Positions 1 through 54,609 of a stretch of 54,609 bases of DNA are shown piece by piece. Every line of letters starts with the position of its first letter. The stretch's first letter is position 1. Where the stretch lies: the NCBI GenBank assembly GCA_014240065.1, contig JAAZXR010000030.1:1-54609 (forward strand), written 5' to 3'. This DNA is from Myxococcales bacterium. GTDB lineage: Bacteria > Myxococcota_A > Polyangia > Nannocystales > Nannocystaceae. The position numbers and the translations under genes are program-made. The notes beneath the pieces are model-generated. The model saw only the letters and a program-made list of their open reading frames with translations. It was not told the origin of the DNA and searched no databases.

Positions 1-2981
1 GGGTCCGCCGGGTCGTCGCGAAGTTCGACTCCAGGGTGGTCTGCTTGGTCGGTCGCCGGGTCCGCCGGGTCGTCGCGAAGTTCGACTCCAGGGTGGTCTG
101 CTTGGTCGGTCGTCGGGATATCTTCTGCTCCCGATGCGGCGAGGTTGCTGTCCTCTGTCGGGGTGGACGGCGCCGGTTCGGGGTCGGGTTCAGGGTCTGA
201 ATGCGAGTCAACCGCCGGTTCGGGGTCGGGGTCGGGTTCCGGTTCGGCAGGATCGGCGACCGCGGGTTCGGGTTCGGAAGATGCGGCGACCGCGGGTTCA
301 GGCTCGGGTTCGGGTTCCGGTTCGGGGTCGGCAGATTCCGCGACCGGGGGCTCTGGTTCGGAAGACTCGGCGACCGCGGGTTCAGATTCGGGGTCTGGGT
401 TCGAGTCGGCCGGGGCCGGAAGCTCGTCAACGTCGGGTGAGTCCGTCGCATCATCCTCCCTCGGCTCAGCCTCATTTTCGACCTCTCCGTGACTGGAACT
501 GTCGCCGTCGTCCGTCGTCATTTCGTGGGGCGTTTGTGGATCGCTGGACGCCTCGGCGCCGTCCTCGTTCTCCCCACCGTGCTCCTGCACACCAGACTCC
601 TTCTTGGGTCCGTCATCGATCACGGCGCTGGCGCTGGATTCACCGCTTCCGATGCCGGCTCCGTTTGGGATCTCTCCGCTCGCCATGCTGAGCATGGTCA
701 AGTCGCTCATCGAGTCTTCAGGGTAGACCGTATCGAGGAACGCCGGGATCTTGATGCTGCTCTTGCCCGCGAGCGACGCCAGCTCGGCCTCGGCCTTCGC
801 GAGGTGTTGTTCCCGTCGGCGGAGCCTGTCGCGCCGCACCCGCGCGTGTTGGCGAATCTTGTACCATTTGCGTCCACTGCGAAGCCCGAGCCATGTCGCC
901 GTGCCGAGCGTGAGCAGTCCAAAGGTGCCGGCGACCAAGATAGCGACCCAATAGCGGGTGAAGAACAGCTTCCTCGCTTGAGCATCCATCTCATCGGAGA
1001 TCTCGGGGAGGTTGGTGCGCGCCTCCGCGATCAGCTTCTCACCTCGGTTGAATCGCCGACTGTCGATGGATCGCTCGATTCGGGTTTGAATCACCGAAGA
1101 ATACAAAGACCGAATCGGCGGACGCTCCAACGCGGGATCGAACTCCAGCAACATGTCGAGGCCCTTCCGGAACTCGGTGGCGCTAAATGCATTTTTCGCG
1201 AGCACGAGGACGAGCGCTTCCTTGGCCTTGTCGGGGTTCGGGAACGGGAGGCTCTCAAGCATGGCCATCGCCTTCTTGCTCTCGGCGGGTGACTCAGAGC
1301 GCATCTTTGTCGCGAGCTCCGCGAGGATCCTGATGGTGTCATCCTCGCGGGCCACCACCCTCATCGGCGCGATCTCTACGAGTTTATCGACGGCGCGGAT
1401 CCGGGCTGACTGCGAGACCTCCTCCTCGGTCTCGCCAAAGAACTGATCCTCAAGGTCCTTCGCGTAGCGATCGATCAGCTGTAACTCGCGGGCTTCGTAG
1501 GCTTCGAGGGCCTGCTGTATCGTGACATTCGCGGACAACATCACCCCGCTGGAACGGATGGTGGAGATGGCGACCTGGGCGGCCTCTTCGGTCGCAGAGA
1601 GGAGCAGCTGGCGCGCGATCGTCCGCTCACCTCTCCCGATGGGATCCATGTAAAATCGCAGCAGAGACGGGATGATCGCCGCTCCAAAGGAGTTCACCGC
1701 TTGGAATCCAACGGTCTCGACCTCGTCCGGATGTTCGATGACCCAACGAATTAACGGCTCGATGGCCCCGGAGCTCCTGATCGCGATGTAGAAGTCGAGG
1801 ATCCCGCGCTGCACATCGAGGTTGTCTCGCGCGGCGTGGAGCATCCCTGCGGTTTTCTTGATGTCGAGTGGCTTGAGGACGCTCTTCGCCGCGTCGTGAA
1901 GGTCGGAACGCTTAAAGACGGTGCTCCGCTCGGGAAAGTCGAGGGGGTCGTAGGCGAACTCGAGCAGCTTGGGGAGCGCGTTACGTCGGATCTCTCGGAG
2001 CGCTCGCTTGTACGCGTCGATGAGTCGATTCCCAGACGGCAAGGTGCGCAGGCCGTGGATAGGGAGCTCGATGGTGTTCTCCTCTGTTTGGGCGGTCTCG
2101 TGGCTGAGCGCCGCGCTCATCAAGAGGATGGACATCGGACGGTCGAGGAGCAATAGCGTGCGGAGATCCTCGGGGCGTGCGAACTCAGTGATGATTCCGA
2201 GGAGCCCATGAATGCGGCGAAAGTCGCCTGGTCCAGGGGGAGCGCGGAGCCGCTTCAGCCTCAAGGCGATCTCCCGAATGAGCGTGCGGCGCTCCGCGGC
2301 GGTATACGGGAGACTCCTCGACGAACCCGACTCAAGCCACTCTGAGAGCGCGCGAAAGTCCGTGACGTTTCCATCCGCGACAATACGCCTGAGGTCGTTG
2401 AGGGTCGGGTTGACGAGCGTGTAGTCCGTCACCATGCCGATGTACACGGGGAGGACCGCTGTCGGCACGAGGATGTCCTCAAAGTCCTCGCTCGCGCTGA
2501 CGCTGAACGTCACACCCGCGCGCGCTCGATCCGCGAGCGGTTGCTCAAATGTGAATGTAGGACGAGGCATGGGCTCGGCCAGCTCCTCATCAGAGAGGTC
2601 GAGAGGGCTCGCGACGACTCGACGCCAGGTCCGCTCAAGGTCTTTCGGTTGGATGAAGACGATCTTCGCTTGGATGTCGGTGACGTCTCCGTCGAAGCGA
2701 TGGCTGAGATCTCCGTTCAGCACGAGGCTCGCGGGTCCCTCGTAGACGTCGCGGGCGGCGGAGATGCCATCGGCCTTGAGCCCGACGGTGAGATCGTTGA
2801 GCTGCAAGAGGCCGCTCACCCACTCGCCGTTCATTCGCCGCTCATCGACTTGCTCTTCGGTTTCTGAGAGAAATTCGAGCGAGGGTGGAGTGTCGCCGTA
2901 GGGGGCGATGCCGAGGTCTTCAGCGTCCGTCGGCGGGGCGACGACCGTGCTTAAGATGGCGAGGGCGAGGGAACTCCACAC
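1..2981 (-). CDS. Very large exported single-pass membrane protein, 3' end beyond left edge
   Basis: An uninterrupted minus-strand frame of 993 codons runs from a GTG at 2981 off the left edge. An in-frame TAG lies ten bases upstream of that GTG, so it is the only start that keeps the hydrophobic N-terminus (MWSSLALAILSTVVAPPTDA, a likely signal peptide). Residues about 25-670 are a helix-rich region with no motif I recognise. One membrane segment follows at about 677-700 (YWVAILVAGTFGLLTL), then a basic stretch. From about 710 on there is a long acidic, Ser/Pro-rich tail with Glu-Pro repeats, ending in tandem 19-residue repeats at the edge. The layout suggests a large periplasmic sensor or scaffold domain, one membrane anchor and a disordered cytoplasmic tail. 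The function is unknown. The reading frame is certain; the start is moderately certain because the GGAGG lies too close to it. Confidence 0.85.
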   Translation of the reverse strand, partial: MWSSLALAILSTVVAPPTDAEDLGIAPYGDTPPSLEFLSETEEQVDERRMNGEWVSGLLQLNDLTVGLKADGISAARDVYEGPASLVLNGDLSHRFDGDVTDIQAKIVFIQPKDLERTWRRVVASPLDLSDEELAEPMPRPTFTFEQPLADRARAGVTFSVSASEDFEDILVPTAVLPVYIGMVTDYTLVNPTLNDLRRIVADGNVTDFRALSEWLESGSSRSLPYTAAERRTLIREIALRLKRLRAPPGPGDFRRIHGLLGIITEFARPEDLRTLLLLDRPMSILLMSAALSHETAQTEENTIELPIHGLRTLPSGNRLIDAYKRALREIRRNALPKLLEFAYDPLDFPERSTVFKRSDLHDAAKSVLKPLDIKKTAGMLHAARDNLDVQRGILDFYIAIRSSGAIEPLIRWVIEHPDEVETVGFQAVNSFGAAIIPSLLRFYMDPIGRGERTIARQLLLSATEEAAQVAISTIRSSGVMLSANVTIQQALEAYEARELQLIDRYAKDLEDQFFGETEEEVSQSARIRAVDKLVEIAPMRVVAREDDTIRILAELATKMRSESPAESKKAMAMLESLPFPNPDKAKEALVLVLAKNAFSATEFRKGLDMLLEFDPALERPPIRSLYSSVIQTRIERSIDSRRFNRGEKLIAEARTNLPEISDEMDAQARKLFFTRYWVAILVAGTFGLLTLGTATWLGLRSGRKWYKIRQHARVRRDRLRRREQHLAKAEAELASLAGKSSIKIPAFLDTVYPEDSMSDLTMLSMASGEIPNGAGIGSGESSASAVIDDGPKKESGVQEHGGENEDGAEASSDPQTPHEMTTDDGDSSSHGEVENEAEPREDDATDSPDVDELPAPADSNPDPESEPAVAESSEPEPPVAESADPEPEPEPEPEPAVAASSEPEPAVADPAEPEPDPDPEPAVDSHSDPEPDPEPAPSTPTEDSNLAASGAEDIPTTDQADHPGVELRDDPADPATDQADHPGVELRDDPAD
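4..117. repeat. 57-bp tandem repeat, at least two copies, within the large minus-strand gene
   Basis: Two adjacent 57-bp units (4-60 and 61-117) differ at one base. The array continues to the left edge, so more copies may lie outside. On the minus strand each unit encodes 19 residues (ATDQADHPGVELRDDPADP), so the reading frame is kept whatever the copy number. Confidence 0.95.
160..420. repeat. Imperfect Glu-Pro / Asp-Pro coding repeats
   Basis: Degenerate repeats of a GGTTCGGGTTC-like unit encode runs of EPEP and DPEP separated by PAVA[ED]-type spacers in the tail of the large exported protein. They create long spurious plus-strand Gly/Ser ORFs in the same place. Confidence 0.85.
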
Positions 2982-3222
2982 CCTCCATACATCGGCGTTT
3001 TCCTATGGGACTGTGGGGAGGCCCGCGTGGCTCTCGCGCCGATGCGGGCCGGGATGGGGTTGATGTGGGCCGCCTTGTGGGCGGGAGGCCGTGGAAGGGG
3101 TCGAGAGAGGCGCGGGTTTGCCCGTGGCGAGGAAAAGTTCATCGATTTCATGGATTTGGACTCTCATTGAGCGCACAAGCGGGGGCACCGGCGGTGAGGA
3201 TTTTGGCGTTACAAAACGGAGC

Positions 3223-3513
3223 ATGAAACGGGTAGGTTACGGGTCGTTGCGACCTTCTTCTTCAGACCTTCACCCGACCTCCGGCGGTCGATTTGTGTTC
3301 GAGCGCCAGGCCGATGCGGACCACCGTTATGACGTGGGGGTGTATCTACCGGGAGGGGTGGAGCTCCACGGCGTCCTGTCGGTCGCGGGGGAGGAGGAGG
3401 GCGTGCAGGTAGATACCGAAGATCGCTGGGTGCTCGATCAGATTGAGAAATTGAGTCGAGTCCTCCGTCGCACGAACCAGCGGCGGGTCGTGCGATGGCG
3501 CCCACGCGATTGA
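3223..3513 (+). CDS. Small conserved-looking protein, unknown function
   Basis: This gene encodes 96 residues from the ATG at 3223 (MKRVGYGSLRP). The frame is open further upstream, but that part reads as non-coding. The body contains a compact segment (YDVGVYLPGGVELHGVLS) followed by a helix with WVLDQIEKLSRVLRR and a basic end (RRVVRWRPRD). I believe I have seen similar short proteins in myxobacterial genomes, but I cannot name a family. It has no signal peptide or membrane segment, so it is probably cytoplasmic. It is divergent from the large exported protein and convergent with the Gly-Asp lipoprotein, with which it shares a terminator. Confidence 0.6.
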   Translation: MKRVGYGSLRPSSSDLHPTSGGRFVFERQADADHRYDVGVYLPGGVELHGVLSVAGEEEGVQVDTEDRWVLDQIEKLSRVLRRTNQRRVVRWRPRD

Positions 3514-3537
3514 CAGCGATCCAGGCGTCAGAAAGCA

Positions 3538-3566
3538 AAGAGGAGACCTCGGGTGGGTCTCCTCTT
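3538..3566. terminator. Bidirectional intrinsic terminator between convergent genes
   Basis: A perfect 11-bp stem (AAGAGGAGACC with GGTCTCCTCTT) has a 7-base loop. It lies 24 bases after the plus-strand gene ending at 3513 and 20 bases after the minus-strand gene ending at 3587. The U-tract is weak on both sides. Confidence 0.7.
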
Positions 3567-3586
3567 CATTCGCGTCGCAGCTCGAA

Positions 3587-4339
<753 letters not shown>

Positions 4340-4564
4340 GGTGTAGTTTTCGTTGTGGATGGCCTCGAGAGTCGGACGCCGAGGCCACCGGTTCATTCTC
4401 TCTCAGCCCTCGAACTCGGTCGAGTCTCGTGTTGTGGGAGGCTGGCATCGCGCCCTTGCCGCCGCAAGGAGGCCGAAAAGCGATGTTCTTGAGTGTTTGG
4501 CTGAATCACGGCCGGGGTGCGTTCGCGCAAAATCCGCAGGTGGCCAGTCCAGAGGCGGAATTTG

Positions 4565-5581
4565 TTACTCCACGGTCCAGGTGTGGCCGGTGCGGAGGAG
4601 CGCGTCGACGCTATCAATCTTGGAGTTCGCCTTCGCGTGCTCGACCTGCGCATGCACCCCCCGATCATAGGGGTTCGAGCCGGGCTCGCAGTACAAGACG
4701 CCAAGCGCGATGGGGAAACGAGGTGGTTCGAGGTTCGCGAGCAGCAGCGCCATGGATTTGTTGGTCTCGTCATGAACGAGGACGTCGTCCTCGGTGACGC
4801 CGTGCTCCCCGATGGTCACCACCTCAAGCTCGATGGTCTTCGCGTTAAGTCGCAACCCCTTGTTGTCACCGAAGCGCATGGGCTGGCCATGCTCAAGGCG
4901 CAGCTGCGATTCGTCGGCGACCTCCTTGTCCTTGACGTGGGACCACGCGCCGTCGTTGAACACCGGACAGTTCTGCAGGATCTCGATGAAGCTCGCTCCC
5001 CGGTACTGATGGGCGCGCGTGAAGACAGGGCCGAGATGTTTCGCGTCTGTGTCGATGGTCCGCGCGATAAATCTCCCGCCCGAGCCCAACGCGAACGAAG
5101 CGGGGACGACGGGCGCGTCGACGGAGCCCATGGGGGTCGATGGTGTTCGAAGACCGACCAGAGACGTGGGGGAGTACTGACCTTTCGTGAGCCCGTAGAT
5201 GCGATTATTGAACAGCATGATCTGCAGGTCGACGTTGCGCCGGAGCACGTGCAGCATGTGATTGCCGCCGATGCTGAGCCCGTCACCGTCTCCCGTAATC
5301 ATCCAGATGTCCAACTCTGGGTTGGCGAGCTTGAGCCCGGTCGCGACGGCCGGAGCGCGGCCGTGGATCGTGTGGAACCCGTAGGTGTCCATATAGTAGG
5401 GGAAGCGGCTCGAGCAGCCGATGCCCGAGATGAAGACGGTGTTCTCGCGGGTGACCCCGAGGGCGGGGAGCGTCCGCTGGAGGGTCGCGAGGATGGCGTA
5501 GTCGCCACAACCAGGGCACCAGCGGATGTCCTGGTCCGAGGTGAAGTCTTTGCGAGTGAGCTTTTGCGTGGGCGCGTTCAT
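4565..5581 (-). CDS. korB: 2-oxoacid:ferredoxin oxidoreductase, beta subunit (probably 2-oxoglutarate)
   Basis: This 338-residue protein has the length and sequence of the thiamine-diphosphate-binding beta subunit. It carries the WCPGCGDY motif (Cys22, Cys25) and a further Cys in GIGCSSR, which are expected [4Fe-4S] ligands. The thiamine-diphosphate motif is TGDGDGLSIGGNH with NNRIYGLTKGQYSPTS. With KorA it would decarboxylate 2-oxoglutarate oxidatively to succinyl-CoA and reduce ferredoxin. The start has an AAGAGGA ribosome site and lies 20 bases after korA, so the two form an operon. Assignment to 2-oxoglutarate rather than pyruvate rests on overall resemblance to KorB and is less sure than the family. 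No separate ferredoxin-like delta subunit is present nearby. Confidence 0.93.
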   Translation of the reverse strand: MNAPTQKLTRKDFTSDQDIRWCPGCGDYAILATLQRTLPALGVTRENTVFISGIGCSSRFPYYMDTYGFHTIHGRAPAVATGLKLANPELDIWMITGDGDGLSIGGNHMLHVLRRNVDLQIMLFNNRIYGLTKGQYSPTSLVGLRTPSTPMGSVDAPVVPASFALGSGGRFIARTIDTDAKHLGPVFTRAHQYRGASFIEILQNCPVFNDGAWSHVKDKEVADESQLRLEHGQPMRFGDNKGLRLNAKTIELEVVTIGEHGVTEDDVLVHDETNKSMALLLANLEPPRFPIALGVLYCEPGSNPYDRGVHAQVEHAKANSKIDSVDALLRTGHTWTVE

Positions 5582-5601
5582 GGCTTCGAGTCCTCTTCTT
5601 C

Positions 5602-7470
5602 TCAGCTGTTGGGGAGGTGGTCGTGGATGGCGGAGACGATCTCGGACACCTTGAAAGGCTGTCCGGAGATCTTATTGATGCCCTGGGCGTCGACGAGATA
5701 TTCGCCGCGGAGAATCTTGACCAGCATGCCGTTGTTCATTTCTGGCACGATGACCCGCTTGAAGCTTCGGAGGAGCTCTCCGGTGTTCTTGGGCATCGGG
5801 TTGAGGTGGCGCAGATGGGCGTGGGACACTCGGTGGCCCTCTTTTCGCGCGCGGCGCACGGCTTGGCGAATCGCGCCGTGGGTCGAGCCCCAACCGACGA
5901 TGAGGAGGTCGCCGCTCGCTTCGCCCTCTTCGATCCCGAGGTCCGGGATGTCGTTGGCGATGTTGGCGATCTTCTGCGCCCGCATCTTGGTCATGAGGTG
6001 ATGGTTCTCAGGCTCGTACGAGATATTTCCCGACTCGCGGTCTTTCTCGATGCCCCCGATGCGGTGTTCGAGCCCAGGGGTGCCCGGTTTCGGCCAGATC
6101 CGGCTGAGGGTCGCCTCGTCGCGAATGTAGGGGTGAAAATCTGGAGTGTCGCTGCCCGCGAACTCGACCGGGAAAGGTGTCAAGTCGGCCATGCTCGGGA
6201 TCTTCCAGGGCTCCGCGCCGTTGGCGAGGTAACCGTCGGTCAGCAGCATGACGGGGGTCATGTACTTGGTCGTGAGTCGGACAGCTTCAATGGCCTGAAA
6301 GAAACACTCCCCCGGGGTGCTCGCGGAGATCACGGGGAGCGGCGCGTCACCGTTCCTTCCGTAGATCGCCTGGAACAGATCGGATTGCTCGGTTTTGGTG
6401 GGGAGGCCGGTGCTGGGGCCGCCCCGCTGGATGTCGATGACGACCAAGGGAAGCTCCGTCATGATCGCGAGGCCGATGGCCTCGGCCTTGAGCGCGATGC
6501 CGGGGCCGGAGGTGGTGGTGACGCCGAGGGAGCCGCCGAAGGAGGCGCCGATCGCCGCGCAGACCGCCGCAATTTCATCCTCCGCTTGGAAGGTGACGAC
6601 CCCGAAATTTTTGAGTCGAGACAGCGCGTGCAGCACCGTGGAGGCCGGCGTGATCGGGTAAGAGCCGAGCATAAGCTGCAACTCTGAGAGCTTCGACGCG
6701 GCGACGAGGCCCCACGCGAGCGCCTCGTTGCCGGTGACGTTGCGGTAGGTACCGGGGGACAGGGTCGCCTTGGGGACCTTGTAGATGTGGACGCCGGTGG
6801 GCATCTCGGCGGTCTCGCCGTACGCGTGCCCGGCCTTGAGCGCGGCGATGTTGGAGTCGCGCACGACCTCTTTTTTCGCAAACTTTTGCCCGAGCCAGTT
6901 CTCGGTGTTTTTTGTGTCGCGACCAAACAGCCACAGCACGAGGCCGAGGGTCCACATGTTTTTGGAACGCAGGGCCTCTTTGGTCCCGAGGTCGAAGGGT
7001 TCGACGGCGGCGAGGGTGTGTTTGGAGATGTCGAGTTTTACGAGGCGGTAGGCGGCGAGCGTGTCGTCGTCGAGCGGGTTTTGCTCATAGCCGGCTTTCT
7101 TCAGGTTGCCCTTGGTGAAGGCGCCCTCGTTGACGATGAGCAGGCCCCCGTCCACAAGATCCGCGACGTTGGTCTTCAGCGCCGCGGGGTTCATGGCGAT
7201 CAGCACGTCAGGGGCGTCTCCCGGCGTCATGATGTCGTGGGAGGCGACGTGAATCTGGAATCCGGAGACGCCGTAGGTCGAGCCGGCCGGCGCTCGAATC
7301 TCCGCCGGAAAGTCCGGGAAGGTCGAGAGGTCGTTGCCGACCATGGCGGAGGAGTGGGTGAACTGCGCTCCGGTCAGCTGCATGCCGTCGCCGGAGTCGC
7401 CTGCGAAGCGGATTACGACCGAGTCGATTTCTTCACGTTCGATATTGTTGGGGGAAGCGCCGCCATCCAT
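5602..7470 (-). CDS. korA: 2-oxoacid:ferredoxin oxidoreductase, fused gamma-alpha subunit
   Basis: This protein has 622 residues from the ATG at 7470, which has GAGG eight bases upstream; another ATG at 7476 sits too near that site. The gamma domain comes first (VVIRFAGDSGDGMQLTG, about 12-200). The alpha domain follows with the signature YPITPAS and EDEIAAVCAAIGASFGG, then the pyrimidine-binding and C-terminal domains (LLIVGWGSTHGAIRQAVRRA). This fused order is typical of KorA in aerobic and facultative bacteria. It forms the enzyme with KorB, encoded immediately downstream. Together they duplicate the reaction of SucAB-Lpd at 14-20 kb but pass electrons to ferredoxin. Confidence 0.93.
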   Translation of the reverse strand: MDGGASPNNIEREEIDSVVIRFAGDSGDGMQLTGAQFTHSSAMVGNDLSTFPDFPAEIRAPAGSTYGVSGFQIHVASHDIMTPGDAPDVLIAMNPAALKTNVADLVDGGLLIVNEGAFTKGNLKKAGYEQNPLDDDTLAAYRLVKLDISKHTLAAVEPFDLGTKEALRSKNMWTLGLVLWLFGRDTKNTENWLGQKFAKKEVVRDSNIAALKAGHAYGETAEMPTGVHIYKVPKATLSPGTYRNVTGNEALAWGLVAASKLSELQLMLGSYPITPASTVLHALSRLKNFGVVTFQAEDEIAAVCAAIGASFGGSLGVTTTSGPGIALKAEAIGLAIMTELPLVVIDIQRGGPSTGLPTKTEQSDLFQAIYGRNGDAPLPVISASTPGECFFQAIEAVRLTTKYMTPVMLLTDGYLANGAEPWKIPSMADLTPFPVEFAGSDTPDFHPYIRDEATLSRIWPKPGTPGLEHRIGGIEKDRESGNISYEPENHHLMTKMRAQKIANIANDIPDLGIEEGEASGDLLIVGWGSTHGAIRQAVRRARKEGHRVSHAHLRHLNPMPKNTGELLRSFKRVIVPEMNNGMLVKILRGEYLVDAQGINKISGQPFKVSEIVSAIHDHLPNS

Positions 7471-7860
7471 ATTCATGTCCTCGTAGGCGTGTGTATCGCG
7501 CACCTGCGCGGTGTTTTGCCTGGTTGGAGTTTGGACCCGTTTGGGGCGCTTGTCACGAAAAGCGGGTGGAGGAAGACTCACAAAATCCACCGCTACGAGC
7601 TGAATTTCGCCCAATTTTGTCCGGTCTTGCGGCTGTTGGGAGGGAGATCGCGGGCTGCCTCGCTTCGCGGCATGTTCCGGGACACTGGGGGCGCATGAGA
7701 CCCAGCCGCGCGCGCGCAGTCCCCCATGTGCGTGAAGCGATGGGGGGGCGGGGCGGGGAACAAAGCTTGGCGGGGCACCGCAGCGGCCGCTAGATCCCCC
7801 AGGCGCAAAAACCGAAGCCTCGACCAGGAGACGTAGGTCGAGGTTGCGGTGCCGACGCAG
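7471..7860. other. Intergenic region upstream of korA
   Basis: This 390-bp stretch holds no convincing gene. It contains the terminator of the lipoprotein gene at 7818-7843 and must contain the korA promoter, but no clear -35/-10 pair is visible. ORFs crossing it have the wrong composition or are extensions of korA or the lipoprotein frame. Confidence 0.7.
7811..7843 (-). terminator. Intrinsic terminator of the TTGDP lipoprotein gene
   Basis: On the minus strand a perfect 8-bp stem (CCTCGACC with GGTCGAGG, 7818-7843) has a 10-base loop and is followed by TTCGGTTTTTG. It begins 18 bases after the stop at 7861. Confidence 0.75.
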
Positions 7861-8628
7861 CTACCACATGCAAAGGCCGTAGCTCGTCGCTGATTCGCCC
7901 TCGCAAAATGAGCCGAGGGGACACTCGTTGTCCGCCAGGCAAAGCAAGGCGCATCGGTCCAGCGCGAGACACTCGCCCTGCGCAGTTTGACACTCCTCGT
8001 TTGGGCCGAGGCACTCCGCGTCGGTCGTGCAAGGAACACCCGTCAGCGTCCCGATCGCGCACTGGATCATGGCCGTCGCGGTCGGGTGGGATGGGCACTC
8101 TGAGGTGAGCCCGTTCGGACATCCCGGTGCGCAGTAGGATCCGTTGAATCCGCCGATGGTGGTCGTGGTCTCGCCGGTCAGACAGCCGACACCCGGGTCG
8201 CCGTAGGGATCTGTGTTCATGGTGGGGACGACGCAGATCCCTCCCTCACAGCTCAGCCCGGCGTCGCAGGTGTTGTTTCCGTAGCAGGCACATCCCTCGG
8301 TCCCCATGGGGCAGCTGCCGTCCGTGGTGCTCGAGGAGGTGGTGGACGTGGTGGGGTCGCCGGTGGTGGTGGGGTCGCCGGTGGTGGTGGGGTCGCCGGT
8401 GGTGGTGGGGTCGCCAGTGGTGGGGTCGCCGGTGGTGGGGTCGCCGGTGGTGGCGGTCCCCTCGCCGCTCTCGCTGTTGGAGTCAGAGGAGGTCGTGTAT
8501 CCCGAGCCGGCGCTGGTGGGGCCCGAACTTGAGAACAAGGTGTCGTTGGCGGAATCGTCTTTCACCTCACACGCGGAGAGGGACAGGACGAGGGCGGCAC
8601 TGAGACTAAAGTAGTGGCGAAGTTTCAT
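7861..8628 (-). CDS. Cys-rich lipoprotein with Thr-Thr-Gly-Asp-Pro spacer
   Basis: This 255-residue protein has a classical lipoprotein signal (MKLRHYFSLSAALVLSLSAC) with the lipid-bearing Cys at 20. A Ser/Thr-rich region follows, then seven TTGDP-type repeats at about 58-95. The Cys-rich C-terminal domain includes CPMGTEGCACYGNNTC, CVVP and a segment typical of myxobacterial secreted proteins (CTTDAECLGPNEEC). That last kind of motif recurs in Nannocystaceae proteins and resembles short disulfide knots. It is probably an outer-membrane-anchored surface protein with an extended spacer; its ligand is unknown. It is transcribed alone, with a hairpin terminator downstream and an extended -10-like TGCTACCGT 30 bases upstream. 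Confidence 0.88.
   Translation of the reverse strand: MKLRHYFSLSAALVLSLSACEVKDDSANDTLFSSSGPTSAGSGYTTSSDSNSESGEGTATTGDPTTGDPTTGDPTTTGDPTTTGDPTTTGDPTTSTTSSSTTDGSCPMGTEGCACYGNNTCDAGLSCEGGICVVPTMNTDPYGDPGVGCLTGETTTTIGGFNGSYCAPGCPNGLTSECPSHPTATAMIQCAIGTLTGVPCTTDAECLGPNEECQTAQGECLALDRCALLCLADNECPLGSFCEGESATSYGLCMW
8349..8452. repeat. 15- and 18-bp tandem coding repeats (TTGDP / TTTGDP)
   Basis: About seven units built around GTGGTGGGGTCGCCG encode the threonine-rich spacer of the lipoprotein on the minus strand. Unit lengths of 15 and 18 bp keep the frame, as expected for a repeat that expands by slippage. Confidence 0.9.
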
Positions 8629-8916
8629 GGCGAATACAACTCTCTAACGCCGCAAACGGTAGCAGATTTTTGGACGCGGGTCGTCCGTGGGCGCTCATCG
8701 AGCGTGGTTTTGCCATACGAAGACAATGCGCGACGGACCGACAGTGGCGCAATTCGCGGATTGGCTCAGATCGCACAGCCGAAGAAACGGCGGTATTCCA
8801 CAAGACACATCATTCCGCCCATGAAGACGTCGGCACGATCGGCGTCCTCTCGTTCTCTTCAGCGTGAACGTCAGATGCGCGTTCATGCGCTCTTTGATCC
8901 GACGGAGCGAGGCGCG

Positions 8917-9441
8917 TCAGGGCTGTGGATCGTCGCCGTCACTGCCCGTGAAGGATCGCATCGTCTCGGCGTAGGGGACACGCCGGTGTGTCCCAAAGCC
9001 GAGGCGATTGTCGGTGAGTTTCGCCCATCCAATCTCGAGGACGTACAAAGATGGCGGCGAGGAGGATTCGAGAGCCGCACGCGCCACTGGGTGCGCGCGG
9101 AGATACAGTGACGTGAGGCGCGACGATTCGGTCGCGCCGAGCGAGCGCTGGCGCGAGACGTAGCCGCGAAGTTGTACGCCCCGAAGCTCCGCGACGTCTT
9201 TCGATTCGAGATAGACCGCCGCGCTCACGAGGGTCGGACCGTCGCCGAGCATCCGGCCGTGCTCGGTCTCAGGATCGCTCACGAACAGCAGGCGAGGGCC
9301 GCGTTCACCGGCCGCAGACCCGTCCGCGTCGACCGCGTAAAACAGGGGGGTGGTGTACGGACCCGCCGCGTTTGTCGTGCTCAACGCCAGCACCCATCGC
9401 TCTGAGAGGAGCCTCACGATATGCGCGTGGTCGTCGCTCAC
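8917..9441 (-). CDS. Pyridoxamine 5'-phosphate oxidase-like FMN-binding protein
   Basis: This 174-residue protein begins with the N-terminal pattern of the split-barrel flavin reductase-like superfamily, as in YhbP-type proteins: a short helix, then WVLALSTTNAAGPYTTPLFYAVD. Further features are LLFVSDPETEHGRML, AAVYLESKDVAELRGVQLRG and a C-terminal IGWAKLTDNRLGFGTHRR strand pair. It is likely to bind FMN, or a related cofactor, as a dimer in the cytoplasm; the substrate cannot be inferred. It stands alone, divergent from the TPR gene at 9554. The 288 bp between it and the lipoprotein at 8628 hold no supported gene. Confidence 0.8.
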   Translation of the reverse strand: MSDDHAHIVRLLSERWVLALSTTNAAGPYTTPLFYAVDADGSAAGERGPRLLFVSDPETEHGRMLGDGPTLVSAAVYLESKDVAELRGVQLRGYVSRQRSLGATESSRLTSLYLRAHPVARAALESSSPPSLYVLEIGWAKLTDNRLGFGTHRRVPYAETMRSFTGSDGDDPQP

Positions 9442-9553
9442 ACTGTCTTTCTAGCCGAGTATGGGGATATTTGCACCTTGGGTGGCCGGGGGGCCGCACG
9501 CGCGGTGACGACGAGCCCTCAGACCCGTGGGAGCGCGTGATAGATTGCCGCGC

Positions 9554-10579
9554 ATGTCGAATGAACTTACCGCCCTCGTGGAGCGAGGTATCGAGGCCAT
9601 CAGCAACGATGATTTGGACAGCGCGATGTCGGCGCTCTCGGCAGCGCGCGAGGCTGGAGGAGACGGAGACGGACGCGTTTTACATCTCGCCGGCCTCGTG
9701 GGCTGGATCCAGGGCAACCTCGACGAAGCAGCGTCCAACTTGCTGCAAGCGGTGGAGGCGGCGCCGGCCAACGCGATGATTCAGCTGGACGCCGCCGAGT
9801 TCTTATTTGTCGAGGGGGAGCTCGAAGAGGCGGAGTCGATCTTGCGGGAGTTCTTGGACCAGGCCGGGGTGACCGAGGGTCAAGATGACGCCCGCATGTT
9901 GCTCGCGCAGCTTCGGCTCGAAGACGATGACGCCGAGGAAGCGCTCGAAGTGCTCGACACAGTGGAGACCTCCAAAGACCGCATCGAGTACCTGGTGTCG
10001 CGCGGCGGGGTGTTGTTCGCCCTCGGCCGGCACGATGAGTCCATCGACATCATGTCGAAGGCGACCGACAGTGAGCCCGAAGACGCGGATTTGCACTACC
10101 AGCTCGGGGTGGTCTTGCACGCGTCGGGTCGCGCAGACGAGGCCTGCGCGCGGATGGTGAAGGTGTTGGAGCTTGATGGGGCGCAGCGCGATTCCGGGAG
10201 CGAGCTGCCTGACAGTGACGTGCGACGGGATCTCACGGAGCGGTTCGAGGCGATCCTCGAGGAGGTGCCAGAGCCGATCATGAAGCGCTTGGCGGGCGCG
10301 CCCATCACGGTGGCGACCGCGCCCACGAAGGCGCAGGTGCAAGCGGGGCTCGATCCACGCAGCGCCGTGGCCTTTGTGGGCGACGCGGCCGGGCCGACCG
10401 AGGAGGGCACCCTCGCGCAGATCGTCATCATGAGAGACCTGCTCGTGGACGCCCTCGATGAGCGAGATGAGATGAGCGAAGAAGAGCAGATTGAAGAGAT
10501 CCTCTTCGAGTCGACCCTCGTGGAGCTTCGCCGTTTCTTCGCGATGGAGGAGCTGGTCGTCGCGGGAGTGGGTGGATAA
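9554..10579 (+). CDS. TPR protein with a degenerate MMP37/DUF1025-like zincin domain
   Basis: This gene encodes 341 residues from the ATG at 9554. Residues about 1-205 are TPR-type helix pairs (GRVLHLAGLVGWIQGNLDEA, DLHYQLGVVLHASGRADEA). Residues about 215-341 resemble the small bacterial metallopeptidase-like family with HExxH (RFEAILEEVPEPIMKRL, then a strand-rich part, then EIEEILFESTLVELRRFF-like sequence). Where family members have HEIxHHFG, this protein has VELRRFFA, so both zinc-binding histidines of the HExxH motif are missing. I therefore expect a non-catalytic protein-binding module; the domain match is by eye. It ends one base before the ATG of the LeuA-like gene, so the two are co-translated. 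Confidence 0.75.
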   Translation: MSNELTALVERGIEAISNDDLDSAMSALSAAREAGGDGDGRVLHLAGLVGWIQGNLDEAASNLLQAVEAAPANAMIQLDAAEFLFVEGELEEAESILREFLDQAGVTEGQDDARMLLAQLRLEDDDAEEALEVLDTVETSKDRIEYLVSRGGVLFALGRHDESIDIMSKATDSEPEDADLHYQLGVVLHASGRADEACARMVKVLELDGAQRDSGSELPDSDVRRDLTERFEAILEEVPEPIMKRLAGAPITVATAPTKAQVQAGLDPRSAVAFVGDAAGPTEEGTLAQIVIMRDLLVDALDERDEMSEEEQIEEILFESTLVELRRFFAMEELVVAGVGG

Positions 10580-10580
10580 G

Positions 10581-11831
10581 ATGACCGACGGGAGTACAGA
10601 CAAGCTCATCTACGACTGGAACGAGCAAGAGCGTGAGGGCGCGCTGCTCACGAAGACCCCGCGGTTTGTGGACGAGAGCATCCGCGACGGGATCCAGTCG
10701 CCTTCGGTCCGCGATCCGAGCATCGACCAGAAGATGGAGATCGTGCGCCTCATGGATTCTCTCGGCATTCACGTGGTCAACCTCGGGTTGCCCGGGGCCG
10801 GGAAGCGGGCCCAAGACGACGTCGAGGCGCTGCTGAGGATGATCGTGGAGGAGAAGCTCTCCATTCGCCCGAATTGTGCGGCCCGGACCGTCGCCGCCGA
10901 CATCCAGCCGATTATCGATATTTCTCAGCGCGTGGGGATGCCCATCGAGGTCACAGCGTTCATCGGCTCCAGCCCGATCCGGGCGTACACCGAGAACTGG
11001 GAGACAGCGCGGTTGGTGCGGCATACCCAGGAGGCCATGTCTCTCGTCGTTCGGCACGGATTGCCGGCGTCGTTCGTGACCGAGGACACCACGCGCTCGC
11101 ACCCCGACACGCTCGATCGCTTGTTTCGCACGGCGATTGAAGCGGGAGCGACGCGGCTCGTGTTGTGCGACACCGTGGGCCACGCGACCCCCGATGGGTT
11201 GCGAAATCTCGTGCGGTTCACGCAGAGCGTCTTGTCCTCGATGAAGGTGGAAGACCGGGTCGAGCTCGATTGGCATGGTCACAATGATCGCGGGCTCGCC
11301 CTTCCGCTCGCGATCCTCGCCTTTGAATTGGGGGTTGATCGCGTCCACGGGTGTGCGCTCGGAATCGGGGAGCGCGTGGGGAATACGTCGATGGATCTGT
11401 TGCTGCTGAACCTCGACTTGCTCGGACAACTCGATCCCGAGCGGCATGATTTGTCACGACTTGTGGAGTACGTCTCGAAGGTCTCGGGGTACACCGGCGT
11501 GCCGATCCATCCGAGCTATCCGCTGTCTGGCGAGGATGCCTTTCGTACTGCCACGGGGGTCCACGCGGCGGCGATCATCAAGGCGCAGCGACGCGGAGAT
11601 CGCGAGCTCGCTGATCGAGTCTACTCCTCCGTGCCAGCGCGCCGCTACGGACGGGCGCAGGTGATCGAGGTCGGACACTACAGCGGGCGCTCCAACGTCA
11701 TCTGCTGGTTGTCCGAGCGAGGGATCGAGCCCGACGACGCCACGGTCGACGCGATCTTGGGGGTCGCAAAGACGAGCGATCATACGATGAGCGAAGCTGA
11801 AATCCGCGGCGTCATCGCGGGGCTCGTCTGA
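10581..11831 (+). CDS. LeuA-like acyl-CoA:2-oxoacid Claisen synthase (2-isopropylmalate/homocitrate synthase family)
   Basis: This gene encodes 416 residues from the ATG at 10581, which follows the preceding stop by one base. The TIM-barrel signatures of the HMGL-like/LeuA superfamily are present: an opening RFVDESIRDGIQSPS (family: RDGxQ), the metal-binding WHGHNDRGLA, the GNTSMD glycine-rich loop and TGVHAAAIIKA in the lid region. It is shorter than LeuA and I see no C-terminal leucine-binding regulatory domain, so feedback control by leucine is unlikely. Substrates could be 2-oxoisovalerate, 2-oxoglutarate (homocitrate) or another 2-oxoacid with acetyl-CoA. The sequence alone does not separate these, so no gene symbol is given. 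Confidence 0.85.
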   Translation: MTDGSTDKLIYDWNEQEREGALLTKTPRFVDESIRDGIQSPSVRDPSIDQKMEIVRLMDSLGIHVVNLGLPGAGKRAQDDVEALLRMIVEEKLSIRPNCAARTVAADIQPIIDISQRVGMPIEVTAFIGSSPIRAYTENWETARLVRHTQEAMSLVVRHGLPASFVTEDTTRSHPDTLDRLFRTAIEAGATRLVLCDTVGHATPDGLRNLVRFTQSVLSSMKVEDRVELDWHGHNDRGLALPLAILAFELGVDRVHGCALGIGERVGNTSMDLLLLNLDLLGQLDPERHDLSRLVEYVSKVSGYTGVPIHPSYPLSGEDAFRTATGVHAAAIIKAQRRGDRELADRVYSSVPARRYGRAQVIEVGHYSGRSNVICWLSERGIEPDDATVDAILGVAKTSDHTMSEAEIRGVIAGLV

Positions 11832-11845
11832 CGTGATTTAGGCGC

Positions 11846-13420
11846 CTACCACAGCACCTTCATCGCTTTTCGGCACTCGCGCGCGAGCGCCTCAAACAGC
11901 ACCTCGTCCTCCCAATTGCGGGGGAGCTTCGCCCGTTGGCCCGGGATGTCTCCGGGGACGCGTCTGATCGCGACCTGGAGCGGGAAAATGTCGGATCTCG
12001 ACCACTGCTGCGCGCGGATCTCCGGGGTGGACAGCTCGATCCAACCGACCGACGGATCCTTCCCCCATGTCAAAAATTGGAGCCTCGGTGCGGGGAGGTC
12101 CGGGCGGGTGGTCCCGGGCCATACGACGAGGCCGGGGCGCGCGGTCCCTTCCTTGAGTCGAAACATCGCCGGCATCGCGATGGTGTCGGCTCCGAGGGGA
12201 GTCTGATCACCGAGCGCCGCGTACGGGCGGTCGCGGAGCGTGCCGCGTGGCGCCGTGAGCATGGTGTCGGCGACGTCGCTGAGGATGTCGTCGACCCGCA
12301 GCGTCGAGAGCGGGGGACCATCTATCTTTGTCCTGGTCGGCACAAAGGACGGGGCCTTGGGCTCGGGGGCGTCTTCATGTTCGACGCGCGGGCGAGCGCG
12401 CGTGCGAACGGGCGTCCACTCCATCGACTCGACGCTTCGTTTCCACAGGTGTCCAAGTTGGCCCTGGGCGCGCGGTCCGCCCAACACCAGCGCGGCGCTC
12501 CCGTCTGGTTGTTCGACGAGGCTCATGCACGACGCGCTCTTGTCCAGAGCGTGCTCCGAGGGCGGGTATTGCTCGATGGGAGCGGGCTCGCCGTCGTCCG
12601 TGGGCGGGGCGGCGTAGCAAAATCGCTGCACGAGCCCGTGCGCTCGCAACACGTAGATGAAGTGGGCGTCACCGGCGACCGCGAAGGGGGTCAGGGGGCC
12701 CCCGCTTGGGCGGGGAAACCACGTCTGAGCGATCCGCAGGTCCGGGTGCGTGATGGCGACCGCTCCGTCCCGCGCCGCGAGGACGACGCGACCGTTCGAG
12801 GTCAGCCCGACCCGGTCGATGACCTCCGCGTCTTGGTGGACCGGGCTGGTCTCCTTGATTTTGAGTTGCGCGTATCCAGAGGGATGATGAGGATCGATCA
12901 CCCACGCGTTGGTGCCGCCGTTGGTGAAGATGGCGCGCTCGTCGGCGGTCGCGATGAGAGAGGTCACCTCTCCCTCGGATGCCTTGCGCCGGTGCGACTC
13001 GGCTCGGCCGTCTAGGTTCCACAGCAGCTGTCCGCTCGCGCCCGCCCCGCAGAGCAGGTCGGGTCGCAGCAGGCACACCTTGTCCACAAAGCCGGAGAGT
13101 TTTGAGCCGATCTTGGACAGCTGCTCTCCCCACGAGCTCCCCTCGTGGAGCAGATTTCCGCCGATCCACAGCTGACCAGAGAGGTTCTCGGCGACGCTCG
13201 GGCGGCTCGAGGGGACCGGGATTCTGCGCTGAATCGAGAGATCCTTCCGCTGAATAATGCACAGCTCGTGCGGGAGTACGACCAAGAGACGTTTGAGGTC
13301 CCGGCTGAGGTTGATCTCGAGCGGGCTGTCGTCAAGATCGAGCCCGTCGCGTCGTTGGCTCCCGACCACCGTTCGTCGGGCGCCGACTTTTCTCCGGGTG
13401 GTGGGTGTTCGCCTCGCCAC
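11846..13420 (-). CDS. Uncharacterised protein, possibly beta-propeller
   Basis: This gene encodes 524 residues from a GTG at 13420, with a weak ribosome site. The N-terminus is basic (MARRTPTTRRKVGARRT) and has no signal peptide. The middle has repeated short strand segments with turns (LLVVLPHELCIIQRKDLSIQ, GQLWIGGNLLHEGSSWGE, LTSNGRVVLAARDGAVAITH, AHFIYVLRAHGLVQRFCY), the rhythm expected of a WD40/PQQ-like propeller. The C-terminal 150 residues are Trp- and Pro-rich (FLTWGKDPSVGWIELS) and could form a separate domain. It is convergent with the LeuA-like gene (14-bp gap) and downstream of the 13553 gene on the same strand. Function unknown; coding status is well supported by length and codon use. 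Confidence 0.72.
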   Translation of the reverse strand: MARRTPTTRRKVGARRTVVGSQRRDGLDLDDSPLEINLSRDLKRLLVVLPHELCIIQRKDLSIQRRIPVPSSRPSVAENLSGQLWIGGNLLHEGSSWGEQLSKIGSKLSGFVDKVCLLRPDLLCGAGASGQLLWNLDGRAESHRRKASEGEVTSLIATADERAIFTNGGTNAWVIDPHHPSGYAQLKIKETSPVHQDAEVIDRVGLTSNGRVVLAARDGAVAITHPDLRIAQTWFPRPSGGPLTPFAVAGDAHFIYVLRAHGLVQRFCYAAPPTDDGEPAPIEQYPPSEHALDKSASCMSLVEQPDGSAALVLGGPRAQGQLGHLWKRSVESMEWTPVRTRARPRVEHEDAPEPKAPSFVPTRTKIDGPPLSTLRVDDILSDVADTMLTAPRGTLRDRPYAALGDQTPLGADTIAMPAMFRLKEGTARPGLVVWPGTTRPDLPAPRLQFLTWGKDPSVGWIELSTPEIRAQQWSRSDIFPLQVAIRRVPGDIPGQRAKLPRNWEDEVLFEALARECRKAMKVLW

Positions 13421-13552
13421 CTGAAGAGCGTACCAGATCCGCAGAGATGATCGCTTCGATCTCGCCTAGAAAGCGGGCGCGGGGAGGTGCTCAAGGGGCC
13501 CGGATACCCGCGACAGCGGGGGCAGGCCGCGTCGCCCGCCGGGGCTGAGCGA

Positions 13553-14176
13553 TCAGGCGCGAACGAGCGGTCGAATCTCGAGGAGCTCTGAGTCGGATAA
13601 TTGCGGACACAGGCCTTGGAGCGGCTCAAACAACGATAGCGCGCGGGCGAGGAATCGGTCTTGAGCGTCCCACTCCTTGTCTTCGCCGCGGAACAGGGCG
13701 GCGAAGCGGTCGAACGCGTCAAGAACGCGCGCGCTGCATCCGTCCGGTGTCTCCGGGGTCGCCGCGAGCGAGCCGCGGAGGGCGTCGAGTCGCGCCTCGG
13801 CTTCGACCGCACGCAACTTGACCGCGGCCTCGACCCTCGTCGGGAAGGTGAGGCCGTGGCGCTCGTGAAACAGATGGGCGGCCGCGCCGAAATGAGCCGT
13901 GGCGAGGGGCCAACAATCGTCGACCACGGCCATGCCGCCAAGGACCACGTGCGCGCTGATCGGGCACCACCGCGCGGAGCAACGCTCGACGGCCTGATCG
14001 TGTTGCCGGATCCAGCGCACCGTGCTCGAGTTTCCTAAGCGGAGGACCACTGCGCCGAGCGCGGGGATGGTGTATCCCCGCTCATATTCGATCGCGGCGC
14101 CCAGCGCGTTGGCGAACAATACGCCAGGGGACTTGTCCATCGAAGGGGTCGCGGTGGAGGGGTCAGCGGAGCTCAT
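13553..14176 (-). CDS. Uncharacterised helical protein
   Basis: This 207-residue protein (MSSADPSTATPSMDKSPGVL at the start) has no signal peptide. The first half holds a Trp/Cys-containing segment (STVRWIRQHDQAVERCSARW) and AATAHFGAAAHLFHERHG-like helices. The second half is amphipathic helices with many Ala/Glu/Arg and a C-terminal LFEPLQGLCPQLSDSELLEI. I recognise no family. It follows lpd on the same strand after 76 bases, so it may be read through from the suc operon, but nothing links it to the complex. Confidence 0.65.
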   Translation of the reverse strand: MSSADPSTATPSMDKSPGVLFANALGAAIEYERGYTIPALGAVVLRLGNSSTVRWIRQHDQAVERCSARWCPISAHVVLGGMAVVDDCWPLATAHFGAAAHLFHERHGLTFPTRVEAAVKLRAVEAEARLDALRGSLAATPETPDGCSARVLDAFDRFAALFRGEDKEWDAQDRFLARALSLFEPLQGLCPQLSDSELLEIRPLVRA

Positions 14177-14180
14177 CAGG

Positions 14181-14201
14181 GATCGGGGATCGGGGATCGG
14201 G
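14181..14201. repeat. Three 7-bp GATCGGG repeats
   Basis: Three perfect head-to-tail GATCGGG units sit between lpd and the downstream minus-strand gene, directly upstream of that gene's start. A fourth degenerate unit follows. No known role. Confidence 0.8.
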
Positions 14202-14252
14202 GGTTCGGGTGGACGGTGCGCGTCTTATCGCCGTGAGGTCGCGAGGAGCGAC

Positions 14253-15656
14253 TCAGCGATGGATCACTCGACCTCCGACGTCGAGTGCGGCCTCTTTGAC
14301 GACCTCCGCCAAGGTGGGGTGGGCGTGGACGCTTCGGGCGATGTCCTCGGCGCTCGCCGAAAATTCGACGGCGACGGCCAGCTCCGCGATGAGGGCGCCA
14401 GCGCGGGGTCCGACAATCTGCGCCCCCAAAATCCGGTCCGTGGTTTCGTGGGCGATGATCTTGACGAGGCCTTCGGTCTCGCCCAAGGCCTTCGCGCGTC
14501 CGTTGGCGGCGAAGGGGAAGGTGCCAGTCTTGATCGGTACGCCGTCTCGTTCGCACTCCGCCGAGGTGCGGCCGAGGTTCGCGACCTCGGGGTGCGTGTA
14601 GATCACGCCCGGAATCGCGGCGTAGTTCACGTGCGGGGCGAGCCCGGTCATCGACTCGACCGCGGCGACGCCCTCCTCTTCAGCTTTGTGGGCCAGCATC
14701 GGGCCGGCGATGACGTCCCCGATGGCCCACACACGTGGGATGTTGGTCTTAAATCCACCGTCGACGCGAATCCGACCGCGCTCGTCAAGCTCGAGCCCGA
14801 CGGTTTCACACCCGAGCCCGTCCGTATACGGGCGCCGTCCGACGGCCACGAGCACCTTGTCGGCGAGGAGCGTCTCCGCCTCGCCGTCGCGCTCCAACGA
14901 CACCTCCACGGCATCCTCGCGGACCGTCGTTCCCGTCACCTTCACCCCGAATTGCATGTCGAGGCCTTGTTTTTTGAAAATCTTCGCGGCGGTCTTTGAG
15001 ACGTCGGGGTCGAGGAAGGGGAGGAAGGTCGGGAGATATTCCAAGATCGTCACCTTCGCGCCGAGCCTCGCCCAGACCGAGCCCATCTCGAGCCCGATGA
15101 CGCCCGCGCCGATGACGACGAGGTGGGCGGGCACCTCGTCAAAGCACAGGGCCTCGGTGCTGGTGACGACCTGCTCGCCGTCCAGCGTGACGCCTGGGAC
15201 GGAGATCGGCGCCGAGCCGGTCGCGATGAGGATATTCTTGGTCTGGAGTGAGGCCGTGACCTCACCCGAGGCGTCGAGGACCTCGACGACGCCCGTCGCC
15301 GCGAGCCGGCCCAAGCCTTGAACTCGTTCGATCTTGTTTTTCTTGAACAAGAAGTCGACGCCGCCCGTGAGTTGTTTGACGATGCCGTCTTTGCGCTTCA
15401 GCATCTTCTTCAAATCGAGCTCCACACCCGACACGTTGACGCCGTGGGTGGAGAGTCCTCGCTTCGCCTCTGCGAATCGCTCGGAGGACTCGAGCAGGGC
15501 CTTGCTCGGGATACAGCCGACGTTGAGACAGGTGCCACCGAGGGTCGCGTCTTTCTCCACGCACGCGGTGCGCAGACCCAGCTGGGCCGCTCGGATCGCC
15601 GCGACGTATCCGCCAGGGCCGCTTCCAATGACAACGAGATCGTAGGGGTCAGCCAT
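14253..15656 (-). CDS. lpd: Dihydrolipoyl dehydrogenase (E3)
   Basis: This 467-residue protein has the family's usual length. The FAD-binding GSGPGG is at 11-16, the redox disulfide GGTCLNVGCIPSK has Cys43 and Cys48, and an NAD-binding glycine motif (VVIGAGVIGLEMGSVW) is in the centre. The C-terminal interface domain carries the active-site pair in HAHPTLAEVVKEAA. It reoxidises the lipoyl groups of SucB and passes electrons to NAD. The SucB stop TAA and the ribosome site GGAGG overlap the junction, with only three bases between the genes, so translation is probably coupled. The gene may also serve other lipoyl complexes. Confidence 0.97.
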   Translation of the reverse strand: MADPYDLVVIGSGPGGYVAAIRAAQLGLRTACVEKDATLGGTCLNVGCIPSKALLESSERFAEAKRGLSTHGVNVSGVELDLKKMLKRKDGIVKQLTGGVDFLFKKNKIERVQGLGRLAATGVVEVLDASGEVTASLQTKNILIATGSAPISVPGVTLDGEQVVTSTEALCFDEVPAHLVVIGAGVIGLEMGSVWARLGAKVTILEYLPTFLPFLDPDVSKTAAKIFKKQGLDMQFGVKVTGTTVREDAVEVSLERDGEAETLLADKVLVAVGRRPYTDGLGCETVGLELDERGRIRVDGGFKTNIPRVWAIGDVIAGPMLAHKAEEEGVAAVESMTGLAPHVNYAAIPGVIYTHPEVANLGRTSAECERDGVPIKTGTFPFAANGRAKALGETEGLVKIIAHETTDRILGAQIVGPRAGALIAELAVAVEFSASAEDIARSVHAHPTLAEVVKEAALDVGGRVIHR

Positions 15657-15659
15657 TTT

Positions 15660-16865
15660 TTAAACCTCCAACATCAGGCGACGAGGGTCTTCGATGGACG
15701 TCTTGATATCGACGAGGAACTGCACCGCCTCGCGACCATCGACAATTCGGTGGTCGTAGGACAGGGCGAGGTACATGATCGGGCGAATCTCCACGTTCCC
15801 GCGGACAGCCACAGGTCGCTCCACGATATTGTGCAGCCCCAGGATCCCGCTCTGCGGCGGGTTAAGGATCGGCGTGGAGAGCATGGAGCCGTAGATCCCT
15901 CCGTTGCTGATGGTGAAGGTGCCCCCGGTGAGGTCCGCGATGGTGAGCTTGTTCTTGGTGGCGAGCCCCGCGAGGCGACCGATCTCACGCTCGATGTCGG
16001 CGAATGAGCGCGCGTCCGCGTCCCGAACGACGGGGACCACGAGGCCCTTGCCTCCTCCAACGGCGACGCCGATGTCGTAGTGATCCTTGTAGATGAGCTC
16101 GTCCCCGTCGATCTCCGCGTTCACAGCGGGGCAGGACTGGAGCGCCTTCACGACGGCTTTCACGAAGAAGGACATGAAGCCCAGCTTGACCCCGTGCTTC
16201 TCGAGGAATTGATCTTTGTACGCTTTGCGGAGGGCCATGACCTCCGACATGTCACACTCGTTAAATGTGGTGAGGATCGCGGCCTCTTGCTGCGCACCCA
16301 CGAGTCGCTCCGCGATTCTCTTGCGCAGCGGGGTCATGCGTACCCGCTCCTCGCGCGCTCCCGCGGTGACGGTGGCGCTCGGCGACGGCGTGGTGGTCGG
16401 CGCAGCGGGCGTGGTCGGCGCGCGCATCACGTCCTCTTTGAGCACGCGGCCGCCGCGGCCAGAACCTTCGACTGTCGCAGGATCTACGCCCCGACGTTGA
16501 GCCTCGGCACGCGCGGCTGGCATCACCGCAGACGCGCCGTTGGAGGCGCGCGGGGCCTCGCTCGGCGCGGTGGCGGCGGGAGCGGTGGCGGCGGGAGCGG
16601 TGGCGGTCGCAGGGGCCGCCGCGTCGGCGTCGATGGTGGCGATCAGGGTGCCCACGTTGACGGTGGCGCCCTCGTCTCCCATCCGCTCGACGAGGACGCC
16701 GGCAGCAGGCGCCGGGACCTCGACTGTGATCTTGTCGGTCTCCAACTCGACGATTGGATCGTCCGCGTTGACGTAGTCGCCGACGCTACGCAGCCACGTC
16801 GCGATGATCGCCTCGGTGATCGACTCTCCGAGCTCTGGAACTTTGACCTGATTTAGTTGGGGCAT
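15660..16865 (-). CDS. sucB: Dihydrolipoyllysine succinyltransferase (E2 of 2-oxoglutarate dehydrogenase)
   Basis: This 401-residue protein has one lipoyl domain (1-77, with the lipoylated Lys45 in ETDKITVEV). An Ala/Pro/Thr linker follows, then a peripheral-subunit-binding domain (about 112-147, [19 protein letters not shown]) and a catalytic core (about 175-401, with [13 protein letters not shown] holding the active-site His). The core sequence is succinyltransferase-like rather than acetyltransferase-like. It transfers the succinyl group from SucA to CoA and is the structural core of the complex. It lies 12 bases after sucA and 3 bases before lpd. AAGGA lies 5 bases upstream of the start. 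Confidence 0.97.
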
Positions 16866-16877
16866 GATGTCCTTGAT

Positions 16878-19673
16878 TTACGGTGCTTGTGTTTGGAACG
16901 CTTCCGACAAGAGCATGGTCCGCTCGAGTTGGTGGGAGTCGGGGGAGCCGGTCGCGGGCGAGGCGCTGCGTTCGCGCCCCGCGTAGCGCAGGGTTCGCGC
17001 TCCCAGGAGTTTGCGGAGTCGCGGCGCGATGAAGCTCCACGGGCCCATATTGGCCGGCTCTTCTTGGACCCACACGAAGTCTGAGGCGCCGCTGTAGCGC
17101 TCGAGCGTCGCCATGATCTCGGCCTTCGCGAACGGGTAAAGCTGCTCCACGCGGATGAGGGCGGTGTCGGTGACGCCGAGCTTGGAGCGCTCTTCACGGA
17201 GGTCGTAGAACACCTTCCCGGACGAGAAGATGACGCGCGTGACCTCTCCCGGAGTGACCTCGTCGTCGCCGATGACCCTCCGAAACTTCTGCTCCGTGAA
17301 ATCTTCGATCGGCGAGAACGAGAAGCGGGCTCTCAAGAGGCTCTTTGGCGTCATGAGCACGAGCGGTTTCCGCCACGCGCCTACGACCTGCCGACGGAGG
17401 GCGTGGAACTCTTGGGCCGGCGTCGTGAGGTTACAGATGACCATGTTGTGCTCCGCGCACAGCTGCAAGAACCGCTCGAGCCGGGCGCTCGAGTGCTCGG
17501 GGCCTTGGCCTTCGTAGCCGTGGGGGAGCATGAGCGCGAGGCCAGAGATTCGATTCCACTTGTCTTCGGAGGACGAGAGGAACTGGTCGATGATGACCTG
17601 CCCGCCGTTCGCAAAATCACCGAACTGCGCCTCCCAGATCACGAGCGCGAAGGGCGAGGCGAGGCTGTAGCCAAACTCGAACCCGAGGACCGCGAACTCG
17701 CTCAGGGGGCTGTTGTAGCAGTGGAACGACGCCTGGTCCTCGTCGAGATGGGACAGCGGCGTGTAGTGATCGCCTCTGTTCGCGTCTACGATCACCGCGT
17801 GCCGATGACTGAACGTCCCGCGCCGGCAGTCTTGGCCGCTCAGTCGCACGGGGTGCCCCTCGACGAGGAGCGAGCCGTAGGCGAGGTGCTCGGCGGCGGC
17901 CCAGTTCACCGGGACCTCGCCGCGGTACATTTTGAGGTGTTCTTGGAGCACTCGCTCCACCTTGCGGTTGACGCTGAGCCCCTCGGGCCGGACCGCCAGC
18001 TTCGTGGCGAGGATCGCGGGGAGGGCGGCGTCGATGGAGGTGTCGGGCGTGTGCTCGGGTTCGTCTCCGCCGCTGTAGTCTTCCCACATCCCGTGCATGG
18101 GCGCGAGCGCTGCGGCGGGAGGTCCGTCTCGACGCACGCGGTCGAGGGCGGCGTTAAACTCCCCGTTGAATTCGTTCTCCATCTCCTGGCACGCCTCGAG
18201 GGTGGTGGTCCCTCGCTCAATGAGGAGCTCTTGGTAGCGATGTCGAACGCTGGAGTGCTCACGGATGAGCGTGTACATCTCGGGCTGCGTGAACGTGGGA
18301 TCATCCCCCTCGTTGTGTCCAAAGCGTCGATAGCAGATGAGATCGATGATGACGTCGCGACGAAATCGTTGCCGGAAATCGACCGCGAGGCGGGCGACGT
18401 ACGCGGCCGCCTCGGGATCATCTCCGTTGACGTGGAACACGGGGACCTGGATCCCCTTGCCGACGTCTGTGCAGTACATCCCGGAGCGTCCGTCGCTGGG
18501 ATTGGTGGTGAATCCGACCTGGTTGTTGAGCACGACACGAATCATGCCGCCGGTGCGGTAGCCGTCGAGCTGTGACAGGTTGAGCGTCTCCGCCACGACC
18601 CCTTGACCAGAGAATGCGGCGTCCCCGTGCAGGGAGACGCCGAGGCTGGCGTCGAAGCCCATCGAGGGTTTCGCGTCTTGCTTCGCGCGGACTCGACCTT
18701 GGATGACCGGAGTGATGGCCTCGAGGTGACTAGGGTTGAAGGCGAGCGCGAGGTAGATGTCTTTCCCGTGGGAGGTGACGTGCTCGCGGTGGTACCCGAG
18801 GTGATATTTAACGTCGCCCGCGCCCAGGAGCTCGTTGGCGTCGAAGGAGCCTTTCTCAAATTCAGAGAACACCTCCGCCGGCGACTTGCCCATCACGTTC
18901 ATCAGCACGTTGAGGCGACCGCGGTGCGCCATCCCGAAGATCACCTCGCCCACGCCTGCGTCGGCGGCGGTGTCGATGAGGCAGACGAGCGTGGTGATGA
19001 CGCTCTCAGCGCCGGCCACCGAGAACCGCTTGGCGCCGAGGAACTTCGAGTGCAAGAATTGATCGACGACGTCGACGTTGACGAGCTTGCGGAGCATGCG
19101 ATGTTGGTCGGCGGGCTCCGGCGTGACCTGGTTCTCGCAGGATTCCATGCGCTGACGCAGCCACTCGCGCTCCTCCGACGCGGGGAGTGACCAGTATTCG
19201 ACGCCGATGTTGCGACAGTAGGTGTTTCGCAACTTCCTCAAGATCTCGCCCAAGGGCGCCGGCGCAGAGAGCAGCCCGCTCGAGTGGAAGTGGCGATCGA
19301 GGTGTGCCTCTCCGAGTCCGAAGTTGGACGGGTCGAGCATCGGCGCTCGCGTGTGCGGAGGCCGGCCGAGAGGATCGATGGTCGCCCCGAGGTGCCCGTG
19401 GATTCGGTAGGCCTCGATGAGATCCTTGACGCGGTTTTGAAGGAGCGTCTGCTCGGAGGACTCGTGCCCTGGGATCGCGGCGGTGGCGCGCGCGTCGTTG
19501 GAGCGGAGCGGCGCCGTGGGTGACGTCGGCGCCGTGGGTGACACGAATCTGGCGCCCGGGTCGAGCACCGGAATCCACTCCGGTGGCACAGACGTTGGGT
19601 CACGTTGATACGCCTCATAGAGGCCTTCGAGGAAAGCCAGATTGTAGACGGAGAGCGCTCGTTCGCGGTCCAT
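16878..19673 (-). CDS. sucA: 2-oxoglutarate dehydrogenase E1
   Basis: This 931-residue protein has the full family length. The order is an N-terminal tail for complex binding (about 8-50, LEGLYEAYQRDPTSVPPEW), a thiamine-diphosphate domain (GMAHRGRLNVL, HGDAAFSGQGVVAETL, NNQVGFTTNP), a pyrimidine domain (FEFGYSLASPFALVIWEAQF) and the C-terminal domain. It decarboxylates 2-oxoglutarate and succinylates the lipoyl arm of SucB, the NAD-linked step of the TCA cycle. It is the first gene of sucA-sucB-lpd. The upstream region (19674-19760) is AT-rich compared with its surroundings and probably holds the promoter. Confidence 0.97.
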   Translation of the reverse strand: MDRERALSVYNLAFLEGLYEAYQRDPTSVPPEWIPVLDPGARFVSPTAPTSPTAPLRSNDARATAAIPGHESSEQTLLQNRVKDLIEAYRIHGHLGATIDPLGRPPHTRAPMLDPSNFGLGEAHLDRHFHSSGLLSAPAPLGEILRKLRNTYCRNIGVEYWSLPASEEREWLRQRMESCENQVTPEPADQHRMLRKLVNVDVVDQFLHSKFLGAKRFSVAGAESVITTLVCLIDTAADAGVGEVIFGMAHRGRLNVLMNVMGKSPAEVFSEFEKGSFDANELLGAGDVKYHLGYHREHVTSHGKDIYLALAFNPSHLEAITPVIQGRVRAKQDAKPSMGFDASLGVSLHGDAAFSGQGVVAETLNLSQLDGYRTGGMIRVVLNNQVGFTTNPSDGRSGMYCTDVGKGIQVPVFHVNGDDPEAAAYVARLAVDFRQRFRRDVIIDLICYRRFGHNEGDDPTFTQPEMYTLIREHSSVRHRYQELLIERGTTTLEACQEMENEFNGEFNAALDRVRRDGPPAAALAPMHGMWEDYSGGDEPEHTPDTSIDAALPAILATKLAVRPEGLSVNRKVERVLQEHLKMYRGEVPVNWAAAEHLAYGSLLVEGHPVRLSGQDCRRGTFSHRHAVIVDANRGDHYTPLSHLDEDQASFHCYNSPLSEFAVLGFEFGYSLASPFALVIWEAQFGDFANGGQVIIDQFLSSSEDKWNRISGLALMLPHGYEGQGPEHSSARLERFLQLCAEHNMVICNLTTPAQEFHALRRQVVGAWRKPLVLMTPKSLLRARFSFSPIEDFTEQKFRRVIGDDEVTPGEVTRVIFSSGKVFYDLREERSKLGVTDTALIRVEQLYPFAKAEIMATLERYSGASDFVWVQEEPANMGPWSFIAPRLRKLLGARTLRYAGRERSASPATGSPDSHQLERTMLLSEAFQTQAP

Positions 19674-19719
19674 AGCGAGGTCGGAGTTTAGCGGTCTCCT
19701 CAGCCGAACCCAAGCCGAT

Positions 19720-19756
19720 CAACCCTCAAAATCGCGAATAATTGTCGATTTTAGCC
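19720..19756 (-). promoter_or_regulatory. AT-rich probable sucA promoter region
   Basis: An AT-rich island in GC-rich sequence contains the -10-like TAAAAT (minus strand, 19753-19748), about 75 bases upstream of sucA. No good -35 is spaced 17 bases from it, so only the region is assigned. Confidence 0.3.
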
Positions 19757-19910
19757 TCGCGGCAAGAATCGGTGTGCGGCGTGCGTGAAGACGGCGGGGT
19801 GGGCCGCGCCCACGCGCCTCGCAGCCCGGGTGGGGCGGGGCGAAGACGGGAGCTTCCTCGCGTCGCGGGGGCGTGGAAGCGGGCAGGGCTCGCGTGCTAC
19901 GGTCGCCCCC

Positions 19911-21131
19911 GTGACCGAAGATGCCATCCGAGAGAGCTTGAGCCAGCGTGTAGCGGATACCTTGCTCGGCGCGCGCGAGTCGTGGACGCGCCGGATGTTC
20001 GAGCTCGCCAACTCCATGCGCGCGGACGGAGGCGGCCCGGTCTACGACCTCTCGCTCGGCAACCCGAGTCTCGAACCTCCAGCGCGATGGAAAGAAGCCG
20101 TGCGAGCGCAGCTCGCGGACTCGGCGCCCGGCAGACATCGCTATATGACCAACGCGGGCTTCCCAGAGGTCCGCGCGTTTATCGCGGGCCGGGAGGCGGA
20201 GCGCTACGCGATCCCGCTCGAAGCGGAGGACGTCACCATGACCGTGGGCGCCGCGGGCGGGTTGAACGTGTTGTTTCGTGCGGTGCTCGATCCAGGGGAT
20301 GAGGTGCTCGTACCCGCGCCGTACTTCTCGGAGTACGACCACTACGCGGCCAACGTGGGCGCCGTGTTGCGGCCGGTTGCCACGACCGCCGATTTCGAGC
20401 TCAACGTGGATGACCTCATCGGCGCGGTGACGGAGCGGACCCGAATCCTCTTGTTGAATTCACCCAACAACCCGACCGGCGCGGTCTACGGGGAGGCGAG
20501 CCTGCGCGCGTTGGCCGACGGACTGCGGGGTCTTCGCGACCGTGGTCGGCGGGTGCTGGTGGTGGAGGACACTCCGTACCGGGACGTGGTGCACGACGGG
20601 AGCCACGTGAGCTCGATGCTCGAGCATTATGAAGACACGGTGATGATCACGAGCCACTCCAAAGATCTAGGGCTGGCGGGGGAGCGGATCGGCTACCTGG
20701 TGATCTCGCCACGCGCCCACGCGCGCGTCCCGCTGCGGCGCGCGACGAGCTTTTGCAACCGCGTGCTCGGCTTCGTCAACGCGCCCGCCTTGATGCAGCG
20801 GGCGCTCCCGCACGTGCTCGGACATCCAGGCGGCAGCGTGGACGTGAGCATCTACGCGGACAACTGCAAGCGCATGGCGGACGGGGTGCGCGCGCTCGGG
20901 TTCTCGCTGCGTGATCCGAAGGCGGGCTTTTTCCTGTTCCCCGGGCTCCCGGAGGCGCTCCGCACGGACGACGGAGGTGACGTGGCGTTGACCGAGGGGC
21001 TGCGGGAGGCGCGGTGTGTCGTGGTCCCGGGAACCGCGTTTGGTCGGCCGAATTTCTTGCGTCTATCCATGTGCGTCAGCCCTGAAACCGTTGACGGCGC
21101 CATCGCGGCGTTTCAGCGGGTGTGTGCCTAG
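19911..21131 (+). CDS. Class I/II pyridoxal-phosphate aminotransferase
   Basis: This gene encodes 406 residues from the GTG at 19911. The frame is open 42 codons further upstream, but that part is low-complexity and would overlap the promoter area. Fold-type-I features are YDLSLGNPSLEPPARW near the N-terminus, TVGAAGGLNVLFRAVLDPGD, the diagnostic LLNSPNNPTG and ITSHSKDLGLAGERIGY with the PLP-binding lysine. The C-terminal end is RPNFLRLSMCVSPETVDGAI. It resembles aspartate/aromatic-type aminotransferases, but the amino donor is not determined. It is divergent from sucA and could share regulation with it, as 2-oxoglutarate is a product of most such enzymes; this is inference. A terminator follows directly. 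Confidence 0.9.
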   Translation: MTEDAIRESLSQRVADTLLGARESWTRRMFELANSMRADGGGPVYDLSLGNPSLEPPARWKEAVRAQLADSAPGRHRYMTNAGFPEVRAFIAGREAERYAIPLEAEDVTMTVGAAGGLNVLFRAVLDPGDEVLVPAPYFSEYDHYAANVGAVLRPVATTADFELNVDDLIGAVTERTRILLLNSPNNPTGAVYGEASLRALADGLRGLRDRGRRVLVVEDTPYRDVVHDGSHVSSMLEHYEDTVMITSHSKDLGLAGERIGYLVISPRAHARVPLRRATSFCNRVLGFVNAPALMQRALPHVLGHPGGSVDVSIYADNCKRMADGVRALGFSLRDPKAGFFLFPGLPEALRTDDGGDVALTEGLREARCVVVPGTAFGRPNFLRLSMCVSPETVDGAIAAFQRVCA

Positions 21132-21132
21132 C

Positions 21133-21160
21133 GCTGCCTAGATCGTTCTAGGCGGCTTTT
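21133..21160 (+). terminator. Intrinsic terminator after the aminotransferase gene
   Basis: GCTGCCTAG and CTAGGCGGC form a 9-bp stem with one G.T pair and a 6-base loop, followed by TTTT. It begins two bases after the stop codon. Confidence 0.78.
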
Positions 21161-21248
21161 CCTGCCGCCGGCGTTGGAACGGGAATGCACGGGCGGGGTG
21201 GGTTGTTTGGGGCTCATGGTGTCCACGATTCGTCAATCCTCGCAGGAT

Positions 21249-22319
21249 ATGCCACCCTCCCCCATCATGGCCGGCCCGAAGATCAACCTCGATGTGCTCG
21301 ACCGCCCCGCGACCTACTCAGGTGAGGGGATCTCGGTGAAGTCCTTGGAAGAGGACATTCACCAGGAACGCGAGGTCCAGAACACCAAGGTAGACGAGCT
21401 CAAGGTGCTGCGGGAGCGCAACGTCGAGATCAACCAGGCCATGGCCGATGAGCTCGCGAAGCTGCAAAAGTTCTCTGACTATCTCAACGGCACAGCCTAC
21501 GAGGGGGGCGTGCTCGCGGGCCTCAAGAGCTTGCTGAGCAATATCCCTGGGCTCGGATCGTTGGCGATAAGCCAGCGCTCGATCGAGCAGCTTCTCAAGC
21601 AGCAGTATCATATCTCCGCGCGGCGGGTGAAGGAGTCGGCGGCCTACGTGGACACGTTAAAGGCGAGCGAGCAAGACCTCTACAAGGAGCTCGAGCGGAT
21701 TAACGGGAAGATCGTAGAGATGGCGAAGAATGAGAAGGTGGCGTTGGACTACGTCATTGAGTTGCGTGATCTCGAGACCCAGCTGCGCGCGGAGATGGAG
21801 ACGGTGGAGGCGGGCAGCGTGGAATATCGAGAGCTCGACAGCTCGGCGGACAAGGTGCGGGCGAAGCTGGCCGAGCACTCCTCGAACGTGCTGCTGTACG
21901 GCGCCGCCGAAGAGCGCTATGTGGCCCTCAAAGACAACACGAGGAAGCTGGCCGAGACGCTCCGTAACCTCGGCAACGACATCCAGCAATACACGACGGC
22001 GGCGTCGATCAAGCTCGACATGGCCTCCGCGCAGATCCAGGCGATCGGTCGGGCCGCGGACGCCTCCGCGGTGGTGCTGGAGATGAAGAAAAGCCTCGAC
22101 GTGATGACCGAGTCGATGAACGTGACCACCCAATTTGTCAGCGACACCCAGATTTTCTTCCGCGAGAACCTCGACAGCCTCGTCCAAGAGCTCGACACCT
22201 TCGACGAAAAAACCACCGCCGTGCTCGACACGAACCTGGAGCGCTCCAAGGAGATCGAGACGGAGCGGATCAACGCGGCGATCGCCAAGGCCGAGTCCAA
22301 GCACGCCGACGACGCGTGA
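21249..22319 (+). CDS. Long coiled-coil protein, unknown function
   Basis: This gene encodes about 356 residues from the ATG at 21249; starts at 21174, 21216 or 21267 (MAGPKINLDVLDRP) are also possible because no ribosome site is decisive. Almost the whole protein is heptad-like helix (SLEEDIHQEREVQNTKVDEL, ESAAYVDTLKASEQDLYKEL), broken by a Gly-rich loop near residue 95 (GVLAGLKSLLSNIPGLGSLA). The C-terminal half (about 245-335) is a long helical region with DMASAQIQAIGRAADASAVV. That part is faintly like the helical bundles of TelA-type proteins, but I do not assign it there. There is no signal peptide or membrane helix. It is 15 bases upstream of the next gene and forms a two-gene unit with it. 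Confidence 0.75.
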   Translation: MPPSPIMAGPKINLDVLDRPATYSGEGISVKSLEEDIHQEREVQNTKVDELKVLRERNVEINQAMADELAKLQKFSDYLNGTAYEGGVLAGLKSLLSNIPGLGSLAISQRSIEQLLKQQYHISARRVKESAAYVDTLKASEQDLYKELERINGKIVEMAKNEKVALDYVIELRDLETQLRAEMETVEAGSVEYRELDSSADKVRAKLAEHSSNVLLYGAAEERYVALKDNTRKLAETLRNLGNDIQQYTTAASIKLDMASAQIQAIGRAADASAVVLEMKKSLDVMTESMNVTTQFVSDTQIFFRENLDSLVQELDTFDEKTTAVLDTNLERSKEIETERINAAIAKAESKHADDA

Positions 22320-22334
22320 GGTGAGCAGGCCCCC

Positions 22335-23348
22335 GTGGCGAAGGTCGTCGGATACCACACGCAGGCGCTCGAGCCCTCCCAGGGGGTCGAGTGCCTCCAG
22401 CTGATGGCCAAGACGATCCGCGCGGCCCGCCTTCGCGACAGCTTCCCCTCGGCGGCGAGGCTGCGCGATTTGTTGTTGTCGTTGGAGCGCGGGCTCCAGC
22501 TCGGGCGCTACAAAGAGTATCTATTTGACGCGCGGACCGGGCTCCCCAACCTCGCGAGCGTGACGCGAGTCGCCACGGACGTCGAGATCATCGGATCGGG
22601 GGGCTTCCCGAGTGACCCTGCCTCGCGGCAGTACGCGCGGGCCTTGAGCGCGCTTCGGCCCATCCCGGTCGATGAGATCGAGACGGAGATCCGGCGCTTT
22701 GATCCGCGGGCGGGACGCGTGGAGGTTCGGGTGCGGGTCACGAAGCTCGACGGATCAGGCCGGTTCACGCGGATCACAGTGGACTTCTCCTCCACCCAGG
22801 TCAGCTGGATCCGACCGGTGTTGCGCCTCGACGACGAGGGGGTGCGGGTCGCGCTGACGGGGCCGGTAGAGACGATGATCTATCGCCACGCGGCGTTCGA
22901 CGCGGAGATGCTGTTTGTTCGCCTCTCGGACCTCGACGGGGTGGATGTGGAGCGGGTGGAGCGGGGGCTCGTTGGGCCGGTCCTCTTCGCGCTCCCCGGC
23001 GGTGGCGGGCTTGAGACCTTGGCCGAGCCGTCAGGGGATGCGCTCGCCGACGGGTGGCGTCACGTGCTCCAGGCTCAGGCGCCGGAGCGTCCGGTGGCGC
23101 TGGGGGCGTTTCAATCGGACATCGCCGCGACCGATATCAAGGCGGAGAAGAGCAACGATCCACTCGCGCCGCTGCTGCGAGACCGACTCGCGGAGCGGCC
23201 GGCGCGAGACCACGCCTCGCAGCGTGAGGCGACCTTGTTCAAGGTGTACCGAGATTGCAAGTTCGTGACGTCGCGAGAGCTCAGGGCGGTCCCCGAGTCG
23301 CTGATGCGCTCAGCCGGAACTCGCAACCTCATCTACGAGCTTCGCTGA
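22335..23348 (+). CDS. Partner gene of the coiled-coil protein, unknown function
   Basis: This gene encodes 337 residues from a GTG at 22335, 15 bases after the coiled-coil gene and very likely co-transcribed with it. The N-terminal 70 residues are helical (LRDLLLSLERGLQLGRYKEY). The middle is strand-rich with basic and acidic alternation (RRFDPRAGRVEVRVRVTKLD, FTRITVDFSSTQVSWIRPVL, VALTGPVETMIYRHAAFDAE), suggesting a beta-sandwich or barrel. The C-terminal part is basic and ends LMRSAGTRNLIYELR. It has no membrane segment and no catalytic motif I recognise. It is cytoplasmic by inference. Confidence 0.72.
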   Translation: MAKVVGYHTQALEPSQGVECLQLMAKTIRAARLRDSFPSAARLRDLLLSLERGLQLGRYKEYLFDARTGLPNLASVTRVATDVEIIGSGGFPSDPASRQYARALSALRPIPVDEIETEIRRFDPRAGRVEVRVRVTKLDGSGRFTRITVDFSSTQVSWIRPVLRLDDEGVRVALTGPVETMIYRHAAFDAEMLFVRLSDLDGVDVERVERGLVGPVLFALPGGGGLETLAEPSGDALADGWRHVLQAQAPERPVALGAFQSDIAATDIKAEKSNDPLAPLLRDRLAERPARDHASQREATLFKVYRDCKFVTSRELRAVPESLMRSAGTRNLIYELR

Positions 23349-23384
23349 GCGGGGCCGCGGCCAGATCGGTGCCCGGCGACGGCG

Positions 23385-23825
23385 CTACCGCGGCGCGGGG
23401 GGCGGGTGCGCGATGATGTCCGCGGAGGAGGCGAGGACGCGGACGATGCCCGCGACGGCGTGAGCGTCGAGTGACTCGGCGAGCGCGGAGTAGCGGAGGA
23501 GGTAGCGTCCGTCCGCGAGCGCGAGCGCTGGAATGGCGAGGGTGAGATTCATCGCGAGGGCAGCGTCGAGGGAGAGCTGATCCGCGTGACACACGTCGCA
23601 GCGGAACTCGAGGAGGTGAAGACCGAGGGTGTGAAGGGGCGCGATGCTCACCGTCTTCGCGCTGCCGTCTTCAAAGCGCACGGCGACCTTCAAGGATCCG
23701 CGGGGCCCGGAGGAGGCAGGGAGCGCGTCGAGCACGGCCGCCCGGAGCGCGGGCCATCCTCGCCCCGCGGCGCCCACGACGCCCGCGACCTCGCGCGCAT
23801 GATCCTCCCCTTCGTCGGCGTTCAT
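23385..23825 (-). CDS. Small unknown protein downstream of a Ser/Thr kinase
   Basis: This 146-residue protein starts seven bases after the kinase stop, on the same strand. The first part is helix then strands (GSLKVAVRFEDGSAKTVSIA). The C-terminal part alternates strands and helices (LTLAIPALALADGRYLLRYS, SLDAHAVAGIVRVLASSADI), which loosely recalls the CesT/YbjN type of small alpha-beta chaperone fold; this is a visual impression only. It contains FRCDVCH (Cys76, Cys79, His80), formally a CxxCH motif, but there is no export signal, so heme attachment is unlikely. The gene order suggests a partner or substrate of the kinase. Confidence 0.65.
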   Translation of the reverse strand: MNADEGEDHAREVAGVVGAAGRGWPALRAAVLDALPASSGPRGSLKVAVRFEDGSAKTVSIAPLHTLGLHLLEFRCDVCHADQLSLDAALAMNLTLAIPALALADGRYLLRYSALAESLDAHAVAGIVRVLASSADIIAHPPPAPR

Positions 23826-23832
23826 TGGCCGC

Positions 23833-24804
23833 TCAGTCCAGGTATTCGAGCATGCGCTCGAGCACGCGCTTCATGGCCTTCGCGTTGTCAAAGCGCTGCG
23901 CGGGGGCCTTGGCGCACGCGACCTCGATGAAGTCATCGAAGAACTTCGCGAGGGGGGGCGGCGTGTTGGAGGGCATGTACAGGCTGGGTGGTGGGACGGG
24001 CTTGTCCTTGTGTGCGGCCAAGAGCGCGTGGGGCCCCTCCTCAATTTTTCGCTCAAATGGATGGAGGCGGCAGATGCACTCGTAGAGGGTCATGCCGAGG
24101 GCGTAGAGATCCACGCGATGATCGAATCGCGCGTTCGTGACCGCCTGCTCCGGCGGCATGTAGCGCGGATCCCCGCTGATCTGCTCGCTGACGTCGTCGT
24201 CGCGCTTGAAGTGTCGAGCGATACCGAAGTCGATGACCTTCGCGACCACCAGGCGTCGGTCGTAGGAGTCTCGCGTGATGAAAATATTCTCCGGCTTGAT
24301 GTCGCAGTGGGCGATACCGCGGGCGTGGAGGTAGCTCAGCGCGTCCAGGGATTGACCGAAGATATCGACCAAGACCCGAAAGGAAATCATCTTGCGGTTG
24401 GTGATGATGTCCCCGACATCTCGCCCGCGCAGATACTCCATGGTGAGCCAGGCCATGTCTTGATGCTCGCCGACCTCGAGCACCCGCACCAGGTTGGGGT
24501 GAGAAAAGTTGGCTGCGATCAGCGCCTCACGGTGGAAGCGCGCCTGCTCGATCGGGTTCATGCCCGGCTTGAGCACCTTGAGCGCGACGTAGCGATCCAT
24601 GGTGGGATCGTAGGCGCGGAACACTTGCCCCATGCCCCCCTCGCCGAGCGGTTCTACAATCTCGAGCGTCTTCGTGTGCGGGATCTGGCTCCCCGAAGAG
24701 AGCATCCGCGGTGTCGCGACCTCCGCGTAGTGCTCGGAGAGGCTCTCAGGGGTCGTGACGACGGTCGCGTAGGCGCTGACGGACTCGATCTGGTCCACGG
24801 CCAT
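23833..24804 (-). CDS. Eukaryotic-type Ser/Thr protein kinase, non-RD type
   Basis: This 323-residue protein is mostly kinase domain. The glycine loop GEGGMG is at 54-59, the ATP lysine at 76 (VALKVLK), the catalytic loop HCDIKPEN at 166-173, DFG at 192-194 and the APE-equivalent MPPEQ follows. Catalytic Asp168 is intact, but the usual Arg before it is Cys, so this is a non-RD kinase. Such kinases usually do not depend on activation-loop phosphorylation. There is no membrane segment or PASTA region, so it is a soluble cytoplasmic kinase. It lies six bases after the pseudouridine synthase gene and seven bases before a small unknown gene, forming a three-gene operon. Substrate unknown. Confidence 0.93.
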   Translation of the reverse strand: MAVDQIESVSAYATVVTTPESLSEHYAEVATPRMLSSGSQIPHTKTLEIVEPLGEGGMGQVFRAYDPTMDRYVALKVLKPGMNPIEQARFHREALIAANFSHPNLVRVLEVGEHQDMAWLTMEYLRGRDVGDIITNRKMISFRVLVDIFGQSLDALSYLHARGIAHCDIKPENIFITRDSYDRRLVVAKVIDFGIARHFKRDDDVSEQISGDPRYMPPEQAVTNARFDHRVDLYALGMTLYECICRLHPFERKIEEGPHALLAAHKDKPVPPPSLYMPSNTPPPLAKFFDDFIEVACAKAPAQRFDNAKAMKRVLERMLEYLD

Positions 24805-24810
24805 ACTCTA

Positions 24811-25764
24811 TCAGACCTGGTCGCCGTTCCTCAGAGAATGCAGCAGTTGCGCCATATCTGGGGGCGTTGGCGCGACGAAGTGCATCGGGCGACCATCGGA
24901 CGGGTGCGTGAACCCGAGGCTGGCGGCGTGGAGCATGGTGCGTCGCGACGGGGCGGGGGCGTTTGGTGCGTTGCGGGCTCGGTAGATTCGATCACCGAAG
25001 AGCGGGTGTCCAAGCTCCGAGAGGTGGATGCGGATCTGGTGCTGGCGCCCGGTCTCGAGCCGGCACTCGACCAGCGCGGCGTCGTTGAACGCTTCCAAGA
25101 CGCTGATATGTGTGATCGCGCGCCGAGCTTCTGGAGGCGGCTTCCCACCCCCACGCCACGATCCGCGCCTCCCGTCCCCGCGATTCGCGACCAGCTGAGT
25201 CTCGATGGACTGCTCGGTGGGGATCCCTCGGACGAGCGCGACGTAGCGTCGCGTAATGGCGTGGCGCCGGAATTGCCCCTGCAACGCCTTGCGCGCCGCG
25301 TGTGTGCGGGGGAACACCAGGACGCCGGAGGTCTCTTTGTCGAGGCGTTGGACGACTCCGAGCCCGCGCTGGACGGTCCCTCCACGTCGACGTTGGGTGT
25401 CGATGAGGCTCTGGAGCGTCATCGCGAGGAGGCTCGTGGTGTCGCGCTTGTTCTCGTCGTAGGGGACGGTCTCGACGCCGGGCGGTTTGATCACAACCGC
25501 GAGGTCATGATCGACGAAGATGAGCGCGTCCTGTGGGAGCGAGCGCGCTGATTTTCGCTTGCCAGTCTGGTCCGCGCGCACCTCACTCCCGGCGGAGACC
25601 CGCGCCGACGGATCGAAGATGACATCCCCATCCACCATGACCCTCCCGCTCGCGACGAGCGCTCGCGCCCGGCTCCACGAGAGCCCCTCGAACATCGCTC
25701 GCACGGCGGCCGCGACCGTCGTTTGGTCCGCGTCTTCCGGGACGATATGGGTTGTTTCGGCCAT
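24811..25764 (-). CDS. RluA-family RNA pseudouridine synthase
   Basis: This gene encodes 317 residues from the ATG at 25764; the frame is open to 25836, but the extra part looks non-coding. An S4-type RNA-binding domain is at about 20-70 (SWSRARALVASGRVMVDGDV). The catalytic domain holds VVQRLDKETSGVLVF with the catalytic Asp, followed by the C-terminal KT-like segment GRQHQIRIHLSELGHPLFGD. It converts a uridine in rRNA or tRNA to pseudouridine. It is RluD/RluC-like by domain order, but the exact target position cannot be read from the sequence. It is the first gene of an operon with a Ser/Thr kinase, an unusual pairing. Confidence 0.92.
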   Translation of the reverse strand: MAETTHIVPEDADQTTVAAAVRAMFEGLSWSRARALVASGRVMVDGDVIFDPSARVSAGSEVRADQTGKRKSARSLPQDALIFVDHDLAVVIKPPGVETVPYDENKRDTTSLLAMTLQSLIDTQRRRGGTVQRGLGVVQRLDKETSGVLVFPRTHAARKALQGQFRRHAITRRYVALVRGIPTEQSIETQLVANRGDGRRGSWRGGGKPPPEARRAITHISVLEAFNDAALVECRLETGRQHQIRIHLSELGHPLFGDRIYRARNAPNAPAPSRRTMLHAASLGFTHPSDGRPMHFVAPTPPDMAQLLHSLRNGDQV

Positions 25765-25860
25765 CGCCGGCGGTGCGGTCGTGGAGGATACAAAAGACGC
25801 GGCCGCTGGGTCGTCGCAGGGGACTTCGCAGCGCACCGCGTCGTGTTCGACGTGGAGAGA

Positions 25861-26157
25861 TCAGCCGAGGATGGACTGCAATTTCATCGCGATGCCCATA
25901 TTGTCCACCTTGAGCTTCCCGCTCATGAACGCGGTGGTCTGGTCGAGATCGCCGGACATGATCGCCTCAAAGTCATTGAGTGAGATGTCTACGGTGCACT
26001 CTGCGTCGCTGTCGGCGTTGGAGATGCCATTGGGCATTTTGGTCGCGTCGACGTAGATGACGCCGTCGTCACCAAAGTTGAATTTCAAGGTCGCGCCGAG
26101 ACCACAGTCTTCACCAATTCGCTCACGGATAGCTTCTGTAGATGTTTCGAGACTCAT
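25861..26157 (-). CDS. SCP2 sterol-transfer-type lipid-binding protein
   Basis: This gene encodes 98 residues from the ATG at 26157, which has AAGGA at the right distance. The whole protein matches the small SCP2 fold: an N-terminal helix (TEAIRERIGEDCGLGATLKF), strands with GVIYVDATK, AECTVDISLNDFEAIMSG and the hydrophobic-tunnel helix TTAFMSGKLKVDNMGIAMKL. Members bind lipids or acyl chains in the cytoplasm. It stands between the RluA gene and the LolA/MMPL pair on the same strand and has its own promoter, so its link to lipid export is only suggested. Confidence 0.9.
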   Translation of the reverse strand: MSLETSTEAIRERIGEDCGLGATLKFNFGDDGVIYVDATKMPNGISNADSDAECTVDISLNDFEAIMSGDLDQTTAFMSGKLKVDNMGIAMKLQSILG

Positions 26158-26174
26158 CGTTGTTCCTTTACTGT

Positions 26175-26193
26175 CTCCGCCGACGAGGCGGAG
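26175..26193 (-). other. Stem-loop in the SCP2 leader
   Basis: CTCCGCC and GGCGGAG form a perfect 7-bp stem with a 5-base loop directly after the predicted transcription start and before the ribosome site. There is no U-run, so it is not a terminator of the upstream gene. It may stabilise the mRNA or be an operator. Confidence 0.5.
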
Positions 26194-26201
26194 CGCCTGA
26201 G

Positions 26202-26230
26202 AGTACACCCGGGAGGCGGGCGTGGGTCAA
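26202..26230 (-). promoter_or_regulatory. Sigma-70-type promoter of the SCP2 gene
   Basis: On the minus strand TTGACC (26230-26225) is separated by exactly 17 bases from TGTACT (26207-26202). Transcription would start near 26195 and give a leader of about 38 bases. Confidence 0.55.
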
Positions 26231-26264
26231 GAGACATGATGACGGTTCGGCGGGGAGGGGACGA

Positions 26265-26945
26265 CTACTCGTCCACGAGCTGCTGGAAGTCCGCCGCAGA
26301 CACGTCCTGGCGATGATCGGAAAGCTCGACGCGGAATTCGTCCCCTTGGGACTCCTGCACGAGGATCGAGGAGATCGCGCCGGACGCGGGGTCCAACGTG
26401 ACAATGAGCGCCCGGAGTCGCACGCGGATGTCTCGCTTTTTGAGCGGGCGGATCTCAAGGGTTGGCACCCGACTTCGCGGCGCCCGAAGGCTCGCGGCGC
26501 GCTCGAGCGTCGCGCCATCGCCCGGCGCGAACAGTGCGAGCGTCTTGCTGAGCATCCAGCGCAACGCGGGCGAGTCGCGGTCGGCGTCCAAGACCACCTC
26601 ATGGTCTCCTCCGCTGCGGTTGGGGACGATCCGGGCCGCAGACGCGTCGATGTGGGTGGTCGATCCATCGATGGTGTCGTCGCGGAGGACCAGGCGGTCT
26701 GGCGCTTCGAACAGCAGCGTGCCGCTCTGGTAGAGCGGTTCGACGAGCAGGGCCGTGCGCCTGGTGCTGCGATAGCGCGCCACCAGCCGCTGGTTGCGCC
26801 GGGCGTAGACCCGCCAGAGCTCGAGCCGGCGCTCGAGCGTGGTGGTCGCCGGCCGCCCGAGCGCCTGCGCCGGGCAGACCGAGAGGGCCCCGCACGCGAG
26901 CCCGGAGAGCCCGAGGAGGAGGCGGTACACCTCGCGCCGCTTCAC
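26265..26945 (-). CDS. LolA-like outer-membrane lipid/lipoprotein carrier
   Basis: This 226-residue protein has an N-terminal export signal (MKRREVYRLLLGLSGLACGA, cleaved near CPAQA). The mature part shows the LolA half-barrel pattern: an N-terminal helix, alternating strands (ALLVEPLYQSGTLLFEAPDR, RLVLRDDTIDGSTTHI) and the closing LIVTLDPASGAISSILVQES. It is the divergent LolA type often found with RND/MMPL exporters rather than the housekeeping lipoprotein chaperone. Its ATG overlaps the exporter's stop by four bases, so the two are co-translated. It probably acts in the periplasm, carrying lipid from the exporter to the outer membrane. Confidence 0.82.
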   Translation of the reverse strand: MKRREVYRLLLGLSGLACGALSVCPAQALGRPATTTLERRLELWRVYARRNQRLVARYRSTRRTALLVEPLYQSGTLLFEAPDRLVLRDDTIDGSTTHIDASAARIVPNRSGGDHEVVLDADRDSPALRWMLSKTLALFAPGDGATLERAASLRAPRSRVPTLEIRPLKKRDIRVRLRALIVTLDPASGAISSILVQESQGDEFRVELSDHRQDVSAADFQQLVDE

Positions 26946-29329
26946 GGAGGGGGCTCCTCTTCTTGAGGAGTCGCCGAGCCCTCGGGGGGCGGCGCCGCGG
27001 CGGCGCGCTCAGCGTCTCGGCCGTGTTCTTGTTCTGCGGGCTCGCCGTGCGCGGTGGGTGATGCGCGGGTGTGCGCGCCGCCGGAGAGCACCGCGCCGAT
27101 CCCCGGCGCGACGAATCGGCCGAATCCAACGGCGACCACGAGTCCGAAGCTCAAGGTGAGGCCGAGCTCGATCCATCCAGGTTGTCCGGTTGAGAGCAGC
27201 GCGAGGCCGGCGCTGGCTTGCCACACACAAAACCAACTCTTCCAGCTCCGTCCACCGCCGGCGGCTTGAATCTGAGTGATGGCGCCGGCGCTCGCTCCGC
27301 AGATCATCAGCACCGGAAACAGCGGCGCTCCCATGGAGAATCGCGCGCTCGTGGTCAACACGAGGACAGCGGCGAGGGTCCCGGCCGCGCACAGCCCCGC
27401 TGTGATCGCCTCGACCATGCTGCGCGTGCTCGCCCACACCACGAAGGTGATGATCCACAGCTGCGTCAACAGCAGCTTGGCGAGAGACGCCTCGAAGTCA
27501 CGGAGTTCGATCATCGTGGAGATCGCCGCGCCGCGTGCGGTGCCAACCGCCGCGATCGTGGGGAGGAACGCCGGGTCGGCCCGTCGCAGCTCGAGCTCGT
27601 GGGTGAGGACGACGCGCTCGTCCTCCGTCCGAATAAAGCGGCGAATCCACTCGCCGAGACCGCTCTCAAGGGCGGCCGTGGCGTCGGGGAATCGACGCAG
27701 CTCCGTCGCGCCGTTGAGGAACTCGTTGAAGGCCTCGTCTCGGAAGCCTTGGCTCCGCAGGATCTCTCGCAAGTCACCGATCTTCTCATCGATGTTGAGC
27801 GTTCGCAGGGACCGGCGCCGGCTCTCGAGCAGCTCGCCGGGGAGCACGAAGCTCCCCGGTGAGTCCGCGCGGTTGGCGATGTCACCCAACAACGCGCGCA
27901 GCGGCTGCAACGTGAGCGGGGAGCGGTCGAGGACTTCATTCACGGTGGTCCCTTCGCTCTCAAATCGCACGATGTTGCGCGCGACGAAGAATTCCCGCGC
28001 GACGGTCCTCTCGATCTCGTGAGCGCGCGTCGAGCCGAACTGAAAACTCGAGGATGGCGTGACGTCGAATCGTTGAAGCGTCAGCGAGGCGATGAGGAAG
28101 ACGCCGACGCAGATCGCCACCGCGCGGGCGCGCGTCGCGAACGAAGGCGCCTGCGCGAGGGAGGCGCTCGGGGCGGGGCCGACGTCGGGCGCGGCGCGGC
28201 TGCTCGGGGCGCTGCGCGTGCACCATCGAAGCGTCACCGCGAGCGAGATCGCCGCGGGCCAGAGCCACGCCATGTCATGCCAGGGTGGGTAGGGGAGCGT
28301 GAGGAGCGGCGAGAGCGCCGCCGCCACCAACACCACCGCGCCCTTGGACCTGCGCGCGGGGGGGCACGCGGAGACGGCGACGCAGGTGCCGAGCAGGGCG
28401 CACCACACTGGGGTTGTGAGGGGGTCGAGCGGGGGCCCGAATGGCGCGATGCAGGCCACGCTGACGATGGAGATCGCGGCCGCGCGCAGCGCGTGCGTCG
28501 TCGATCTCTGCGCGAAGGCGACGGCGGCGATCCCGGCCGAGAGCAGCAGCAACGCGAGTCTCGGGAGCAGCTCCTCGAGGAGCCGGCGCCGCCTCCCGTC
28601 TTGGGCTCGAACACCGACGAGATCGATACGTACGGGATCCGACTCGGAGACACGGGCGGCGATCTCTCGCACGCGAACCTCGTCGGCGTCGCCGCGCAGA
28701 CCGATGAGCAGGCTGTCGGCGTGTCGAGCCCTGAGGTCCCCGGTGCCAGTGGCGGCGGCTCGCCCGTCCATGTCCACGTAGCTCATGGCGCCGCGCTCAC
28801 CGAACAAGAGGGGTTGAAGCGAGAGCGGATCGCGCCGCGGGTTCAGCCCTCCGACCCCGTGCACCGGGCTCGACAGGCGGGCGCGGATCGCCGCGATAGA
28901 GGCCTCCATCGGCTCACGCTCGAGGCGTTGGGCGAGCGCGGGGTGGGAGGAGATCGGGAGCAGGTACATCCCGTGGGTGTCCAGCCACCCCTCGACCGCG
29001 GCGGCGGGCGGCGCGAGGGGAACGCGAGCATCCAAGAACTCATCGGCGATACGCACGGCGACGCGATCCAAGACGCGGTCGGGATCTTGAGTCGCGGCGC
29101 CCGTATTCCGCGAGGCGTCGACGCGGACGAGGAGCATGGAGGGCGAGGCGCGCTGCCGGTCGATGTCGGCGTGCAGGGAATCGATCGCTCCGGAGATCAC
29201 GGGCGGTCGCGTCGCGTTGGCCCAGATCGACCACAGGACCGCGCAGGCGAACAGCAAGGCGCGCAGTGGCGCGAGCGCCGGTGGCGGCTCCTTGCGAGCG
29301 GTAGAGGTCGAGGCGGGGGTACTGTCCAT
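26942..29329 (-). CDS. MMPL/RND-family predicted lipid exporter
   Basis: This 795-residue protein has the two-half RND layout in single-chain form. A first membrane helix (about 20-40) leads to a large periplasmic loop (about 45-260). Membrane segments follow at about 265-390 (LALLLLSAGIAAVAFA, AVVLVAAALSPLLTLPY). A second half opens with AVAICVGVFLIASLTL, has a periplasmic loop to about 620, and ends in several membrane helices (LLTQLWIITFVVWAS, ASAGLALLSTGQPGWIELGL). The cytoplasmic tail is Pro/Glu-rich. It matches the predicted exporters found beside LolA-like proteins in aryl-polyene-type and other lipid pathways, here without biosynthesis genes. The ATGA junction couples it to the LolA gene. 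Confidence 0.85.
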   Translation of the reverse strand: MDSTPASTSTARKEPPPALAPLRALLFACAVLWSIWANATRPPVISGAIDSLHADIDRQRASPSMLLVRVDASRNTGAATQDPDRVLDRVAVRIADEFLDARVPLAPPAAAVEGWLDTHGMYLLPISSHPALAQRLEREPMEASIAAIRARLSSPVHGVGGLNPRRDPLSLQPLLFGERGAMSYVDMDGRAAATGTGDLRARHADSLLIGLRGDADEVRVREIAARVSESDPVRIDLVGVRAQDGRRRRLLEELLPRLALLLLSAGIAAVAFAQRSTTHALRAAAISIVSVACIAPFGPPLDPLTTPVWCALLGTCVAVSACPPARRSKGAVVLVAAALSPLLTLPYPPWHDMAWLWPAAISLAVTLRWCTRSAPSSRAAPDVGPAPSASLAQAPSFATRARAVAICVGVFLIASLTLQRFDVTPSSSFQFGSTRAHEIERTVAREFFVARNIVRFESEGTTVNEVLDRSPLTLQPLRALLGDIANRADSPGSFVLPGELLESRRRSLRTLNIDEKIGDLREILRSQGFRDEAFNEFLNGATELRRFPDATAALESGLGEWIRRFIRTEDERVVLTHELELRRADPAFLPTIAAVGTARGAAISTMIELRDFEASLAKLLLTQLWIITFVVWASTRSMVEAITAGLCAAGTLAAVLVLTTSARFSMGAPLFPVLMICGASAGAITQIQAAGGGRSWKSWFCVWQASAGLALLSTGQPGWIELGLTLSFGLVVAVGFGRFVAPGIGAVLSGGAHTRASPTAHGEPAEQEHGRDAERAAAAPPPEGSATPQEEEPPP

Positions 29330-29404
29330 GACAGACGATTAAAGTCGTGAGGCCCGCCCAGGTTATCACCTCGCGATCCTCAAGTGGTGTATGTAGTGTG
29401 GGTC

Positions 29405-31621
29405 GTGTCGCTCAACGAAGCGCAACAGCGGGCCGTGCGTCACCGCGGCGGTCCACTCCTCGTCCTGGCCGGCGCGGGCACCGGGAAAACGCGGGTCATC
29501 ACGCACCGAGTGGCCGCGCTGCTCGACGAAGGCGTCCCGCCGTGGCGAATCTTGGCGGTGACGTTCACCAACAAGGCGGCGGGGGAGATGAGGGCCCGAA
29601 TCGGCGACTTGTGTGGCCCGGAGATGGCGCGCGCGGGGATGTGGGTCGGCACCTTCCACGCCATCTGCGCCCGCGTCATTCGCCGGCACGGGCACCTCGT
29701 CGGACTCGGCCCGAACTTCGCCATCTACGACACGGCGGATCAAAAGGCGGCGATGAAGCGGGTGCTCAAGGCGCAGAACGTCTCGGACCGCGCGTATCGA
29801 CCGGTGGGGATCTTGGCCCAGATTGATTACGCGAAGAATCGGGGGGCGGGGCCAGAAGACCTCGAGGAGCTTGGCGTGGAAGAGCCGCTCTTGTCGGTGG
29901 TGAAGCGGGCGTGGGCGGGATACGAGCGCATGCTACGGGCGGCGGACGCCGCTGATTTTGGAGACCTCCTGGTGCTGACGGTCCGTCTGCTCAAGCTCGC
30001 GCGGACCTCTCAGGACCCGCTCGCGGAGGACGCCGCCGCGCTGTTCACGAGGTTTCAGCACGTGGTCGTGGACGAGTTCCAAGACACGAACCCGGTACAA
30101 GGGGAGATCGTCGGGCTGCTCTCGCAGAACGCGGAGCTGTGCGTTGTGGGCGACGACGACCAATCGATCTATGGGTGGCGAGGCGCTGACGTCGCCCAGA
30201 TATTGCGATTTCCCGATCGTCATCCCGGGTGCGAGACCATCCGGCTTGAGCAAAACTATCGCAGCACGACCCACATCCTTGATTGCGCGGAGGCGGTGAT
30301 CTCTCGCAACCAGGACCGACTGGGGAAATCGTTGTGGAGCGATCTTGGCGAGGGATCGAAGGTGGTGGTGTCGCGCCTCGACGATGAGCGCAGCGAGGCC
30401 CAGTGGATCTCCAGTCAGGTCGCCCAGCGGGTCGCGGACGGCGAGTCACCGCACGAATTCGCGATCTTCTACCGCACCCACGCCCAGTCACGCGCGCTGG
30501 AAGAGGCGCTGCGCGCGGCGGGAGTCCACTACCGAATTGTCGGGGGGACGCGGTTCTTTGATCGCGCAGAGGTCAAGGATGTGATCGCGTACTTGCGCAT
30601 CTTGGTGACGCCGCACTCGGATCTCGACTTGATCCGTGTCATCAATCGACCCGCGCGACGCATCGGAGCGAAGACCGTGGACACACTGCTGGGCTACGCG
30701 GCGTCGCAACAGATCTCGCTGTTCGAGGCCTTGAAGCACGCCCAGAGCGCCGGGCTTAAGAAGGCCGCCGCGTCACGAGTGACCGCCGTGGCCGAGCTGC
30801 TCGCGTCGCTGCGCGAGGAGGTGCGAGACGTCGCCATCGACGAGCAGGCGCGACTGGTGGTCGAGCGCACAGGTTATCTAGAGGCGCTCGCGAACGAGGA
30901 CACCATCGACGCAGACGCGCGGCTCGAGAATATCCAAGAGTTCATTGGTTCGATGGGAGAGTTCCTCGAGCAGTCTCCCGAAGCCTCGCTGGCAGAGTAT
31001 CTGGAGATGGTCTCGCTGAGCACGAGCGAGGCGCAGCAGGACGCGCGCGAGTGCATCACCATGATGACCGTCCATTCTTCCAAGGGGCTCGAGTTCGATC
31101 ACGTCTTCATGTCCGGCATGGAGGATCGGATTTTCCCCCACGTGCGCGCCATCGACGACCGAGACGAGATGGAAGAGGAGCGGCGACTGGCGTATGTCGC
31201 GATCACTCGCGCGAGGCGGCGGCTCGCGATCTCCTTCACCAACAGGCGATTTTTGTACGGGGACCACCAGGTGAACCCCCCGTCGCGATTTATTGGCAAT
31301 CTCCCGCGAACAGCGATCCACGAGCTCGGTCGTTCGTCGCGGAGGTCGACGACGCTGCGGGCGAAGCCGCAGGTGGAGTCGACGTGGGACGACGACATCG
31401 TGCTCGACCCCGACGTGGATCTCTCGGAAGAGCACGATGAAGCCGACTACGACGATCGGCCGGCGGTCCCGCTCTACGTCGGCATGCAGATCCGCCACGC
31501 GAAGTTTGGGATCGGGGATCTCGTCGGCTGGAGCGGGAGCGGTGATTCGATGCGCCTCAATATTCGCTTCGCAGATCGCGGCATGAAGACGATCCTCGCG
31601 CGCTTTTGCGAGCCGCTCTAG
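29405..31621 (+). CDS. PcrA/UvrD-type 3'-5' DNA helicase
   Basis: This gene encodes 738 residues from the GTG at 29405 (VSLNEAQQRAV, which matches the usual start of the family); the frame is open to a GTG at 29384. Superfamily 1 motifs appear in order: Walker A GAGTGKT (23-29), VTFTNKAA, Walker B VVVDEFQDTN, GDDDQSIYGWRGAD, LEQNYRST, MTVHSSKGLEFDHVF and VAITRARRRL. After an acidic stretch (DIVLDPDVDLSEEHDEADYD), the C-terminal 50 residues (GMQIRHAKFGIGDLVGWSGS) are the Tudor-like domain of PcrA that contacts RNA polymerase. It acts in repair, replication restart and transcription-conflict removal. Confidence 0.95.
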   Translation: MSLNEAQQRAVRHRGGPLLVLAGAGTGKTRVITHRVAALLDEGVPPWRILAVTFTNKAAGEMRARIGDLCGPEMARAGMWVGTFHAICARVIRRHGHLVGLGPNFAIYDTADQKAAMKRVLKAQNVSDRAYRPVGILAQIDYAKNRGAGPEDLEELGVEEPLLSVVKRAWAGYERMLRAADAADFGDLLVLTVRLLKLARTSQDPLAEDAAALFTRFQHVVVDEFQDTNPVQGEIVGLLSQNAELCVVGDDDQSIYGWRGADVAQILRFPDRHPGCETIRLEQNYRSTTHILDCAEAVISRNQDRLGKSLWSDLGEGSKVVVSRLDDERSEAQWISSQVAQRVADGESPHEFAIFYRTHAQSRALEEALRAAGVHYRIVGGTRFFDRAEVKDVIAYLRILVTPHSDLDLIRVINRPARRIGAKTVDTLLGYAASQQISLFEALKHAQSAGLKKAAASRVTAVAELLASLREEVRDVAIDEQARLVVERTGYLEALANEDTIDADARLENIQEFIGSMGEFLEQSPEASLAEYLEMVSLSTSEAQQDARECITMMTVHSSKGLEFDHVFMSGMEDRIFPHVRAIDDRDEMEEERRLAYVAITRARRRLAISFTNRRFLYGDHQVNPPSRFIGNLPRTAIHELGRSSRRSTTLRAKPQVESTWDDDIVLDPDVDLSEEHDEADYDDRPAVPLYVGMQIRHAKFGIGDLVGWSGSGDSMRLNIRFADRGMKTILARFCEPL

Positions 31622-31633
31622 GGCGTTTGGGGC

Positions 31634-31846
31634 CTAGTCGTCGCTCAGCCCGGGGTCGGCCTCGAGCGATTCAATCTGCGCCTTCAGGCGCTCGATCATG
31701 CTGAACAACTCGCGGACGAGCTCATCGAGCGCGCCTGTCGTCTGGCGCTGGTAGGTGAGGGCGATCTCAAGTTCGGTCACCCTCTCCGTGAGCGCTGCCA
31801 CGCGCTGCTCCACGGGGCCGCGGTCGCTGTCGCCGCTGCTCGTCAT
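31634..31846 (-). CDS. slyX: SlyX-family coiled-coil protein
   Basis: This 70-residue protein is one continuous coiled coil (EQRVAALTERVTELEIALTY, QRQTTGALDELVRELFSMIE) ending in a Pro-Gly-Asp tail. Its length, heptads and the QxxTI-like core fit SlyX, whose function is not known. Its ATG overlaps the htrA stop (TGATG), so it is translationally coupled to the protease. It is the last gene of a three-gene minus-strand operon and convergent with the helicase gene. Confidence 0.82.
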   Translation of the reverse strand: MTSSGDSDRGPVEQRVAALTERVTELEIALTYQRQTTGALDELVRELFSMIERLKAQIESLEADPGLSDD

Positions 31847-32919
31847 CAGGCGCGCTCCTCCGGCACGATCTCGACGGTGATCGCGGGGTGGTCCTCGCGG
31901 GCGACGGAGAGTGGAATAGGGGCGTCCATGCCGGCGATCTCGATCTCGTAGAGGAGGTCGTGGTAGCGACGGACGGGGACACCCGCGACGGCGCGGATGA
32001 CGTCACCGGGGAGGAGCGAGGCGCGCGCCGCCGGGCTCCCTGGGTCGATGGACTTTACGCGCACGCCCGCGACCACCATCCCGAGGCTCGGGTGGCGGAC
32101 CCTCCCGTGGGTGGCGACCTCTTCCAAGAAATGGCGCAGCAGCGCAGAGGGGATCGCGAACGCGATGCCCTCGAATTCACCCTGGTTCCCGCGCAGCACC
32201 GCGGTGTTGAGCCCGACCACGTTGCCGCGCACGTTGAACAAGGGCCCCCCAGAGCTCCCCGGATTGATCGACACGTCGGTTTGCAAGAAGTGCCACACCC
32301 CGCCCGGCTGCAGGTCCGTCGGCGCGCCGATCTCTCGGTGGTTGCGCCCCAGGCCGCTGACGACGCCGACCGTGACCGTGTTCCCGAGCGCCCGAGGATG
32401 TCCCATGGCCATGACCCATTCGCCCGGTCGGGGGGGCGCGGCGTCGAGTGTGACGGTGGCCATCTTTGACAGCGGCGGATCGATCCGCAAGAGGGCGAGG
32501 TCGTAGCGCTCGTCGCGGTAGATCGTGCGCACGCGGTGGCGGCTCCCATCCCATAACTCTACGGTGATGTCAGCGTCACTCGCTGTGGCGAGGACATGAT
32601 CGTTGGTGAGGATTTTTCCGTCGCTTGAGACGACGACGCCGGTGCCGAAGCCCCGCTCGACGCTCGCCCGGTCGTTGTTCAGCTGTGGTTGGCGGGCTCG
32701 CGGCTTGTAGTTGGTGGTGATGGACACCAACGCCGTCACGTTGCGCTCCGCGATGGTGGCGAAATCCGGGAGCGCGGGAGCGGGCGTCGTGGCCGCCTGG
32801 TGCGGCCGGCGGTCGTCAGGCGTCGTGTGTTCGGTCCGCGGATCGCAGCCGTGTACCCCCGCGGTTATCGCGAGCGCGCAGAGGAGGTGGAGCAGCCGAG
32901 GGGCGTTGCGCGGGTGCAC
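31846..32919 (-). CDS. HtrA/DegS-type periplasmic serine protease, probable lipoprotein
   Basis: This gene encodes 357 residues from a GTG at 32919. The N-terminus is hydrophobic with a lipobox-like AGVHGC, so it is likely lipid-anchored at Cys25. The trypsin-like domain carries the triad His108 (TNDHVL), Asp140 (RYDLALL) and Ser223 (NPGSSGGPLF). One PDZ domain follows (about 255-345, GVRVKSIDPGSPAARASLLP). With a single PDZ it is closer in layout to DegS than to the two-PDZ DegP. It probably degrades or senses misfolded envelope proteins. It sits nine bases after an Ala-Pro-rich gene and overlaps slyX. Confidence 0.93.
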   Translation of the reverse strand: MHPRNAPRLLHLLCALAITAGVHGCDPRTEHTTPDDRRPHQAATTPAPALPDFATIAERNVTALVSITTNYKPRARQPQLNNDRASVERGFGTGVVVSSDGKILTNDHVLATASDADITVELWDGSRHRVRTIYRDERYDLALLRIDPPLSKMATVTLDAAPPRPGEWVMAMGHPRALGNTVTVGVVSGLGRNHREIGAPTDLQPGGVWHFLQTDVSINPGSSGGPLFNVRGNVVGLNTAVLRGNQGEFEGIAFAIPSALLRHFLEEVATHGRVRHPSLGMVVAGVRVKSIDPGSPAARASLLPGDVIRAVAGVPVRRYHDLLYEIEIAGMDAPIPLSVAREDHPAITVEIVPEERA

Positions 32920-32928
32920 GCGCCGAGG

Positions 32929-33444
<516 letters not shown>

Positions 33445-33453
33445 GGGGGGCAA

Positions 33454-33482
33454 GGTTTAGGTCACGCAGGCGCACCCGTCAA
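33454..33482 (-). promoter_or_regulatory. Promoter of the Ala-Pro/htrA/slyX operon
   Basis: On the minus strand TTGACG (33482-33477) and TAAACC (33459-33454) are spaced by 17 bases. The predicted transcript would begin at or next to the ATG at 33444, giving a leaderless or nearly leaderless mRNA. Confidence 0.45.
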
Positions 33483-33563
33483 CGAGGGAGTGGGGGGCCT
33501 GCGGCTGTGGGGCTCGCGTGGCCTCCGATGGATTGCAGGCGGGGAGTGTGGTGGGCGCACGAC

Positions 33564-33581
33564 AAATCGCGCAAATCGCGC
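33564..33581. repeat. Two tandem 9-bp AAATCGCGC direct repeats
   Basis: The two copies are perfect and adjacent, about 64 bases upstream of the TATACT box. They are a possible activator site for the Bat operon. Confidence 0.8.
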
Positions 33582-33644
33582 ACAAGTGTAAAAAAGCGGG
33601 GGAATAGGGAGGCAGGTTCATCGGTTTGCGCTGGTCACGCAATC

Positions 33645-33650
33645 TATACT
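33645..33650 (+). promoter_or_regulatory. Candidate -10 box of the MoxR/Bat operon
   Basis: TATACT matches the -10 consensus at five of six bases in GC-rich DNA. No TTGACA-like box lies at 17 bases, so it may need an activator. The leader to the MoxR TTG start would be about 127 bases. Confidence 0.35.
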
Positions 33651-33784
33651 CGCCGCCGTCGAGGCGTGCGTGGTCTCGGCACTCCAGCGGATCCCCGCGA
33701 TGCCGTGCTCGGCTCGTTGCAGGTGTACCCCAACTCCACCACACCAACCCCCGAACCAACCATCGACACAAAGAGAGACATAAA

Positions 33785-34786
33785 TTGAGTCGCTACGACA
33801 TTCGAGTCATCAACGAGCTCGTTGAAAAAGAGAGCGCGTTCATCTCCCAGCTTACCGCCGAGATCCACAAGGTCGTCGTCGGGCAAGACGAGATGATCGA
33901 GCGGATTTTGATCGCCATGCTCTGCGGAGGACACGTGCTCTTGGAGGGGGCGCCCGGCCTCGCCAAAACGCTCACTGTTAACACGGTCGCGCGCTGCATG
34001 CAGCTGCAGTTCAAGCGCGTGCAGTTCACGCCCGACTTGCTCCCTTCGGATGTGCTCGGCACGGTGATCTACAACCATCAAAAGGGCGAGTTCACCAACA
34101 AGCGCGGGCCGGTGTTCACCAACTTGCTCCTCGCAGACGAGATCAACCGCGCCCCGGCGAAGGTTCAAAGCGCGCTCCTCGAAGCGATGGCGGAGAGTCA
34201 CGTGACCATCGGCGACACCACCTACGAGCTCCCGTCTCCGTTCTTCGTGCTCGCGACACAAAACCCTATCGAGCAAGAGGGGACCTACAATCTCCCAGAG
34301 GCGCAGCTGGACCGCTTCATGTTCAAGATCCACGTGGACTATCCCTCGGCGGAGGAGGAGCTGGAGATTATGGAGCGCGTGGCGGTCCCGGCGCGCGGGA
34401 TGGCCGTGGACGCGGCGCCGGTGTGCTCGAGCAGCCAGCTCGGCGACGCCAGGCGCACGTTGGAGCAGCTCATCGTGGAGCCTGCGGTGCGGCGTTATAT
34501 CGTCGATGTCGTGACCGCGACCCGCTCCCCGGCGACCGCAGGGCTCGCGGGCCTCGACCCCTTCGTGGATTTCGGCGCCTCACCTCGGGCGTCGATCGCC
34601 CTGTTCCAAGCGGCCCGGGCTCACGCCTTCGTGTCACGTCGCGGCTATGTCTCGCCAGAAGATGTCAAGGCGATCGCGGCGGACGTGCTCCGTCACCGAG
34701 TCATCTTGTCGTACGAGGCGGAGGCCGAAGGAAAGACGGTCGAACAGATCATCCGTACGATCCTCGAGCACGTACACGTCCCCTGA
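33785..34786 (+). CDS. MoxR-family AAA+ ATPase
   Basis: This gene encodes 333 residues from a TTG at 33785, with AGAGAGA upstream; the frame is open further upstream but reads as leader. AAA+ motifs are Walker A GAPGLAKT, Walker B LLLADEINRA, sensor 1 FFVLATQNPIEQEGTY and sensor 2 region RASIALFQAARAHAF. MoxR proteins are chaperone-like ATPases that act with VWA-domain proteins during maturation or metal-centre insertion. It opens an eight-gene operon with DUF58, VWA and Bat proteins, so its partners are encoded next to it. The junction to the DUF58 gene is 22 bases. Confidence 0.93.
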   Translation: MSRYDIRVINELVEKESAFISQLTAEIHKVVVGQDEMIERILIAMLCGGHVLLEGAPGLAKTLTVNTVARCMQLQFKRVQFTPDLLPSDVLGTVIYNHQKGEFTNKRGPVFTNLLLADEINRAPAKVQSALLEAMAESHVTIGDTTYELPSPFFVLATQNPIEQEGTYNLPEAQLDRFMFKIHVDYPSAEEELEIMERVAVPARGMAVDAAPVCSSSQLGDARRTLEQLIVEPAVRRYIVDVVTATRSPATAGLAGLDPFVDFGASPRASIALFQAARAHAFVSRRGYVSPEDVKAIAADVLRHRVILSYEAEAEGKTVEQIIRTILEHVHVP

Positions 34787-34808
34787 TTCGGACCGGGAGG
34801 CGAAGGCG

Positions 34809-35747
34809 ATGAAGCAGCACAGCGCAGCAGATTTGAGGGCGGAGACCACGGAGCTACTCCGCCAGGTGCGCTTGATCGAGTTGCAGACGGCGCGGCTGGT
34901 GGATCAACACCTCGCAGGCTCGTACCAGTCCGTGTTTAAGGGCCAAGGGATCGCCTTCGCAGAGGTGCGAGCCTACGAACCGGGCGACGACGTGCGGGCG
35001 ATCGACTGGAACGTCACGGCGCGTACGGGCGCGCCGCACATCAAGCAGTTCACGGAGGAGCGCGAGCTCACGGTCATGCTGCTGGTGGACATGTCTGGCT
35101 CGCTCGACCTGGGGACCCGCGGGTTCACGAAGCGCCAGCTCGTGGCGCGCCTCGTGGCGACGTTCGCGTTCTCAGCCATTCGCAACAACGACAGGGTGGG
35201 GTTGATCGGCTACACAGACGAGGTCGAGCTCTTCGTGCCGCCTCGCAGCGGCCGCAAGCACGTGCTGGCGGTGATCTCTCGGATCCTCGGTCATCGCCCC
35301 GCGAGCCGGCGCACGCGCCACGAGGTCGGCTTGGAGTACCTCGCTCGCATGGGCAGAAGCCACGCGGTCGTCACGCTGATCTCCGACTTTGTGGACGCGC
35401 TCCCCGAAGGTGGAGACGGGCGGTTTGAGCGCGCGCTCAAGCTCGTGCGACGGCGCAATGACCTCATCCCCGTGCGAGTCGAGGATCCGATGGACCTGGA
35501 GTTGCCGGCGCTCGGGCTCGTGGCGCCGGAGGATTTGGAGTTGCTCGGGGTCGTGTCGTCTGGCGCGATCGACCTGAGCCCGCGGCGCGCGGCGCGGTTT
35601 CGGGAGGCGGCGAGCGTTGAGCGCGATCGTTTTGACCGGCTCATGGCGCGGTTGCGCCTCGAGACCATGAGCGTGACGTGCGGCGAGTCGTGGCAAGAGC
35701 CCATGGTGCGTTTCTTTGAGCGTCGGGCGCGGAGGATGCGGCGATGA
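34809..35747 (+). CDS. DUF58 protein with degenerate VWA fold
   Basis: This gene encodes 312 residues from the ATG at 34809. The DUF58 signature YEPGDDVRAIDWNVTARTG is at about 55-75, and a metal-site-like LVDMSGSL (DxSxS) lies in the following VWA-like domain. A basic C-terminal tail (RFFERRARRMRR) follows. There is no export signal, so it is cytoplasmic or peripheral to the membrane. In MoxR operons it is the usual second gene and is assumed to be a MoxR partner. Its stop overlaps the next start by four bases (ATGA). Confidence 0.92.
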   Translation: MKQHSAADLRAETTELLRQVRLIELQTARLVDQHLAGSYQSVFKGQGIAFAEVRAYEPGDDVRAIDWNVTARTGAPHIKQFTEERELTVMLLVDMSGSLDLGTRGFTKRQLVARLVATFAFSAIRNNDRVGLIGYTDEVELFVPPRSGRKHVLAVISRILGHRPASRRTRHEVGLEYLARMGRSHAVVTLISDFVDALPEGGDGRFERALKLVRRRNDLIPVRVEDPMDLELPALGLVAPEDLELLGVVSSGAIDLSPRRAARFREAASVERDRFDRLMARLRLETMSVTCGESWQEPMVRFFERRARRMRR

Positions 35748-36856
35748 GGCGGTCAATGACGTGGGTGCGGCGGCCGTGGGTGGTCGGCGCGTGCGCGGTG
35801 GCGGCGGGGCTCGCGGTGCGCCCTGCGCTCGCCCAATCTCCTCCGGGCGCGGCCCCGGATCCGGCGCCGGCGGCCTCAGGTTCGGTGCGGGGGACCGATG
35901 CCGACCCCGCGCCCGTCGCGGGCGACATCGCCGTGAGCGGGCGGATCTCCCCTGACCCCTCTCGGATCGGTGACGTGCTGCGCTACGAGGTGACCGCGGT
36001 CTACCCGGCGGGGTTGACGATCAACCTCCCGATCGGGATTGAACTCGCGGGTGTGGAGATCGTTGGGGTCGATGAGTCGCCGGCGGTGCCCACAGGAGAC
36101 GGGTTTCGCAAGGTCTTCACCTTTGAGCTGCAGCGCTTTGAGATCGGGGATGGGACCATCCCCGCCTTTGAGCTGACGGCGGTGACTCCGGACGGCGAGG
36201 TGAGCACTGTGCAGGTCCCGGCGAGCAAGTTCGTCGTCGACTCGCTCACGATCAACGAGGCGTCGCCGGAGCGCCGGGGCGAGGAGCGCCCGCTCTCCCC
36301 TGATTTTCCAAACGAGGCGGTGGAGTGGGTCGTGTATGGGCTCTTGTTCGGCGTCTTGTTGGCCGCGCTGATCTGGTGGCTGTTTCGAAGGTTCTTCGCG
36401 CGTCCGCCGGCCGCGGTGCTCGTGCCGGTCATCCCCCCCGACGAGATCGCGCTTGAGGCGCTCGACGCGTTGGAAGAGCGCGGGCCATCCATGCTCGAGC
36501 GCGGCGAGTCAGCGCCCTACTACCTCGACTTGACCGACATCACCAAGGCATACCTACAAGGACGGTTCGACATCGCGGCCATGGACAGGACGACCGACGA
36601 ATTGAGGGAGGTGCTCGTGCGCGGCGGCGCGAGCCTCGGGCCGCTCTCGGCGTCCGACGTGTTGGCGTTTCTCGATCGCTCCGACCTCATCAAGTTCGCG
36701 CGGGTGTCGCCCTCGCCCGACGAGGCGCGCGACGATCTAGACTCGGTCCGCGAGCTCGTCGCGCGCGCAGAGGCGGCGTTGCGAGCGGCCAAGGCGGCGG
36801 AGGCCAAGGCACAAGAGAGCCGACCGTCTGAGCCGGCCCGGGAGGGGTCCGTATGA
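35744..36856 (+). CDS. Bat-operon membrane protein with BatD-like N-terminal domain
   Basis: This 370-residue protein has a signal peptide (MRRSMTWVRRPWVVGACAVA, cleaved near ALA), an Ala/Pro linker and an extracytoplasmic Ig-like domain (about 65-170, ISPDPSRIGDVLRYEVTAVY) resembling part of BatD. One membrane helix is at about 197-218 (WVVYGLLFGVLLAALIWWLF). The cytoplasmic domain of about 140 residues is helical and Ala-rich at the end. It corresponds in position to the DUF4381-type gene often found between DUF58 and BatA. It is coupled to both neighbours by four-base overlaps (ATGA). Confidence 0.82.
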   Translation: MRRSMTWVRRPWVVGACAVAAGLAVRPALAQSPPGAAPDPAPAASGSVRGTDADPAPVAGDIAVSGRISPDPSRIGDVLRYEVTAVYPAGLTINLPIGIELAGVEIVGVDESPAVPTGDGFRKVFTFELQRFEIGDGTIPAFELTAVTPDGEVSTVQVPASKFVVDSLTINEASPERRGEERPLSPDFPNEAVEWVVYGLLFGVLLAALIWWLFRRFFARPPAAVLVPVIPPDEIALEALDALEERGPSMLERGESAPYYLDLTDITKAYLQGRFDIAAMDRTTDELREVLVRGGASLGPLSASDVLAFLDRSDLIKFARVSPSPDEARDDLDSVRELVARAEAALRAAKAAEAKAQESRPSEPAREGSV

Positions 36857-37893
36857 TCCGAGGTCCAGTGAGCACGGCGCTTCAGGCCCTCGCGCTGCTG
36901 GCGGTGGTCGCGGGGCTCGGTGCCGTCATCGTCGGGGAACAGCTCCGCTATGTGGAGCTGCGGCAGCCGCTGTGGTTATTCGCGGGGCTCGCCCCGATGC
37001 TCGCGCCCTTCGCTCGGAGCTTGATGGAGGCGCGGCCGCCGAGTCTCCGGATGGCTCGAACACGCACGCTCTCGCGGCTCGGGCGGGGCGCGGCGGGGAG
37101 GCTCGCTGGATTTCCGGACGCGTTGAGGATCGCGGCGGGTGTGCTCTTGGCGGTGGCGCTCGCCCGGCCGCAGTCGGCGCGGCTGCTTGACAGCGTCGAG
37201 CACGAGGGCATCGACATCGCCATGGTCCTCGACATGTCCGAGTCCATGGAGATCCAAGACCTGACGCCGAATCGCCTGGAGGCCGCGAAGCTGGTGCTCG
37301 ATGATTTCATTCAGCGGCGCCGCAAGGACCGCATCGCGCTGGTCGCGTTCGGAGCGACCGCGTCGACGGTCTCGCCGCTCACCCTCGATCACGACGTCCT
37401 GCGCGCGCTGGTCCGGCGCATGAGGCTTCGGGTGATCGACGGTACGCGGACCGCCATCGGCGCTGGCCTCGGCGTGGCGCTGAATCGGTTGGACGAATCA
37501 GAGGCGGAGAGTCGCGTGATCGTGCTGTTGACCGACGGGGTTCATAACGCGGGGGGCGTCGATCCCGACACGGTGGCACAAGAGGCGGCCAAGCGAGATG
37601 TACGGATCTACACCGTATTGGTAGGACAGCACGAGGCGGGCGGCGGCGCGGGGGGCGTGGACCCGGCGCAGCTTGAGCGGATCGCCGGGGTGACGGGCGG
37701 CTACGCTTATACGGCGGTTGATCGCGACGCGCTCACGAGTTCTTTTCAAGACCTACTGGACAAGCTGGAGCGGTCGGCCATCGAGAGCAGCTCGGTGCGC
37801 TCCGAGCTGTTCCAGTGGCTCTTGTTCCCGGCGCTGCTGTTCCTGCTGCTTGATCTCGTGCTTCGAAATACCCGCCTGCGGAGGTTCCCGTGA
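36853..37893 (+). CDS. batA: BatA-type VWA-domain membrane protein
   Basis: This 346-residue protein has two N-terminal membrane segments (about 8-30 and 85-105), then a VWA domain with an intact metal site (MVLDMSESM, a conserved Thr in DGTRTAIGAGLG and VIVLLTDGVHN). A C-terminal membrane helix (LFQWLLFPALLFLLLDLVL) follows. The VWA domain therefore faces the periplasm between the membrane helices, as in BatA. It is thought to interact with MoxR and with BatB to maintain the envelope under stress. Its stop overlaps batB (TGATG). Confidence 0.9.
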   Translation: MIRGPVSTALQALALLAVVAGLGAVIVGEQLRYVELRQPLWLFAGLAPMLAPFARSLMEARPPSLRMARTRTLSRLGRGAAGRLAGFPDALRIAAGVLLAVALARPQSARLLDSVEHEGIDIAMVLDMSESMEIQDLTPNRLEAAKLVLDDFIQRRRKDRIALVAFGATASTVSPLTLDHDVLRALVRRMRLRVIDGTRTAIGAGLGVALNRLDESEAESRVIVLLTDGVHNAGGVDPDTVAQEAAKRDVRIYTVLVGQHEAGGGAGGVDPAQLERIAGVTGGYAYTAVDRDALTSSFQDLLDKLERSAIESSSVRSELFQWLLFPALLFLLLDLVLRNTRLRRFP

Positions 37894-39005
37894 TGGTCGC
37901 GCGTGAGGCGGCGGTGCTGGGGGGGCTGCCGGAGGCAGCGGCGAGCGTGAGCTTCTACGAGGACGCGATTTTTGCCCACGCCCACTACTGGTGGTTGTTG
38001 CTGTGTCTCCCCGTCGCGATCTTCGCGGTGGGATGGGGGAGCAGGCAGCGCGCTCGAGCGATGAGTGCGCTCGGAGAGGAGCGCCTCGTTCGCCGGTTGA
38101 CGGGCTCGGTGAGCAACACCCGGCGGACCCTCACCACGGTCTTCGTCTTGCTGGCGATGTTCTTCACCTGCGTCGGGTTGCTGCGGATGCAATACGGTGG
38201 GGTGGCAGAGGTCGTCCCCACGCGCGGCTTGGACATGGTCGTGGCCGTGGATTACAGCAAATCGATGCTCGCCCAAGACGTGTATCCGAGCCGGAGCGAG
38301 CGGCTCGAAGCGGAGCTCACGCGTTTTTTCGAAGACGCGGAACGCCGAGGTGACAGGGTGGGGCTCGTCGTGTTCGCGGGGGCGCCGCGTGGCCTGCCGC
38401 TCACCAAGGACACGAGGATCCCCCGGCTCTATCTGCAACGGGCCGATCCGCGAACGGAGAATCCAGGTGGGACCTCTCTCGGTCCCGCCCTGACGCTCGC
38501 GCTGACATTCTTGAGCGAGGCGCGCGTGGAGGCGGGCAATACTCAGGGCGGCGCCGAGGCCGACCAGGTGGTCATCTTGCTCACGGACGGGGAGGACACC
38601 GGGAGTCGCCCGCTGGAGGTGGCCGCGGAGGCCGCGAGGCTCGGGGTGCGCGTGTACACCGTCGGCATCGGCTCGCGCGTGGGTGAGCCCATCCAAAAGT
38701 TCGACGCCGAGGGGAAGCCAGACGGCTACCAAGTGGATGAGGCGGGCGATGTGGTGATGACCCGCCTCGACGAGGAGACGCTGCGAGCGATCGCGAAGGC
38801 CACGGACGGCGCGTATGTCCACGTGGGCAGCGAGAACTTCGGCCTCGACGAGGTGCGGGCGTTGATGGCGGGGCTCACTCGCGCCCAGCGCGAAGAGACG
38901 GTACAAATCCACCGCGAGGAGGGATTCCCGTTGTTCGTGCTGCCCGCGTTTATTCTACTCACAGCCGGCCTGTCGGTGCCGCATCGGAGGAGGTCGGTCT
39001 CGTGA
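37893..39005 (+). CDS. batB: BatB-type VWA-domain membrane protein
   Basis: This gene encodes 370 residues from the ATG at 37893; a GTG immediately before it gives one residue more. Two membrane segments (YWWLLLCLPVAIFAVGW and TLTTVFVLLAMFFTCVGLLR) precede a VWA domain with VVAVDYSKSM (DxSxS), GGTSLGPALTLAL and VVILLTDGEDTG, so the metal site is intact. A C-terminal hydrophobic segment (FPLFVLPAFILLTAGL) closes the domain. Batch membership follows from the tight overlaps on both sides. It is the second VWA partner, probably paired with BatA. Confidence 0.9.
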   Translation: MVAREAAVLGGLPEAAASVSFYEDAIFAHAHYWWLLLCLPVAIFAVGWGSRQRARAMSALGEERLVRRLTGSVSNTRRTLTTVFVLLAMFFTCVGLLRMQYGGVAEVVPTRGLDMVVAVDYSKSMLAQDVYPSRSERLEAELTRFFEDAERRGDRVGLVVFAGAPRGLPLTKDTRIPRLYLQRADPRTENPGGTSLGPALTLALTFLSEARVEAGNTQGGAEADQVVILLTDGEDTGSRPLEVAAEAARLGVRVYTVGIGSRVGEPIQKFDAEGKPDGYQVDEAGDVVMTRLDEETLRAIAKATDGAYVHVGSENFGLDEVRALMAGLTRAQREETVQIHREEGFPLFVLPAFILLTAGLSVPHRRRSVS

Positions 39006-39739
39006 GGTCGCAAGTTTGTGGGCTGCTGCTCGCCACGGGTGGATGGTTGGCGCAGACCTTCGCCGCCCCGGACGGTGACCTTGAAGATGCGATCGCGGCC
39101 TATGATGCCGGAGACTCCGACGCCGCGATGACGTCGCTGGAGCTTGCGCGCGAACGTCGTGGAGATCGTCCGGTGATCGCTTTTGATGAGGGGTTGTTCT
39201 TGCTGGCCAAGGGCGAGGATGAGCGCGCGACCTCGGCCTTTGAGTCGGCCTCTGAGTCCGACGATCCTGATATCCGAGGTGCGGCGTACTACGAGCTTGG
39301 GAATATCGCCTTCGACGGGGAGCAGTGGGACGCGGCGATCGCCTCGTACGTCCAGAGCCTCCGGGCACGCCCGGAACACGAGCCTTCGAAGTGGAATCTT
39401 GAGCTCGCGCTCGCTCGAAAAGAAGAGCAGGAAAAAGAAGAGCAGGAAAAAGAAGAGCAGGAGCAAGACGGCGACCAGGAGCAAGACGGCGACCAGGAGC
39501 AAGACGACCAGGAGCAAGACGAACAGGAGCAAGACGAACAGGAGCAAGACGGCGAGCCCGAACAAGACGGTGAGCCCGAAGACTCGGACCAAGGCGCTGC
39601 CGGGGAGCCGCCGGCGCCCGAGCCCGTGGAGATGGACGAGGCGGATCTCAAGGAAACGCTCGAGCAGCTCGACAACTTCGACGATTTCTCGTTCGGTCGC
39701 GGTCGCGGTCGCGGCCGAAAGGTGGAAAAGGACTGGTGA
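39002..39739 (+). CDS. batC: BatC-type TPR protein with long acidic low-complexity tail
   Basis: This gene encodes 245 residues from a GTG at 39002 overlapping the batB stop (GTGA). A signal peptide (MRSQVCGLLLATGGWLAQTF) is followed by two to three TPR units (AIAAYDAGDSDAAMTSLELA, AAYYELGNIAFDGEQWDAAI). About 140-200 is a Glu/Gln/Asp repeat tail (EEQEKEEQEKEEQEQDGDQE). A Leu-rich helix follows, then FGRGRGRGRKVEKDW, an unusual Arg-Gly end. It is the TPR subunit of the Bat system, probably a periplasmic scaffold. Confidence 0.88.
   Translation: MRSQVCGLLLATGGWLAQTFAAPDGDLEDAIAAYDAGDSDAAMTSLELARERRGDRPVIAFDEGLFLLAKGEDERATSAFESASESDDPDIRGAAYYELGNIAFDGEQWDAAIASYVQSLRARPEHEPSKWNLELALARKEEQEKEEQEKEEQEQDGDQEQDGDQEQDDQEQDEQEQDEQEQDGEPEQDGEPEDSDQGAAGEPPAPEPVEMDEADLKETLEQLDNFDDFSFGRGRGRGRKVEKDW
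39421..39585. repeat. Glu/Gln/Asp-encoding tandem repeats in batC
   Basis: 15- to 18-base units built on GAAGAGCAGGAAAAA and GAGCAAGACGGC encode EEQEK and EQDGD repeats. The stretch is A-rich compared with the surrounding GC-rich DNA and stays in frame. Confidence 0.85.
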
Positions 39740-41616
39740 GAGCGTCGCGCCGGCGGTGGATCGTGGGCGTGGGGGGGGCGAGCGTCGCCGCGGCGGCCGG
39801 GCTCTCGCCCCGCGAGGCGCGCGCGGCGGCGCCGGAGGTCCGCGTACGGGTCGAGCGCCGCACCGTCGAAGTGGGGCGGCCGTTCTCTGTCGAGGTTGAG
39901 GTCAAGTCCGATGATCGAGGACGGGTCCAAGATCCGGGCGATCCCATCATGCCGGATCTCCCGGGGCTTCGGATCTCATTTCGCAGCTCCGGGATGAGCC
40001 GCTCGATGTCGTACCGCAACGGCTTGATGAGCTCGGAGACGACGCGCACCTTCGTATACAACGTGACGGCGCTGCGACCGGGCGTGTATCCGCTCAAGGT
40101 AGGTGTGGATGATGGTGGCAAGGTGCTGTTCGCGAAGGAGGTCCCGAGCGTGACTGCGGAGGGCGCAGCGATGCCAACCGCAACGGCCGCAGCAGGGGTG
40201 CAGGGGTCCAGGGGACAGACGCCATCGGTGGGGGGGCAGGCCCCATCGAAGGAGCGCTTGGGTCAAGAGGTCTTCACCCAGCTTGTGGCGAACAAACGGC
40301 GCGCGTACGTGGGGGAAGCCATCACAGTTCAGTGGGAGGTGTGGCAGCGCGTCACCGCAAATATCGAGGTCGACATGTTGCCGGTGTTCAAGGATTTTTA
40401 CACCATCGAACTCAGCGCTGGGGAAGCGCTTGAACAGTTTGTTGGCGGCCGTCAATGGCGTGTCCACCCGGCGGTCCGGAGGATCTTGTTCCCTCAAAAG
40501 TCTGGGATCTTGGAGATCGGCGGTGGCAGCCTCACCGTCGCACCGACCGCCGGGTTTGGTCTGTTCAGCCGCCCGCGAGGGCGTGCCTTCGCTGTCCGCG
40601 GGGAGCCCGTGAAGATCGAGGTGCTCCCACTCCCGGCGACCGATCAACCCCCGGGTTTCTCGGCGAACAACGTGGGGAGCTACTCCTTGTCCGTGGAGAT
40701 CGATCGAACGGATGTGGAGGAGGGGGAGGCGCTCACGGCGACGTTCACCATCGCTGGAGATGGGAACTTGAAGGTCTTCGATCCTGGGGAGTGGCCCACG
40801 CCTAAGGGGATGCGGAGCTACCCGCCAAAGGAGAAGTTCGAGCAGCGGATTCGCGACGGGAGGGTCTACGGAGTGCGTGAGTTCGAGGTGCTGTATGTGG
40901 CCGACAAGGCCGGCGCCGCCGCGCTTCCGGTGAAGAAGATCCACTTCTTTGACCCGGAGAGGGAGAGGTACGTTGTCAGTGAGAGCGCGCGCACGCTGAT
41001 CACTGTGCGTCCTCGCGCCGCGGACGGGCCCGCGCGCGATGCGGCGGACCCGCGGGAGGCCGAGCGATCCGTCGAGGCGACCAACACGAACGGCGCGGAG
41101 GATCAGGCCGGCGAGCTGTCGTCAGTGCTCGGTACGTCGTCGCTCCAGCGCGGGGAGGAGCGAAGGGCGTGGCTGACAGACAAGCGCTGGAAACGTGGGA
41201 TGCTGTTGGCGCCGGGCGTGGGCATCGCCGCGCTCTCGATCGCCGCGATGGGCCGTCGCATGCGCCCGAGCGAGCGGAAGCTTGAGGCTCGGCGCCACCG
41301 CGGTCAGGCGCGGCGCCTGCTGACGAGGGCGCGAGCCGGAGTCGAGAGCGGCGTGGACTTTGAGGCGAGCCTCGGCGCCCTGGTGCAAGCCGCGGCGGTT
41401 CGTAAGGCCGGCGACGACGCGGTAGGGTTGGAGCGCGGTCGGTTGCTCGAGGCCCTGCGAGGGGCGGGATGCCCCGACACCGAGGTGGCGCTGGTCGGGG
41501 CGACGCTCGATGCATGCGACGCCGCCCGCTTTGGCGCGGTCGCCCGAGATCCAGCGGATCGACGGCGCCTGCTCTCTGACGTGGAGGCGTTGCTCGCCAG
41601 CTGGGGGGTGGTGTGA
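39736..41616 (+). CDS. batD: BatD-type membrane protein
   Basis: This gene encodes 626 residues from a GTG at 39736 overlapping the batC stop. A Tat-like or Sec signal (MRASRRRWIVGVGGASVAAA) is followed by repeated Ig-like extracytoplasmic domains (VRVRVERRTVEVGRPFSVEV, TTRTFVYNVTALRPGVYPLK, SYSLSVEIDRTDVEEGEALT), the known BatD architecture. A membrane helix is near 485-505 (MLLAPGVGIAALSIAAMG), and a 110-residue cytoplasmic domain follows. BatD is thought to organise the VWA subunits at the membrane. Confidence 0.9.
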   Translation: MRASRRRWIVGVGGASVAAAAGLSPREARAAAPEVRVRVERRTVEVGRPFSVEVEVKSDDRGRVQDPGDPIMPDLPGLRISFRSSGMSRSMSYRNGLMSSETTRTFVYNVTALRPGVYPLKVGVDDGGKVLFAKEVPSVTAEGAAMPTATAAAGVQGSRGQTPSVGGQAPSKERLGQEVFTQLVANKRRAYVGEAITVQWEVWQRVTANIEVDMLPVFKDFYTIELSAGEALEQFVGGRQWRVHPAVRRILFPQKSGILEIGGGSLTVAPTAGFGLFSRPRGRAFAVRGEPVKIEVLPLPATDQPPGFSANNVGSYSLSVEIDRTDVEEGEALTATFTIAGDGNLKVFDPGEWPTPKGMRSYPPKEKFEQRIRDGRVYGVREFEVLYVADKAGAAALPVKKIHFFDPERERYVVSESARTLITVRPRAADGPARDAADPREAERSVEATNTNGAEDQAGELSSVLGTSSLQRGEERRAWLTDKRWKRGMLLAPGVGIAALSIAAMGRRMRPSERKLEARRHRGQARRLLTRARAGVESGVDFEASLGALVQAAAVRKAGDDAVGLERGRLLEALRGAGCPDTEVALVGATLDACDAARFGAVARDPADRRRLLSDVEALLASWGVV

Positions 41617-42440
41617 GGCGTGGGGGTGTGAGGCGTGGCGCAGCAGCGCTCGCGCGTGGCGGTCGTCGACGGCTGGTGTCGGGCGCGGTGCTGGTCGCGA
41701 CGCTGTGCGGGTCCTCCAACGCGTGGTCGGACGTGGTTGACTCGGCCTACGAGGCGGGGGGAGAGGCGGCGGTGTTGGGGCACTGGTCCAAGGCCGTCAC
41801 GCACTACGAGCGCGCGCGGTCGCTGCTGGTGTCGCCGAGCGCCTCGCTCGAGTATGATTTGGGCACCGCCTACGCCCACACGGATGAGCTCGGCCCCGCG
41901 ATCTTCCATCTTCGCGCGGCGCTTCGACTCGCGGAGCGTGAGCGCGTGCGCGAGGCGGCCCGGCGCAACCTCTCGGTCACCATGCGGCGGGTTTCGTTGC
42001 GTGCCGAGACGAGCGGCGCGCGGGTCTCTACGTACGAGGATTGGCAGAGCAGGGCGCGCAGGCTCTTGCAGAGCGGGGCTGCGGGGTGGATGAGTTTGTT
42101 GGCGGGTGTCTACCTCGCCGGGCTCGCCTGCGTGCGCGTCGCCGCGCCCGCGGCGATGAGGAGGTTTCGTTCGGTCTTGCTCACGCTCGGTGTCATCTGC
42201 GCGTGTCTATTCGTGGGGCTCGGGCTCATGAGGGTCGTCGCGTTGGGGGCGGCTGCGGAAGCCGTCGTCTCGGAGGAGCACGTCGCCGTTCGCGAAGGGG
42301 CGGGGCATCATCACGCGACGGCATTTCATGTGGAGGGAGGCTCGGTCGTTCATCTCAAGGACGCCGCTCCCGGATGGCGGCGCGTCCGCCTCGACGATGG
42401 TCTCGAAGGCTGGATCTCCGAGCGCGCGCTCCTTTTTTGA
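41613..42440 (+). CDS. BatE-type TPR/SH3 membrane protein
   Basis: This gene encodes 275 residues from a GTG at 41613 (GTGA overlap with batD). A signal peptide (about 20-40) is followed by TPR-type helices (EAAVLGHWSKAVTHYERARS, SLEYDLGTAYAHTDELGPAI), two membrane helices at about 155-175 and 185-205, and a C-terminal bacterial SH3 domain (about 215-275, EEHVAVREGAGHHHATAFHV, DGLEGWISERALLF). TPR plus SH3 is the layout of BatE, though similarity is by architecture only. It closes the operon. Confidence 0.83.
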   Translation: MRRGGVRRGAAALARGGRRRLVSGAVLVATLCGSSNAWSDVVDSAYEAGGEAAVLGHWSKAVTHYERARSLLVSPSASLEYDLGTAYAHTDELGPAIFHLRAALRLAERERVREAARRNLSVTMRRVSLRAETSGARVSTYEDWQSRARRLLQSGAAGWMSLLAGVYLAGLACVRVAAPAAMRRFRSVLLTLGVICACLFVGLGLMRVVALGAAAEAVVSEEHVAVREGAGHHHATAFHVEGGSVVHLKDAAPGWRRVRLDDGLEGWISERALLF

Positions 42441-42495
42441 GGGGTCGTCGCTCCGTGCGCACCTGGGTTAATTGCGGGAGAGATCTCCGTGAATT

Positions 42496-42520
42496 TGATG
42501 TAGGAAACCTGCCTACATCA
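42496..42520. promoter_or_regulatory. Perfect inverted repeat, candidate operator
   Basis: TGATGTAGG and CCTACATCA form a perfect 9-bp palindrome with a 7-base centre, 38 bases before the start of the gene at 42558 and 56 bases after the Bat operon. No U-tract follows on either side, so an operator is more likely than a terminator. Confidence 0.5.
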
Positions 42521-42557
42521 TCCGAAGAGGGGCAAAGAGCCCTGTAAAAAGACCGTA

Positions 42558-42899
42558 GTGGGCGGCAAGTCGTTTCGCGCGTGGCAGACCGTGTCCGACC
42601 AGAGTAGATTTGAGTTCGTGCTGGCAGTCGTCGCACAAAAGATTCGCGGGACCCGCCCGGGCCCGTCATCCACCGTAGGCCGAGTCTACGAGGGCTTCTT
42701 ATTGTCGGAGCCGGTGGTTGGTCGTGGGATGGTGTTGTTTCGAGACCCGAACGGACGCCGGATGGTGACGACCTCCGTTCGTAGAATCCTCGCGGCTTCG
42801 GACGACGGCGTGCTCTACGTGGAGACCGAGAACAGCGTCTACCGCATCATGATGAACGAGGCCACGGCGGCAGCCCCCTCGCGTTCGTCGGCGGGCTGA
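42558..42899 (+). CDS. Small protein of unknown function
   Basis: This gene encodes 113 residues from a GTG at 42558; GTG codons at 42581-42618 could also serve. The core (about 15-100) has RFEFVLAVVAQKIRG, GRVYEGFLLSEPVVGRGMVL, FRDPNGRRMVTTSVRRILAA and VLYVETENSVYRIMM. The latter half reads as five strands with a conserved-looking turn, like a small barrel. It has no membrane segment. It lies behind the 42496 palindrome and is convergent with the RlmI-like gene. I recognise no family. Confidence 0.6.
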   Translation: MGGKSFRAWQTVSDQSRFEFVLAVVAQKIRGTRPGPSSTVGRVYEGFLLSEPVVGRGMVLFRDPNGRRMVTTSVRRILAASDDGVLYVETENSVYRIMMNEATAAAPSRSSAG

Positions 42900-42939
42900 G
42901 TGTCGTGGTCGACGTCGAGCGGTGGTGACCGACGGGTGA

Positions 42940-44103
42940 TCATCCCCGCATGTAGACGCCGACGGTGAGGTACTCACCCTCGACATGAAGGGGACTGATC
43001 GGGTGATCGGCGCCCGCACCCCGTCGCTCGATGCGGGCGGTGTGCACCCCAGCGCGGCCGCTCGCGCGACCCACACAAAGATCGATCGCGTCGATGCCGA
43101 GGTGGTGGCTGCAAGAACACACCGCGAGCAAGCCCCCCTCCACGAGCCTCGGCAGCAGCGTGGTGAGCGAGCGCTCCATCGCGTTGCTGGCGCGCCCCAC
43201 ATCGCGCAGATTGCTGACAACCTTGGGAGGGTCAAAGACGATGGCACCGAATTGGCGCCTCAGCGCGGGCTGATCGAGCGGACCGAACAGATCCGCGCGC
43301 ACGGTCGTGACGCCGGAGAGGTCGTTCGCGCGGACATTTCGTTCGGCGAACTTGAGCGCCGCGTCACTTTGATCGAGCGCGACACACTCGATCCCGGCGG
43401 CCGCGGCGTGGAGCGAGAATCCTCCCACATGGCAGCCGGCGTCGAGGAGCGGCCCCGCGACTGCGCTCGCGAGCCGCGCGAGGTGGACCCGGTTGTCGCG
43501 TTGGTCGTGGTAGGCGCCCGTCTTTTGTGACGGCGGCGCGGCGGTCTGGATCTCAAGCCCGTGTTCTCGGTATCGCAGCGCCGTCAGGGCCGGACCATGG
43601 CACAGCGGCTCCATGGATTCCTTGCGCGCAGCCCCCTCCGGGACGAGCACAGTGGAGGTTCGCTCGTCCATGGAACGAAACGCCGCTTCGATCTCAGCGA
43701 TTCGCGCGCGCATCGGCGCCGTGGTCACCTGCAGCACCCGATGGTCGCCATAGCGATCCACGACCAACCCCGGAAGTCCGTCACCCTCGGAATTAGTCTC
43801 CCGGAATCCAGTGGTGTCTCCAAGCTCCAGGTGGGATCGAAGCGCTAGGGCGCGGGCGATTCTCGACTTGATCCAGTCGGGGTCGAGCGCGTCGCCTCCG
43901 CGCTGGAGCACCCGCGCGACGATGTCTGAATCGGGGGAGTACAGCCCGCGCCCGAGGAGGTCGCCCCTGTGGTTCACGATGTCGGCGACGGCGAGAGGAT
44001 CTGGCGGGCCATGAATTTTAGTCACCTCTTTGCGCCGGATCCACGCCGGGAGGTGCTCCACGCGATGGGCGGGGGCGCGCTTGAGCTGGATCCGCACGGT
44101 CAC
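42940..44103 (-). CDS. rlmI: RlmI-type 23S rRNA (cytosine-5)-methyltransferase
   Basis: This gene encodes 387 residues from a GTG at 44103, with AGGTGA upstream. A PUA-like RNA-binding domain is N-terminal (about 1-75, RIQLKRAPAHRVEHLPAWIR). The Rossmann-type SAM domain follows, with LLDAGCHVGGFSLHAAAAG, ALDQSDAALKFAERNV, IVFDPPK and ASCSHH-like VCSCSHHLGID carrying the catalytic cysteine. This is the RlmI/RlmK-type fold, which makes m5C in 23S rRNA (C1962 in E. coli). The family is clear; the exact site is inferred. Confidence 0.88.
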   Translation of the reverse strand: MTVRIQLKRAPAHRVEHLPAWIRRKEVTKIHGPPDPLAVADIVNHRGDLLGRGLYSPDSDIVARVLQRGGDALDPDWIKSRIARALALRSHLELGDTTGFRETNSEGDGLPGLVVDRYGDHRVLQVTTAPMRARIAEIEAAFRSMDERTSTVLVPEGAARKESMEPLCHGPALTALRYREHGLEIQTAAPPSQKTGAYHDQRDNRVHLARLASAVAGPLLDAGCHVGGFSLHAAAAGIECVALDQSDAALKFAERNVRANDLSGVTTVRADLFGPLDQPALRRQFGAIVFDPPKVVSNLRDVGRASNAMERSLTTLLPRLVEGGLLAVCSCSHHLGIDAIDLCVGRASGRAGVHTARIERRGAGADHPISPLHVEGEYLTVGVYMRG

Positions 44104-44218
44104 GGGCTCACCTTGCCACGGACGCCTTCTCGCGGCCAGCGCTCCGGGCCGCGCGCGGTCAGTCTGCGCGCCTCTCGGCCGGGCGCGCGCCGGATCAAAG
44201 CGAGCCGCGGAGGATGCG

Positions 44219-44247
44219 TTGGTCGTCGACGGGCTTTGGTGTTAGAT
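44219..44247 (+). promoter_or_regulatory. Candidate gpmI promoter
   Basis: TTGGTC and TTAGAT are spaced by 17 bases; the leader to the ATG at 44276 would be about 22 bases. Both boxes match the consensus only partly. Confidence 0.35.
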
Positions 44248-44275
44248 GTGATCGTGAGAGGCACGTCGAGACGCC

Positions 44276-45931
44276 ATGAGGATCCCAGCCTTGAAGTCGC
44301 ATCCGCTCCGTTCCAAACCGTCGGGCCCGGTCACGCTCGTCGTGATGGACGGCGTGGGGGAGGGGTCAGGCGGCCCTGATGATGCGGTCGCGACCGCGCA
44401 CACTCCGACGTTGGATTGGCTGAGGACCCTGCCCTCCTTCCTCCGCCTTCGGGCGCACGGCCGGGCGGTCGGCATGCCCTCGGACAAGGACATGGGCAAC
44501 AGCGAGGTGGGGCACAACGCGCTCGGGGCGGGGCGGGTGTTTGAGCAAGGCGCCGCGCTCGTCGGTGACGCCATCGCGTCGGGACGGATTTATGAGGGGA
44601 GCGCTTGGAGAGACTGTGTCGCGCGCGCGCGTGAGTCCGCGCAGCCGCTGCATTTCATCGGGCTGCTCTCCGACGGCAACGTTCACTCGCATATTGACCA
44701 TCTGGACGCGATGCTCGCGCGCGCGGCGTCCGACGGTGTACGGGCGCTGCGCGTACACGCCCTCCTCGACGGCCGCGATGTCGCGCCGCGCTCCGCGTTG
44801 ACCTACGTCGCTCGGCTCGAGGCCGTCTTGGCCACGCTGCGTGAGCGAGGTGTCGATGCGCAGGTCGCCAGCGGTGGCGGTCGCATGCGGATCACGATGG
44901 ACCGATACGAGGCGGACTGGGAGATGGTTCGCCGCGGGTGGGATGTTCACGTCCGCGGAGAGGGGAGGCCGTTTCGCGCGCTCGAAGAGGCGGTGCGCAC
45001 GCTGTACGGCGAGTCTGACGCGACAGATCAAGACTTGGAGCCCTTCGTCATCGTCGACGAGCAGGGTCCGGTGGGCACCATTGAAGACGGCGCCTCCGTC
45101 GTGTTCTTCAACTTCCGCGGAGATCGGGCCATGGAGATCTCACGCGCGTTTGAGGACGACGACTTGAGCGCGTTTGATCGGGGACAGCGGCCTTCGGTCT
45201 GCTTCGCGGGCATGATGGAGTACGACGGAGACCAGCACATCCCTCCACGATTTCTCGTAAAACCCCCGCGGATCGACGGGACGATGAGTGAGCTGCTCGT
45301 GGGCGCTGAGGTTCGACAATTCGCGATCGCAGAGACTCAAAAGTTTGGACACGTCACCTACTTCTGGAACGGCAACCGCTCAGGCTACTTCGACCAGGGG
45401 CTCGAGCGATACGAGGAGGTCCCGTCTTCATCGACCCCGGAGGAGATGGCGCCGGAGATGCAGGCGGAGCCCGTGACGGATCGGCTGCTGGACGCGATGA
45501 CCGAGGGGTACGACTTCTTGCGGGTGAACTTCGCCAATGGCGACATGGTGGGACACACCGGCAACATCGCCGCCACCCGGCTCGCCGTGGAGTGTGTCGA
45601 TCGATGTTTGGCGCGGCTCGTGGAAGCGACGAGAGCGCTCGGCGGAGTGCTGATCGTCACGGCGGATCATGGAAACGCGGACCACATGTACGACACTGGT
45701 CCAGACGGCGGCGTGGTCGTGCGTTCGAGCCACAGCCTCAACCCGGTCCCGTTCGTGGTGTTTGACCCGCGAGACGCCAACGAGGGCCCGCCGGTCCGCG
45801 CGACGGGGGCCGCAGGCGGCGCGCCGGGCTTGGCGAACGTCGCCGCGACGGTGCTCGAGCTCTTGGGGTTTGAGCCGCCGCGGTCATTTGAGCCGAGCTT
45901 GCTGGCGGCGGATCCCGGCTCGCGTGAATAG
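44276..45931 (+). CDS. gpmI: 2,3-bisphosphoglycerate-independent phosphoglycerate mutase
   Basis: This 551-residue protein, slightly longer than the usual 510-515, has the alkaline-phosphatase-like fold. The first metal Asp25 lies in VVMDGVGEG, the phosphoserine is Ser76 in DKDMGNSEVGH, and the C-terminal metal sites are in NFANGDMVGHTG and TADHGNADHMYD. The inserted transferase domain has HIDHLDAML, LDGRDVAPRSA and SGGGRMRITMDRYEADWEMV. It interconverts 3- and 2-phosphoglycerate with manganese and without a cofactor sugar. It is convergent with the diguanylate cyclase gene. Confidence 0.96.
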   Translation: MRIPALKSHPLRSKPSGPVTLVVMDGVGEGSGGPDDAVATAHTPTLDWLRTLPSFLRLRAHGRAVGMPSDKDMGNSEVGHNALGAGRVFEQGAALVGDAIASGRIYEGSAWRDCVARARESAQPLHFIGLLSDGNVHSHIDHLDAMLARAASDGVRALRVHALLDGRDVAPRSALTYVARLEAVLATLRERGVDAQVASGGGRMRITMDRYEADWEMVRRGWDVHVRGEGRPFRALEEAVRTLYGESDATDQDLEPFVIVDEQGPVGTIEDGASVVFFNFRGDRAMEISRAFEDDDLSAFDRGQRPSVCFAGMMEYDGDQHIPPRFLVKPPRIDGTMSELLVGAEVRQFAIAETQKFGHVTYFWNGNRSGYFDQGLERYEEVPSSSTPEEMAPEMQAEPVTDRLLDAMTEGYDFLRVNFANGDMVGHTGNIAATRLAVECVDRCLARLVEATRALGGVLIVTADHGNADHMYDTGPDGGVVVRSSHSLNPVPFVVFDPRDANEGPPVRATGAAGGAPGLANVAATVLELLGFEPPRSFEPSLLAADPGSRE

Positions 45932-45940
45932 GCTGGCGGG

Positions 45941-46840
45941 TCAGGCCTCGGGGTGCGGGCTGACGACGGATTGGTTGCGACCTGATCGTTTGGCCATGTA
46001 GAGCGCCTCGTCGGCGAGCCGAAACAGCTGCGCGCGGCGCTCACGAGAGGAGCCGTCACCGATCATGCTGGAGTCGGCGATGCCGATGCTCAATGTCAGA
46101 TTCCCGACACCGCCAGATCGCGCGCTTAGCGCTTTCTTGAGTCGGGACGCCACTTTATGGGCCCCCGCGCTATCAGCGCCAGCCAGCAAAATTGCGAGCT
46201 CGTCGCCGCCGACGCGGGCCACGAGATCAGACGGACGGAGCACGGATTGGATCGCCTCGGTGACGTGGCACAGGGCGGCGTCGCCAGCGTTGTGCCCGAG
46301 GCTGTCGTTGATCTCCTTGAAGTGGTCGATATCGCAGATCATGAGGCTCACGCAGGTGTGGTCGCGGGCCACCCGAGCCACCGCTTGGTCCACGAGCGGC
46401 AAAAAGCCGCGTCGGTTCCAAATGGAGGTGAGGGCGTCGGTATAAGCCTCGTCGGTGAGCCGCTGGTTCACCAGGGTGCGGCCGTAGACGGTTCTCGCTA
46501 ATGCCATGATATTATTGACAACTTCATTGTTCGCGGCATCTCCATCGTCGGTCAATTCCACCTTGAGAAATCGCGTGCCGCTCTCTTCTGCGTGGGTGCT
46601 CGGGCCAAGCTCGACGACACAGTCGGCGTCTTTGTTGACCTTGTTTTCGCAAAGCTCCGTGCTCGCGACGGACGGGAGCAGGCCGAGGGCTGCGGCGGCG
46701 CGGTGTGCGACGTCGCTCGGGTCTTTGCCTTGGAGCAAGAACTCCATCATCTCCACGATGAGTTTGGCGCTGGGGAGCGGGTTTTTCGCTCGCTGGAGGA
46801 GCCGCAGCGCGGGGCGTCGGGAGGTCGCTTGATGCGTCAT
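45941..46840 (-). CDS. Soluble GGDEF-domain diguanylate cyclase
   Basis: This gene encodes 299 residues from the ATG at 46840; the frame is open to 47017, but that would overlap the divergent lipoprotein start. The N-terminal half is a helical domain without membrane segments. The GGDEF domain (about 140-290) has DALTSIWNRRGFLPLVDQAV, ICDIDHFKEINDSLGHNAGD and the active-site variant RVGGDELAIL (GGDEL). An RxxD inhibitory site (RPSD) is five residues before it, so product inhibition by c-di-GMP is expected. The N-terminal part is not a recognised sensor. Confidence 0.92.
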   Translation of the reverse strand: MTHQATSRRPALRLLQRAKNPLPSAKLIVEMMEFLLQGKDPSDVAHRAAAALGLLPSVASTELCENKVNKDADCVVELGPSTHAEESGTRFLKVELTDDGDAANNEVVNNIMALARTVYGRTLVNQRLTDEAYTDALTSIWNRRGFLPLVDQAVARVARDHTCVSLMICDIDHFKEINDSLGHNAGDAALCHVTEAIQSVLRPSDLVARVGGDELAILLAGADSAGAHKVASRLKKALSARSGGVGNLTLSIGIADSSMIGDGSSRERRAQLFRLADEALYMAKRSGRNQSVVSPHPEA

Positions 46841-46945
46841 CTCGAACGGCTCGCTGGCGGATATGGTGGGATCTGCTCCGGAGAGGAGTAAGTGCGGCGG
46901 ATTCACAGTAATGGGGAGAATAAGCAAAATGGATGCCATCGCATT

Positions 46946-46974
46946 TTGGGCCCGTCGTCCCAATCTGCTACCTT
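46946..46974 (+). promoter_or_regulatory. Candidate promoter of the 47005 lipoprotein gene
   Basis: TTGGGC and TACCTT are 17 bases apart, and a TG lies one base before the -10 (extended -10). The leader to 47005 would be about 25 bases. Confidence 0.4.
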
Positions 46975-47004
46975 GTCGGCGCTCCGACCACCCGGACAGT
47001 CGCC

Positions 47005-47679
47005 ATGAAGAATTCAAAGCTTTTTATCATCGCCGCCGCCGCACTTTGGACAACGACCAGCCTCGGTTGTGACAAGTCCGGCGCTTCAAAGACACCCCGT
47101 CGAAAGTCTGCGCGCCTGAACTGGGTGATGCAGCCGAAGACCGGCAAGCAAGTCGAGAACATGATCACAGTTCCCGGCGCGGGGATCACCTTCGAAATCC
47201 CCGACACCCTGTACGTCTTTAAAGAATGCGAGGAGGCGGCCCACGAAAATGGCGGTCCCACCGACGACTGGGTGCCGATCGTTGCGTGCGCGCGCGCCGA
47301 TGGATCCGAGAGTGGGCCCCCGATCGCGTTGACTTTCTACGCGACGTCGAAAGACGTGCTCATCAACGAGCGCTCTGTCGCGAGCATCGAGAACCAGCTC
47401 AATTCGGAAGGCGTGAAGGTTGAGGAGGCCGCGTACTACGACGAGTACCTGTCGAAGCCCGGCCGCCGTGGCATCTTGGTGGAGTACCACTCGCTCGATG
47501 ATGAGGGATTCCCCAAGGACGCTGTTCGGCAATTCATGTTTCCGAAGGGGGACGTGTTGTTTGTCGTTCAGACCAAGTTCCCCTACACGAGCGACCGCTC
47601 CGGAATCAACCGGGACTGGCAGCGGATTTTGTGGAACTTTCAGCTTGACGAGGACGGCCCCCTGTACGAGGGCCAATAG
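47005..47679 (+). CDS. Lipoprotein of unknown function
   Basis: This gene encodes 224 residues from the ATG at 47005. The signal peptide MKNSKLFIIAAAALWTTTSL ends in the lipobox SLGC. The mature part begins with a basic linker and then a strand-rich domain (GAGITFEIPDTLYVFKECEE, WVPIVACARADGSESGPPIA, RRGILVEYHSLDDEGFPKDA, VLFVVQTKFPYTSDRSGINR). The last segment resembles the beta-sheet domain of PsbP/DUF1795-like proteins. It is divergent from the diguanylate cyclase gene and convergent with the 47728 lipoprotein gene; co-regulation by the second messenger is possible but unsupported. Confidence 0.85.
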   Translation: MKNSKLFIIAAAALWTTTSLGCDKSGASKTPRRKSARLNWVMQPKTGKQVENMITVPGAGITFEIPDTLYVFKECEEAAHENGGPTDDWVPIVACARADGSESGPPIALTFYATSKDVLINERSVASIENQLNSEGVKVEEAAYYDEYLSKPGRRGILVEYHSLDDEGFPKDAVRQFMFPKGDVLFVVQTKFPYTSDRSGINRDWQRILWNFQLDEDGPLYEGQ

Positions 47680-47727
47680 TCTCGCCGCGAGTGGACGCGG
47701 CCCTGATCGATGGGATGACGCCGGCGG

Positions 47728-48378
47728 TCAGGGCTTGGGCGCGCAAGGGCCCTCGGTGACGGCTTCGTTCGGCGCGATCGCAGCGCCGTGGGCTCGGAGG
47801 GTCACGAGGTCGCACTCGTTGAGCGCGAGGCAGTACGTCCGTTCGATGCCCGCGTGACGGAGCACCAGCTCGTGGGGTCCTGGAGCTTGGTTGAACGCCT
47901 CGATCACGGGGCCTTCCGTTCCGCGCACCTTGGCGCCATCGACGAACGCCTCAAGCAGCGGGCGCCCGGGCCGAGGGGCTAGATCGGGGAGGATGGTGAC
48001 GATGGCCGAGAGCTGGAACGAATCCCATGACTTGACCTCGCCGTCGCCGAGCGGCGCTTGAACTGCCGGATCTCGGTGCGTGTGGACGCTCGAAACCTCT
48101 GCAGGTTTGGTGTTCATCGTGGTGATGGTTCTCATGAGCGCGACGCAATCGTCCTCGGCCATCAGCTCCAGCGTGCGCGGGTCTGGCAGTCGATGTTCCG
48201 GCCGCAAGTGGCAGCCTTGGGTCCGCTCGGTGAGGCGGCGCAGGCTCGCGCATGCGGGGCCAGGCTCGTCCGCAGACGCGGTCGCGGGTTCGGTCGCGGC
48301 GGGCGGCGGCGAGGGGCAGGCGGCGCACACGACGGCCAACGGGATGAAGAGCAGAGCGAGAGGCGCGCGCCCCCCCAC
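47728..48378 (-). CDS. Lipoprotein downstream of map
   Basis: This gene encodes 216 residues from a GTG at 48378, with GAGG five bases upstream. That start gives a clear lipoprotein signal (GGRAPLALLFIPLAVVCAAC), while earlier starts overlap the map gene. After a Pro/Ala-rich spacer, the mature protein has six cysteines, some spaced like a disulfide-linked domain (CASLRRLTERTQGC, AFNQAPGPHELVLRHAGIER, TYCLALNECDLVTL). Its end contains a likely Ig-like or PEGA-like strand pattern. It starts 12 bases after the map stop, so it may be co-transcribed with map. Function unknown. Confidence 0.75.
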   Translation of the reverse strand: MGGRAPLALLFIPLAVVCAACPSPPPAATEPATASADEPGPACASLRRLTERTQGCHLRPEHRLPDPRTLELMAEDDCVALMRTITTMNTKPAEVSSVHTHRDPAVQAPLGDGEVKSWDSFQLSAIVTILPDLAPRPGRPLLEAFVDGAKVRGTEGPVIEAFNQAPGPHELVLRHAGIERTYCLALNECDLVTLRAHGAAIAPNEAVTEGPCAPKP

Positions 48379-48389
48379 CGTCGCCTCAG

Positions 48390-49175
48390 CTAGGCGCTCA
48401 AGTCTTCGGGTCGCCACGCGCTGTCTCGCATCGTCAGCACCTCGAAGCCTGCGTCGGTCACGAGGATGGTGTGTTCCGTCTGCGCGCTCAGCTTGTTGTC
48501 GGCGGTGACGGCGGTCCATCCGTCGGAGAGCGTGATGCAATGATGAGTGCCGAGGTTGATCATCGGTTCAATGGTGAAGGTCATCCCCGCCTTGAAGCGC
48601 TTGCCCGTCCTCCGTCGTCCGACGTGGGGGATGTGGGGATCCATGTGGAACTCTCGCCCGATGCCGTGGCCGCAGAATTGATCCACGACTCCGTATCCGA
48701 GCTCACCGTGGGCGTACTCTTCGATCACGGCGCCGATGTCACCGACGCGCTTGCCCGGCGCCACCTCTCGGATCCCGAGCCACATCGAGCGTCGCGTCAC
48801 GTCGATCAGCCGCTCGGCTTCTTTGGACACCTCGCCCACGCAGAACATCTCCGAGGTGTCGCCGAAGTAGCCGTCGACGATGGTGGTGATGTCGATGTTG
48901 ATGATGTCTCCATCCTTGAGCGTCAGCGCTCCCGGGATTCCGTGACAGACGACCTCGTTGACCGAGGTGCAGATCGAGCGGGGGAAGCCCTTGTAGTTGA
49001 GCGGCGCAGGTATCGCGCCATGGTCGAGGATATACTCGTGACAGAGCCTGTCGAGCAGGTCGGTGGTGGCGCCCGCCTTCACGTGCGGGGCGATAAAGTC
49101 CAAGACAGACGCCGCGAGCGTGCAGGTGGTGCGCATCTTTTGGATCTCTTCCGCTGTTTTGATTTCGATGACCAC
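48390..49175 (-). CDS. map: Type I methionine aminopeptidase
   Basis: This gene encodes 261 residues from the GTG at 49175 (VVIEIKTAEEIQKMR, the normal family start); a GTG at 49193 gives six more. The five metal ligands are in the usual positions: two Asp in INIDITTIVDGYFGDTSEMF, His in CGHGIGREFHMDP, Glu in FTIEPMI and Glu in QTEHTILV. It removes the initiator methionine from new proteins. No N-terminal zinc-finger extension is present. Confidence 0.96.
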   Translation of the reverse strand: MVIEIKTAEEIQKMRTTCTLAASVLDFIAPHVKAGATTDLLDRLCHEYILDHGAIPAPLNYKGFPRSICTSVNEVVCHGIPGALTLKDGDIINIDITTIVDGYFGDTSEMFCVGEVSKEAERLIDVTRRSMWLGIREVAPGKRVGDIGAVIEEYAHGELGYGVVDQFCGHGIGREFHMDPHIPHVGRRRTGKRFKAGMTFTIEPMINLGTHHCITLSDGWTAVTADNKLSAQTEHTILVTDAGFEVLTMRDSAWRPEDLSA

Positions 49176-49281
49176 GGATGTTCTCGTCGCCACACCGGAG
49201 GCAGGTGTGGTGTCGCCTCAAAGATTGGCGGTTTCTCGTCCGTCTGGCAAGGCCTCTCACACTGTGCGAGGCTGCCAGGTA

Positions 49282-50247
49282 GTGGAACTCGCCACGACGC
49301 AGCCCTTCAGCGCGACGCTCGCGACGCTCCGCGAACGTCGCCTGATCATCGTCAGTGGGAAGGGGGGCGTGGGGAGGACGACGATGGCGGCGTTGCTCGG
49401 GCGCGGGCTCGCCGCTCTAGGTCGCAGGGTCCTGGTCGCGACCACCGGGCTCGACGCGCGACTCGCCAGAACGATGGGTCAAAAGCTCCTCTCGACGACC
49501 CCCGTGCAGGTGGTGGACAACCTCTTCGTCCAGCGGCTCGAGCCGGCCACATGTCTGCGGGAGTACGGCGTTCTGGTGTTAAAGAGCGAGCGGCTCGCCC
49601 GCGGCGTGTTCGACAATACGGTGGTGCGCGGGCTCATGCGCGCGATTCCTGGTCTCGACGACTTCTCTGTGCTTGGGAAGGTGTGGCACGAGGCGATTCG
49701 CGAGCGAACCTACGACCACATCATCTTCGATGGTCCGGCGAGTGGTCACTTAATGCTGAGTCTCTCCGTGCCCGGGGCGATCTTGAAGGCGGTCCCGGCC
49801 GGACCCCTCCGCGCAGAGGCCTCGCTGGTCGCGGGGTCACTCAGAGACCCGCGAGACACCTGCGCCGTGCTCGTGACGCTCCCCGAGGCGTGGCCGCTGC
49901 GAGAGTGCGCAGAGCTTCAAGCGAGGCTGCAAGGAGAGGTGGGGGTGAACGTCGGTGGGTTGATGCTCAATCGCGTGGCCGCGCCTCCTCCGCTGGGGCT
50001 GCGCGCGGCGTTGTCGTCATGGGCGAGCGACGATGGGCTCGCCGGGAGTCGCCGAGCGTTCGACCACTTGGCGGCGGTCGCGGAGCGTCAGCGCGAGCAA
50101 TGGAGCGCCCTAGACCCGTGGCTTGAGGGCTGGTGCGCGCGCACCGGTCGCAAGGCGACCTTGGTGCCGAGTTATCCGAGGGCGCTCGAGGGGCCTGAAG
50201 ATCTTGGCGCGCTGCTTGGCGCGCTGGATCACGGGGGGGCGTCGTGA
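49282..50247 (+). CDS. ArsA/GET3-like ATPase with altered P-loop (first of a pair)
   Basis: This gene encodes 321 residues from a GTG at 49282. The P-loop SGKGGVGRTT keeps the signature lysine of the deviant Walker A group (Lys27) but replaces the catalytic P-loop lysine with Arg32. The switch I region reads TTGLDARLA instead of the usual TDPAHSL, so the catalytic Asp-Pro is lost. Switch II (IFDGPASGHLMLSL) still resembles ArsA. It should bind nucleotide poorly or not hydrolyse it alone. A second ArsA-like gene follows at 50776 with the opposite defects. It overlaps the converging BCCP gene by 19 bases at the 3' end. It is soluble; there are no arsenite-binding cysteines like those of ArsA. 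Confidence 0.85.
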   Translation: MELATTQPFSATLATLRERRLIIVSGKGGVGRTTMAALLGRGLAALGRRVLVATTGLDARLARTMGQKLLSTTPVQVVDNLFVQRLEPATCLREYGVLVLKSERLARGVFDNTVVRGLMRAIPGLDDFSVLGKVWHEAIRERTYDHIIFDGPASGHLMLSLSVPGAILKAVPAGPLRAEASLVAGSLRDPRDTCAVLVTLPEAWPLRECAELQARLQGEVGVNVGGLMLNRVAAPPPLGLRAALSSWASDDGLAGSRRAFDHLAAVAERQREQWSALDPWLEGWCARTGRKATLVPSYPRALEGPEDLGALLGALDHGGAS

Positions 50248-50741
50248 GCTTCGACGACGCAGAGCACCACACCGGCGTCCACCGTAGCGCCCGCCTCCGC
50301 CGCGAGCGAGCGAACGCGACCAGCGATGGGCGCTTGAAGCTCATTCTCCATCTTCATGGCCTCCACGATCACCAAGGGTGCGCCGGCGGCGACTTCGTCT
50401 CCCTCGGACGCGAGCACGCGGACGATACGACCCGGCATGGGGCTCACGAGATCGCCCGCGCCGGCACCGCCTGCGCTCATGTTCAACGCAGCCTCGAGCG
50501 CGGCCTCTTGCCGGGTGCTCACCTCCACCTCGAGCGCGGCGCCATGGACGCTCACGTGAGCGGGCCGCGCGAGGCCATCGAGCACCACGCGATGATGCCG
50601 GAGCGACTCGGATTCGCGGACCAAAGAGACGCCCGAATTCCCGCTCGATACTTCGTATCGTCGGCCTTCAATGATCGCGAAATTGGTCGCGCCTTCGCGC
50701 CGAAGCTCGACCTCAAATTCTCGACCGTCGATTCGAACCAT
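50229..50741 (-). CDS. Biotin carboxyl carrier-type protein
   Basis: This gene encodes 170 residues from the ATG at 50741; an ATG at 50777 shares a CATG with the start of the opposite gene and is less likely. The N-terminal part is strand-rich (VRIDGREFEVELRREG). The C-terminal biotinyl domain (about 95-165) has SPMPGRIVRVLASEGDEV and the biotin site EAMKMEN with Lys130. Sequence order fits the biotin carrier of acyl-CoA carboxylases, yet no carboxylase or carboxyltransferase gene is present in the window. It lies between the two ArsA-like genes on the opposite strand. Confidence 0.9.
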   Translation of the reverse strand: MVRIDGREFEVELRREGATNFAIIEGRRYEVSSGNSGVSLVRESESLRHHRVVLDGLARPAHVSVHGAALEVEVSTRQEAALEAALNMSAGGAGAGDLVSPMPGRIVRVLASEGDEVAAGAPLVIVEAMKMENELQAPIAGRVRSLAAEAGATVDAGVVLCVVEAHDAPP

Positions 50742-50775
50742 GAAGTGTTGGGCGGGCACGAACGGAGCGTAGTTC

Positions 50776-51927
50776 ATGGATGAGGTCAAGTCTACGCGGG
50801 CGTCGAGGGCGGGTTCTCCCCGCGTTTTGCTGTGTATGGGACCGGGAGGTGTCGGCAAGACCACGTGCGCGGCAGCGCTTGCGTTGGCGAAGGCGGCGCG
50901 AGGGAGCCGCGTCGTGGTGGTCACCATCGATCCTTCCTATCGCCTCGCGCAGGCGCTTGGAATCGAGGGGGAAGGTGGTGTCTCGGGGGCCGTTCGGTCC
51001 GTTCAACTTCCGGACGGCGGCGGGGCGTTGGACGCGCTTTTGCTCGACTCGAGCGCCGTGTTCGACGCGGTGGTGCGGGCGGGAGCCAAGACTGAACAGG
51101 CCGCCTCGGCCATGCTCGAAAACTCGATCTACCAGGCCACGAGCCGCTACCTCGGGGGGGCGCTTGAGTACGCCGCCATGGCGCGGCTGCAGATGCTCTA
51201 CGAGGAGGGCGCGCACGATCTCATCGTGCTCGACACCCCGCCGGCGGCCAACGCGCTCGAGTTCTTGGAGGCGCCATCGCGGGTGCGGGCGCTCATCGAT
51301 AACCCGGCGGCGAAGGTGGTCTTGGGGGGAGGACGCGTCGGTGGTCGACTCCTCGGCCTCGGCGCGGCGACCCTGATGAAGGTCCTCGGACGAATGGGTG
51401 GTGGCGAATTCGTGCGCGACCTGGCCGGGTTCCTCAGCGAGTTTTCGGGGATGATCGAAGACTTTCACCGCCGCGGCGCCAGGTTCGAGCGCGCGCTTCA
51501 GTCGCCGTCGTCGTCGGCGTTGGTGGTCACGTCGTCGGCGACCTTCTCGGTTCAGGAGACCATCGAGTTCGCGGACGCGCTGCGCCGGTTTGGCGTTCAG
51601 GTGCGCGCGACCCTCGTGAATCGGGTGACCCCTGATCCCGGCCCGCTGATCGATCGCGCCGAGCTCGAGGCGATGTTGTCTTCCCGGGACCCCGCGCGGG
51701 TCGGTGCGCCCGATGACCTTGAGTGGGCCTACGAAGCCCATCGTCAGAGCGCGGAGGCTCACGGCAGGAGCCTCGACGCGATCGCGCGGCTCGACGAGAG
51801 GTTTCCCGACGTCAAAAATATCCGAGTGGAGCGGCGAGATCCGGCCCCCGAAGACTTGGGCGCCCTGTTGGCGCTCGGTCGCGTGCTGTGGGATCAGCTC
51901 GAGGGCGCGGACGAGGGTGCTCAGTAG
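50776..51927 (+). CDS. ArsA/GET3-like ATPase with altered P-loop (second of a pair)
   Basis: This 383-residue protein has the P-loop MGPGGVGKTT, which keeps the catalytic Lys28 but has Pro23 where the deviant-Walker signature lysine should be. Switch I (TIDPSYRLAQALG) keeps the Asp-Pro and switch II is VLDTPPAANALEFL. The enzyme is probably able to hydrolyse ATP but lacks the lysine that normally reaches across the dimer interface. ArsA1 at 49282 supplies that lysine and lacks this one. No membrane segment or signal is present. The start at 50776 is 34 bases from the divergent BCCP start. Its 3' end overlaps the M50 protease gene by seven bases. Confidence 0.87.
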   Translation: MDEVKSTRASRAGSPRVLLCMGPGGVGKTTCAAALALAKAARGSRVVVVTIDPSYRLAQALGIEGEGGVSGAVRSVQLPDGGGALDALLLDSSAVFDAVVRAGAKTEQAASAMLENSIYQATSRYLGGALEYAAMARLQMLYEEGAHDLIVLDTPPAANALEFLEAPSRVRALIDNPAAKVVLGGGRVGGRLLGLGAATLMKVLGRMGGGEFVRDLAGFLSEFSGMIEDFHRRGARFERALQSPSSSALVVTSSATFSVQETIEFADALRRFGVQVRATLVNRVTPDPGPLIDRAELEAMLSSRDPARVGAPDDLEWAYEAHRQSAEAHGRSLDAIARLDERFPDVKNIRVERRDPAPEDLGALLALGRVLWDQLEGADEGAQ

Positions 51928-52643
51928 CTGCCCTTGATCTGCGTCAAGGTGTTGTAGCTGCTGTAGGCGAGCGCCGCGAACATCACGGTCATGAAGACGC
52001 TGTTGAAGATGACCAGCATCGTGGCCATGACGGCGAGGGAGACGTACATGGAGATCTGAAACGACCGCTCCAGCGCGCGCTGAGGGTTGGTTCGGGCGAG
52101 GATGGTCGCGGTGATGTTGCCGCCGTCGAGGGGCTGGATCGGGAGCAGGTTGAGCAGCCCCCAAAACACGTTGACGAACAGCATGTCACGGACGAACAGC
52201 CCCATCCGCCCGTCGATGAGGGTGCCGCTCCCGACGCGAAAGTCAAACGGATCGAGGCGCACGGCGTAGCCCATGGCGACCCCGCAGACCACGATGAGGC
52301 CGGCGAGGAGGAAGCCCGCGCCGGGACCGGCCGCGGCGATGACGACGCGGGAGATCCAGCTCTTTCGGACGGGCCGATAGACCGCCACGCCCCCCATCCC
52401 GTAGAGCACGATTCGGGGCGCCATGCCGTAGGCTTGTGCCGCGAGCGCGTGGCCGAGCTCGTGGGCGACGATGGAGGTGAAGACGGCGGCGATCCACAGC
52501 GACACCGTCACGAGACTCGCGTGGGGGTTGACGATGCCGAGCAGGGCCGCGAACAGCCAGAACGACCAGTGTACGCGACCGGGAATTCGCCCGATTCGAA
52601 AGTGGACGTCGAGTTTGGAGTGGGCTGGCTCCGCGAGCTCCAT
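51921..52643 (-). CDS. Site-2 protease-type M50 metallopeptidase
   Basis: This 240-residue protein has several membrane helices. The zinc motif is HELGH at 61-65 (IVAHELGHALAAQAYGM), and the second ligand motif is NLLPIQPLDGG further on. The helices around them (ISRVVIAAAGPGAGFLLAGL, FVNVFWGLLNLLPI) match the site-2 protease core of the smaller, PDZ-free type. Such enzymes cut substrates within the membrane, for example anti-sigma factors. No obvious substrate is adjacent. The 3' end overlaps the converging ArsA-like gene by seven bases. Confidence 0.93.
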   Translation of the reverse strand: MELAEPAHSKLDVHFRIGRIPGRVHWSFWLFAALLGIVNPHASLVTVSLWIAAVFTSIVAHELGHALAAQAYGMAPRIVLYGMGGVAVYRPVRKSWISRVVIAAAGPGAGFLLAGLIVVCGVAMGYAVRLDPFDFRVGSGTLIDGRMGLFVRDMLFVNVFWGLLNLLPIQPLDGGNITATILARTNPQRALERSFQISMYVSLAVMATMLVIFNSVFMTVMFAALAYSSYNTLTQIKGSY

Positions 52644-52710
52644 GCACCGAGCCTAGCACAGCCGGTCCCGCGACTCCGCGCGCGCTCGCCGTCGCGCTGG
52701 GGCGAGCAGA

Positions 52711-53397
52711 CTAGGCGCCAGCCGAGGGCGACCGCCGCTTCGGCTTCGCGGCTCGCGCCTCTTCCCGAATCCGTTTCTTCGTGGCCGTCCACCCGCAGAT
52801 CGGGCAGCCCTCAAGATCGTGGCGGAGGGCGGGGCAGTGCTCGCGCCCGAAGAAGATAATCTGCAGGTGGAGTCGGTTCCATGAGCTTCGAGGAAAGAGG
52901 GCCTTGAGGTCGCGCTCGGTCTCCTCGACGTTGCGGGCCCGCGACAAGCCCCAGCGGCTCGCGAGGCGGTGGATGTGGGTGTCCACGGGGAACGCGGGGA
53001 CGCCAAAGGCCTGCGCCATGACCACCGACGCGGTCTTATGGCCGACGCCGGGGAGTCGCTCAAGAGCTTCAAAAGACGCCGGGACCTCGCCCTCGTGTTC
53101 GTCAAGCAAGATGGCAGAGAGCGCCTTGACGGCTTTGCTCTTGCGGGGAGCGAGCCCGCAGGTCTTGATCGCGTCGAGGATCTCCGCTTCGCTGAGCCTG
53201 GCCATCTCGACCGGCGTGGGCCCCTTGGCGAACAGGCCCGGCGTCACGAGATTCACCCGCGCGTCGGTGGTCTGCGCGGAGAGCAGCACCGCGACCAGGA
53301 GCGTGAAGGGATCCGTGTGGTCGAGAGGGATCGGCGTCGTTGGGTATAATTCGTCGAGGATCCGATGGATCCGAACTGCCTTTTCGGCCCGGGTCAT
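52711..53397 (-). CDS. nth: Endonuclease III with atypical C-terminal cysteine motif
   Basis: This gene encodes 228 residues from the ATG at 53397. The helix-hairpin-helix (LERLPGVGHKTASVVMAQAFG) holds the catalytic Lys121, and VDTHIHRLASRWGL holds Asp139. The protein removes oxidised pyrimidines in base excision repair. The C-terminal cluster region (REHCPALRHDLEGCPICGW) has only Cys188, Cys198 and Cys201, instead of four cysteines spaced 6-2-5 as in E. coli Nth. The [4Fe-4S] cluster may be lost or use another ligand. The tail is Lys/Arg-rich. It is divergent from the glutaredoxin-fusion gene. Confidence 0.93.
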   Translation of the reverse strand: MTRAEKAVRIHRILDELYPTTPIPLDHTDPFTLLVAVLLSAQTTDARVNLVTPGLFAKGPTPVEMARLSEAEILDAIKTCGLAPRKSKAVKALSAILLDEHEGEVPASFEALERLPGVGHKTASVVMAQAFGVPAFPVDTHIHRLASRWGLSRARNVEETERDLKALFPRSSWNRLHLQIIFFGREHCPALRHDLEGCPICGWTATKKRIREEARAAKPKRRSPSAGA

Positions 53398-53470
53398 AGG
53401 CTCGTTATAGACAATAAAGGGGAGATAATGCGGCGCTTGCGGTTTGCTCGGGTTCGGGCACACTCAGGCC
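53398..53470. promoter_or_regulatory. AT-rich divergent promoter region of nth and the glutaredoxin fusion
   Basis: The 73-bp divergent spacer contains an AT-rich island (53404-53430, TTATAGACAATAAAGG) in GC-rich DNA. -10-like TATAAC (minus) and TATAGA (plus) sequences lie there, without clear -35 boxes. Confidence 0.35.
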
Positions 53471-54412
53471 ATGCCCGTGAACCCAGACACCCGCGAACGC
53501 ATCGAGGCTCTCTTGCGCGAGAGCCACGTTGTCTTGTTTATGAAGGGATCTCGTGGCGCACCGCAGTGTGGGTTCTCGAACCAGACCGTGGACCTCTTGG
53601 ATCGCTACCTCGATGACTACGCGACCGTGGATGTGATGACGGACCTCGAAATACGGGAAGCGATGAAGGAGTTCTCGGCCTGGCCGACCTTCCCCCAGCT
53701 TTATGCCGGGCAAGAGTTCCTGGGTGGCGCGGACATCATCCACGAATTGCAAGAGCAAGGAGAGCTCGCTGATGCGCTCGGGGCCGGGGCCGGTCTGGTC
53801 ACCCAGGTCAAGCTGACGATCACGGACGCGGCGGCCGAAGCGCTCCACGATGCCATGGACGACAACAGCGGCGAGGAAGAGGCGCTCATGGTTCGGCTCC
53901 GGATCGACGCGCGCTTTTATAATGATCTCAGCCTCGGGCCGAGGGAGGCGGGAGACATCTTCGGAGCGTCGAACGGCTTGAAGGTGGCGTTTGATCCCGT
54001 CTCGGCCCGACGCGCAGGCGGGATGAAGATCGACTTCGTGACCCAGGGGGGGCAGACCGGCTTTAAGATCGATTGTCCAAAGGCGCCGATCGGCGTCCGT
54101 GGGATGTCGGTGACAGAGCTCAAAGAGCGGCTCGACGACCCGGAGGACTCGCTGCGGCTCTACGACGTCCGCACAGACGAGGAGCGGGAGATCGCGACGA
54201 TCCCTGGCGCCCAGGTGCTCGACGAGGTCGCCCTCGACGCCCTGTCGGCCATGAGCCGCGCGACTCCAGTCGCGATTTACTGTCACCACGGAGGACGCAG
54301 CGCCCGCGCCGCGCAAGCGCTGGCGGACCTTGGCTTCTCTCAGGTGTACAACGTGGTGGGAGGCGTCGACGCGTGGTCGCAAGAAGTCGATCCCACAGTC
54401 ACGCGCTATTGA
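53471..54412 (+). CDS. Fusion of CGFS glutaredoxin, A-type carrier-like domain and rhodanese
   Basis: This gene encodes 313 residues from the ATG at 53471. Domain one (1-105) is a monothiol glutaredoxin with Cys33 in PQCGFS and WPTFPQLYAGQEFLGG. Domain two (about 115-215) resembles A-type iron-sulfur carriers (VKLTITDAAAEALHDAMDDN, GLKVAFDPVSARRAGGMKID), but only one of the three usual cysteines remains (FKIDCPKAP) and the CGCG motif is absent. Domain three (about 220-313) is a rhodanese with Cys271 in YCHHGGRSARAA. It is probably cytoplasmic and concerned with iron-sulfur or sulfane-sulfur handling. It overlaps the potassium-channel gene by seven bases at the 3' end. Confidence 0.9.
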   Translation: MPVNPDTRERIEALLRESHVVLFMKGSRGAPQCGFSNQTVDLLDRYLDDYATVDVMTDLEIREAMKEFSAWPTFPQLYAGQEFLGGADIIHELQEQGELADALGAGAGLVTQVKLTITDAAAEALHDAMDDNSGEEEALMVRLRIDARFYNDLSLGPREAGDIFGASNGLKVAFDPVSARRAGGMKIDFVTQGGQTGFKIDCPKAPIGVRGMSVTELKERLDDPEDSLRLYDVRTDEEREIATIPGAQVLDEVALDALSAMSRATPVAIYCHHGGRSARAAQALADLGFSQVYNVVGGVDAWSQEVDPTVTRY

Positions 54413-54609
54413 GGAGCCGGCGTCGAGTCGCTCAACGTCTCCGTGTCGTGGAACCTGCGATAGTTGACCCGGAAACGCCGGTCACCGAGTGGTTCGATCA
54501 CGTCCACGAACCGTCGACGGCTATGAAAATCCTTGGGACCGTAGATATATCGGGCGTAGACCGTTTGACCGAGGCTCCCATCGTGCGCTGTGACGCTCAC
54601 GATCAGCCG
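54406..54609 (-). CDS. C-terminal end of a Kir-type (inward-rectifier) potassium channel, 5' part beyond right edge
   Basis: The frame is open to the right edge and encodes the last 67 residues of a longer protein (RLIVSVTAHDGSLGQTVYAR, YIYGPKDFHSRRRFVDVIEP, NYRRFHDTETLSDSTPAPQ). The order of GxxxTxA, QTVxARYxY, RRFVDVI and YxRFHDTE-like segments matches the C-terminal cytoplasmic domain of KirBac channels. The pore domain must lie outside the window. The assignment rests on pattern memory of that domain. A GTG at 54600 is only an internal codon. Confidence 0.8.
   Translation of the reverse strand, partial: RLIVSVTAHDGSLGQTVYARYIYGPKDFHSRRRFVDVIEPLGDRRFRVNYRRFHDTETLSDSTPAPQ

Follow-up and report, generated by a model that had tools for sequence, protein, structure and literature searches.

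Our analysis identifies a conserved pseudo-M94 TPR adaptor encoded in a two-gene unit with a condensing enzyme, and we propose the following model for its role. The TPR/pseudo-M94 protein and a LeuA-like condensing enzyme would be made together from the two-gene unit, with the first, a cytosolic adaptor, acting as a scaffold or as a regulatory or assembly partner of the synthase, or of its complex, as the putative target. We infer that its dead M94 domain holds a polypeptide without cutting it, perhaps in the old cleft. We assign this model a probability of roughly 0.45. The fold, the ligand loss, conservation, purifying selection and the gene pairing are each established by the comparisons given below, and the protein itself is probably a binding part and not an enzyme.

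The two-gene unit and the TPR array

The window, by which we mean the whole 54,609-nucleotide stretch of DNA analysed, is its source contig at full length, from a 4.7-Mb genome. On its forward strand the gene for the TPR/pseudo-M94 protein occupies 9554..10579 (341 aa plus stop in translation), with a start at 9554 that matches the aligned orthologues, and the gene for the synthase follows at 10581..11831 (416 aa plus stop). An earlier sequence-only reading of this DNA had counted one base between the two genes, and this is correct, with the TAA of the first gene at 10577-10579 and the ATG of the second at 10581. It had also placed a TPR array in front of the C-terminal domain, and such an array, spanning approximately residues 1-211 (9554..10186, +), is readily recovered: TPR_19 matches at E 1.1e-15, further Pfam TPR models also score over their cut-offs, tandem 34-residue helical repeats are present, and the AlphaFold2 model of the full-length protein (mean pLDDT 92.2) has 12 helices in the array. 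With a pI of 4.1 the protein is strongly acidic; inspection by eye shows no signal peptide at its N-terminus and, judged by its sequence, it looks cytosolic.

Genes for a KorAB-like 2-oxoacid:ferredoxin oxidoreductase lie at window 4565-7614 and those for the 2-oxoglutarate dehydrogenase complex (SucA, SucB, Lpd) at 14253-19673; the two sets are less than about 15 kb apart, with the TPR/synthase pair in between. A convergent gene at 11846-13420 (-) encodes a 524-aa protein for which no Pfam family was found, and which recurs at 9 of the 16 loci sampled from Nannocystaceae.

Fold and zinc site of the C-terminal domain

By profile comparison and predicted structure, the C-terminal domain (residues 219-341; 10208..10576, +) is a mini-zincin fold homologous to M94, the MEROPS family that corresponds to DUF1025/PF06262 (PMC3890501). 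Scans of the window's own copy against Pfam and NCBIfam gave no zincin match for this domain, and it is absent from the 11/18 orthologous domains in which PF06262 is detected at E <= 1 (best 2.6e-6); the relationship to DUF1025 is seen only with family profiles and structure. MMP37, named alongside DUF1025 in the sequence-only reading, is probably a different family, and it does not appear in the Pfam and NCBIfam matches listed for the protein. Aligned by hhalign with 11 intact myxobacterial M94 domains, the orthologue profile gives a probability of 98.8 and E 6.4e-17, and an hmmsearch of the profile of 18 orthologous domains against 177635 PDB sequences places 3e11 (Acel_2062) at the top (E 0.0023). 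As a structure search with the whole protein was swamped by TPR proteins and was uninformative on the C-terminal domain, the domain was predicted alone (AlphaFold2, pLDDT 87.0). Its model has 3e11 as the sole Foldseek match in the PDB at E <= 0.001 (3.8e-4, prob 1.00), followed by 2ejq (E 0.019), a structure likewise mentioned in the M94 paper (PMC3890501), and the same order is given by VIA, with Z 8.8, rmsd 3.1 and 96 aligned residues for 3e11 and Z 6.5, rmsd 4.0 and 92 aligned residues for 2ejq. The suggestion of a dead, DUF1025-like zincin domain, made from the sequence alone, is therefore borne out, with an M94 structure first in the fold search. Like Acel_2062 and TTHA0227 (2ejq), the pseudo-M94 domain retains the fold and the order of its elements, including the long terminal helix that is the site of the zinc motif, and it has the GxDPR....FxG region in common with myxobacterial M94 members; it differs in being fused to TPRs and in having VELRRFFAMEE in place of HExxHxxGxxD, without the zinc ligands.

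The loss of the zinc site can be followed residue by residue. VELRRFFA (residues 323-330; 10520..10543, +) stands at the position of HExxHxxG, and hhalign lays VELRRFFAMEE over HETGHFFGLDEE of intact M94, with VELRRFF on HETGHFF. The sequence-only reading had both histidines missing at this position, which holds across the clade: the first zinc histidine is found in none of the 26 Nannocystaceae orthologues (Asp 15, Glu 8, Val 1, Ser 1, Asn 1, the Val being that of the window's own copy) and the second is absent from 24/26, being kept in two and replaced by Arg in 15. The catalytic Glu at position 2 is retained in 23/26 and an acidic residue, Glu or Asp, occupies the third-ligand position in 25/26. 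A sequencing or alignment error as the cause of the missing histidines is ruled out by these 26 orthologues, and by this comparison the loss in the Nannocystaceae clade is real and old. As the ligands of HExxHxxGxxD are missing, the protein is classed as a non-peptidase M94 homologue and not as an M94 peptidase.

It is very improbable that the site has instead been rewired, with Asp or Glu for the first histidine and an acidic third ligand binding another cation and preserving some chemistry. Such a site would account for the Asp or Glu at position 1 in 23/26 orthologues, the retained Glu at position 2 and the acidic third-ligand position. However, the Arg that most often replaces the second histidine suggests a salt bridge, the window's own copy carries Val and not an acidic residue at position 1, and acidic residues are to be expected anyway in a protein of this pI.

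The rest of the domain has been maintained. The GLDPRSAVAFVG loop/strand (GxDPR....FxG; residues 265-276; 10346..10381, +), which is common to intact M94, is retained in 26/26 Nannocystaceae orthologues and in 22/23 of the intact TPR-M94 proteins tested, and the fully invariant positions of the domain include P239, G265, P268, R269, F274, G276 and F328. Furthermore, the domain gives dN/dS values of 0.05-0.13 among six Nannocystis genomes (14 of 15 pairs computable), by which it is evolving under purifying selection. These values, together with the retained loop, argue that the fold is selected for without a zinc site. They also speak against a functionless, decaying peptidase domain retained merely through its fusion to useful TPRs: the catalytic motif is lost and the residues in its place differ between orthologues, as decay would have it, but a constrained domain with an invariant residue set and a confidently predicted fold makes this explanation hardly credible. 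Since the zinc site is gone while the fold and the GxDPR....FxG loop are kept, the domain most likely binds a polypeptide without cleaving it; a non-catalytic binding role for the protein is likely, and the retained region may mark the part of the M94 fold that is relevant to binding.

Orthologues, relatives and pairing with the synthase gene

The Nannocystaceae are predatory soil bacteria. Orthologues (E below 1e-30) were found in 26/29 of their genomes, among them Nannocystis, Plesiocystis, Enhygromyxa and metagenome-assembled genomes (MAGs), and the completeness listed for the three without one (G001, G004, G016) is 54, 71 and 72%. Among 188 sampled Myxococcota genomes, strong matches to the full-length family profile (E below 1e-120) are confined to the four Nannocystaceae in the sample, and the next-best matches have E values of 3e-37 and 2.5e-33. 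A separate M94 paralogue with an intact HExxHxxG occurs in 21/29 Nannocystaceae genomes (L038-L042, L047 and L149-L163 of 50 loci examined), so that peptidase function need not depend on the dead TPR-M94 copy.

Other Myxococcota families contributed 20 TPR-M94 loci, of which 17 are dead. The three intact fusions (L191, L192, L193) share the architecture of TPRs and a C-terminal M94 domain and can be aligned over their full length, but they possess an intact catalytic motif and do not adjoin a synthase gene. The dead ones (L174-L190) form a second clade, in which the motif is absent from 17/17 and the neighbours vary by family; they resemble the Nannocystaceae protein in combining TPRs with an M94-like domain whose zinc ligands are lost, and differ in their separate branch, their other neighbours and the FxG part of the loop, which is unmatched in 17/17. 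In our trees, from which 7 near-identical or redundant sequences of the 26 from Nannocystaceae were left out, the two dead groups stand apart, each with support of 99-100, which would imply two losses of the zinc site; a constraint joining both is not rejected (AU p 0.37) and is compatible with one shared loss.

Within the Nannocystaceae the synthase gene immediately follows the TPR gene, in the same orientation, at 26/26 orthologue loci, mostly starting about 30 bases or less from the stop of the TPR gene (clear exceptions are L012, L022 and L023). Over 16 sampled loci, with L074 and L076 left out and some flanks too short to tell, KorA lies upstream in 14 and the convergent gene on the downstream side is present in 9, and so the pair seems more stable than the genes around it. 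Outside the family this association is lost: no synthase lies near any of the 20 TPR-M94 loci of other families, whose neighbours include a protein kinase and an rRNA-methylase-like gene (named by eye), and among the 80 named synthase-family loci a full-length TPR-M94 gene flanks the synthase at 17 and is missing from the flanks covered at 63, of which at least 5 begin near a contig edge. The claim that the protein is tied to a biosynthetic enzyme, which a survey of homologous neighbourhoods was suggested to check, therefore stands for the Nannocystaceae and falls elsewhere. As dead TPR-M94 proteins have unrelated neighbours, and synthases lack the TPR gene, in other groups, a dedicated tie to the synthase would be lineage-specific and limited to the Nannocystaceae.

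These observations also bear on where the target lies. A serious, if tentative, alternative to our model is that the protein is a non-catalytic adaptor whose target is something other than the synthase, the two genes merely sharing a housekeeping operon; it might, for instance, act on the intact M94 paralogue as a decoy or regulator. The presence of such paralogues alongside it in most Nannocystaceae genomes would fit this explanation, as would the seemingly unrelated neighbours of other dead TPR-M94 proteins, and there are known cases of pseudopeptidases regulating their active relatives (PMC11266112). Against it stands the pairing with the synthase, held at every orthologue locus while other neighbours change. 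We retain the synthase or its complex as the more reasonable partner. An obligate subunit is disfavoured by the restriction of the pairing to one lineage and by the TPR protein diverging much faster than the synthase (about 42-45% identity in closer genera, versus 72-75%), which would be unusual for a tight subunit of that kind. It is unlikely that a peptidase-derived pseudoenzyme has here become a subunit dedicated to the regulation or assembly of a carboxylic-acid-condensing enzyme at the 2-oxoglutarate node. In that case the pseudo-M94 domain would grip a segment belonging either to the synthase or to a neighbouring 2-oxoacid complex, and the TPRs would gather the partners, making a metabolic regulator built from a dead protease.

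The arrangement had been thought undescribed, which is only partly so. TPR-M94 fusions were noted by Trame et al. 2014 in 17 homologues, and 80 of more than 500 M94 homologues were reported there to be without the full motif, in many cases through a change of the third ligand alone (PMC3890501). Our literature search turned up no account of a synthase paired with a dead TPR-M94 protein, and a term search of the text of a 2024 review of inactive metallopeptidase homologues found no mention of M94 (PMC11266112). TPR-M94 fusions and motif loss in M94 being already known, our interpretation is only partly new; what is new is a whole clade in which both histidines are gone, together with selection for its fold and a fixed pairing with a condensing enzyme. 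M94 has solved structures, yet its structural prototype was described in 2014 as a protein of unknown function (PMC3890501). A lineage that retains the fold under selection after loss of the zinc site indicates that an M94 domain can serve without catalysis, and the fixed partner gene provides a concrete target for testing pseudo-M94 function.

The condensing enzyme

The synthase is an HMGL-like, Claisen-condensing enzyme of the DRE-TIM metallolyase type. It has an HMGL-like TIM barrel domain (PF00682, E 8.4e-38, 130.7 bits against a cut-off of 29) and contains RDG, EDTTR, WHGHND (HxHND) and GIGERVGN (GIGER), motifs that we take to have catalytic meaning. It shares this catalytic domain and these motifs with LeuA, NifV/LysS and CimA, but lies far under all of their curated NCBIfam cut-offs (best 182.8 versus 517 bits; 124 versus 598.7 bits for the LeuA model TIGR00973, with the remaining LeuA models similar) and gives no match to the LeuA regulatory domain; the post-HMGL domain HCS_D2 matches weakly, below cut-off. 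Identity is 70-75% in most orthologues.

The genome encodes two LeuA-like paralogues, one HMG-CoA lyase and one more HMGL-like match; beyond the two paralogues the searches of it gave no canonical LeuA. Replacement of citrate synthase by the synthase was considered and dropped, since the genome carries a canonical citrate synthase. A look at the leucine pathway found a fused LeuD/LeuC-like protein and a 3-isopropylmalate-dehydrogenase-like gene, all below curated cut-offs. The former, a 676-aa protein (G000:C109, locus L195:1081-3108, -), resembles a fusion of LeuD with LeuC in which the usual order is swapped, with the large-subunit match at residues 226-671, and is itself under all curated cut-offs. 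In other lineages the synthase has relatives (L086-L091; L105 as an example of 14 loci) that are accompanied by a [2Fe-2S] molybdenum-hydroxylase-type subunit on the 3' side or by a thiolase on the 5' side.
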